From Phycisphaerae bacterium (GTDB lineage Bacteria; Planctomycetota; Phycisphaerae; Phycisphaerales; Phycisphaeraceae), in assembly GCA_030432595.1 (NCBI GenBank), contig JAUIGU010000037.1, forward strand, positions 1 through 39,489: DNA of 39,489 bases, written 5' to 3'. The notes under the pieces were generated by a model. It was not told the origin of the DNA. It saw only the letters and a list, made by a program, of their open reading frames with translations, and did no database searches. Position numbers and translations under genes: made by a program. Below are positions 1-39,489 of the stretch, one piece after another (positions within the stretch are counted from its first letter, which is position 1; each line of letters begins with the position of its first letter).

Positions 1-1405
1 GTCCACCGACGACTTCACGCAGGTGTTCCAGGCCGGCACGACCCAGGACTCCCGGGCGTGGAACTCCGACATCCAGTCTTACGCCGACGGCTCGATCAGC
101 ATCCTGTTCAAGGCACGCGATGGCGGCTTCGGCTCGCACACCTCGGGCGCGAACAACCAGAACACCTGGCTCGCCCGCTTCGACCCCAACTCGCAGACCT
201 GGACCAACCACGAGATCGCCCGCGCCGGCGGGAGCCTCTTCGGCGGCAGCGAGACCGACTACACCGGCTTAGGAGCGCTCGACCCCAGCGACCCCAACAC
301 GCTGTACATCTCCACCGAGATCAACCCGATCGATGGGCAGGCGACGGACCACCACGAGATCTACAAGGGCGTCACCGGCGACAACGGCGCGACTTGGAGC
401 TGGACCGCGATCACCGAGAACTCGACGTACGACAACCTCCGCCCGATCGTCCCAGAGTGGGACAGCCAGAACACCGCGCTGCTGTGGTGGCGGGGCGAGA
501 TGTCCAACTCGCACGCCTACGACACCGCCGTGACCGGGGTGCTGCTCCGCAGCGGCGAGGAGACCGGGCCGGTTCACTACGTCGACGCGACGACGGCCAA
601 CACCGCCCGCGCCGACGGCCAGGCGTTCAACCCCACGGTCGGCTCGTCCCAGGGTCCGGCGGACGACAACTGGCACGTCCGCACCGGGTTCGCCAACGGC
701 GGCAACCTGTTCGCCGCGGGCGAAGTCGGCAACGAAGATGCGCCCACACTCAAAACCTCAGTAGGCGGCCTGGACGCCGGGGCCTACGACGTGTTCGCCT
801 ACTTCTGGGTCGACGACTTCGGCGACTGGCGCATTCTTGCAGGGCTCTCGGAGGACGAACTGAATCTGTACCGCCAGCGCGGCGCGCAGCAGGCAGTGCC
901 TGATCAGTCGAACGTGACTTTTCTCCTCGAAGAGAGCAACCGCTCGCTCTATCAGGCCTACCTCGGCCGGGTCAGGCTCGATCAGGGCGACCCGCTCGAG
1001 GTGTTCGTCGATGCGTCCAGCGACAACAGCAACACCGGCCGGGCGTGGTTCGACGGCATCGGCTACGCGGCCGTGATCGCCGGGATCCTCGGCGACTACA
1101 ACAACTCGGGCCAAGTCGAGCAGGCTGACTTGGATCTCGTCTTGCAGAACTGGGGCGACACCGACATCTCTGACGTCACCGGCTGGACCAACTTCGCGGG
1201 CCTGCCCGGGGAAGGCATCGACGGCCAGGTCGATCAAACCGAACTTGACGTGGTTCTCCGAAACTGGGGAAACGCATCGACGCCGGACTTCTCCGGTTCA
1301 TCGGTCCCGGAACCAACAGGCTTACTCGCGTTCGGATTGCTGAGCACGGCCGCGTTGGGAAATCGCAATGCGTGTCGCGGCTCGTTGAGCGACTCGAATG
1401 AGTGA
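1..1405 (+). CDS. BNR_4-type propeller protein with dockerin-like repeats and PEP-CTERM tail (5' truncated)
   Basis: The frame is open from base 2, so the N-terminus lies outside the window; the GTG at 23 is internal. The first ~180 visible residues resemble BNR_4 repeat proteins (HHEIYKGVTGDNGATWSW, then LRPIVPEWD and ALLWWRGE), a beta-propeller family annotated as neuraminidase-like that also includes some polysaccharide lyases. A module of about 165 residues follows (578-1066) and recurs in the next gene. Next come two EF-hand-like dockerin repeats (GDYNNSGQVEQADLDLVLQNW and GIDGQVDQTELDVVLRNW, 1091-1273) and a VPEP motif with a hydrophobic stretch (1304 on), a PEP-CTERM signal for exosortase processing. 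The tail ends GNRNACRGSLSDSNE instead of an arginine cluster. Inferred role: exported carbohydrate-binding or carbohydrate-degrading protein; no catalytic residue can be assigned. Confidence 0.8.
   Translation, partial: STDDFTQVFQAGTTQDSRAWNSDIQSYADGSISILFKARDGGFGSHTSGANNQNTWLARFDPNSQTWTNHEIARAGGSLFGGSETDYTGLGALDPSDPNTLYISTEINPIDGQATDHHEIYKGVTGDNGATWSWTAITENSTYDNLRPIVPEWDSQNTALLWWRGEMSNSHAYDTAVTGVLLRSGEETGPVHYVDATTANTARADGQAFNPTVGSSQGPADDNWHVRTGFANGGNLFAAGEVGNEDAPTLKTSVGGLDAGAYDVFAYFWVDDFGDWRILAGLSEDELNLYRQRGAQQAVPDQSNVTFLLEESNRSLYQAYLGRVRLDQGDPLEVFVDASSDNSNTGRAWFDGIGYAAVIAGILGDYNNSGQVEQADLDLVLQNWGDTDISDVTGWTNFAGLPGEGIDGQVDQTELDVVLRNWGNASTPDFSGSSVPEPTGLLAFGLLSTAALGNRNACRGSLSDSNE
578..1066 (+). 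repeat. Shared extracellular module, copy 1
   Basis: This segment encodes a domain that begins YVDAT and continues W.VRTGFANGG, APTLKTSVGGL.AG.YDVFAYFWV, WRILAG, EESNRSL, EVFVDAS and WFDGIGY. The same ordered motifs occur in the following gene at 4422-4937. The copies are clearly homologous in protein but diverged at the DNA level. I do not recognise the domain by name; it looks like a beta-rich, possibly carbohydrate-binding, extracellular domain. Confidence 0.75.
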
Positions 1406-1476
1406 TACGACGATCCGTAGTTTTTCTCATTTTCTTCTCGTTGATTCTGACAACCTCGGACCGAGGGCTCTAACAC

Positions 1477-1481
1477 AGGAG
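1477..1481 (+). promoter_or_regulatory. Ribosome binding site that sets the start of the beta-strand-repeat gene
   Basis: AGGAG lies six bases before the ATG at 1488. The same frame is open from an ATG at 1398, but that start overlaps the previous gene, has no comparable site, and would place about 30 non-signal residues before the signal peptide. This site therefore supports 1488 as the true start. Confidence 0.7.
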
Positions 1482-1487
1482 ATTGCC

Positions 1488-4400
1488 ATGTCTGCTCGAT
1501 TGAATCCATTCTCGGCCCGCCCGGCCAACACGGCTTGCTGGTCGAGCCCATTCAAGGGTTCCCATGTGGCGCTCGCCACGTTGCTGGCCTTGCCGCTCGC
1601 GGGCACCGCTTCGGCCGTGGACATCGGCATCGTGAACGGCGACTTCGAATTGGACGCGGCGGACGATGTCGCGCCCCCGACGGGGTGGACCGACCTGACG
1701 CCGACGAGTTTCTGGACGGGACTTCTCGACGATCCCGGTAATCCGACCGCCGCGGAAGGTGCACTTGCGCCGGCTCCAGGACTGGGCAGCTACTTCCTCA
1801 CGACGGCTCGGACATCGGCGGGCGCAGGATCGCAACCGACGGACGGGACGCTACTGCAGACGGTCGATCTGACCTCGTTCGGTACGGACATCGACACCGG
1901 CGGGCAATTCCTCTACGTCGATTTCATCTGGGCCAGTGACGACGACCGCGACACAGGCACCTTCACACTGGACTTCTTCGGCTCAACAGACGGCACCGGC
2001 ACCTCCCTCGCTTCGTACAACCTCGACCTCAACAACGGCGACGGCTTCACCTTTGTCGGATGGTTCGAAGAGACGGTCGGCGGCGCGGTCCCCGTCAGCA
2101 CGCGAAGCGTGACCCTGCAGATCGACACGACCCGCACCGGCGGCTCGGAAACCAACCTGTGGTTCGACAACTTCGTGGGCGACATCAGCAACACCTCCTT
2201 GATCTTCAACGTCTGGTCCGTCGACGCGGACGGCCTGTGGAACACCGCCTCGAACTGGTCGGACGGCGTCCCGCCCGCCGACGCGGACGTGACGTTCGGC
2301 AACGTCATCTCCGCCAACCGCACCGTCACGCTCGACACCGCGGTCCAGGCCAATTCCATCGCGTTCAACAACTCCGGCGACGGCGACTACTTCCTCGTCG
2401 ATAACGGCGGCGGCGAGACGCTGACCCTCACCGGCGACGCGGTCGTCGATCTACAGACCGGCCGGCACTGGTTCCGCGCCGTGGTCGCCGGCACCGCCGG
2501 GCTCAACGCCACGGGCCCGGGCGAACTGGTGCTTGACGCCGACAACTCTTTCTCCGGCGGGATTACGATCGACGACGCCAACCTTGCCATCGTCAACGTC
2601 GATGCGATCCCGGCCGGCAACGACATCGCCCTGACCAACAACGCCCAGCTCCGCTTCTGGGGCCCGGACAACGAGTTCTTTGTGACCGAGAATGGGGCAC
2701 CCGGCTACGCGTCGGGCACGGTCGCCGAAGACATCTCGATCGATGCAACTTCGATCGTGGACGTCAACAGCGGCGCGGACGTGACCCTTACCGGCAGCGT
2801 GACGGGCACGGGCTTGCTCGCTTCCAACAGCGGCGCGACCCTGACGCTGCCCAACGCCAGCACGTTCGCCGGCAGAGTCGGTGCCTACGGCGGCGACGTG
2901 GTGGTGAACAACAACACCGCGCTCGGTCTGGCCAACGGGACCCCCGAGGCCGGCACGGAAATCGGCGGCAACGCGGACACTGGCGCTCTTGTCCTGACCG
3001 GTGGACTCACCGTCGGCGATGAACTGCTGACCTTCGGCGCTCGCGAAGACGACGCCGCCGACACGGTCGGCCTGTCCAGCACCGGCAACAACACCTGGAA
3101 CGGCAAAATCCTCGGCGCCGCCGGCGGCACGCAGTACAACCTCGAGTCCACCTCCGGCACGCTGACCCTCAACGGCACCATTTCCGCCCCCGACACCGGC
3201 GAACGCAACTTCGTGTTCGGCGGTGCCGGCAACTTCCTCGTCGGCGAGATCATCGACGGACTGGTGGACGCCAATGGCGACTACACCCAGCCCGGCACGG
3301 CGGACAACGTCAACGTCGTCAAGCGAGGTGCGGGCACGCTGACCGTCGATACGCAGACCGACGCGAACGACGACTACTGGTTCGGCACCACCACGGTCGA
3401 AGCCGGCTCCCTCGTGGTCAACTCCGACGGCGGGGACAACGGCGAGCTGCGTTCGACCGTGACCGTCAACGCCGGCGCGACCTTCGACGTCAGCGACTTC
3501 GGCACCTACAACCTGATCCCGATTGCTTCCATCGAGGCCGGCATCGGCGGCGGCGGCACCGTGGTCGCCAACACGCTCGGCGTCTTCGAGTCCTCCACCG
3601 TGACCCCCGGCGACTCGGTCGGCACACTCAACGTCAACGGCAACGTTCTGCTCCGGTACTTCGACACCGGCGACGCCACCGTGCCCGACACCGGCTCGTT
3701 CAACTTCGAGCTGGGCGACAACGGCGCCACGGTCGGCGGGGCCGAGAACGACCTAATCGACATCTCCGGCTCCCTGACCGCAACCATCGAAACCGCCGCG
3801 ACCGGCAGCCAGTTTGTCTTCAACATCAACCCCGTCGAAGGCGCTCTGGACGAGTCCAACAACTACACGCTGATCACCGCGGGGACCCGCACCGGCAACG
3901 CCACCGCGGCGAACTTCACTGCCAACCTCGTCGACACCCAGGGCAACCCGCTGGTCACCCGCCAGTCCGCCTCGGTGGTGCTCGTGGGCAACACCGTCCA
4001 ACTCGACGTCAACGGCAACCCGCTGAACCTGACTTGGACCGGCAACGTCAACGGCGACTGGGACGTCAACACGACGGCCAACTGGAACAGCGGAGCCCAG
4101 ACCTTCTTCGCCAGCGACAGCGCCACCTTCAACGCCACCGGCGGCGGCGGGGCGATCAACGTCGCCGAGACCGTTGCCCCCGCGAACGTGACCGTCACCG
4201 GCGCCGACTACAGCTTCAGCGGCGCCGACATCAACGCCATCTCCGTCACCGTGGGCGGCGGTGCCACGGCGTCCTTCGCCAATACCGTCCGCGGCAATGC
4301 CGTGGTTCAGAACACCGGCACCCTCGCCGGCACCGGAACCTTCGGCGACAGCGTCACCGTCCAGTCCGGCGGCACGCTCCGGGTCGGCGGCGACGGCCTG

Positions 4401-5555
4401 CCCACGCAGGACGTGTTGACCTACGTCGACGCCACCGACGGCGTCGGCGGCAACACCACGCTGTCCGCGGGCGGCACCTTCACGCCGACCACCAACCCCG
4501 ACTGGCAGATCCGCACCGTGTTCGGCAACGGCGGCGAGGTGTATCAGGGCGACGCCGACAACCCCAACGACGCGCCGGAACTCCAGACCACCATCACCGG
4601 CCTGACCCCCGGCCAAGACTACACCGTCTACGCCAACTACTGGGCCGCCTTCACCGGCAGCGGCGTCACGCAGTGGCGCATCCTGGCCGGCTCCGCCTCC
4701 GGCAACCTCACGCTCTACGACGCCGACTTCACCGACATCGCCGGTGCGACCGACGGCCTGGACCTGAGCACCGTGCCTTACACCAACGACCCCCTGGTCG
4801 AAGAAGGCAACCGGACCCTGTGGGGCGCCCCCGTCGGCACGCTCACCGCCGACTCCAACGGCGAGATCTCGGTGTTCGTTGACGACACGGGCACCGCTGA
4901 CGGCGACGACCGCACTTGGTACGACGGCGTCAGCTACAGCAGCGGCGCAATCGCGCCCGCTAGCGCCACGATGACGATCGATGGTGACTTGACCCTCAAC
5001 GCGGGTTCGACCCTCAGCCTCGACATCGCCAGCCCGACAATCCTTGACTCCCTGATCGTCGGCGGCACGCTCAACGCCGGCGGCACGCTCGACGTCAACC
5101 TCGAGCCCGGCGAGACCCTCGAGGCTGGCGACGCCTTCGACCTGCTCGACTTCGCTTCGGCGACCGGCAGCTTCGCGTTCGACCTGCCGACGCTGACGAC
5201 AGGCCTGACGTGGGACACGTCGAGCATCCTCATCGACGGCATCCTCTCCGTGCTCGGGCCGGCCGGCATCTTCGGCGACTACAACGACTCCGGCCAGGTC
5301 GAACAAGGCGACCTGGACTTCGTCCTTCAGAACTGGGGCGACACGGACATCTCCGACGTCGCCGGCTGGGTCAACTTCGCCGGCCTGCCCGGCGGCGGCA
5401 TCGACGGACAGGTCGAGCAGACCGAACTTGATCTCGTGCTCACCAACTGGGGCGACACCACCGCGCCGGACTTCGCCGGCTCGTCGGTCCCGGAACCCAC
5501 CTCCCTCGTGATCCTGGGCCTCAGCGGAGCATTGGCGCTTCGTCGGCGTCCGTGA
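1488..5555 (+). CDS. Large exported beta-strand-repeat protein with dockerin-like repeats and PEP-CTERM sorting signal
   Basis: 1355 residues. The ATG at 1488 has a good ribosome binding site. Residues 1-43 form a signal peptide with a long polar n-region, a hydrophobic ALATLLALPLAG core and an ASA cleavage site. Residues ~45-235 look like a beta-sandwich domain (NGDFEL start, LWFDNFVGDI end). The bulk is low-complexity, Asn/Gly/Thr-rich beta repeat of the autotransporter-associated or PEP-CTERM filament kind: NVWSVDADGLWNTASNWSDG near 240-260, GPGELVLDADNSFSGG, KRGAGTLTVDT, and LTWTGNVNGDWDVNTTANW. A module shared with the upstream gene spans 4422-4937, and two dockerin-like EF-hand repeats span 5274-5458. 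The protein ends VPEPTSLVILGL...RRRP, a standard PEP-CTERM signal, implying exosortase processing and surface display or release. No catalytic domain was seen. A terminator follows directly. Confidence 0.85.
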   Translation: MSARLNPFSARPANTACWSSPFKGSHVALATLLALPLAGTASAVDIGIVNGDFELDAADDVAPPTGWTDLTPTSFWTGLLDDPGNPTAAEGALAPAPGLGSYFLTTARTSAGAGSQPTDGTLLQTVDLTSFGTDIDTGGQFLYVDFIWASDDDRDTGTFTLDFFGSTDGTGTSLASYNLDLNNGDGFTFVGWFEETVGGAVPVSTRSVTLQIDTTRTGGSETNLWFDNFVGDISNTSLIFNVWSVDADGLWNTASNWSDGVPPADADVTFGNVISANRTVTLDTAVQANSIAFNNSGDGDYFLVDNGGGETLTLTGDAVVDLQTGRHWFRAVVAGTAGLNATGPGELVLDADNSFSGGITIDDANLAIVNVDAIPAGNDIALTNNAQLRFWGPDNEFFVTENGAPGYASGTVAEDISIDATSIVDVNSGADVTLTGSVTGTGLLASNSGATLTLPNASTFAGRVGAYGGDVVVNNNTALGLANGTPEAGTEIGGNADTGALVLTGGLTVGDELLTFGAREDDAADTVGLSSTGNNTWNGKILGAAGGTQYNLESTSGTLTLNGTISAPDTGERNFVFGGAGNFLVGEIIDGLVDANGDYTQPGTADNVNVVKRGAGTLTVDTQTDANDDYWFGTTTVEAGSLVVNSDGGDNGELRSTVTVNAGATFDVSDFGTYNLIPIASIEAGIGGGGTVVANTLGVFESSTVTPGDSVGTLNVNGNVLLRYFDTGDATVPDTGSFNFELGDNGATVGGAENDLIDISGSLTATIETAATGSQFVFNINPVEGALDESNNYTLITAGTRTGNATAANFTANLVDTQGNPLVTRQSASVVLVGNTVQLDVNGNPLNLTWTGNVNGDWDVNTTANWNSGAQTFFASDSATFNATGGGGAINVAETVAPANVTVTGADYSFSGADINAISVTVGGGATASFANTVRGNAVVQNTGTLAGTGTFGDSVTVQSGGTLRVGGDGLPTQDVLTYVDATDGVGGNTTLSAGGTFTPTTNPDWQIRTVFGNGGEVYQGDADNPNDAPELQTTITGLTPGQDYTVYANYWAAFTGSGVTQWRILAGSASGNLTLYDADFTDIAGATDGLDLSTVPYTNDPLVEEGNRTLWGAPVGTLTADSNGEISVFVDDTGTADGDDRTWYDGVSYSSGAIAPASATMTIDGDLTLNAGSTLSLDIASPTILDSLIVGGTLNAGGTLDVNLEPGETLEAGDAFDLLDFASATGSFAFDLPTLTTGLTWDTSSILIDGILSVLGPAGIFGDYNDSGQVEQGDLDFVLQNWGDTDISDVAGWVNFAGLPGGGIDGQVEQTELDLVLTNWGDTTAPDFAGSSVPEPTSLVILGLSGALALRRRP
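4422..4937 (+). repeat. Shared extracellular module, copy 2
   Basis: Homologous to the module at 578-1066 in the preceding gene. Motifs are in the same order: YVDAT, W.IRTVFGNGG, APELQTTITGL.PG.DYTVYANYW, WRILAGS, EEGNRTLWGAPVG, SVFVDD and WYDGVSY. This copy is about nine residues longer, the extra length falling mainly between the WRILAG and EEGNR motifs. Confidence 0.75.
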
Positions 5556-5576
5556 TTCAAAAACGCAAAGAGTCCT

Positions 5577-5617
5577 GACCCGGTCCGGGCAATATCGCCC
5601 GGCCGGGTCTTTTCTTT
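5577..5617 (+). terminator. Intrinsic terminator after the PEP-CTERM gene pair
   Basis: GACCCGGTCCGGGC and GCCCGGCCGGGTC pair into a stem of 13 base pairs with one bulged T and a short AATATC-type loop. The run TTTTCTTT follows. It begins 21 bases after the stop codon at 5555. Confidence 0.85.
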
Positions 5618-5700
5618 GATGCATCCCGTCCTGACGCCAAGGTGCAAACCAATCCGCTCTCGGATCGTTCCCCTGGCGCAGACCTCCTTGTTGAGCATTC

Positions 5701-5772
5701 CTACCGGCGACGGTGTGGCCTGCATCGCGGCGAACACACCAAATGATCGCTTTGACATTGTGGCAAGCGCAT
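5701..5772 (-). CDS. Possible 23-residue small ORF with a perfect Shine-Dalgarno
   Basis: AAGGAGG (5780-5786) sits seven bases before an ATG at 5772. The ATG opens a 23-codon frame rich in Cys, Arg and His (MRLPQCQSDH...HRRR) that ends with TAG at 5701. It lies downstream of the VOC gene on the same strand. The ribosome binding site is better than that of most genes here, but the peptide resembles nothing I know and the arrangement could be chance. Confidence 0.2.
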   Translation of the reverse strand: MRLPQCQSDHLVCSPRCRPHRRR

Positions 5773-5835
5773 TGATATTCCTCCTTGCCAATTACTCGTC
5801 GGCCAGCGTTGAGCAACCCGGAGATCGACGCGGCA

Positions 5836-6228
5836 TCAAGGCAACATGGGTTCGGCGCGACGGCAAAGCTGAATGGCTAGACCCCAGGGATCACGGAGCA
5901 TGGCCAGATGATCCTCGCCCATACCGCCACCGAGGACTTCGATGACGGTGCACCCGGCCTTTGTAAGCCGGCCGATCTCCGTCGTCACATCACCCGGGCA
6001 GACAAACGCCAGGTGCACCGTCAAGTGGTGTTGGTCGGCGTAGTTCGGCACCGAGACGGCGGGGTTGCGGTAAACCTCAAGCATCACCTGGCCTGACTCA
6101 TCGGCCAAGAAGTACGCTCTCGCTTCATTGTTCACGGCTCGGGAGACCGTAAAGCCAAGGTGCTTGACATACCACTCCGCAAAAGCGCCCGGATCTTGAA
6201 CTTGGAGCGCAAAATGTTCGATTCTCAT
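5836..6228 (-). CDS. VOC (glyoxalase/bleomycin-resistance/dioxygenase) superfamily protein
   Basis: 130 residues, the normal length of a single-domain VOC protein. It starts MRIEHFALQVQDP, the usual first beta strand with a metal-ligand-type His, and continues with FAEWYVKHLGF, FLADESGQVMLEVYRN (Glu ligand position), HLTVHLAFV (second His) and an ending of LRDPWGLAIQL. These match the paired beta-alpha-beta-beta-beta units of the fold. The substrate cannot be inferred. The gene stands alone in a stretch that is less GC-rich than its neighbours, with no strong ribosome binding site, so it may be a more recent acquisition. The start is the only ATG that gives the full first strand. Confidence 0.8.
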   Translation of the reverse strand: MRIEHFALQVQDPGAFAEWYVKHLGFTVSRAVNNEARAYFLADESGQVMLEVYRNPAVSVPNYADQHHLTVHLAFVCPGDVTTEIGRLTKAGCTVIEVLGGGMGEDHLAMLRDPWGLAIQLCRRAEPMLP

Positions 6229-6575
6229 CTGTTACTGGCTCGGTAGTGGCTCGTTCGATTTGACGCTAAAGCAGTATAATGCCCGAGCCAATCTGCTACT
6301 TTTAACCCATAACACAACAACAGCTGTGCGCCACGCGCGTTTTCCGGAGCCCGCGTTATCAGCCCGTGATGACCGCCTACGCTGGCGATTGAAACTTACC
6401 CTCTTGTTCACAACCATCCGAAGCGCCGATCGCATGAAATACTCGGCCTGCGTCTTTCGATTCGGTCAAATCAGCCAGGGCGATGCCGACCTAAACCCCG
6501 GTCGTGGCCACATCACATGGGACGTCCAAGCTCCAGGCAACCATTAGAGCGTGCGGATACGCTGGTGGTCGCGAA
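6229..6575. other. Gene-poor stretch between the VOC gene and the P-loop kinase gene
   Basis: I see no recognisable gene in these ~350 bases. A plus-strand frame of 95 codons (6260-6547) has no ribosome binding site and no family resemblance. Base composition is visibly less GC-rich than the flanking genes. A TATAAT on the plus strand at 6275-6280 (AGTATA read from the minus side) is the only promoter-like string, and it has no well-placed -35 partner. The stretch could be the remains of a decayed gene. Confidence 0.4.
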
Positions 6576-7241
6576 TCACCATGCGACGATGCGGTCCGGG
6601 GTTCGCCGGTGGTTGCGGACGAGTTCGCTGTTGGGGCCGTCGTTGTGGTCGTACTTCTGGCGGGCTTGTTCGGGGGTTCGGCCAACGGCGATGTGGCGCT
6701 GGATGGTCCAGCGCTGCGCGGCGGCGGGCGGAGTGTCGAGCCACCACGTCTCGTCGAATACCTCGGCGAGTTGGTCCCACGGCGGCTGCGTGAGCAACAG
6801 GTACTGGCCCTCGGCCAGGATGACGCGGGTGTCGCGGGTTACGGGTGTGTCGGAATCGACGGGCGCATGCACGGCCCGGCAATACTCGGGGACGGGGCCG
6901 GCCTGGGTCGCGTCGCGGTATCGGCGGAGCAGGTCGGCGTAGGCCGGGGCGTCATAGGTGAAAGGCGCGCCCTTGCGGTCGGTCCATCCTTTCTCGCGGA
7001 GCGTGTTGTTGTCGAGGTGGAAGCCGTCCATGGGGGCGAAGACGGCGCGGCCGGGGTGTTCCTGATTAATCAGGTCGCGGAGGCGTTCGGCGAGGGTGGA
7101 CTTGCCCGAACCCGCGACGCCGGCGATGCCGAGCAGGTAGCGTCGGCCTTGTTTCCACGCCGATTCGCCGCGACAACTTAGACGTTCGGAGTGTTCCACG
7201 ACGGCTTGGTCGGTAAGGGCCGTGCGAACGGGGTGAGACAT
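6576..7241 (-). CDS. P-loop nucleoside/uridine kinase-like protein
   Basis: 221 residues. The ATG at 7241 is preceded by GGAGG at 7248-7252. The Walker A motif [12 protein letters not shown] lies around residues 39-50, followed by [11 protein letters not shown] (uridine kinase / pantothenate kinase / FrcK-type substrate Asp and His) and [11 protein letters not shown], the second acidic strand. The C-terminal half has [15 protein letters not shown] and an arginine-bearing lid, [20 protein letters not shown]. This matches the nucleoside/nucleotide kinase family of the PRK/uridine kinase group, cytosolic, phosphorylating a small-molecule hydroxyl with ATP. The exact substrate (nucleoside, pantothenate or sugar) cannot be read from the sequence. 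The frame stays open far upstream opposite ilvD, but that extension is antisense shadow. It is divergent from ilvD across ~180 bp. Confidence 0.8.
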
Positions 7242-7247
7242 CGGAAA

Positions 7248-7252
7248 CCTCC
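7248..7252 (-). promoter_or_regulatory. Ribosome binding site of the P-loop kinase gene
   Basis: GGAGG, six bases before the ATG at 7241. It fixes the start within a frame that is open for another 1.8 kb upstream. Confidence 0.7.
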
Positions 7253-7418
7253 AAAACCGGCGACCCCGCCCGAAGCGACCACGGACGGCGTTAGAATCGC
7301 GGCCCCGGTTCGAGCGTGTCCAAGCGTGCGTTGTACCGCGGACCGGTCGCTCACGCTCCCGGCTCTGAAACGGCGCGTGACCGTATGTTTTGTTCTCCCC
7401 GACTATGAGCGAGTCTCC

Positions 7419-9113
7419 ATGCCCAGCCCACTCAACCGCTACTCGTCCCGGATCACGCAGCCCAAGAGCCAGGGCGCCTCGCAGGCCATGCTCTACGCGA
7501 CCGGGCTCAGCAAGACCGACATGGACAAGCCGCAGGTCGGCATCGCGGCGTGCTGGTACGAGGGCAACTCGTGCAACATGCACCTCAACGACCTCGCGGT
7601 CGACGTCAAGAAAGGCGTCGAGTCTTCCGGGGGGATCGGGATGCGGTTCAACACGATCGGCGTGTCGGACGGCATCTCGATGGGCACGGACGGCATGTCG
7701 TTCTCGCTGCAGTCGCGCGACCTGATCGCGGACTCGGTGGAGACGGTGATGGGGGCGCAGTGGTACGACGGGCTGATCGCGCTGCCGGGGTGCGACAAGA
7801 ACATGCCGGGCGTGGTGATCGCGATGGGCCGGCTGAACCGGCCGGCGATCATGGTGTACGGCGGGACGATCAAGGCGGGCTGCGCCACGGTCAAGGGGGA
7901 GGAAGAGAAGCTCGACATCGTCAGCGCTTTCCAGAGCTTCGGGCAGTCGATCGCGGGGACGATCACCGAGGACGAGCGGCAGACGATCGTGGCCAAGAGC
8001 TGCCCGGGGGCCGGGGCGTGCGGCGGGATGTACACCGCGAACACGATGGCCAGCGCGATCGAGGCGCTGGGGTTGTCGCTGCCCTACTCGTCGTGTACGC
8101 CGGCGGAAGACCCGGCCAAGCGGGCCGAGTGCGTCGCGGCGGGCGAGGCCATGCTGACGCTGCTCGAGAAAGACCTCAAGCCGCGCGACATCGTGACCCG
8201 TGCGAGCTTCGAGAACGCGATGGTGCTGATCACGGTGCTGGGCGGGTCGACCAACGCGGTGCTGCACCTGATCGCGATGGCGGACGCGTTCGGGATCAAG
8301 CTGACGATCGAAGACTTCCTGGCGGTGTCCAACCGCGTGCCGTTGCTGGCGGATTTGAAGCCGTCGGGCAAGTACGTGATGGAAGACTTGCACGAAGTCG
8401 GCGGCGTACCGGCAGTGATGAAGTATCTGTTGAGCGAGGGCATGCTCGACGGGTCGCAGCAGACCGTGACGGGTAAGACGCTGGCGGAGAACCTCGCGGA
8501 AGTGCCGGACCTGGCCACGGATCAGGACATCGTGCACCCGCTGGACAACCCGCTCAAGGAGCGCGGGCACATCAGCATCCTCAAGGGCAACCTCGCCCCC
8601 GGCGGCGCGGTGGGCAAGATCACGGGCAAGCAGGGGCTGCGGTTCACGGGCCCGGCGCGGGTGTTCGACTGCGAGGAAGACATGATCGCCGGACTCGAGG
8701 CGGGCAAGATCCAAAGCGGCGACGTGATCGTGATCCGGTACGAAGGCCCCAAGGGCGGGCCGGGCATGCCGGAGATGCTGACGCCGACGTCGGCGCTGGC
8801 GGGCGCGGGGTTCCTCGACGACGTCGCGCTCATTACGGACGGGCGTTTCTCCGGCGGCAGCCACGGGTTCATCATCGGGCACGTCGTCCCCGAAGCGCAG
8901 GAAGGCGGACCGATCGCGCTGGTGGAGGACGGCGACGCGATCACGATCGACGACGTGTCGCACGAGATCACCGTCGCGGTGGACTCGGCCGAGATGGACA
9001 AGCGCGCCCGGCTTTGGGAGCAGCCGGCCTACAAGGCGACCAAGGGCACGCTGTGGAAGTACATCAAGAACGTCCAGGACGCGTCGCACGGGTGTATCAC
9101 GGACGGGGATTGA
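7419..9113 (+). CDS. ilvD: Dihydroxy-acid dehydratase
   Basis: 564 residues, the usual length for the short IlvD form. It dehydrates 2,3-dihydroxy-isovalerate and 2,3-dihydroxy-3-methylvalerate to the keto acids of valine and isoleucine. The [Fe-S] cysteines are visible in [23 protein letters not shown] and [18 protein letters not shown]. The C-terminal part has [20 protein letters not shown], the phosphate and Mg region. The ATG at 7419 places [13 protein letters not shown] at the N-terminus, as in homologues. The longer frame back to 7191 overlaps the divergent kinase start and is not needed. No other branched-chain gene is nearby. A weak TAGAAT at 7292-7297 could be its -10 box. It converges on sppA with a 33-base gap. 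Confidence 0.95.
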
Positions 9114-9132
9114 CGCGGCACCGACACGGGAT

Positions 9133-9163
9133 CGGGGGCCACATGTTTATCGTGATGCCCCCG
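9133..9163. terminator. Hairpin between convergent ilvD and sppA
   Basis: CGGGGGC (9133-9139) pairs with GCCCCCG (9157-9163), and an inner CAC/GTG extends the stem. It overlaps the sppA stop codon and begins 20 bases after the ilvD stop. There is no T tract on either side, so it may protect or weakly terminate transcripts from both directions rather than act as a classical terminator. Confidence 0.4.
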
Positions 9164-11042
9164 TGGTGACCGAGACCACCGACGGATGCAACAGCAGCGC
9201 GCGTTCGTGCTGGAGTTGAGTCAGGCCGTCGAGCAGCGCCGCGGTCTGGGCCCAGCGTTGCGGGCCGAGCACGCGGCGCAGGGCCGTGACCGCGGGATGG
9301 TTCGCGGGAGACTGCACGGCCGGGCCGCGGACGCCGAAAATGTTGTCGAGGTAGTCGGCCAGGGAGAGCGGGCCGGGCAGGTTGATGACATCGTACTGCC
9401 CGTCTTCGAGGCCGAGCTCGTCGGCGAGGTCGTGCAGCGCGATCTCCAGCCCGCCGACGTGGTCGGCCATGCCGTTGGCGACGGCCTGGTCGCCGGTGAA
9501 GAGCATGCCCTCGTCGACGGCGTCGAGGTCGGGGAGGCGGGCTCCGCGCCCGGTGCGCACTCGGTCGCGGAACTGCTCATAGATGGTGGTCATCGACTCG
9601 CGCACCATGGCGCGCTGGTCGTCGGTGAAGGGCTCGACGGAGTTGAACAGGTCGCCGAGCGGGCCGCGGCTGCGGCGGGTGATGGACACGCCGGCCCAGT
9701 CGTAGAGCCCGGCCATCACGAGCTTGCCGCCGACCACGCCGATGGACCCGACGATGGTGGTGGGCTCGACGTAGACCCGGGTCGCGCCGCAGACGATGTA
9801 GTAGCCGCCGGACGCGGCCATGCCGCCGACCGAGGCGTAGACGGGTTTGTCCACGCGCAGCTCGTCCATGCCCTGCCAGATGACTTCGGAGGCGAGCGCC
9901 GAGCCGCCGGGCGAGTCGATGCGCAGGACGACGCCCTTGATGTTGTCGTCGTAGAGCGCATCCGCAAGGGCGCGGACGACGGTGGCGCTGCCGATGGAGG
10001 CGTCGGAGAACAGGCCGTCGCCGATGGTGGACTCGCCGGAGAAGATCGGGCCGTACGCGTGAATGACGGCGATCGTGTCGCGGCGAGTGACGGTGTCGGG
10101 CGTCTCGATGAGCATGGAGAACAGCGCGAACGGGTTGTCGGGCATCGCACCCGCGCCGGCCTGCCCGAGTTCGAGGTCCCAGGCGAAGTCTTCGCCGAAC
10201 ACCGGCTCGGTCGCGCCCAGCAGGTCGCGGCTGACGAGTTGATCGACCAGGCCACGCTCGAGCAGCGCCTCGTCGGTGAGCACAAGCGAATCGGCCATCG
10301 CGCTTTCGAGGGCTTCGACCGACATCGCGCGGCTCTGCGCAATGGTGCTGACGATGTGGCCGTACAAACCGTCGAGCAGTCCGGCGATGTTCTCGTCCCA
10401 CTCCGGCGAGGGCGCGTCGCGGACGAGTTGCTCGTCGGCGCCTTTGTACTTGCCGACCTGGAGCAGGTCCGCTTTGACGCCGATCTTGTCGAGCAGGCCG
10501 GCGAGGTACATCTCTTCCACGGCTAAGCCCGCGAGTTCGACCTGGCCCTTGCGCTGGAGCAGCACGGTGTCGGCGGCGCTCGCGAGGTAGTAGTCCAGCG
10601 TGCTGTAGACCTCGGCAAAGCACATGACCGTCTTTCCGGCGTCGCGGGCGTCGAGGATCGCGCGGCGCAACGCCCCGGCCTGCGCGAACGAGATCATCGG
10701 CTGGTCGAGGTAGAGCACCATCCCGCCGTGGTCGTCGCTGCCGGCGACGTGGTTGATCTGCTCGATCACGGACTTGAGCGACGGGCCCATCTCCGCCTCC
10801 GACACCCACGCGAACGGCGCCGGGCCTTCACGCAACACGCCCGACAGCTCGATCCACCCGACGTACGCCGCGTAGTCCTCGGTCGCTTCGTCCGGCGTCG
10901 CGGATTCCCCTGCCTCGACCGCGACCGGCTGCTCGGGGTCCATCACGGCCGTGTCGTCGGCCCGCATCGGCCAGGCGACCACGCACAGCAGCGCCATGAG
11001 AATCACGAGGAACCAAAGCCGTCCGTTGTGTCGTGTCTGCAT
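9147..11042 (-). CDS. sppA: Signal peptide peptidase SppA, long (67K) type
   Basis: 631 residues from the ATG at 11042. An N-terminal membrane anchor/signal (RLWFLVILMALLCVVAW) is followed by two tandem SppA/ClpP-fold domains. The catalytic lysine is in QVGKYKGADE (K200) and the nucleophile serine in GGMAASGGYY (S411), close to K209 and S409 of E. coli SppA. It cleaves remnant signal peptides within the membrane from the periplasmic side. An in-frame ATG at 11084 overlaps the stop of the upstream kinase-fold gene as ATGA and may be used through translational coupling. It would add 14 residues before the anchor; the shorter start gives the better signal sequence. It is the last gene of the long minus-strand run. 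Confidence 0.92.
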   Translation of the reverse strand: MQTRHNGRLWFLVILMALLCVVAWPMRADDTAVMDPEQPVAVEAGESATPDEATEDYAAYVGWIELSGVLREGPAPFAWVSEAEMGPSLKSVIEQINHVAGSDDHGGMVLYLDQPMISFAQAGALRRAILDARDAGKTVMCFAEVYSTLDYYLASAADTVLLQRKGQVELAGLAVEEMYLAGLLDKIGVKADLLQVGKYKGADEQLVRDAPSPEWDENIAGLLDGLYGHIVSTIAQSRAMSVEALESAMADSLVLTDEALLERGLVDQLVSRDLLGATEPVFGEDFAWDLELGQAGAGAMPDNPFALFSMLIETPDTVTRRDTIAVIHAYGPIFSGESTIGDGLFSDASIGSATVVRALADALYDDNIKGVVLRIDSPGGSALASEVIWQGMDELRVDKPVYASVGGMAASGGYYIVCGATRVYVEPTTIVGSIGVVGGKLVMAGLYDWAGVSITRRSRGPLGDLFNSVEPFTDDQRAMVRESMTTIYEQFRDRVRTGRGARLPDLDAVDEGMLFTGDQAVANGMADHVGGLEIALHDLADELGLEDGQYDVINLPGPLSLADYLDNIFGVRGPAVQSPANHPAVTALRRVLGPQRWAQTAALLDGLTQLQHERALLLHPSVVSVTTGASR

Positions 11043-11080
11043 GCCCGAAGCATACGGCGGTGCCCCGTCGCAAACCAGCG

Positions 11081-12382
11081 TCATTCGCCGACGATCTGCC
11101 TGATCTTGCGGACGCCGCCGAGCATGTCCTTGGCGGACATGAAGGCGGTGCGGGTGCGGTCGGTGGGCCGGAGGATCGCGTCGGCGAGGCGTTTGAGCCG
11201 GCGTGCGGCCTCGCTGCCCTCCCGGTAATCGATGAACGGGACCAGGTCGGGGTTCCAGTAGGGCCGGCCCAGTTGCAACGCGAGATAGAACAGGTCGACG
11301 CCGGGATCGACGCGGCCGTGCGCGGCGATCAACACGTCGGAGGTGAGGTGCCCGGTCTCGCGCATCTTGCCCAGCGTGCGCTGGATCTGCGAGGTCTGCA
11401 TCATCTCGTGGAAGAGCGAGCGCAGGAGCGGGCTCTTGTCGAGGTCTTCACCGAGTCGCACCGCCGAGCCGAAGTCGACGAAGCACACCTGGCCGTTGCT
11501 GATCACCATGTTGTCCAGGCGCAGATCGAGGTGCATGATGCCCACGGTGCTGTGCAGGATGTGCAGCAGCTCGGCGGACTGCTCGGCGAACTCGAGGTGG
11601 CCCAGCGGCTGACCGCCGAGGCGTAGCCACGTCATGTAGAGCTTCTTGACCGTGCCGTCGGGGGCCTTCTCGACAGCGAGGGCGCGGGGCACGCGGTTGC
11701 GGTACTGCGGCGGCAGGTCGCGCTGGAGCAGTTGGAGGAACGCGGCCTCACGGGTGAGGAACACGGGGAAGACGCGCTTCACGAGCTTCTCGGCGCGTCG
11801 GAGCAGCGTGTCGTGGCCGTCCTTGGGGAACTTTTCGCGGAGGCGTTCGATGACGCGTTTGTAGGTGGGGACGGTCTTGCAGACGAGGTAGCCGGGGGCG
11901 ACGTCGGCGTTGCGGGTAAGGCGGACGTCGAAGGTAAAGCGGTCGGTGTACTCGCCGGGCTTGATGAGGTGGATTTTGCGGGCCAGGACGTAGTGCCAGG
12001 GCGGCCCGAGCCAGGGGATGCCGCCGGGGCCGATGCGACGGGTGTTTGGCCCGGCCTCGACGACGAAGCCGCCGTGGTCGCGGTAGCGGTGGGCCATGTC
12101 CAGCGCGACGCCGGCGTGGCGCGACGCGGTCAGCACCCTGCCGCCCCAGCGGAGGTGGTCGAACACGCGGTCGGCCGAGGCGGGTCGGCCGTCCATGTCG
12201 AGGAGCTCGTCGGCGGTCTGGTCGTGCTCGAGCGCGCGGAGGAGGCGGACCCGGCGCGCGGCCTGAGCGTCACCGCGGTAGGCGACGGACACGAGCCGAC
12301 GGGCCGCGCCCCGGACGGCGCGGCCTTGCGAGCGCGGGCTGGATGGAGGATGCGCCGATCGGGCCATGGGGCGGGGCGTCAT
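11081..12382 (-). CDS. Kinase-fold phosphotransferase of unknown substrate
   Basis: 433 residues. The C-terminal half carries kinase-fold motifs: VCK (K169, candidate ATP lysine), REAAFLQLL (E212, candidate alpha-C glutamate), HLDLRLDNMV (284-293, D286 catalytic and N291) and FVDFGSA (DFG at 303-305). The catalytic loop has Arg where Ser/Thr kinases have Lys, so this is nearer to the RIO/LPS-kinase/aminoglycoside-phosphotransferase side of the superfamily than to Hanks-type kinases. No membrane segment was seen. The N-terminal ~100 residues are basic and contain GRVLTASRHAGVALDMA. The stop overlaps a possible sppA start and the gene begins 13 bases after the upstream gene, so it is very probably co-transcribed. 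With lptF/lptG in the same run, a role in envelope glycolipid phosphorylation is possible but unproven. A start at 12367 is an alternative. Confidence 0.7.
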   Translation of the reverse strand: MTPRPMARSAHPPSSPRSQGRAVRGAARRLVSVAYRGDAQAARRVRLLRALEHDQTADELLDMDGRPASADRVFDHLRWGGRVLTASRHAGVALDMAHRYRDHGGFVVEAGPNTRRIGPGGIPWLGPPWHYVLARKIHLIKPGEYTDRFTFDVRLTRNADVAPGYLVCKTVPTYKRVIERLREKFPKDGHDTLLRRAEKLVKRVFPVFLTREAAFLQLLQRDLPPQYRNRVPRALAVEKAPDGTVKKLYMTWLRLGGQPLGHLEFAEQSAELLHILHSTVGIMHLDLRLDNMVISNGQVCFVDFGSAVRLGEDLDKSPLLRSLFHEMMQTSQIQRTLGKMRETGHLTSDVLIAAHGRVDPGVDLFYLALQLGRPYWNPDLVPFIDYREGSEAARRLKRLADAILRPTDRTRTAFMSAKDMLGGVRKIRQIVGE

Positions 12383-12395
12383 CGGGGCGGTCGGG

Positions 12396-14762
12396 TCAGG
12401 GGGCGGGGGCGGCCTCGACGGACGCCGCGCCGGGGCCGGCCAAAACGTCGCGCCACAGCGGCGCGAAGGCCTTGAGCCGTGGCAACGCCGAGCGTTCGGC
12501 GGCGTCCAGCGCCGGGTGGTCGGGGCGGTCGGCCTGCCCCAGCAGGTGCGCCACGCGGACCAGGTCGTGGTCGCTGCGCCGCGCCGCGTCCAACGCGCGT
12601 TGGTACTCGGCCGACTGCGGCGACGCCTCGAGGTGGTACGCCAGCCACGCGAGCCAGACCGGCGACAACGCGGTCGAACGCTCGTTGATCAGGCCTGCGA
12701 TCTCCGCGGCGCGGGTCGGGTCGATCATGCCGCTGTCCGGGCCTTCGCCGATCATGGCCAGACGCGCGAGCGCCACCGCGCGGACCTGGGCGCGGTTGCT
12801 GTCCACGTCGCTGAGCCAACTACGCGCCGAGTCGGGCGTGACCGGCGGCATCGCGTAACGCAACCCGCGCACGGCGTCGGTCGTTCCCATCGGTCCCATC
12901 GCCACCGCGCCGTCGGAGCGGACGCGCGGGTCCAGCGTGGTGGACAGCGCGTAGCTGAACGAGTCGGGCAGGCCGGAACCGTCGAGTTCTCCCAGCTCGC
13001 GCCAGTCCAGCCGGTGGGCCACGGTGATCCGCTCGCCGGGCGCGAGCGTGAGCCGACGGTGTGCATCGATCACCTGCGTCGGGAGTGTGCCGACGGCCTG
13101 ACCATCCTTGAACATGCCGAGGTTCACCAGGACCGTCGCTCGCACCGGCTGGCCAGGCCCCAGCGCGATGGGCAGCAGCCCGACGTTGCGGATCGACAAC
13201 TCCAGCGTCAGCGGTGCGAACGGCTCGGCGTCCAGCGGACGCACCTTCGCGTCGATCGCCAGCCACGGCTCGCGGTCCAGGTCCATCCGCCACACTTGGA
13301 TCGGGCTGCGCTGCATCAGGTCCAGGATCGTCCGCCCCTCGAGAGTCGGCTCGACCGGGCGGTTGTCGCGGTGAAGCATCTGCGCGGTCACCAGAGCCGC
13401 CAACGACTCGGGCGCGTCGCGGATGATCTCTTTGAAGAAACGGGCCCGGCCCGGATCATCCAGCCCGGTCAGGATCGCCAGCCCCAGCTTGCATAGCGGG
13501 TCGTCGGGCGACTGCTCGAACGTCCATGTGGCTTCGTCGTCTTCGCCACGGCGCAGCTGAATCCACCCGCGGGCCCGGCGGACGACCGGGTCGTTGGTGG
13601 GCGCGTTGGCGAGGCGGGCCTCTGCGTCGTCGGGGGCGTCGCCGTAGATCGCTTGAATCCAGGCCAGTTCGAGCCGGGCGGACGGCTGGCGCAGCGCTTC
13701 GTCTTCGAGGGCCTTGACGACCCGGTCGTAGGTGGCGGCGACGGCGTCTTCGTCCCGTTCTTCGAGGTCGGGCTGGGCGCCGTCGAGCAGCGTGAGGCGC
13801 ACCAGTTCCAACTCGATGGGCAACCCGCCGTCGCCGGCCACGTCGCCGAACACGCCGGTTTGTTGAAGCTGTTCCAGCGAATCGAGCAGGTCCAGGGCGA
13901 TCCGGGTGTCGCCGGCGGCGCCGACGCACACGGCCCAGGTGCGGTAGGCCGACCAGGGCAGCGGCGCGTCGCCGGAGAACCGGGCCGCATTGGCGAACTG
14001 CTGCGCGGCGTCGAGGTAGACGGCCTGGGCGCTGAGCGCCGAGGCCAGCGCGAGCCGCGCCCGCGGGTCCACGGGCGACGCCTCGACCCAGTTCTTGGCC
14101 GCGGCCCCCAGCGCCTTGCCGTCGGCGTTGCGCTCGATCAGCAGGGCGTACATCGCCTTGGCCGCGGGCGCGTTGGCCGGGTCCAGCTTGGCGGATTCGC
14201 TCAGCCAGCGGGCGTACTTGGACGGGTCGCCCAACTCGCGCGCCGCCTGCGCCGCCAGCAACGCCAGCCGCGAGCGCAACGGGTCCGAAAGACGGTCGTT
14301 CGTATTCGCGGCGTTGAGCACCCGCTCGATCGCGCTCAGCCGGCCGTCCAGCGTCTGCGTGTCCAGCAGCCGGGTGAGCAACAGGTCCAGCAGCGCCGCG
14401 TCGTCGGCGGGCTGGAGCTGGACGTACTGCGCCAGCGCCCGCCGGCGGGTGTCCGGGTCGCCGCGCGACTCGGCGAGGGTGGCACGAATGCGTTGCCGCT
14501 CGGCGTCCTGCGGCGCGAGTTCCGCCGCGAAGTCCAGCAGGATCGCCGCCGCCTCCAGCCGCGAACGGTCGCCCGGCCCGCCGCGCGTGAGGGTCAGCAC
14601 CGCCTCCCGCGTGAACGCGTCGGCCAGCATCGCCGACACTTCGCGGTCGTCGCGCTGCGCCCGGGCGTCGGCCCCCGAAAACAGACTCACCCACGCCACC
14701 ACGACCCCGACAGCCGCCGTGCCAACTTTCGAGCGGATTCCCTGATGCATTGACTTTGCCAT
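12396..14762 (-). CDS. Exported TPR-like repeat protein of unknown function
   Basis: 788 residues. A signal peptide (GTAAVGVVVAWVSLFSG, then ADARA) indicates export. The mature part is a run of Ala/Leu-rich helical hairpins of TPR type (AQYVQLQPADDAALLDLLLTR; YARWLSESAKLDPANAPAAKAM; ASPVDPRARLALASAL) to about residue 450. A beta-rich segment follows around 490-640 (LTLELSIRNVGLLPIALGPG, LAPGERITVAHRLDW), then more helices. It resembles the large, poorly characterised planctomycete TPR proteins thought to scaffold envelope assemblies; no enzyme motif was seen. It begins 58 bases after trpA and ends 13 bases before the kinase-fold gene. GGAGGG at 14775-14780 precedes the ATG by 12 bases; an ATG at 14750 is an alternative start. 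Confidence 0.75.
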   Translation of the reverse strand: MAKSMHQGIRSKVGTAAVGVVVAWVSLFSGADARAQRDDREVSAMLADAFTREAVLTLTRGGPGDRSRLEAAAILLDFAAELAPQDAERQRIRATLAESRGDPDTRRRALAQYVQLQPADDAALLDLLLTRLLDTQTLDGRLSAIERVLNAANTNDRLSDPLRSRLALLAAQAARELGDPSKYARWLSESAKLDPANAPAAKAMYALLIERNADGKALGAAAKNWVEASPVDPRARLALASALSAQAVYLDAAQQFANAARFSGDAPLPWSAYRTWAVCVGAAGDTRIALDLLDSLEQLQQTGVFGDVAGDGGLPIELELVRLTLLDGAQPDLEERDEDAVAATYDRVVKALEDEALRQPSARLELAWIQAIYGDAPDDAEARLANAPTNDPVVRRARGWIQLRRGEDDEATWTFEQSPDDPLCKLGLAILTGLDDPGRARFFKEIIRDAPESLAALVTAQMLHRDNRPVEPTLEGRTILDLMQRSPIQVWRMDLDREPWLAIDAKVRPLDAEPFAPLTLELSIRNVGLLPIALGPGQPVRATVLVNLGMFKDGQAVGTLPTQVIDAHRRLTLAPGERITVAHRLDWRELGELDGSGLPDSFSYALSTTLDPRVRSDGAVAMGPMGTTDAVRGLRYAMPPVTPDSARSWLSDVDSNRAQVRAVALARLAMIGEGPDSGMIDPTRAAEIAGLINERSTALSPVWLAWLAYHLEASPQSAEYQRALDAARRSDHDLVRVAHLLGQADRPDHPALDAAERSALPRLKAFAPLWRDVLAGPGAASVEAAPAP

Positions 14763-14820
14763 GACCTGTGTCGGCCCTCCGTGTGTCGTCCGGCGGAGCG
14801 CGCCTCCCTGCGTGTGTTTT

Positions 14821-15639
14821 TTATTGGGTTCCGGCAGCCTGCCCCAGCCCCGACGCCAGCGCGGCCACCATTTCCTCCGCCGCCAACGCCACCGCCTCGG
14901 CCCCGCCGTCGCGCCGCTGCGCGAGGTGATCGACCAAAGCCGAGCCCACGATCGCGGCGTCAGCCACCGAGACCACCTGCGCAACCTGCTCGGGCGTCGA
15001 GACGCCGAACCCCACCGTCATCGGCGTATCGGTTACGCCGCGTAACGACGCCAACCGACCGGGCAGCTCTTCTGGCAACGCGGTGCGGGCACCGGTGATG
15101 CCGGGCCGACTGACGACATAAACGAAACCGGTACTGGCCTCGGCGATGCGTTTCGCGCGTTCGATCGGCGTCGACGGGGCGACGAGCATGCTGAGGATCA
15201 ACCCGGCGCTCCGGGCCGCCGCCACCGCCGCATCGCTTTCTTCCACCGGCAGGTCGGGGAAGATGAAGCCGTCGAACCCTGCTTCCGCGGCGGTATCTAC
15301 GAACTCCGTCAGGCCCCAGCGGTGGACGATCGAATAGCTGACCATCGCGACCAGCCCGAGCGTGAGGTCTGACCGTGCCGCCTTGACCTGGGCGAACACG
15401 CCCTCGACGGTCGCGCCGTGGTCGAGCGCGTGCTTCATTGACGCCTGGATCACCGGGCCGTCCGCAATGGGGTCGCTGAACGGGATGCCGACCTCCACGA
15501 CCGACGCCCCGCCCCGCTCCACCGCGCTCAACACAGCCGGCAGGGCCCCAACCGACGGGTCGCCCGCGGTGACGAACGGCATCAGCGCCTTGCCGCCCGC
15601 GGCACGCAGGTCCGTGAAAATGGAGTCGATCCTGTTCAC
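14821..15639 (-). CDS. trpA: Tryptophan synthase alpha subunit
   Basis: 272 residues, full family length. It converts indole-3-glycerol phosphate to indole and glyceraldehyde-3-phosphate, passing indole to TrpB. The TIM barrel motifs are clear: LMPFVTAGDP, then VVEVGIPFSDPIADGPVIQ with catalytic E49 and D60 at the classical numbering, DGFIFPDLPVEE, and the phosphate-binding GFGVSTPEQV and AIVGSALV. The start is GTG at 15639. An upstream ATG is out of frame. No trpB, trpF or other trp gene is in the window; it sits between lptG (78 bases) and the exported repeat protein (58 bases). Confidence 0.95.
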   Translation of the reverse strand: MNRIDSIFTDLRAAGGKALMPFVTAGDPSVGALPAVLSAVERGGASVVEVGIPFSDPIADGPVIQASMKHALDHGATVEGVFAQVKAARSDLTLGLVAMVSYSIVHRWGLTEFVDTAAEAGFDGFIFPDLPVEESDAAVAAARSAGLILSMLVAPSTPIERAKRIAEASTGFVYVVSRPGITGARTALPEELPGRLASLRGVTDTPMTVGFGVSTPEQVAQVVSVADAAIVGSALVDHLAQRRDGGAEAVALAAEEMVAALASGLGQAAGTQ

Positions 15640-15717
15640 CGCCAGAGCATAACGTCCGGACCCGACGCCCGGCCAATACGCGCCGACGCGTCATGCCGCC
15701 GTCACGACCGGCCCGGA

Positions 15718-16863
15718 CTACGTTTTGACGCGCGTCAGCAGCCACGCCGCGACCGGCAGGTAGATCACCACCGGCAGCCACGCCGACACCACCGGCGGCA
15801 GCGTCTGCGGCGAGGCCTGCAGCGTCATCACGCCCCCGCCCCACGCGCCCAGGCACAGCCCCGCCGCCGTCACCGCCGACTTGAGCGCATCGCCCGGCAC
15901 GCGCCGCAGGAAAAACGGCAGCGCCATCACCAACAGCAACACGTTGAGCACCATCAAACTGAACCGCCCCCACACCGTGCGCGTGATCGTCAGCCGCTGC
16001 GCCGTGTCTACCGCCTGATTCGCGCTGAGCGTCTGGAGCTGCCGCAAGGATAGGACGGACGGCAGGATCGACGCCCGCCGCGCCAGCAGCGCCGTGGGCG
16101 AGAGCTGCGTGGCGATTTCATCGACGCCGACGACGCGGTCGAGTTGGTCGCTGGCCACGTCGTCTTCGCCGGAGGCGGCGCGGTGCGGCGAGGGGTCCAA
16201 TGCCGCGCCCTGGGTGAGCCGCCAGACCGAAGCACTTTCATCCCACACCGCTTCGCTCGCCAGCACCTTGCGCTTCAGCAGGCCCTGCGCGTCGCGCTCG
16301 ACGACCTGCACGTCGGTCAGCCGGCCCTCCTGCGGGTCGAACGACGCCGCGCTCCAGAGGTTGCCCGCGTCGTCGGGGATGTACAGCATCGCCCGCTCCT
16401 TGACGCCCTCACGCTTGAGGTCTGCCTTGGAACGCAGAAGCTTCCCCGCCAGCGGCGGCAGCAGGAACTCCTGGATCGGCAGCGTCGCCAGCGACAACGC
16501 CGCGCCCGTCACCACGATCGGCATCGCCACCCGGTGCAGCGACACGCCGCCCGCCAGCATCGCGATCAACTCGCGCTGCCGCTGCAACGCCGTCACCGTG
16601 AACCCCATCGCGCCCACCACGATCAGGCCGCTGAAGAACACATACACCAGCAGCAGCACCGGGTAGTAGTAGTCCACCACCGACGCCAGCGTCGCCACCA
16701 CCGCCCCGCCGATGTAGCGGTCCTTGAGCCGTTGGCCGGCCTGAAGAAACTCGTCGAGGTCGATGATCAAATCGACCACGATGAACAGCCCCATCAACAC
16801 CGCCAGCAGGATGACGAAGTTCACGAGGAACTGGCGGATGATGTAGCGGTCGAGCGTGCTCAT
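15718..16863 (-). CDS. lptG: LptG-type permease of the lipopolysaccharide export ABC transporter
   Basis: 381 residues, typical for the LptF/LptG (YjgP/YjgQ) family. It begins MSTLDRYIIRQFLVNFVILLAV, the amphipathic interface helix and first membrane segment. More segments follow (VDYYYPVLLLVYVFFSGLIVVGAMGF; MPIVVTGAALSLATLPI), then a periplasmic jellyroll-like domain around 155-270 and two C-terminal segments (FSLMVLNVLLLVMALPFF; a final SAWLPVVIYLPVAAWLL). With LptF and the LptB ATPase (not in the window) it extracts lipopolysaccharide from the inner membrane. It follows lptF with a 27-base gap. The F/G assignment rests on order and the shorter length; the paralogs are hard to tell apart. 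Confidence 0.82.
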   Translation of the reverse strand: MSTLDRYIIRQFLVNFVILLAVLMGLFIVVDLIIDLDEFLQAGQRLKDRYIGGAVVATLASVVDYYYPVLLLVYVFFSGLIVVGAMGFTVTALQRQRELIAMLAGGVSLHRVAMPIVVTGAALSLATLPIQEFLLPPLAGKLLRSKADLKREGVKERAMLYIPDDAGNLWSAASFDPQEGRLTDVQVVERDAQGLLKRKVLASEAVWDESASVWRLTQGAALDPSPHRAASGEDDVASDQLDRVVGVDEIATQLSPTALLARRASILPSVLSLRQLQTLSANQAVDTAQRLTITRTVWGRFSLMVLNVLLLVMALPFFLRRVPGDALKSAVTAAGLCLGAWGGGVMTLQASPQTLPPVVSAWLPVVIYLPVAAWLLTRVKT

Positions 16864-16890
16864 GGTTCGCGATTCAGACCAGGCCGCGCC

Positions 16891-18546
16891 TCAGTGGCGC
16901 GCGACCTTGCAATACACCGTGCCCAGCACCAGGGCCAGGACAACGTTGCCCGCCCACATCAACCCCATGCCCGCGAACGCCGGAAACCGCGCGTCGGACG
17001 TGAGGTTTTCGCCCGTGCTGACCAGGATGATCGTCACGATCGCCAGCACGAACGTCCAAAAGAACACGACCAGCGGTAGTTGCCGGCACAGGTGGATGCT
17101 CAGCACCGCGCCCAGGGCCAGCAGCAGCGCACACGACGTCGCCGACGCCGCGCGGTAGTGCCGCTGTGCGCGGATGCGGCGGTCGAGCAGCACGAACTCT
17201 TCGCGCAGCTTGTCCCGCGCCAACTGGACGGGCTCGGAACGCGCGTAGTCCGCCGACGTGGCCAGGTCGCGCAGCTCCTCGTAGCCCGGCGTCGCCGACT
17301 CGGCGGAGAAGATCGGCTCGGGCCAGGTCAGGTCGCGGAACCGCAGCAGCGCCTGGCGGGTGTCGCCCGGATCGACCCGCACGTTCTCCAGCTCGATGTC
17401 GATGACCAGCTCGCCCGAGAACGGCGAGGTGTGCACGCTGATCCGCGCGGTGTCCGCGCGGTAGTGCCGGTCGGCCTGCATCGACAGCTCGGTGAACCGC
17501 TCGACGACGATCGGGTTGCGCTCGTGGCCCTTGAACGTCAGCACCTCGCCGCGCCGCGGCAGCGCGGGCGCGAGGAAGACGTAACGGTCGCCGGGGATCG
17601 GGCCCTCGAATACGGCACCGTCGAGATTCGCCGTCACCGCCTGGTACAGCCGCTCGGTCGCCAGCGCCGTCGTCAGTTCGTCCATCGCGCCGCGCACCCG
17701 GTCGTAGCGCTCCGGCTCCTCGTGCATGCGTTCGAGCTGCGCCCCGGAGAAGAACTTGATCTCGTCGTCGAGCGGGTTGGGGATCGCCAGCCGACCCACC
17801 GACGTCTGCCCGACCTGGGCGTAGTCCTGGCTGGCGGGGTCGAAGGAAACCGACCGCTCCAGCTCGATGGACAGGTTCGAGTCGTCCTGCCCGGGCCAGT
17901 GGTAGACCCACACGACGGCGCGCTCGGCGGTCACGTCGCGCACGGGCAGGCCCTGGTCCAGCTCGCCGACGGCCACGCCGTGCAACTCGACCACCTTGTC
18001 GATCTGGGCCGCCGTCTGCCGCTGGTCCAGACCGGGGACCTGGCTGGGCTCGTAGACCGTCGCGTCGTCGGCGTAGAGCACGTAGCCGTCGATGCCGGTG
18101 AACGGCTTGCGCTGGTTGAGCTGCGCGACCAGCACGGAGATCACGTCGGCCTTGATGATCGACGTCGCCGCCCGGTAGAAACGCGGCACGATGGTGTTGG
18201 ACAGCAACAGCAGCGTCAGCGTCAGCACGACGCCCAGCATGATCACCGGCGTGAGGATGCGCCGGTAGCTCAGGCCGCCGGCGCTGCACGCGAGCACCTC
18301 GTTGTCCTGGGCCATACGGATGAACACGAGCGTGCTGGCAAACGCCCCGGCAAACGGCAGCGCGAACCCGAGCATTGTCGGCGCGGTGTAGAACACGAAC
18401 CGGCCCAGCGCGGTGGGGCTGAGCAGGCCGTCGCTGATCGGGCGGATTGCGGCGGCGAAGCTCAGCAGCGTGATGAGCACCGCGAGCGTGACCGCCATGA
18501 TCTTCAGCAGCTCGCGGAGGATGTAGCGGTACAGCGTCCAGGCCAA
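16891..18546 (-). CDS. lptF: LptF-type permease of the lipopolysaccharide export ABC transporter
   Basis: 551 residues, well over the usual ~360. The N-terminus MAWTLYRYILRELLKIMAVTLAVL is the family's interface helix and first membrane segment. It continues MLGFALPFAGAFASTLVFIRMAQDNEVLACSAGG, the conserved second/third segment and cytoplasmic coupling loop. The periplasmic domain (about 150-400) is enlarged and charged, which accounts for the extra length. Three segments end the protein (CALLLALGAVLSIHL, LVVFFWTFVLAIVTIILVS, FAGMGLMWAGNVVLALVLG). The start is TTG at 18546, with GGAGG seven bases ahead; there is no suitable ATG. It lies 55 bases after the sugar dehydrogenase gene and 27 before lptG. 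Confidence 0.82.
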   Translation of the reverse strand: MAWTLYRYILRELLKIMAVTLAVLITLLSFAAAIRPISDGLLSPTALGRFVFYTAPTMLGFALPFAGAFASTLVFIRMAQDNEVLACSAGGLSYRRILTPVIMLGVVLTLTLLLLSNTIVPRFYRAATSIIKADVISVLVAQLNQRKPFTGIDGYVLYADDATVYEPSQVPGLDQRQTAAQIDKVVELHGVAVGELDQGLPVRDVTAERAVVWVYHWPGQDDSNLSIELERSVSFDPASQDYAQVGQTSVGRLAIPNPLDDEIKFFSGAQLERMHEEPERYDRVRGAMDELTTALATERLYQAVTANLDGAVFEGPIPGDRYVFLAPALPRRGEVLTFKGHERNPIVVERFTELSMQADRHYRADTARISVHTSPFSGELVIDIELENVRVDPGDTRQALLRFRDLTWPEPIFSAESATPGYEELRDLATSADYARSEPVQLARDKLREEFVLLDRRIRAQRHYRAASATSCALLLALGAVLSIHLCRQLPLVVFFWTFVLAIVTIILVSTGENLTSDARFPAFAGMGLMWAGNVVLALVLGTVYCKVARH

Positions 18547-18553
18547 GGCGATG

Positions 18554-18558
18554 CCTCC
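18554..18558 (-). promoter_or_regulatory. Shine-Dalgarno supporting the TTG start of lptF
   Basis: GGAGG seven bases before TTG at 18546. No in-frame ATG gives the conserved N-terminal helix, so this site decides the start. Confidence 0.7.
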
Positions 18559-18601
18559 GTGGGCCGCAGTCTACCGGCCGGCCGCGCGGGCGTGCCGGGC
18601 G

Positions 18602-20179
18602 TCAAGGCGCAGGCGTAGATGCAGACATTTCGAGCAGCCGTCCCGGCAACGCCGGCGCGATCGGGCTGCCGCGCCCGCCGAGCTGCTCGCGGCTGTGCTC
18701 CAGAATGAACAACCGCCCGTCGGCCGTCGCGTGAACGTCGAGAGGACGGCACAGGCTTTCGAGCAGCGTCGTGGTTTTAACGGTAATGCGGCCGCTCGGG
18801 TCCTCGGTGTCGTGCACTTCGACGAGCAACAGGTCGCACCCCACCGGCGCGGTGCGGATCTGGTTGCCGAAGCGCACGACGGCCAACTTCCCCGCGAGCG
18901 CCGGCGGGAACGCGTCTCCCAGAAACGCCAGCCCGTTCGGCGAGCTGTGCGGCGAGAACGTGGCCATCGGCGCGTCGGCCGAACCGCCTCCGCCGGGCCC
19001 GAGGTTCACCACCGGCGGGACCAACGCCACGCCGTCCGGCGGCGCGGGCGTGTGGCCGTACGGGCTCTGGGCCCAGTCCGCGAAGGCGTACGGGAAGCCG
19101 TAGTGCTTGCCTTCCTCGACGAGGTTGAGTTCGCCGGGCGGGTCGGCGTTGGGTCCGTTGTCCGTCGCCCACAAGCGACCCTGATCATCCCAGTCGAACC
19201 CGAACGGGTTGCGCAGGCCGCGCGCATAGACCTGCACCTCCGGCTCTGCTTCGTCGGGGTCGAGACGCCAGAGGCAGGCGGTGAGCTCGACCTCGCCGCC
19301 GTTGGCGATGCGTTCGTCGGGCGAGTCTTCGTTCGCGTCGGTGCGCGACCCGCTGCCGACGTAGATCATGCCGTCGGGACCCTGCGCGACGTGACCCACG
19401 CCGTGGTTGAAGTTGTGGATGCCGTAGGGGTAGTCGACGCTGGACCAGGGCGTGAGGTCGATACGTTCCGCTTCGCCGTGTTTCACCGGGTCGGATCGCC
19501 AGACGGTCGCACGGTTGATCCACGGCTGGACGGTCGTGTCGCGCACGTTCGAAACGACGTACATCCGCTGCCGGTCATCGAAGCACAGCCCCTGCGCGAT
19601 GGGCGTCGTCGGCGGGTCGGCGACGTAGTTGTGCCACGCGATCACCTCCAAGGCCTGCCCGGTCTGCGTGTCGTAACGCCAGACGTCGCCCGGCAGGGTG
19701 AGCACGTACAGCCACCGCCCGCTCGGGTCGCCCGTGACCCGCACCGCGTTGACCGGCGGCGTCCAGTGGTGGCGGAGTTGCAGGCCTTGCGGCGCTTCGG
19801 GGAGCGGCGGGAAACCCAGGCCTTCCTCGAACTGCGACGACACGTCGCGGATCCCGAACCGGATCGTGCCGGACGTGGTCTCAAACCCCATGAGCAGCGC
19901 CCCGGCGTCGCGCTCGGCCACGAAGTACATCGTTCCCAAACGCATCAGCGTGTCCGGCCGAGCCTGCTTCGAGCCCCGCAACTCTAAGGTGTAACCTTCG
20001 GCATTGATCGGAACCGCGCCAAGGTCCCGCATTTTCCGCAGCATCGAATCGGCGTCGCTGCCGGCGGATTCCTCGGCATTCGCACTGCGTTCGTCCTGTG
20101 CCAGCGCGGGTTGCGAACAGTCCGCCGACCAGATCGACGCACCGACCAGAATGAAGAAGTACAAACCCGACCGCACCAT
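18602..20179 (-). CDS. Exported PQQ-dependent sugar dehydrogenase-like beta-propeller protein
   Basis: 525 residues. A signal peptide (MVRSGLYFFILVGASIWS, cleavage near ALA-Q) exports it. The propeller of the soluble glucose/sorbosone dehydrogenase (GSDH) family shows in PVNAVRVTGDPSGRWLYVLTLPG, AQGLCFDDRQRMYVVSN, HNFNHGVGHVAQGPDGMIYVGSG (candidate catalytic His), ARGLRNPFGFDWDDQGRLWATDNGP, ELNLVEEGKHYGFPY, SSPNGLAFLG and PLDVHATADGRLFILEH. These proteins oxidise aldoses or related alcohols using PQQ in the periplasm; whether PQQ is bound here cannot be told, and no PQQ biosynthesis gene is present. The start ATG shares a base with the rph stop (TGATG), indicating translational coupling. Confidence 0.8.
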   Translation of the reverse strand: MVRSGLYFFILVGASIWSADCSQPALAQDERSANAEESAGSDADSMLRKMRDLGAVPINAEGYTLELRGSKQARPDTLMRLGTMYFVAERDAGALLMGFETTSGTIRFGIRDVSSQFEEGLGFPPLPEAPQGLQLRHHWTPPVNAVRVTGDPSGRWLYVLTLPGDVWRYDTQTGQALEVIAWHNYVADPPTTPIAQGLCFDDRQRMYVVSNVRDTTVQPWINRATVWRSDPVKHGEAERIDLTPWSSVDYPYGIHNFNHGVGHVAQGPDGMIYVGSGSRTDANEDSPDERIANGGEVELTACLWRLDPDEAEPEVQVYARGLRNPFGFDWDDQGRLWATDNGPNADPPGELNLVEEGKHYGFPYAFADWAQSPYGHTPAPPDGVALVPPVVNLGPGGGGSADAPMATFSPHSSPNGLAFLGDAFPPALAGKLAVVRFGNQIRTAPVGCDLLLVEVHDTEDPSGRITVKTTTLLESLCRPLDVHATADGRLFILEHSREQLGGRGSPIAPALPGRLLEMSASTPAP

Positions 20180-20898
20180 CACGCCGAACCCGCCTTCAGC
20201 GCTTCGGTCTGCACGGCCCGCAATTCCGCGATGCCTTTCTCCGCCAGACCCAGCAGCGCGTCGAGTTCGGCCCGGCTGAACGTGCCGTGCTCGCCCGTGC
20301 CCTGCACCTCGATGTACCGCCCCGCCGCGTTCATCACCACGTTCATGTCCACCTCGGCCGCGACGTCCAGCGGATAGTCCAGGTCCAGCGTCGGCACGCC
20401 GTTGCACACCCCGACGCTCACCGCCGCCACCGGCTCCAGCATCGGGTCGCCCTGGATGCGTCCCTGCTGCTGTGCCCAGCGCACGGCCTGCGCGAGCGCA
20501 ACGTAAGCGCCGGTGATGGACGCCGTGCGCGTCCCGCCGTCGGCGTAGACGACGTCGCAGTCGCACACGATCGACACGCCGGGCATCTTCGTCAGGTCCA
20601 CCGCGGCGCGGAGCGACCGCCCGATCAGCCGCTGGATCTCGGTCGAGCGCCCGTCGGTCTTGCGGCGTTTGCGGTCGGGCGTCGAGCCGGGCAGCATCGC
20701 GTACTCGGCCGTGACCCAGCCCTGCACGGGCACGCCGGTGTCGGGGTCGCGCTTGATCCACGGCGGCGCGTCGCGTTCGACGCTGGCGGTACACAGCACA
20801 CGCGTCTGGCCCTGTGAAATCATCACGCTGCCGGGCGCGGCCGCGGGGAACGGTTCGATGGTGGTCGGCCGGAGCTGGTCGGGGGCGCGGGCGGTCAT
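20179..20898 (-). CDS. rph: Ribonuclease PH
   Basis: 239 residues, the standard length. It is a phosphorolytic 3'-5' exoribonuclease trimming tRNA 3' ends. Family motifs in order: RAPDQLRPTTIEPFPAAAPGSVMISQGQTRVLCTA, WVTAEYAMLPGSTPDRKRR, GRSTEIQRLIGRSLRAAVDL (RNA/phosphate-binding arginines), VDCDV-like VCDCDVVYADGGTRTASITGA, and DLDYPLDVAAEVDMNVVM with the metal-binding acids. The start at 20898 gives the correct N-terminus; the frame is open to 21105 but that part overlaps the upstream gene. It follows the CapD-like gene by 38 bases, and its stop overlaps the start of the dehydrogenase gene. Confidence 0.95.
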   Translation of the reverse strand: MTARAPDQLRPTTIEPFPAAAPGSVMISQGQTRVLCTASVERDAPPWIKRDPDTGVPVQGWVTAEYAMLPGSTPDRKRRKTDGRSTEIQRLIGRSLRAAVDLTKMPGVSIVCDCDVVYADGGTRTASITGAYVALAQAVRWAQQQGRIQGDPMLEPVAAVSVGVCNGVPTLDLDYPLDVAAEVDMNVVMNAAGRYIEVQGTGEHGTFSRAELDALLGLAEKGIAELRAVQTEALKAGSA

Positions 20899-20936
20899 CG
20901 CCGCAGTGATAACGGACCCGCCGACCGGCGACAAAC

Positions 20937-22457
20937 TCACGCCGCCGCGGCGACCATCTCGGGCAGCAGGCCACGCAGCGCCGCCGACACGGCCTCGGGC
21001 TTGACACCCCGCCAGGGCTGGGTCGCGTCGCCGGACTGGCCGCGCAGGCCGTCGAAGGTGTCGATGATCCGCTTGACGTGAGACGCGTCGGGCGAAGTGG
21101 TCCACCAGATGCGGATCGCCGGGTGCGGCGTGGGGATCATGTCCTCGCCGCTGTACGCGAGCTCCTCAAAGAGCTTCTCGCCGGGGCGCGGGCCGGTGAT
21201 CGTGATGTCCACGTCCCGCCCGGGTTCGAGGCCCTGAATCTTCAGGAAACGCTCGGCCATGTCGAGGATGCGGATCGGCTCGCCCATGTCCAGCAGGAAC
21301 ACCTCGCCGCCGGGGAACGGGTACGCGTCGTCGGCGTTCTCGTCGGCTCGCCCGGAGAGCGCCGCCGCCTCCAAAACCAGCCCCGCTGCTTCGGGGATCG
21401 TCATGAAGTAGCGCGTCATCTTCTCGTCCGTCACCGTGATCGGCCCGCCGGTCCGCAACTGGTCCGCCCAGATCGGCAGCACCGAACACGCCGACCCCAG
21501 CACGTTGCCGAACCGCACCATGCAGTACGTCGTAGGGCTCTGGCGGTTGAGGTCGCGGATGTACAGCTCAGCCAGGCGCTTGCTGCCGCCCATCACCGAC
21601 GACGGATTCACCGCCTTGTCGGTCGAGATCATGACGAAGGTCTCGACGCCGCATCGGTCGGACGCGTCGGCGATGCTGCGCGTGCCGTAGAAGTTGTTCT
21701 CGACGGCCTCGGCGGGGTGGTCTTCCATCATGGGTACGTGCTTGTGCGCCGCGGCGTGGATGACGACCTGCGGCCGACAACGATCGACGACGTCGAACGT
21801 GCGCTCACGCTGGGTCACGTCGTGGAGCACCGCGTCGATCGAAAGCCGTGGGTAGCGCTGCTGCAACTGCCGGTCGATCTCGAACAGCGCATTCTCAGCC
21901 CGTTCCACCAGCACGAGGCGCTGCGGGTTGCGGCCCGCGACGATGCGGGCCAACTCCGAGCCGATGGACCCGCCGGCACCGGTAATCAGAACGGTCTTGT
22001 CTTCGATCAGGCGTTTCATCGCTGCGTCATCGAGGCCGCGCGGCGCCCGGTCGATCAGGGCGGCGAGGTCGATCTCGTCGGACGTGCCCGGGCCCATGCC
22101 GCGGCCGGCGATCTGGTCCGCCAGCGGCGGCAGGTAGCTCCACGCCACGCCGGCGGCGTCCAGCGCGTTGCCCAGCGTCCGCACCACGCCCCGCAGCGCG
22201 ACGGGCAGGCAGATCAGCACGCGGTCCGGCTCGACGTCCGAAACGACTTCGAGCAACGCCGGGAAGTCGCCCAGCGTCCGGCAGGGCACGTTCCCCGGCC
22301 GCATCAACACCGCGCCGATCACGTGCGGCACGTCGGCCGCCCCGCCCGGCGACGCCGCGAGCGCGGGCAGGCTCGCACACAACTCCGCCACCGTGCCGGG
22401 CGTCCCGGCCAGCAGGACACGCGGCACACCGATCGCCGGGACGCAGGTCTGTCTCAT
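20937..22457 (-). CDS. CapD/FlaA1-type nucleotide-sugar epimerase/dehydratase without membrane segments
   Basis: 506 residues. An N-terminal Rossmann-like segment (RVLLAGTPGTVAEL...) occupies about 1-145. The SDR catalytic domain follows, with TGAGGSIGSELAR (159-171), HAAAHKHVPMMEDHP, and STDKAVNPSSVMGGSKR (278-294), where M289 and K293 replace the usual Tyr-xxx-Lys, as in the inverting 4,6-dehydratases FlaA1/PseB/CapD. Also present are RFGNVLGS, GGPITVTD, KMTRYFMTI and GPRPGEKLFEEL. Members act on UDP-GlcNAc-like sugars for capsule, O-antigen or glycan synthesis. The four N-terminal membrane helices of many CapD/WbpM proteins are absent, so this one should be soluble. It is the first gene of the minus-strand run, divergent from the PilZ gene. 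Confidence 0.88.
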   Translation of the reverse strand: MRQTCVPAIGVPRVLLAGTPGTVAELCASLPALAASPGGAADVPHVIGAVLMRPGNVPCRTLGDFPALLEVVSDVEPDRVLICLPVALRGVVRTLGNALDAAGVAWSYLPPLADQIAGRGMGPGTSDEIDLAALIDRAPRGLDDAAMKRLIEDKTVLITGAGGSIGSELARIVAGRNPQRLVLVERAENALFEIDRQLQQRYPRLSIDAVLHDVTQRERTFDVVDRCRPQVVIHAAAHKHVPMMEDHPAEAVENNFYGTRSIADASDRCGVETFVMISTDKAVNPSSVMGGSKRLAELYIRDLNRQSPTTYCMVRFGNVLGSACSVLPIWADQLRTGGPITVTDEKMTRYFMTIPEAAGLVLEAAALSGRADENADDAYPFPGGEVFLLDMGEPIRILDMAERFLKIQGLEPGRDVDITITGPRPGEKLFEELAYSGEDMIPTPHPAIRIWWTTSPDASHVKRIIDTFDGLRGQSGDATQPWRGVKPEAVSAALRGLLPEMVAAAA

Positions 22458-22617
22458 GGTGTCGTTATCGGCCCGGCGCGACCGCGGGCTTGACCGGTCC
22501 TGCCGGCTGGGAAACCCGCCCGGGCTGCGCCGTCTGGCGAAGGCGTGACCGTTTTCGGTGCTGGGGGGTTAAGTCGGCCCCGGCCACGGACGATGTTCCG
22601 GGCAGAGGAGAAACCCG

Positions 22618-22649
22618 CCGGCCCGCCGCGTCACGCGGCCCCGGGCCGG
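22618..22649 (+). other. Strong GC hairpin in the leader of the PilZ gene
   Basis: CCGGCCCG and CCGCG (22618-22630) pair with CGCGG and CGGGCCGG (22634-22649), leaving a TCA loop and a CCC bulge. It ends 21 bases before the PilZ ribosome binding site. The rest of the 222-base leader also has short complementary runs (CCGG/CCGG near 22495, GGG/CCC). It could be a structured 5' UTR or an upstream terminator; no known riboswitch was recognised. Confidence 0.4.
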
Positions 22650-22679
22650 ACCGTTTCTCACCCTTCTCTGGAGCAAGTC

Positions 22680-23123
22680 ATGGCCGACGCGTACAAGTTC
22701 CCCGACCGCAACCAGCGCAGCGCGCCGCGTGCGACGCTGCCGCCGATGTACACCCTGCTGCGGGCCAAACGTCCCGGCGAGGACCGCTACCGCTGGGCCG
22801 GGCACCTGTACGACATCAGCATGTCGGGGCTGCGCTTCGAGATCGACACGCCGCTGGAAACCGGCGAGACGCTCCAGGTCCGCGCCATGCTGCCGGGCCG
22901 GGAACACGTCACCGTCCGCATCGAGGGCCGCGTCGCCCGGATGCACGACGACGAGGCCGGCCCGATCCGCATGGGCCTGATCATCGACCGTTTCCTGGGC
23001 CCGCGCGACCGCCAGAAGCTGACCGCTTACCTCACCGGCAAGCTCGGCACCGCCGACGTCGGCGAGCCGCACCCGATGCCCAAGGCCGACGAGCAGGAAA
23101 CCCCGCTCCGCAAAGCCGCGTAA
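22680..23123 (+). CDS. PilZ domain protein
   Basis: 147 residues. The ATG at 22680 has GGAG (22670-22673) six bases ahead. The c-di-GMP-binding signature is complete: RSAPR (R13 and R17) and DISMSG (D45, S47, G50), followed by LRFEIDTPLETGETLQVRAML and a closing RMGLIIDRF strand. It is therefore predicted to bind cyclic di-GMP and to act as a cytosolic receptor or adaptor. The C-terminal 35 residues are polar and probably flexible. It stands alone between a divergent CapD-like gene and its own terminator, so its partner is unknown; the adjacent nucleotide-sugar gene would fit control of exopolysaccharide, which is inference only. Confidence 0.88.
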   Translation: MADAYKFPDRNQRSAPRATLPPMYTLLRAKRPGEDRYRWAGHLYDISMSGLRFEIDTPLETGETLQVRAMLPGREHVTVRIEGRVARMHDDEAGPIRMGLIIDRFLGPRDRQKLTAYLTGKLGTADVGEPHPMPKADEQETPLRKAA

Positions 23124-23155
23124 CGCTTCAGATTCAACCGCAAACACCACCGCCG

Positions 23156-23187
23156 AAGCCCGCGCTCCACGAGCGTGGGTTTCTTTT
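23156..23187 (+). terminator. Intrinsic terminator after the PilZ gene
   Basis: AAGCCCGCGCTC pairs with GAGCGTGGGTTT (two G-U pairs) around a CAC loop, a 12-base-pair stem. TTCTTTTC-type T-rich sequence follows. It starts 33 bases after the stop codon. Confidence 0.8.
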
Positions 23188-23212
23188 CATTGGAGGCAAT
23201 CGCGTTGGTTCC

Positions 23213-23304
23213 GGGTGCCACGGTCGCTTGCGACCGTGCCGGTCAAACCACGTACTCAAGACGTCATCACCCCAGACACACGGTCGCAAGCGACCGTGGC
23301 ACCC
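23213..23304. repeat. REPIN-like pair of inverted palindromic repeats
   Basis: A 26-base arm at 23213-23238 is repeated in inverted orientation at 23279-23304 with no mismatch, separated by 40 bases. Each arm contains a perfect palindrome, CACGGTCGC-TT-GCGACCGTG (AA in the other copy). Two REP-like palindromes facing each other make the whole 92-base unit able to fold into one long hairpin, the layout of REPIN or MITE elements mobilised in trans by a RAYT transposase. No transposase is in the window. Confidence 0.65.
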
Positions 23305-23360
23305 CCCAAGTCATGTTTGAACACCACTGGACTATTGAAGATATATCGAGAACCATTCGG

Positions 23361-24146
23361 TCAATCCAACCCGAAAAACCCCTCCGCGTTGCGGTCGGTC
23401 GCCGCGGTCAGTTCGTCGACCGCCATCCCGCGTCGCTCGGCCAGAAACGCCGCGACGTGCGTGACGTACTTCGGCTCGTTCGGCCGGACCTTGCGGTGCG
23501 GCGCCGGCGTCAGGTACGGGCTGTCCGTCTCGATCAACAAACGGTCCAGCGGCACACGGTCCGACGCGTCGGCGACGTTCTTCGCGCTGTTGAACGTGAC
23601 GATCCCCGTAAAACCCACCATCGCTCCGATGGCAAGGATGCGTTCGACCTCGTCCGGCTGGCCGGTGAAACAGTGGAACACAAAGCGCTGCCCCGCCACC
23701 CCGGACGCCGCGATCGCCGCCAGCGTGTCGTCCGTAGCCTCGCGGTTGTGGATCACCCCCGGCAGGTGCGCGAACTCCGGCCGGGCCATGAGTTCGAGCT
23801 GCGCCTCGAACACACGGCGCTGCACATCTTTCGCCGGCTCGTCGTAGTAGTAATCCAGCCCCATCTCGCCCAGCGCCACCACGCCCGGCCGCGCGGCCAG
23901 GCCCGCCAGCGCCGCCTGCACCGCGAAGAGGTCGCCGACTTTCCCCGCGTAATGCGGATGCACCCCCGCCGTCGCGTACACCACGCCCGGAAACCGCTCG
24001 GTCAACGCGTGCGCAGCAACGGCGTCCTCCGGCGTCGTGCCCACCGAGATCATCCGGTCCACCCCTGCCGCCCGCGCATCGGCGACAACCGCGTCGACGC
24101 GCTCGGCCAGCCCCGCATACGTCAGATGGCAGTGCGTATCGATCAT
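23361..24146 (-). CDS. tatD: TatD family metal-dependent hydrolase/DNase
   Basis: 261 residues, normal length. The metal-binding motifs of the amidohydrolase-like TIM barrel are all present: MIDTHCHL (both His), ALGEMGLDYYYD (Glu), VIHNREATDDT (His), FVFHCFTG (His) and LLIETDSPYLTP (Asp). Family members are Mg-dependent 3'-5' DNases acting in DNA repair and cell-death DNA breakdown. The start at 24146 puts the metal-binding motif at residue 3, as in homologues, and GGTGG precedes it; the frame is open to 24209 but that part overlaps the region before ubiD ends. It lies 41 bases after ubiD and is probably co-transcribed. Confidence 0.92.
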   Translation of the reverse strand: MIDTHCHLTYAGLAERVDAVVADARAAGVDRMISVGTTPEDAVAAHALTERFPGVVYATAGVHPHYAGKVGDLFAVQAALAGLAARPGVVALGEMGLDYYYDEPAKDVQRRVFEAQLELMARPEFAHLPGVIHNREATDDTLAAIAASGVAGQRFVFHCFTGQPDEVERILAIGAMVGFTGIVTFNSAKNVADASDRVPLDRLLIETDSPYLTPAPHRKVRPNEPKYVTHVAAFLAERRGMAVDELTAATDRNAEGFFGLD

Positions 24147-24187
24147 TCCACCGCTCGCCTCGCAAATTCGCCCGACGCTTCGCCCGG

Positions 24188-25927
24188 TTACAAGCCCAGA
24201 CTCGGCCACAACGCGTCAACCCGCTTTTTGACGACCAGGTCCATGGCCAGCAGCGTCGGCCAGTCGCGCACCGGCTGGCCGTTCACCTCTTCGCCCTTCC
24301 ACTTGCGCGTCGCGTCGAAGCCGATCTTCGAGCCGGCGCCCAGGCGCGGCGCGGCGTGGTCGAGGATGTCGAGCGGGCCGTTGACAATTTCGAGGTCCCG
24401 GCCAGGGTCGAAGTTGGCCATCAGGTGGAACAGCACCGCCTCGTGGTCGTGGACGTTGACATCATGGTCAACGACGACGATGCACTTGGTCCACGCCATC
24501 TGGCCCGCGCCCCAGATCGCGTGCATCACCCGCCGGGCCTGGAGCGGGTATTCCTTCTTGATCTGGATGAACGCGCAGTTGTGGAAGCAGCCGAAGCGCG
24601 GCAGGTCGTAGTCCAGGATGTCCGGCACGAGCGTCTTGAGCAGCGGCAGAAACACGCGCTCGGTCGCCTTGCCGAGGTAGTAGTCCTCCTGCGGCGGGTA
24701 GCCGACCACGGTGGTCGGATAAATCGGATCGCGCCGGTGCGTGATCGCGGTGACGGTGAACACCGGGTAACGATCCGGCAGCGAGTAGAACCCGGTGTGG
24801 TCGCCGAACGGCCCCTCGAAAACCTCGCGCTCGTGATTGAGCCCCGCATGTGAGTGCGGGTCGTAACCGATCGTGCCTGCTTCGGTGCTGACGTAGCCCT
24901 CGATCACGATCTCTGCGTTCGCCGGAACGTGCATGTCGATGGTCTTGCACTTGACCAGCGGGATCGAGGCGTTGTTCAAGAACCCCGCGAAGATCAACTC
25001 GCTGATCCCCGGCGGCAACGGCGCGGTCGCACCGTAGGGAAGCACGCTCTCACCCCCCAACACAATCGCACAAGGCATCCCACCCCCGCCCCCGGAAGTT
25101 TTTCCCTGATTTCCTGCGTTTCTTGCGTTTTCTGTGTTTCCTGCGTTTTCGGCATTCTTCTCCCGCCACGCCCGCCAGTGACGCGCCCCGTCGTGGTGCA
25201 GGTGCCAGTGCATCGCGGTGCGCTGCCGGTCGATCAACTGAGCCCGGTACATGCCGACGTTGCGTGAAGGGCGCGGCTCGCCCTCGGGCTTGCCCGCGTC
25301 GTCGGGGTGGATGGTGTAGACGCCGCCAAAGGTGATGTACCGCCCGAGCCCCTCCGCCGTGCCGGCCTGCTCCGGCGAAAGCGGATAGCCACACGCCCGC
25401 GGGTCGCCGTCGTCGGGCCAACACTTGATCACGGGCAAGTCGAACAGGTTGATGTCGTCGCCGGTCTTGACGACATCCTGACACGGTCCGGACTTCACGA
25501 CCTTCGGCGGCAGCGACGCGACCTTCGCCAGCTCAAGGCCTTTGCGCACTTTGTCCATCAGCTTCGCGGGCGGCTCGGGCTTGACCAGCGACTCGACCTT
25601 GGCCGCGAGCGCCTCGAACCCGCCGTCGGTGCAGCCCAGCGCCATCTCCATCCGGCGGTAGCTGCCGAACGCATTGATGAGCACCGGCATCCCGGCCTTA
25701 CCCTCCGGGGTTTCGACGTTCTCGAACAAGAGCGCGTGCCCGCCCTGTTCACACCCCAGCGGGTCGAAAGCCCGCGCGTGCTCCGACACCGACGCCGCGG
25801 ACGACTTACTCACCCGGTCGGCGATCTCGGTGATCTCGAGCATCGACGACACCGGCGCGGCGATGCGCTTCAACTCACCGGCCGCGTCCAGGGCGTCCAC
25901 GAACTCACGGAGGGATGCGTAACTCAT
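24188..25927 (-). CDS. ubiD: UbiD family decarboxylase
   Basis: 579 residues, longer than the typical ~490. UbiD enzymes use prenylated FMN to decarboxylate aromatic or alpha,beta-unsaturated acids, in ubiquinone or menaquinone synthesis or aromatic metabolism. Recognisable parts: SYASLREFVDALDAAGELKRI at the N-terminus, INAFGSYRRMEMALG, DLPVIKCWPDDG, GRYITFGGVYTIHPD, SRNVGMYRAQ, HREV-like NHEREVFEGPFGDHTGFYS, and DHDVNVHDHEAV. An extra segment at residues ~256-276 is made of repeats of Glu/Gly/Arg-Asn-Ala type followed by five glycines, encoded by 9-base DNA repeats; it accounts for part of the extra length. It starts 25 bases after the phosphoesterase gene. The Menaquinone or other pathway cannot be fixed, as the partner ubiX is not in the window. 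Confidence 0.9.
   Translation of the reverse strand: MSYASLREFVDALDAAGELKRIAAPVSSMLEITEIADRVSKSSAASVSEHARAFDPLGCEQGGHALLFENVETPEGKAGMPVLINAFGSYRRMEMALGCTDGGFEALAAKVESLVKPEPPAKLMDKVRKGLELAKVASLPPKVVKSGPCQDVVKTGDDINLFDLPVIKCWPDDGDPRACGYPLSPEQAGTAEGLGRYITFGGVYTIHPDDAGKPEGEPRPSRNVGMYRAQLIDRQRTAMHWHLHHDGARHWRAWREKNAENAGNTENARNAGNQGKTSGGGGGMPCAIVLGGESVLPYGATAPLPPGISELIFAGFLNNASIPLVKCKTIDMHVPANAEIVIEGYVSTEAGTIGYDPHSHAGLNHEREVFEGPFGDHTGFYSLPDRYPVFTVTAITHRRDPIYPTTVVGYPPQEDYYLGKATERVFLPLLKTLVPDILDYDLPRFGCFHNCAFIQIKKEYPLQARRVMHAIWGAGQMAWTKCIVVVDHDVNVHDHEAVLFHLMANFDPGRDLEIVNGPLDILDHAAPRLGAGSKIGFDATRKWKGEEVNGQPVRDWPTLLAMDLVVKKRVDALWPSLGL
25100..25150 (-). repeat. In-frame 9-base tandem repeats inside ubiD
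   Basis: Read on the minus strand, units GAAAACGCA, GGAAACACA, GAAAACGCA, AGAAACGCA, GGAAATCAG and GGAAAA follow one another. They encode ENA, GNT, ENA, RNA and GNQ. A run of C/G-rich sequence coding for five glycines comes next. This A-rich patch stands out from the GC-rich gene and resembles the ACGCAGAG-type low-complexity repeats seen between genes in many planctomycetes. Confidence 0.7.
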
Positions 25928-25952
25928 CGCATATCAAGACGTGGCCAAACAA

Positions 25953-26933
25953 TCACGCGTCTTGCTCGGGGGTCCAGCCATAGGGAACGTATTGGTGCTC
26001 GAAACTGCCGTCGTCGTAGAGGTCGATCACGCCGTAGCCCTCGTCGCACTCGTGCCAGTCGCCGCCCCACCACGCGCCGCTGACCGCGCCGTCGCAGATG
26101 TAGGTCGTGCCGAGGTATTCGACGCGGTCGACCAAGTGAATGTGCCCGGAGAGACAGAGCTTGACGTTGCCGTGCCGGGCGAACAGGTCTTTGATGCGGT
26201 GCAGGTCGGTGTGGATCAGCGCGGCCGAGAGGTCCGGGTCGTTGTCGGTGAACTCGTTCTTGAAGAACATCGGCGTGACCGCGACGATCGGGATGTGCGA
26301 CACGACCACCACCGGCGTCGTGTCGGGCGTGTCGGCCAGGTCGCCTTGCAGCCACTCGAACTGCTCGTCGTCCAGCCGGGCGACGTACGCCCCGCCGCCC
26401 TCGCGGAGTTGGACGCTGTCGAGGATCACGAAGTGCCAACCCGCCCGGTCGAAGCTGCGGTACGGCTTTTCGAGTTGGAACTGTTCGAGCGCACAGGCCT
26501 TGCCCCACTTCGGCTCGTCGCCGGTGGTGCCGCTCTTGTCCGTGTACCAGCCCCAGATGTCGTGGTTGCCCAGGCAGTGCTCGATCGGCAGCCGGCAGTG
26601 GTCGTCGAGGATGCGGTGCAGCAGGTCCCACTGCGTCTGCGTGCGCTCGGCGGTCTGCCCGAGCGCGTCCATGATGACGTCGCCGCCGTTGACCAGAAGC
26701 TCCGGCGGGTCGTCCAGGGCGTGCGCGTGTTGGAGCGCCGCGATGAAACCGCGATCGGCCCCACGCTCGGGCTTGACGTGGACGTCGGTGAAGTGCGCGA
26801 AACGCAGCGTGCGCAGACGCGAAGCCATTTGACCCGATGTCACCGGCTGCGCGGACGCGCCGCCGGCCAGCAAACCCGCGCCCACACCACCGGCCAGCTT
26901 GAGCAGTTCCCGACGGCCGGTTTGCTTGTCCAT
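25953..26933 (-). CDS. Tat-exported calcineurin-like metallophosphoesterase
   Basis: 326 residues. The ATG at 26933 has GGAG five bases ahead; the frame is open to 26987. The N-terminus MDKQTGRRELLKLAGGVGAGLLAGGASA is a twin-arginine signal with an AxA-type cleavage site, so the folded enzyme is exported. All metallophosphoesterase motifs are present in order: HFTDVHV (DxH), GGDVIMD (GD), LGNHDIW (GNHD), VVSHIPI (His) and LSGHIHLVD (GHxH). The substrate is unknown; it may be a phosphodiester or phosphomonoester outside the cytoplasm. The gene follows the pseudopilin gene and precedes ubiD on the same strand. Confidence 0.9.
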   Translation of the reverse strand: MDKQTGRRELLKLAGGVGAGLLAGGASAQPVTSGQMASRLRTLRFAHFTDVHVKPERGADRGFIAALQHAHALDDPPELLVNGGDVIMDALGQTAERTQTQWDLLHRILDDHCRLPIEHCLGNHDIWGWYTDKSGTTGDEPKWGKACALEQFQLEKPYRSFDRAGWHFVILDSVQLREGGGAYVARLDDEQFEWLQGDLADTPDTTPVVVVSHIPIVAVTPMFFKNEFTDNDPDLSAALIHTDLHRIKDLFARHGNVKLCLSGHIHLVDRVEYLGTTYICDGAVSGAWWGGDWHECDEGYGVIDLYDDGSFEHQYVPYGWTPEQDA

Positions 26934-27017
26934 GTCGACTCCGAAGGTCACGCGATCCGCACTGCGCAAAAGTGCGATGCCGATCATAACCGGCCTTCGG
27001 TCACGACCGCGAACCGG

Positions 27018-27806
27018 TCATTGGTGGTCCGGGCCCAGCCAGGGCACCCATTCGTGGTGGGCGTGGGGGCTTTGTTTCTGTTCCTCGGTCTGCGGGTCGA
27101 AGGGGTCGGGGCCGTAGTCCTCGCCGGCGTGCCAGCGGCAGTCGGGCAGTCCCGTGAGCAACAGCTTTTCGAGGAAGACGTGCCCGTCGAGCGCGGTATA
27201 CACGCCCTGACGCTGGTGCCAGTAGCCGAACATGCTGTGGCCGTCGTCGCGCAACTGGAGGTTGTTGGGCGTGACGCGCAGGTCGGGGAACTCGGCCCGG
27301 GTTTCGGAAAGCAGGACCGTGTGCGACGCCCGCGGGATCGCGCTGATCTTGCGGCGGGCCTCGACCGACTCGGGGAACTGCACCCAGACCAGGTGCCCGT
27401 TGATGGCGTAGCTGCTCGCGACGTCGCCGACGTTGACGCTGCCGTTGTTGACCTCGCCTTCCTCGGAACGCGGGTCGGTCGGCGACATGGTGCAAAGCCA
27501 GACGCGTTCGTCGCCGAGATAGTTCTGCTCGGCGAGTTGGAAACGCCAACTGACGTGCTCGCTCGGCTCGACGGACATGCGGTTTTCGGGCAGCAGGCCC
27601 TTGCGGTCGGTGCTGAACGCGGTGACCGCGATGCCGACCTGGCGCTGCCGGCTCTGGCACTGGGCGGTCTTGGCGACCTCGCGCGCGGCCGCCAGCGCGG
27701 GCAGAACCAGCGCGATCAGCAGCGCGATGATGCTGATCACGACGAGCAGCTCGACGAGCGTGAACGCCGTGTCGCGACGTGCAACTTGTTCTTCAGAGCA
27801 AACCAT
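27018..27806 (-). CDS. Type II secretion-like pseudopilin (prepilin N-terminal methylation protein)
   Basis: 262 residues. A short leader ([14 protein letters not shown]) precedes [32 protein letters not shown], the prepilin peptidase cleavage site, conserved Glu5 and hydrophobic helix. Cleavage would be after Ala rather than the usual Gly. The C-terminal domain has features of planctomycete H-X9-DG-type pseudopilins: [23 protein letters not shown], and a late [17 protein letters not shown] close to the family's H-x-DG signature. Such proteins occur in many copies per planctomycete genome; the specific role is unknown. The ~210-bp between its start and proC stop has no other gene. Confidence 0.85.
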
Positions 27807-27899
27807 CCGGTTACACGATAGACGCGGCCAGCTGCGCGGCGTTGCGAAACCTCCAGAGATTTCACGCAGCCCCGCAACAATCAGACCATAAAATGCGGG

Positions 27900-28709
27900 T
27901 CAACCCGAATGCTTTCCCAATTCGACCGAACGGTCGCGGGCGGCTTTGAGGGCCTGGACGATCATCTCGTTCACGCCGTTGTCGTCGAGGTGGTTGATCG
28001 CGGCCTCGGTGGTCCCGCCGGGGCTGGTGACCTTGGCCCGGAGTTCGGCCGGGCCTTCGTCGGACTTGCACAGAAGCTCGGACGCGCCGAGCAGGGTCTG
28101 GTTGACCAGCACCGCCGCGTGCTCGCCCAAACCCAGGTCGTTGGCCGCTTCCCGCATGGCCTCGGCGAGATAAAAAACATACGCGGGCCCGGACCCCGAC
28201 ACCGCGGTCACGGCGTCGATCAGGCTTTCTTCCACCGCGATCGCGTGGCCGCACGCCCCGAAGAGCCGCATCGCGAACGCTTCGTCCTCGGCGGTCGCGT
28301 GGGCGCCGCGGGCCACGGCGGACATGCCCCGCTGCACCATCAGCGGCGTGTTGGGCATCACGCGCACCACCCGGGCGCCGTCACCGATCATGGCTTCGAG
28401 CGACTCGGCCTTCACGCCGGCCATGATGGAGATCACGGTCTGCGTCGCCGCGTCGATCTTGGCCAGCATGTCCGCCAGCTTGGGCAGCGTCTGCGGCTTG
28501 ACCGCGAGCACGATCACCCGGCAGCGCGTGACCACGTCGGTGGCGTCGCCGCCGGTCGTGATGCCGATCTGCTGGAACACCCCGCGGCGCGGCATCGCCG
28601 GGTCGGCGGCGAAGATGCGCGTCACCGGCAGGACCGCGCCGCGCACCGCACCGCGCGCGATCGCCTCGGCCATGTTCCCCGCGCCGATGAAGCCCAACTC
28701 GTACTGCAT
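27900..28709 (-). CDS. proC: Pyrroline-5-carboxylate reductase
   Basis: 269 residues, normal length. It reduces 1-pyrroline-5-carboxylate to proline with NAD(P)H. The Rossmann motif LGFIGAGNMAEAIARG is at residues 4-19; other family motifs are VIVLAVKPQ, VRVMPNTPLMVQRGMSA, DAVTAVSGSGPAYVF, QTLLGASEL and KVTSPGGTTEAAI. The ATG at 28709 (MQYELG) gives the right N-terminus; the open frame to 28769 adds residues without homology. It follows tyrA by 69 bases. Confidence 0.95.
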   Translation of the reverse strand: MQYELGFIGAGNMAEAIARGAVRGAVLPVTRIFAADPAMPRRGVFQQIGITTGGDATDVVTRCRVIVLAVKPQTLPKLADMLAKIDAATQTVISIMAGVKAESLEAMIGDGARVVRVMPNTPLMVQRGMSAVARGAHATAEDEAFAMRLFGACGHAIAVEESLIDAVTAVSGSGPAYVFYLAEAMREAANDLGLGEHAAVLVNQTLLGASELLCKSDEGPAELRAKVTSPGGTTEAAINHLDDNGVNEMIVQALKAARDRSVELGKHSG

Positions 28710-28778
28710 CGATGCAGTGTAACCGCGTGAATCGTTGACGGCGGCATTTCCCCGCTCACCCGCCTCCATCGCCCGGCC

Positions 28779-29708
28779 TCACGACGACCCGGCTTTTCCA
28801 TCCACCCCCCGTTGCCAGCCGAGGCGGGCGGCCTGGGCGTCGTTCAACAATGCCATAAACTCGTCGTCCTTGTTCTCCCGCAGCAGCGCCCGCAAACCTT
28901 CGAGCCGCGACGCAAACCGGTCCAGCGCCTGCGCGATCGGCGCGCGGTTGTTGGCGATGATGTCCGCCCGCATCGGCGGGTTGCTTGCGGCCAGCCGGGT
29001 CGTGTCGCGGAACCCCGACGACGCCAGGTCCAACGGCCCGATGTCCGACGCGGTCAGCGTCAACAGCACCGACAACAAATGCGGCAGGTGCGAGATCGCC
29101 GCGACCTGCTGGTCGTGTTCCTCTGCGGTCATCGTGCAGACCACGCTTCCCAACGCCTCCCACAACGACGTCACGGTGCAGAGCGCGCCGGCGTCTGTCG
29201 TGTCGTCGGGGCACAGCACGCACGGCTTTCCCTGAAACAGTCGTGCCTCGGCGTGTTTCGGGCCCTGCTTCTCCGAGCCGGCCATCGGGTGCGCCGGCAC
29301 AAAGAACTCGGGCCTCGGCAACGCGCGCTTCGCCTCGGCGATCACGCTGAGCTTCGTCGAGCCGACGTCCGTGATCACCATGTTTGCGGTCTGGTGCGGC
29401 GCGAGCGCCTCGAACACCGCGGCAAACCGCCCCAGCGGCACGCACACCACCACCAAGCAGCGCCCGCCGTGTTTCAACGCTTCCCCCACGTCCGTAAACC
29501 CCGCGTCGATCGCCCCGACTCCGACCGCCTCGTCGAGCGTGGCCCGCGTGCGCGACACGCCGACGATCCGCCCGGCGTACCCGAGCGCCTTGAGCCCCAG
29601 CCCGACGCTGCCGCCCAGCAGGCCCGGGCCGACGATCATCACCTGCGCGATGTCGGGGAGCACGGGGCCTGAGGGGTGCGCGGGGTCTGAGGGTGCGTGT
29701 TCGGGCAT
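28779..29708 (-). CDS. tyrA: Prephenate dehydrogenase
   Basis: 309 residues. It converts prephenate to 4-hydroxyphenylpyruvate in tyrosine synthesis, using NAD(P)+. The Rossmann glycines are in VMIVGPGLLGGSVGLGL (23-39), with a following VVGVSRT-type strand. PDH motifs: VITDVGSTKLSV, FVPAHPMAGSEKQGP, the catalytic-type His in ISHLPHLLSVLL, and ASSGFRDTTRLAASNP. There is no ACT or chorismate mutase domain, so this is the monofunctional type. It is first in the minus-strand series that runs to tatD and is divergent from accA. Confidence 0.93.
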   Translation of the reverse strand: MPEHAPSDPAHPSGPVLPDIAQVMIVGPGLLGGSVGLGLKALGYAGRIVGVSRTRATLDEAVGVGAIDAGFTDVGEALKHGGRCLVVVCVPLGRFAAVFEALAPHQTANMVITDVGSTKLSVIAEAKRALPRPEFFVPAHPMAGSEKQGPKHAEARLFQGKPCVLCPDDTTDAGALCTVTSLWEALGSVVCTMTAEEHDQQVAAISHLPHLLSVLLTLTASDIGPLDLASSGFRDTTRLAASNPPMRADIIANNRAPIAQALDRFASRLEGLRALLRENKDDEFMALLNDAQAARLGWQRGVDGKAGSS

Positions 29709-29731
29709 GGCGGACGCTCGGCGGAATCCTC

Positions 29732-29737
29732 TACAAT
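29732..29737 (+). promoter_or_regulatory. Possible -10 box of accA
   Basis: TACAAT in the gap between divergent tyrA and accA. Similar TAnAAT strings occur at 6275 and 7292. No convincing -35 box lies upstream. If it is used, the ATG at 29736 cannot be translated and the TTG at 29787 becomes the likely accA start. Confidence 0.3.
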
Positions 29738-29773
29738 GCGGCGTTCAAGGTACCCGATCCGACCGGCACCGCC

Positions 29774-29778
29774 GAGGA
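29774..29778 (+). promoter_or_regulatory. Shine-Dalgarno supporting a TTG start of accA
   Basis: GAGGA eight bases before TTG at 29787. The longer starts (GTG 29697, ATG 29736) give an arginine/proline-rich N-terminus unlike AccA, and the first of them overlaps tyrA. Confidence 0.5.
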
Positions 29779-29786
29779 CCCCCGCT

Positions 29787-30821
29787 TTGGCCGAAGACTC
29801 CAAAACCGTTCGTCCCGACGAGTTCGTCGGCAGCGCGCCGCACGTGCTGGAGTTCGAGAAGCCGCTCGCGGCGCTCGAGTCGCAGATCGCCGAGCTCGAA
29901 GCGCAGACCGACCCCAGCCGCTCGGCCGTCGGGCTCGACCCGTCGCTCAACGTCACCACCGAGGTCCGCAAGCTCCGGCAGTCGCACACCGCGATGCTCA
30001 AGAAGCTTTACAACAACCTCGACGCGTGGAAGACCGTTCAGGTCGCCCGGCACCCCAATCGCCCGCAGACCGTCGACTACCTCCGCGCGTTCGTCAAAGA
30101 CTTCACCGAGCTGCACGGAGACCGGCACTACGGCGACGACCCCGCGATCACCGCCGGCTTCGGGCGCGTCGGCCCGCACAAGGCCATGATCATCGGGCAC
30201 CACAAGGGCAAGGACACCAAGGAAAAGATCCGCTGCCACTTCGGCTGCGCCCACCCCGAGGGCTACCGCAAGGCGCTGCGCTGCATGAAGCTCGCGGAGA
30301 AGTTCGGGCTGCCCGTCGTCACGTTCGTGGACACGCAGGGCGCGTACCCCGGCATCGGCGCCGAGGAGCGCGGCCAGGCCGAAGCCATCGCCGTCAACCT
30401 CCGCGAAATGGCGCGCCTGAAGACGCCGATCGTCAGCGTCGTCATCGGCGAGGGCGGCTCGGGCGGCGCGATCGGCATCGGCGTCGCGGACCGGCTCGCC
30501 ATGCTGCAGTACGCGTGGTACTCCGTCATCTCGCCCGAGGGCTGCGCGGCGATCCTCTGGAAAGAGGCCAACCCGCAGACCAACCCCAAGGCGGCGGAAG
30601 CACTGAAGCTCACCGCAAAAGACAACCTCGAACTGGGCACCATCGACACCGTCATCGACGAACCGCTCGGCGGCGCCCACCGCCGGCCCGCCGCGATGGC
30701 GGACCTGCTAGAGAAGTGGCTCATCCAGCAGCTCCGCGAACTCAAGCGCTTCAAGGTTGAAAACCTGGTGAAAAAGCGCTACGAACGCCTCCGCACGCTC
30801 GGGAAGTACCAAGAAAAATAA
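29787..30821 (+). CDS. accA: Acetyl-CoA carboxylase carboxyltransferase subunit alpha
   Basis: 344 residues from the TTG at 29787, slightly longer than E. coli AccA (319). It transfers the carboxyl group from biotin to acetyl-CoA to make malonyl-CoA, together with AccD. The family N-terminus LEFEKPLAALESQIAELE is clear, followed by LHGDRHYGDDPAITAGFG, FGCAHPEGYRKALRCMKLA, TFVDTQGAYPGIGAEERGQ, IGEGGSGGAIGIG and YSVISPEGCAAILWK, and an ending of LGGAHRR...L. Other starts: ATG 29736 adds 17 residues, GTG 29697 adds 30. accD, accB and accC are not in the window. No strong terminator follows; the next ~175 bases to fmt contain no recognisable gene. Confidence 0.95.
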   Translation: MAEDSKTVRPDEFVGSAPHVLEFEKPLAALESQIAELEAQTDPSRSAVGLDPSLNVTTEVRKLRQSHTAMLKKLYNNLDAWKTVQVARHPNRPQTVDYLRAFVKDFTELHGDRHYGDDPAITAGFGRVGPHKAMIIGHHKGKDTKEKIRCHFGCAHPEGYRKALRCMKLAEKFGLPVVTFVDTQGAYPGIGAEERGQAEAIAVNLREMARLKTPIVSVVIGEGGSGGAIGIGVADRLAMLQYAWYSVISPEGCAAILWKEANPQTNPKAAEALKLTAKDNLELGTIDTVIDEPLGGAHRRPAAMADLLEKWLIQQLRELKRFKVENLVKKRYERLRTLGKYQEK

Positions 30822-30997
30822 TTGTCCGCGAGAACAGCGCTTTTCTCATCCGTCTCGGCGCGGATGCACGATAATGGTGGAAGCTCGCGGCCTGTCAGCA
30901 CTTAACGGCCGGCCCGGTCCCTCGACCATCGCCACATGCCTCGCATCAAGGGCAGCGCCCGCGAGCTTTTTCTTCGGCACGGTGTCTCGCCCACGCT

Positions 30998-31975
30998 TCA
31001 CGCTTCCTCCGCGTCGGTCCACGGCAACAGACGATCCCCCGCCCGCAACCCGTGCCCGGATGCGAATACTCCCGCGTCCATCACCTTCGTGCCCGGCGCT
31101 TGTAACTGCAACAGTCGGATCGTCCCGCCTCCGACGACCACGCGTAAGTCTTCGAGTATCTCGCCCGGCGCGGTTTGTGTCCCGTCGGACGAAGCCGGCT
31201 CATCAATCACGCGACGAAGGATCAGCGGTTGCGCTTCATCCTCCGCCTCGGACTTCACCCACCGCACCCGACAACCGGGCCAGGGGTTCAGCCCGTTGAT
31301 CCACGCGCGGCACGCCGTGGGCGTTAAATCCGCCGCGGCGAAATCCACCGTCCCGTCCGACTTTCTGAGCTTCGGGGCCCGCGTCGCCTGGCCTTCGTCC
31401 TGCGCTTGCGGCGACAGCGTGCCGGCTTCGAGCGCGGCCATCACTTCCAGCACGACGTCGGGCCCGAGTTCCGCCAGCCGGTCGTGAACGTCGCCGGACG
31501 TGTCGGTCGGCCGGATGTCCAACGACGCCGTAGCGTAAACCTCGCCCGCGTCCATGCGCTGCGCGAGCCCGATCACGCTGACGCCCGTGGTTGCACACCC
31601 GTCCATCACCGCGCGCTGCACCGGCGCCGCGCCGCGGTACCCGGGCAGCAGCGAGCCGTGCAGGTTCACCGCCAGTTCCCCCATCGCCGCGATCAGCTCC
31701 GGGCTGAGCTTCTGCCCGAACGCGATCACCACCGACGCGTCGAGCCCGAACCCCGCGACCTCGGCCGTGAACTCGGGCGTGTTCACGTCTTCGAGCTTCC
31801 GCACGGGCACGCCGTGGTCCTGGGCCCACTGCCCGATCGGGGTCGGCGTCAGCCGCTGCTTCCGGCCGGCCGGGCGGTCCGGCTGCGTCACCACCAACGC
31901 CACCTCGTGCCGTTCGTGCAACGCCTCCAACGTCGGCAGCCCGAAGGCGCCGGAACCCCAAAACGCGATCCGCAT
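30998..31975 (-). CDS. fmt: Methionyl-tRNA formyltransferase
   Basis: 325 residues, normal length. It formylates the initiator methionyl-tRNA using 10-formyl-tetrahydrofolate. The catalytic loop is NLHGSLLPGYRGAAPVQRA with N104 and H106, and D142 lies in QRMDAGEV; these match N106, H108 and D144 of the E. coli enzyme. The N-terminus MRIAFWGSGAFGLPTLEAL is standard, with QPDRPAGRKQ as the folate-loop region. The C-terminal tRNA-binding domain (AWINGLNPWPGCR onward) is present. def is not adjacent. It is divergent from the metallopeptidase-like gene with 111 bases between. Confidence 0.95.
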   Translation of the reverse strand: MRIAFWGSGAFGLPTLEALHERHEVALVVTQPDRPAGRKQRLTPTPIGQWAQDHGVPVRKLEDVNTPEFTAEVAGFGLDASVVIAFGQKLSPELIAAMGELAVNLHGSLLPGYRGAAPVQRAVMDGCATTGVSVIGLAQRMDAGEVYATASLDIRPTDTSGDVHDRLAELGPDVVLEVMAALEAGTLSPQAQDEGQATRAPKLRKSDGTVDFAAADLTPTACRAWINGLNPWPGCRVRWVKSEAEDEAQPLILRRVIDEPASSDGTQTAPGEILEDLRVVVGGGTIRLLQLQAPGTKVMDAGVFASGHGLRAGDRLLPWTDAEEA

Positions 31976-32086
31976 GCCGAAAGTGTACGTAACGAAACCG
32001 GCCCGGCCCGAGAACCAACGTATCCGCCGACGCTACCGGACCCGGAAACGACCCCGACACCGACTCTGCCCGATCTACACTCAGAC

Positions 32087-34858
32087 ATGCACGACGCCGA
32101 CCCTTCGCCCTCCGCGGGCCGCCGCCGAACCCCGTGGATGATTTCGCTCGCGTGGCTGGCCGCCTGGTTCGTCCCCGCCGCGACCGCCGTGGCCCTGGGG
32201 CCCGACGGCCGCCCGGACGCCGGCACGCCCGACGCCGCCGACGTGCTGCCGCTGATCGAGGCCCTGCTCAATCCCGAGCCAATCGAGCTGGAAGTCCCGC
32301 TCTCGCCGGCCGTGTCGCGCCTGCTCGAAAGCCCGATCCCCGACGAGCCGACCAAGCAGCGCCTCCGCGTCGAACACGGCGCGTGGGACGACCTGAAGAA
32401 TGAAGAACTCCCCACCGCGCTGCGCGCCCGCTTGGCGTACCTGCGCGGCGACCTCGCCGAAGCACGCGAAACGCTCGATCACGCCCAACCCGAAGACCAA
32501 CCGCTCGCCCGGTACTGGCTCGCGCAAGTCCAGCTCGAACGGGGCCTGGTTGATCAGGCCGAAGGCACGGTCGCGGCGTTCGTCGATCAACCGCCGGCCG
32601 GCGTCACCGACACCGAGCTTTCGTCGCTGCGCGGCCGCATCGCCGAGGCCCGGGGCGACTTCGCCGGCGCGGTCGCTCAATTGACGCCGATCCGCGAGCG
32701 CTTCCTGCACGACACCTCGCAGGACCCCGATGAACTGACCGCCGCGGCCCGCGCGATCGCGCTGCTCGCCGAGCTTGAAGGCCGGCCAGCCTCCGACTAC
32801 CGGCGGGCGATCACCCTGCTCGACGCCGCGGTCGAAGCCGACCCGCTCTACTGGCCCGCCCGGCTCGCGCAGGCCGAGCTGCTCTACGCCAAGGACAACC
32901 CCGGCCAAGCTGAGGATGCGCTCAACGAGGTGCTGTCGCTGAACCCGCGCGGCGCCGCCGCGATGGCCCTGGGCATCAACATCGCCATCGACCGCTGGAA
33001 CTTCGCCGGCGCCGCCGAACTGATCACCCACCTCGAACAACAGACACCCGGTCACCCGGTCATCCCCGGCCTGAAAGCCCGCCGCGCCATCCGTGCCAAC
33101 GAACTCAAGCTCGCCGAAGAACTGCTTCGCGAACAGCCCGAACACGCCCACGCGCTGGACTGGCCTAGTTGGCGTGCCGCGTTGGCCGCCCGCCAGTTCG
33201 ACGACGACGCGGTCCGTGCGTTTCTCGAACAGCGCGACCAAACCGCGCCTGGCCACCCCGGCGGGCACCTCACCGTCGCGTCCGTACTCTCGACCGCCCG
33301 CCAGTACGACCGCGCCCGCGGCTTTTTCGAAGAGGCCGTCCGCCGCCAACCCAACGCCGCTGCGCCGCGCCTCGAACTGGGACTGATGCTCATGCAGCTC
33401 GGCGACCTGCCCGCGGCCCGCGACGAGCTCGCCGCCGCCGCCCGGCTCGACCCCTTCCACGCCGGCGTCAACAACTCGCTCGACCTCGTCGAAACCATGC
33501 TCGCTTGGCCCGCGATTAACACGGATCACTTCGTCATCCGCCACGCCCCCGGGCCCGACGCCGCGCTGGCCCGCGACCTTCCGCCCGTGCTCGAAACGAT
33601 CCGCGACGACCTCGCCGCCGAACTGGGTGAGGCGTTCGGCCAAGTCACCGATGACCACCCGCACGGCCCGATCCAGATCGACCTGCTGCCCGACAGCCAG
33701 ACCTTCGCCGTCCGCATCACCGGCCAGAGCGAACTCGGAGCGCTCGCCGCCTGCACCGGCGACGTACTGGCGATGACCCCGCCGCGCCTGGGTGCCGCAC
33801 AGACCGGCGTCTACCACTGGGCCGACGTCTTGCGCCACGAGTACGTCCACGCGATCCTCTTCGACCTCAGCCACCACCTCTGCCCGCGCTGGTTCCACGA
33901 AGGCACGGCCACCCACTTCGAACAACTCGAACGCACTTACGAAACCCAACAGATGCTCGCGCAGGCGCTGGCCAAAGACGAACTCATCCCCTTCGATGAA
34001 CTCGAAGCCGCGTTCGGCACCCGGCGCATCGGGTTCGCGTACCAGCAGTCGGGCTGGATGATCGAGTACCTCGTGGAGACCCACGGGAACCGGGTGCTCA
34101 ACGACATGCTGGCGGTCTACGCCCAGGCCGGCGACGACGCCGACGCGCTGCGACGCGCGACCGGCCAGAGCCCCGAGGCGTTTATGTCCGCCTTCCTCGA
34201 ATGGGCCGACGCGCAGGCCAACGCCTGGGGCCTCAACACCCGCCCGCTGCCCGACGAGGTCCGCACGCTGCTCGCCGGCCCCGACGGCGACGAACCCGGC
34301 GACGCCGAGGCGCTCGGCAGCGCCGCGGCCGACCTGGCCACCGAACCGTTGGACGCGTGGGTCGAAGCCGACCCCGACCACCCGACGCTGCTGCGCCTCC
34401 TCGCCCAACGCGCGCTCAACGACCCCGAAATGGACGACGCGCACGTTGACGCAACGCTCGAGCGCTACGCCGCGGCCCGCCCCTCCGACCCCTGGCCGCG
34501 CCGCCAGCTCGCCGCCCGTGCGCTCGCCCGCGGCGACACCGACGCGGCGATCGAGGTGCTGACCTGGCTCGACCGGCGCGAGCTGCACGATGCGCAGTGG
34601 GCCATCGCCCTGGCCGACCTCTACCGCCGGCACGGGGACTACGCGGCCGCGTACGGCGCGGTCGAAAGCGCGCTGTTCCGCGAGCCATACAACGCCAGCT
34701 TCCGCGAACTCGCCGCCACCGTCGCCCTCCAGGATCGTGACTTCGCCTCGGCGGCGTTCCAGATCCGTGCGCTGATCGACCTGGAGCCCACGGTTGAACT
34801 GCACCAGCGCCGGCTCGAAGCGGTCGAGAAATGGCTCGGGCAACAACCGCCCGGCTAA
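32087..34858 (+). CDS. Large exported TPR protein with an HEXXH metallopeptidase-like domain
   Basis: 923 residues. A signal peptide (RRRTPWMISLAWLAAWFVPAATAVAL) exports it. TPR-like helical hairpins fill about 60-460 (ARLAYLRGDLAEARETL, LAQVQLERGLVDQAEGTV, AQAELLYAKDNPGQAEDALNEVL, ASVLSTARQYDRARGFFEEAV). A gluzincin domain of the peptidase MA type follows, with HEYVH at 584-588 and a second-helix Glu at E605 in WFHEGTATHFE. A second TPR block ends the protein (LADLYRRHGDYAAAYGAVESAL, VALQDRDFASAAFQIRAL). The active-site residues are intact, so it may be a zinc peptidase; the substrate is unknown. No ribosome binding site is evident; ATG 32141 is an alternative. Its stop overlaps that of convergent ispD by 4 bases. 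Confidence 0.8.
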   Translation: MHDADPSPSAGRRRTPWMISLAWLAAWFVPAATAVALGPDGRPDAGTPDAADVLPLIEALLNPEPIELEVPLSPAVSRLLESPIPDEPTKQRLRVEHGAWDDLKNEELPTALRARLAYLRGDLAEARETLDHAQPEDQPLARYWLAQVQLERGLVDQAEGTVAAFVDQPPAGVTDTELSSLRGRIAEARGDFAGAVAQLTPIRERFLHDTSQDPDELTAAARAIALLAELEGRPASDYRRAITLLDAAVEADPLYWPARLAQAELLYAKDNPGQAEDALNEVLSLNPRGAAAMALGINIAIDRWNFAGAAELITHLEQQTPGHPVIPGLKARRAIRANELKLAEELLREQPEHAHALDWPSWRAALAARQFDDDAVRAFLEQRDQTAPGHPGGHLTVASVLSTARQYDRARGFFEEAVRRQPNAAAPRLELGLMLMQLGDLPAARDELAAAARLDPFHAGVNNSLDLVETMLAWPAINTDHFVIRHAPGPDAALARDLPPVLETIRDDLAAELGEAFGQVTDDHPHGPIQIDLLPDSQTFAVRITGQSELGALAACTGDVLAMTPPRLGAAQTGVYHWADVLRHEYVHAILFDLSHHLCPRWFHEGTATHFEQLERTYETQQMLAQALAKDELIPFDELEAAFGTRRIGFAYQQSGWMIEYLVETHGNRVLNDMLAVYAQAGDDADALRRATGQSPEAFMSAFLEWADAQANAWGLNTRPLPDEVRTLLAGPDGDEPGDAEALGSAAADLATEPLDAWVEADPDHPTLLRLLAQRALNDPEMDDAHVDATLERYAAARPSDPWPRRQLAARALARGDTDAAIEVLTWLDRRELHDAQWAIALADLYRRHGDYAAAYGAVESALFREPYNASFRELAATVALQDRDFASAAFQIRALIDLEPTVELHQRRLEAVEKWLGQQPPG

Positions 34859-35709
34859 TCGTCCTCATCGCCGAACAGGTCACGCACCGCGTCCTGCTGC
34901 TTTGTCTCTGTTTCCCGGAAACGCAAGAGCGACGCGAGCATCTCGGCGTCGGCGGGCTCGGTGAGCTTGAGGTTGCCCGGGTCGCCGCGCACGACCATGA
35001 CGGGCGTGCCGGTTGCTTCGACCAGGCCCGCGTCGTCCGTCACCTCCCGGCGTTGCGTAGCGCTCATGTTCGTTAAACGCTCGTACGCCGCGCGGAGCAC
35101 GCCAGCGTCGAACACCTGTGGCGTCTGCACCGCGACCACGTTCGCCCGTGACACCGTTTCCGCCACGGTGCCCAACGCATCGGGCGGCACGTCGGGGCCG
35201 TCGGGATCGCCCAGCCCCAGAATGTCGTCCACCCGGTCTTTGGCCACCGCGCCGCCCGCCGATTCGACCCGCTTCAGCGTGCTGGACACCGGCACCGCGG
35301 GGATCACCGCCGGATGGTGCTCCGCGGAAGCAAACACACGGTCGATCACGGCCGCCGGCGTAGCCGGCCGCGCCGCATCGTGAACCGTGATGTGGGTCAC
35401 GCCGTCGCGTACCGCGCCCAGTGCTTGCTGCACCGTCTCCCAACGCTCGGACGCGCCGCCGGGCACGACATCGACATTCAAAAACCCCAACGCCTCGCCC
35501 CAGCGGAACGTGAACTCGTCGTAACGCTGCGGGTCGACCGCGAGGATGATCTGCTCGACCTCGGGCCGGCCGTGGAACAGGTCGATTGCGCGGAGGAACA
35601 CCGCGCGGCCCTCGAGTTCGTGCTCGATCTTGCTCGCCGACGCCCGCCCGGACGCCGCGAAGCGCTGCCCTTTGCCCGCCGCCGGCAATATGACCGCACA
35701 CCGGATCAT
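34855..35709 (-). CDS. ispD: 2-C-methyl-D-erythritol 4-phosphate cytidylyltransferase
   Basis: 284 residues against ~230 in most IspD. It makes CDP-ME from MEP and CTP in the non-mevalonate isoprenoid pathway. The nucleotide-binding N-terminus is ILPAAGKGQRF...SASK (residues 8-27). Other family motifs are VDVVPGGASERWETVQQAL, VTHITVHDAARP, TLKRVE, VAVQTPQVF and TDDAGLVEATG. An acidic, proline-containing insertion of ~25 residues (about 158-182) lies between TLKRVE and the VAVQTPQ strand, where typical IspD has only a short loop. ispF is not adjacent. ATG at 35709; the frame is open further but that overlaps aat. Convergent with the metallopeptidase-like gene, divergent from aat with a 43-base gap. 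Confidence 0.88.
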   Translation of the reverse strand: MIRCAVILPAAGKGQRFAASGRASASKIEHELEGRAVFLRAIDLFHGRPEVEQIILAVDPQRYDEFTFRWGEALGFLNVDVVPGGASERWETVQQALGAVRDGVTHITVHDAARPATPAAVIDRVFASAEHHPAVIPAVPVSSTLKRVESAGGAVAKDRVDDILGLGDPDGPDVPPDALGTVAETVSRANVVAVQTPQVFDAGVLRAAYERLTNMSATQRREVTDDAGLVEATGTPVMVVRGDPGNLKLTEPADAEMLASLLRFRETETKQQDAVRDLFGDEDD

Positions 35710-35752
35710 GGCCAGAGCATACCGCCCCGCCGGCGCGCTATCGTGACCGGCC

Positions 35753-36367
35753 GTGACCACCGACGTACCTGACGCCGACGTGCTCCTCGACGCGTACCGC
35801 GCGGGCCTGTTCCCGATGGCGCGGGGCCGACGCAGCGCCGGCGTCGAGTGGTTCTGCCCCGACCCGCGGGCGCTGCTGCCGCTGGACGAGCGCTTCCGCG
35901 TGCGGCGTTCTCTGGCCAAGCGCGTGCGCCACGCGGGCTTCACAATGACGCGCGACCGCGCGTTCGCCGAGGTCATCGCCCGCTGCGCCCAGCCCCGGCC
36001 CGACGCGCCGGAGACGTGGATCTCCGACGAGCTCGCCGCGGTCTACGTCGAGCTGCACCGCCGCGGCCACGCCCACAGCGTCGAGGCGTGGCGCGTCGAC
36101 GAACTCGTCGGCGGGCTGTACGGCGTGTCGGTCGGCGCGGCGTTCTGCGGTGAATCCATGTTCAGCCGCGAGCCCGACGCCTCGCAGGTCTGCCTGGTCC
36201 ACCTCGTCGAACACCTGCGACAGCGCGGCTACGCGTTGCTCGACACGCAGTTTGTCAACCCGCACCTCGAGCAGTTCGGCGTGTATGAGATCCCGGCGGA
36301 GCAATACCTGCGAGACCTCGCCGACGCGGTCCGGCAACCCGTGACGTGGGAAGCGTCGGGCGGTTGA
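35753..36367 (+). CDS. aat: Leucyl/phenylalanyl-tRNA--protein transferase
   Basis: 204 residues, a little shorter than E. coli Aat (234). It adds Leu or Phe from aminoacyl-tRNA to the N-terminus of proteins with basic first residues, marking them for ClpS/ClpAP degradation. Family motifs are all present: AYRAGLFPMA, EWFCPDPRALLPL, FAEVIARCAQ, TWISDELAAVYVELHRRGHAHSVEAW, ELVGGLYGVSVGAAFCGESMF and LLDTQFVNPHLEQFG. The start is GTG at 35753, with no clear ribosome binding site. clpS and clpA are not in the window. Confidence 0.93.
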   Translation: MTTDVPDADVLLDAYRAGLFPMARGRRSAGVEWFCPDPRALLPLDERFRVRRSLAKRVRHAGFTMTRDRAFAEVIARCAQPRPDAPETWISDELAAVYVELHRRGHAHSVEAWRVDELVGGLYGVSVGAAFCGESMFSREPDASQVCLVHLVEHLRQRGYALLDTQFVNPHLEQFGVYEIPAEQYLRDLADAVRQPVTWEASGG

Positions 36368-36397
36368 GCGAACCCGGACCAAGCTCAAGACAGAACC

Positions 36398-36802
36398 TCA
36401 AGGCAGGTTGATGACCTGGCCCTCGCGGATGGCGTTGGCGTCTTTCAAGTCGGGGTTCGCCGCCGCGATCTCGCGCCACTTCTGACCGTCGCCGTAGACC
36501 TTCGTGGAGATCGACCAGAGCGTGTCGCCCTTCTGCACCTGGTACGTGCCCCCGCCGGTCGTCGGTGTGGTGAACACGGCGTTGCCGCCGCCGTCGTCCA
36601 CCGGCGCGTTGAACACACCCGGCTGCGCGAACGGGTCGCTCTGCTCGCGCGTGGTCACGGCCGGCGAATAAAGGTCCGCCTCCACGGGTTCGGGCACCGA
36701 CGCCACCCGGCGGTTTTCGACCCCGCCCCGCTGACAACCGGCCAGCGCGAAACCCGCACCACACACCAGCAAACAAACGACACTCCGCACGGCTCGGCTC
36801 AT
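36398..36802 (-). CDS. LysM-domain lipoprotein
   Basis: 134 residues. The N-terminus MSRAVRSVVCLLVCGAGFALAGC is a lipoprotein signal with lipobox LAGC (lipidation at C23), followed by Gln, so anchoring in the outer leaflet or outer membrane is likely. Residues ~86-134 form one LysM domain, TYQVQKGDTLWSISTKVYG through QVINLP, which binds peptidoglycan or chitin-like glycans. The middle is a flexible Thr/Gly/Pro linker. AGGA precedes the ATG. It stands between aat (convergent) and the M48 gene (113 bases upstream, same strand). Confidence 0.9.
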   Translation of the reverse strand: MSRAVRSVVCLLVCGAGFALAGCQRGGVENRRVASVPEPVEADLYSPAVTTREQSDPFAQPGVFNAPVDDGGGNAVFTTPTTGGGTYQVQKGDTLWSISTKVYGDGQKWREIAAANPDLKDANAIREGQVINLP

Positions 36803-36915
36803 CTCGGATTCCTGATCGGGTTCGTCAGTTCATCAGGCGCCACGCCGACGCCGCAACGCACAAGCCTAACCGGAAGCATCCCCCAGGTCACGCATCAACG
36901 CCACGCCCGTACGAC

Positions 36916-38904
36916 TCACGACGCCACCGCGCCCGGCAGGATCGGCGGCACCGGCACGCCCATCGCCTCGACCACGACCCGCAACAGCTCCGCCTCCCGG
37001 CCCGTGACCTTGCCGTCGGCCGCCACGCACGCGACGCACGCCTCGGCCGCCTGCTGCTTGAGCTTCGGCGCGAGCTGCGACAGCGACTCGATCGACGCCG
37101 CGACCGCCTGCATGTCCGTGTTCGCCCGCGGTTGCAGCGACACGTCCTTGAGACCCGTGACGGCGGCGGCTTCGTCGAACGCGTGGCGGGCCGCGGCCTC
37201 GTCGCCGTGCTGACCGACGTGGGCCAACACCGAGAGCACGGTCTGCATCGGGACCTTCACCTCCGCGAGCCGGCCGTACTTCACCTTATCCGCCTGCCGG
37301 CGCTCGAACCGCGCGCCGACGTGCCGGCGGATCACCTCGCGCAACGCCCACTCGAACAGATCGACCCGCGCGTCCGCCGCGATCAGATGTTCAGCCACCT
37401 TCGAGAACTTGCGGTACTCCGCCAGCGCCATGTTCGACAACGCCGGGACGCACATATCCAGCACCGGCAGCCGCCACGCGCGGTCCAAGCCCGCGACCGT
37501 ATCCACCAACGCCGGGACCAGCCGGGCCACGGCGGCCGACGCCTCGCGTTCGAGCAACGCGAATTGCTTCTGTCGTACCCCCGAGTCTTGATCCACCAAT
37601 AGCGCAAACACCAGCGCCTGGGCATCATTGGGCCGGCGCGACGCTGCGCGGACCTCGTCCGGCAGCGCGGCGATGAACGCGCGGGCCGCCGCGATGTGCG
37701 CGTCGTCCAGTTCGCCCACCCCGCCGAGCACGGCGTCCGAGGCCTCGCCCGCCGGCGCACCTTGCGTCCGCACCGCGCCGGTCGCGTCGCGCTGCACACC
37801 TGGCGACACGCCGCCCGCAAAGCCCGCCGCGCCGGCCGCCTGCGCGATCGCCGAGGTCGGCGCCCCGCCGCGCTCTTCCGTGATGAAGTTCCCGTCCCAG
37901 CGCGGGTCGATGCGTTTGATGCGCTCCGGCAGCGGCGGGTGCGTCGCGAGCAAACCGCCCAGCGACATCGCCTGGCCGAAGAACAGGTGCGCGGTTTCTT
38001 CCGCATGGGGCGAGCGGACCCGGCTGCCGTACTGCAACCCGCCGATGCGTTTGAGCGCCCCGCCGATGCCGTCGGGGTTCCGGGTGTACTGCACGGCCGA
38101 CGCGTCGGCGAGGAACTCGCGCTGCCGCGACACCGCCGCCTGGATCAGCTTGCCGAACAGCACGCCGACCCACCCGATCACGATCAACGCGACGCCCACG
38201 AGCAGGATCACCAGCTTGCCGCCGCCCTCGTTCTTCCCGCTGCTGCGGCTGCGGCTCGAGCCGCTGTAGAACATGCTGCGGACCACAACCCGGCCCACCA
38301 CCGACAGCGCGAGGATGCCGAAGATCGCGCCGATCAGCCGGATGTTCAGCCGCATGTCGCCGTTGAGGATGTGCGCGAACTCGTGGGCGATCACGCCCTG
38401 CAGCTCGTCGCGCGAGAGCTGCTCGACGCAGCCGCGCGTCACGCCGACCACCGCCGTCTCCGGCCGATACCCCGCGGCGAACGCGTTGATGCCGGGCTCG
38501 TCGCCCAGCAGGTACACCGGCGGCACGGGCAGGCCCGACGCGATCGACATTTCCTCCACGACGTTGAGCACCTTGCGCTCGTCCGGGTCGGTCGTGTCCG
38601 GGTCGATGGGGTGGCCGCCCAGGGAGCTGGCGACGATCGCGCCGCCGCCGCTGCGGAGCTGCGCGATCTTGAACAGCGAACACCCGCCGACCAGCGCACC
38701 CACGCCGAACACCGTGCCGCCCAGGGCCTGGAGCCAGGGCATCTGCGCCGGGTCGAGCTCGCTGTTGTTGTTCGCGGCCAGCAGCATCAGCGCCGCGACG
38801 ACACCGAACACCAACGCCGTGATTCCCACCATGCCGAACGCGAACAGCAGAACCAGCCGCCCCGTCCCCTTGCGTGCCCGGTCCTGGTGCTCGTAGAAGT
38901 TCAT
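36916..38904 (-). CDS. M48 family membrane metalloprotease with TerB-like C-terminus
   Basis: 662 residues, about twice HtpX. Two N-terminal membrane segments (15-43, 60-80) precede the catalytic domain: HEFAH at 174-178 and the third ligand E263 in QREFLADASA, with membrane segments at ~187-210 and 229-255, as in HtpX. Then comes a long soluble C-terminal region. Its last ~70 residues (LKQQAAEACVACVAADGKVTGREAELLRVVV) have the look of a TerB-like metal-binding helical domain. Family members cleave damaged membrane proteins. It follows lemA in the same direction, a pairing found in many bacteria; here the gap is 116 bases. Confidence 0.88.
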   Translation of the reverse strand: MNFYEHQDRARKGTGRLVLLFAFGMVGITALVFGVVAALMLLAANNNSELDPAQMPWLQALGGTVFGVGALVGGCSLFKIAQLRSGGGAIVASSLGGHPIDPDTTDPDERKVLNVVEEMSIASGLPVPPVYLLGDEPGINAFAAGYRPETAVVGVTRGCVEQLSRDELQGVIAHEFAHILNGDMRLNIRLIGAIFGILALSVVGRVVVRSMFYSGSSRSRSSGKNEGGGKLVILLVGVALIVIGWVGVLFGKLIQAAVSRQREFLADASAVQYTRNPDGIGGALKRIGGLQYGSRVRSPHAEETAHLFFGQAMSLGGLLATHPPLPERIKRIDPRWDGNFITEERGGAPTSAIAQAAGAAGFAGGVSPGVQRDATGAVRTQGAPAGEASDAVLGGVGELDDAHIAAARAFIAALPDEVRAASRRPNDAQALVFALLVDQDSGVRQKQFALLEREASAAVARLVPALVDTVAGLDRAWRLPVLDMCVPALSNMALAEYRKFSKVAEHLIAADARVDLFEWALREVIRRHVGARFERRQADKVKYGRLAEVKVPMQTVLSVLAHVGQHGDEAAARHAFDEAAAVTGLKDVSLQPRANTDMQAVAASIESLSQLAPKLKQQAAEACVACVAADGKVTGREAELLRVVVEAMGVPVPPILPGAVAS

Positions 38905-39020
38905 GGGGGCAAAGCGGTGAGCCGTTGGCTATTAACACTTGGCAAACAGTGAGCGCTTGTCATCACATGCCATGGCGATGCTGTCGGCGAAAGGCAGAAA
39001 GCTGACGGCCAAAAGCCCGC

Positions 39021-39489
39021 TCAAAACTCCACCTTCGGCGCCTCGCGCTTCGCCGCCTCTTCGATCTCAAGGTACGCCGCGTCCTCGAACCCGAAGATGC
39101 CCGCGAAGATGTTCGGCGGGAACTGCTGCTTGTACGTCTGGTACACGTTCACCTGATCGTTGTAACCCTGCCGCGCGAAGGCGACCTTGTTCTCGGTGGA
39201 GGTGAGTTCCTCGCTTAACTGCATCATGTTCTGGTTAGCCTTTAAGTCCGGATAGGCTTCCATCACTACGCTCAACCGGCCGAGCGCGCCGCCGAGGGCG
39301 CCTTCCGCGCCGGCGAGATCTTTGATTGCGGCGGCGTTCGCCGGGTCAGCGGCAGCTGCCTGCAGTCCGGCCATGGCCATCATCGGCTTCACGGTGGAGC
39401 CCGGGGGATACTGGCCCTGTATGGCGCGGTTGAACAGCGGCACATCCGGGGAGTCACGCAGCGCCTTGTAATCCGTGGAGCTGATGCCA
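39021..39489 (-). CDS. lemA: LemA family protein, 5' part replaced by a PBP2 fragment (chimeric, truncated)
   Basis: About 112 residues of C-terminal LemA are genuine: AGAEGALGGALGRLSVVMEAYPDLKANQNMMQL, ELTSTENKVAFARQGYND, and FPPNIFAGIFGFEDAAYLEIEE before the stop at 39021. LemA proteins are short N-terminally anchored, coiled-coil exported proteins; the anchor is missing here. From ~39360 to the window edge the same frame instead reads a penicillin-binding protein 2 segment (see next entry), which is not part of LemA. The lemA-M48 order is usual and supports the LemA identification. Treat the gene as partial: its true 5' end is not in this sequence. Confidence 0.85.
   Translation of the reverse strand, partial: GISSTDYKALRDSPDVPLFNRAIQGQYPPGSTVKPMMAMAGLQAAAADPANAAAIKDLAGAEGALGGALGRLSVVMEAYPDLKANQNMMQLSEELTSTENKVAFARQGYNDQVNVYQTYKQQFPPNIFAGIFGFEDAAYLEIEEAAKREAPKVEF
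39360..39489 (-). other. Penicillin-binding protein 2 fragment joined to lemA (probable chimeric junction)
   Basis: The frame reads GISSTDYKALRDSPDVPLFN, then RAIQGQYPPGSTVKPMMAMA, then GLQ, which is the transpeptidase start of PBP2 (MrdA) with the SxxK active-site serine in PPGSTVKP. It resembles gammaproteobacterial PBP2. Codon use differs from the rest of the window, for example ATA for Ile, TAT for Tyr and GAT for Asp in two of three cases. The exact join cannot be placed between ~39345 and 39365, because the GCT/GCC alanine run could belong to either side. Confidence 0.85.

Follow-up and report, generated by a model that had tools for sequence, protein, structure and literature searches.

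The right end of contig C59 is, with a probability of about 96%, a misassembly and not a real gene: it is a mosaic of three sources with two joins. The window, i.e. the whole stretch of 39,489 nucleotides that was analysed, is this entire contig, and the chimera therefore lies at a contig end. The genome (G000) comprises 4.39 Mb in 73 contigs, with a completeness of 99.1% and a contamination of 0.44%. One join is at 39357/39358, between PBP2 and LemA sequence; the other is at about 39158-39164, inside the LemA part, where the boundary between native and foreign lemA is uncertain by about 6 bases, TACAAC being common to both (Table 1).

The two joins fall within one minus-strand ORF (39021-39488, 155 aa), which enters from the right contig end, stays open across both joins and stops at 39021. 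Read on the minus strand, 43 residues of PBP2 around SxxK are followed by LemA. Residues 1-51 match pbp2_mrdA (TIGR03423, E 5.5e-16), residues 12-52 the Pfam Transpeptidase domain (E 2e-8) and residues 46-155 LemA (PF04011, E 5.7e-36); both Pfam matches are above their curated cut-offs. The match to TIGR03423 reaches 58 bits for a cut-off of 455 and covers 51 of the 593 model positions, i.e. the frame is not a full-length MrdA. Its LemA domain is also incomplete, with profile positions 44-149 of 149 only; by eye, the hydrophobic N-terminus of LemA is found on contig C34 and not in the window. The PBP2 piece has neither start nor stop and corresponds to 43 of the 626 residues of a Haliea ORF (L060). 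Transpeptidases carry the further motifs SxN and KTG; by eye, no transpeptidase motif other than SxxK is present in the piece. A sequence-only reading of this DNA had described a lemA/PBP2 chimeric frame at the end of the window, and the two profile matches (TIGR03423 and PF04011) together with the Haliea mrdA identity given below bear this out. It had rightly recognised the PBP2 segment around SxxK and the in-frame fusion; the PBP2/LemA join has to be placed at 39357/39358, and the second join, inside the LemA part, had been overlooked.

Table 1. Features at the right end of contig C59
Feature	Position	Strand	Remarks
htpX-like M48 metalloprotease gene, native neighbour of lemA	36916..38904	-	PF01435, E 4.5e-26; HtpX kind
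Native 3' end of lemA, 45 codons + stop	39021..39158	-	5' part on C34
Foreign middle of lemA, apparently from a third organism	39159..39357	-	71% DNA identity to native C34 lemA
Foreign internal mrdA (PBP2) fragment around SxxK	39358..39489	-	from a Haliea-like gammaproteobacterium; 128/132 bases identical to L060

The PBP2 piece aligns without gaps to mrdA of Haliea salexigens (L060) at 128 of 132 bases (97%, E 7.5e-58), which excludes chance, and equally without gaps to mrdA of Haliea alexandrii (L054) at 127 of 132. The match breaks sharply at 39358: from base 133 on, agreement is at once that of the background. The frame is the same as in H. salexigens, and only one of the 43 complete codons alters the amino acid. 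In a scan of 84,980 species genomes, a degenerate pattern of the core peptide retrieved 11 records: six titled Haliea, two titled Halieaceae bacterium, and one each titled Parahaliea, Kineobactrum and marine gamma proteobacterium HTCC2148. The last three are Halieaceae in the NCBI taxonomy, so that all 11 belong to this family by title or taxonomy; as the pattern itself selects this peptide, the family-level result is partly built in, which is not the case for the DNA comparison. The other nine Halieaceae records agree with the piece at 98-114 of its first 130 bases. Judged from its sequence, the piece comes from a Haliea-like gammaproteobacterium (Halieaceae). The proposal of an assembly join with gammaproteobacterium-like sequence is thereby supported, the partner being Haliea-like at 97% DNA identity.

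The PBP2-like genes that G000 has of its own are other, distant loci, on C16 (244 bits) and C26 (188 bits; cut-off 455), and a search of this genome for a further copy of 39289-39489 found none. A search of plasmids with 39345-39489 gave no match at the DNA level and 41 records at the protein level, the best being an Acinetobacter mrdA at 65%. The starts of 20 other contigs of G000 (20 of 73 contigs, one end each) did not match the 11 Halieaceae mrdA loci, as expected from a comparison limited to the mrdA gene region. As side observations on contig starts of G000, those of the short contigs C4 and C61 have an exact 36-base run in common, away from the edges (L098 157-192 and L109 236-271), and at those of C2, C7 and C62 (L096, L101 and L110) the GC of the first 130 bases is 0.09-0.14 below that of the next 200.

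The LemA residues encoded by the middle part of lemA overlap with the ones on C34. Compared with the same codons of the native lemA on C34 it is identical at 143 of 201 bases (71%, counted over 39159-39359), and the proteins agree at 74-75%. No other copy of it was found in G000. With the lemA of one Haliea genome the DNA identity is 73% over 150 bases, part of which is native sequence; the second Haliea genome gave no DNA match to the lemA part, and in both the LemA protein is 62% identical. A Haliea origin for the entire foreign tail was rejected on these values. Since they are this low, the middle is best read as coming from a third organism, neither native nor Haliea. In 397 genomes of the window's class 21 matched (E 1e-24, own included), with 83% for the best other; in 392 genomes of its phylum 15 matched (own included), with 79% for the best other; and in 369 genomes of Haliea's class 39 matched, with 82% for the best. 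These sets are samples of the groups, and the class and phylum sets share genomes. Among the loci compared, the best DNA match belongs to G054, a genome from the same taxonomic order, and has 83% identity over 159 bases. Native and foreign lemA have an identical 26-base run near the join.

The native front part of lemA lies at the edge of another contig, C34:1-462 on the minus strand (in locus L004, G000:C34:1-6000). Its frame, hydrophobic at the N-terminus, runs up to ...AFARQAYN at the contig edge, and the window carries on from there with DQVNVYQTYKQQ...; base 1 of C34 cuts lemA at the codon that precedes the native part of the window. A third, distant lemA of G000 is on C46 (41%). We compared ten neighbourhoods from relatives with the C34 part, the last 45 residues of the window and htpX. 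All ten matched the C34 part and nine of them the 45 residues as well; in these nine the two parts are contiguous and gapless in one gene, but as the queries were split at the C34 edge, this gapless fit tests co-linearity and not the exact breakpoint. In the tenth relative (L049) the 45-aa query had no match at E 0.01, and a 112-aa query matched the locus to its end. The htpX gene is present in all ten; its distance from the lemA end is at most about 0.2 kb in nine (in L049 as measured from the end given by the 112-aa query) and 1.5 kb in L047. With the same-genus genome G001, identity is 86% over residues 23-154 for the C34 LemA and 70% over residues 1-340 for the window's HtpX.

A single htpX, that of the window, was found in G000 (threshold E 0.001), likewise one each in G004 and G010. 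Because the lemA parts are co-linear in relatives and only this htpX was found, C34 and C59 are most likely two parts of one lemA-htpX locus and neighbours in the genome. At the join they have only TACAAC in common; the long exact overlap that neighbouring contigs often have is missing. A LAB_N gene lies upstream of lemA on C34; it was found in none of the ten neighbourhoods, which leaves the join without support from upstream synteny. In G001, htpX is split across two contigs (G001:C42:16-1125 and G001:C154:8-832); since both parts are at contig ends, the assembly breaks near the htpX locus in that genome too.

Base composition does not reveal the joins: GC is 0.61 in the native part, 0.63 in the middle and 0.65 in the PBP2 piece, with no step. 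Codon usage was scored against 18 of the 23 listed ORFs of the window, five being left out for heavy overlap or doubtful starts. The sequence-only reading had held the ATA, TAT and GAT codons of the PBP2 piece to be rare in the contig. ATA does occur only once in the 7937 codons of the 18 ORFs, and TAT and GAT are in the minority there; the piece nevertheless outscores 15% of native 43-codon stretches and is thus within the native range. The codon argument points in the right direction and would not carry the case. The middle of lemA is more unusual than the PBP2 piece, with 5% of native 66-codon stretches scoring lower, and its third-position GC (52/66) is below that of the lowest 67-codon stretch of htpX (0.81). 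For the native end of lemA 94% of native stretches score lower, and for the same codons on C34 98%.

To check the bin assignment of the remaining contig, as had been advised, the window was compared in two halves with G001, with G004 (same family) and with two Haliea genomes, scoring 40 of 120-924 candidates per genome (40 of 120-134 for Haliea). Among the matches listed, G001 matches the window at 66-86% DNA identity in conserved order: its contig C257 covers most of 6.6-31.7 kb, and C154 and C42 continue to 38.9 kb. Elsewhere than in the last 132 bases, the Haliea matches have 65-79% identity, with 86-91% reached only in runs of 35-44 bases; the 97% match is confined to these 132 bases, again among the matches listed. 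On these alignments the bin assignment holds for the contig beyond about 6.6 kb. The part before that, taken as native, is less firmly shown to be so: G001 and G004 match it only in scattered pieces, including a repeated module (5242-5527), and the matches listed contain none to Haliea.

Several features of the contig were noted in passing. Two plus-strand ORFs (2-1405 and 1398-5555) have by eye a common C-terminal module, GDYN.SGQVEQ...NWGDTDISDV, and a PEP-CTERM-like tail, and match no NCBIfam family at E 0.001; the DNA around 5230-5555 has 39 matching places in G001 among the matches listed. On the minus strand, 27018-27806 encodes a protein with a prepilin-type N-terminus (TIGR02532), and the DNA at about 27589-27782 has dozens of matching places in G001 and G004 together, which indicates a multi-copy family.

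Two observations are those of an assembly chimera: adjoining segments belong to different organisms (39358-39489 Haliea-like, 39021-39158 native), and the true continuation is found elsewhere in the assembly (C34:1-462). The true sequence most likely leaves C59 at about 39158-39164 and goes on in C34 with the 5' part of the same lemA. Some 331 bases occupy its place instead, a lemA segment of another organism and then the Haliea-like mrdA piece. The likeliest route would be that a contig end with weak support was extended through short stretches common to lemA genes; a conserved stretch such as the 26-base run is where an assembler may slip. The joins may come from the assembly or from a chimeric read, and the sequence does not decide between the two. 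Physical joins, made in a chimeric library molecule or read instead of by the assembler, are possible as a form of misassembly, somewhat unlikely in our view: the PBP2 piece (132 bases) and the foreign tail (331 bases) would fit the length of a read or read pair, but two joins within one molecule are less likely than one. For users of the contig the consequence is the same.

A real recombination in this bacterium, which would have changed a lemA copy and joined it to a fragment of Haliea mrdA, appears very improbable. The reading frame is open across both joins, as such an event might leave it, but for lengths of 43 and 66 codons this is weak evidence. Recombination would require a pair of unrelated joins, separated by about 200 bases and located right at a contig end, one of them 97% identical to a bacterium far from the genome's own relatives, while the htpX of the window is the only one found and the native front of lemA stands at the end of C34. 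Even harder to credit is a mixed population in which one member acquired the mrdA fragment beside a lemA converted by a third organism, C59 being this variant and C34 the usual form. A real lemA-PBP2 fusion protein was rejected, the native front being on C34 and no independent case being found in the LemA alignment, where inspection by eye showed a PBP2 segment in none of the 31 other rows (29 belonging to relatives and 2 to this genome; loci of best matches only). The exact 24-base junction is also absent from viral_contigs, a weak test. That all of C59 is foreign and wrongly binned seems next to impossible; the scattered G001 matches in the first 6.6 kb would agree with it, but the ordered matches from 6.6 to 38.9 kb led us to reject it, and away from the last 132 bases the Haliea matches listed, short runs aside, do not exceed 79%.

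Misassembly thus being the reading retained, its importance is a matter of database hygiene only, without new biology. As both Pfam matches are above their curated cut-offs, the case shows that a short chimera which stays in frame can be taken for a protein of two domains; the 155-aa product should be kept out of the annotation as a fusion. Dropping the contig end, as had been recommended, is needed, and the part to be trimmed is about 331 bases (39159-39489) instead of 130. C34 and C59 can be proposed as genome neighbours.

The native part of the window shares gene order and sequence with the lemA-htpX pair of the same family and order; these relatives keep their own lemA front, whereas the window has foreign DNA there. 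The PBP2 piece is like the mrdA of H. salexigens and H. alexandrii in sequence and frame, but is an internal segment of an ORF that in Haliea is followed, by eye, by a RodA-like frame (L060), an arrangement that a Pseudomonas record also shows in its annotation of mrdA. According to Chen et al. 2020 (PMC7111523), assemblers create chimeric scaffolds between organisms, rarely in the authors' experience, and read support and coverage serve as tests for chimeras. The chimeric scaffold of a metagenome assembly described there has a different phylogenetic profile on either side of the join, and the same is seen at the end of C59. Compared with that case, C59 differs in that the foreign DNA amounts to only about 331 bases, lies at a contig end and involves two joins.
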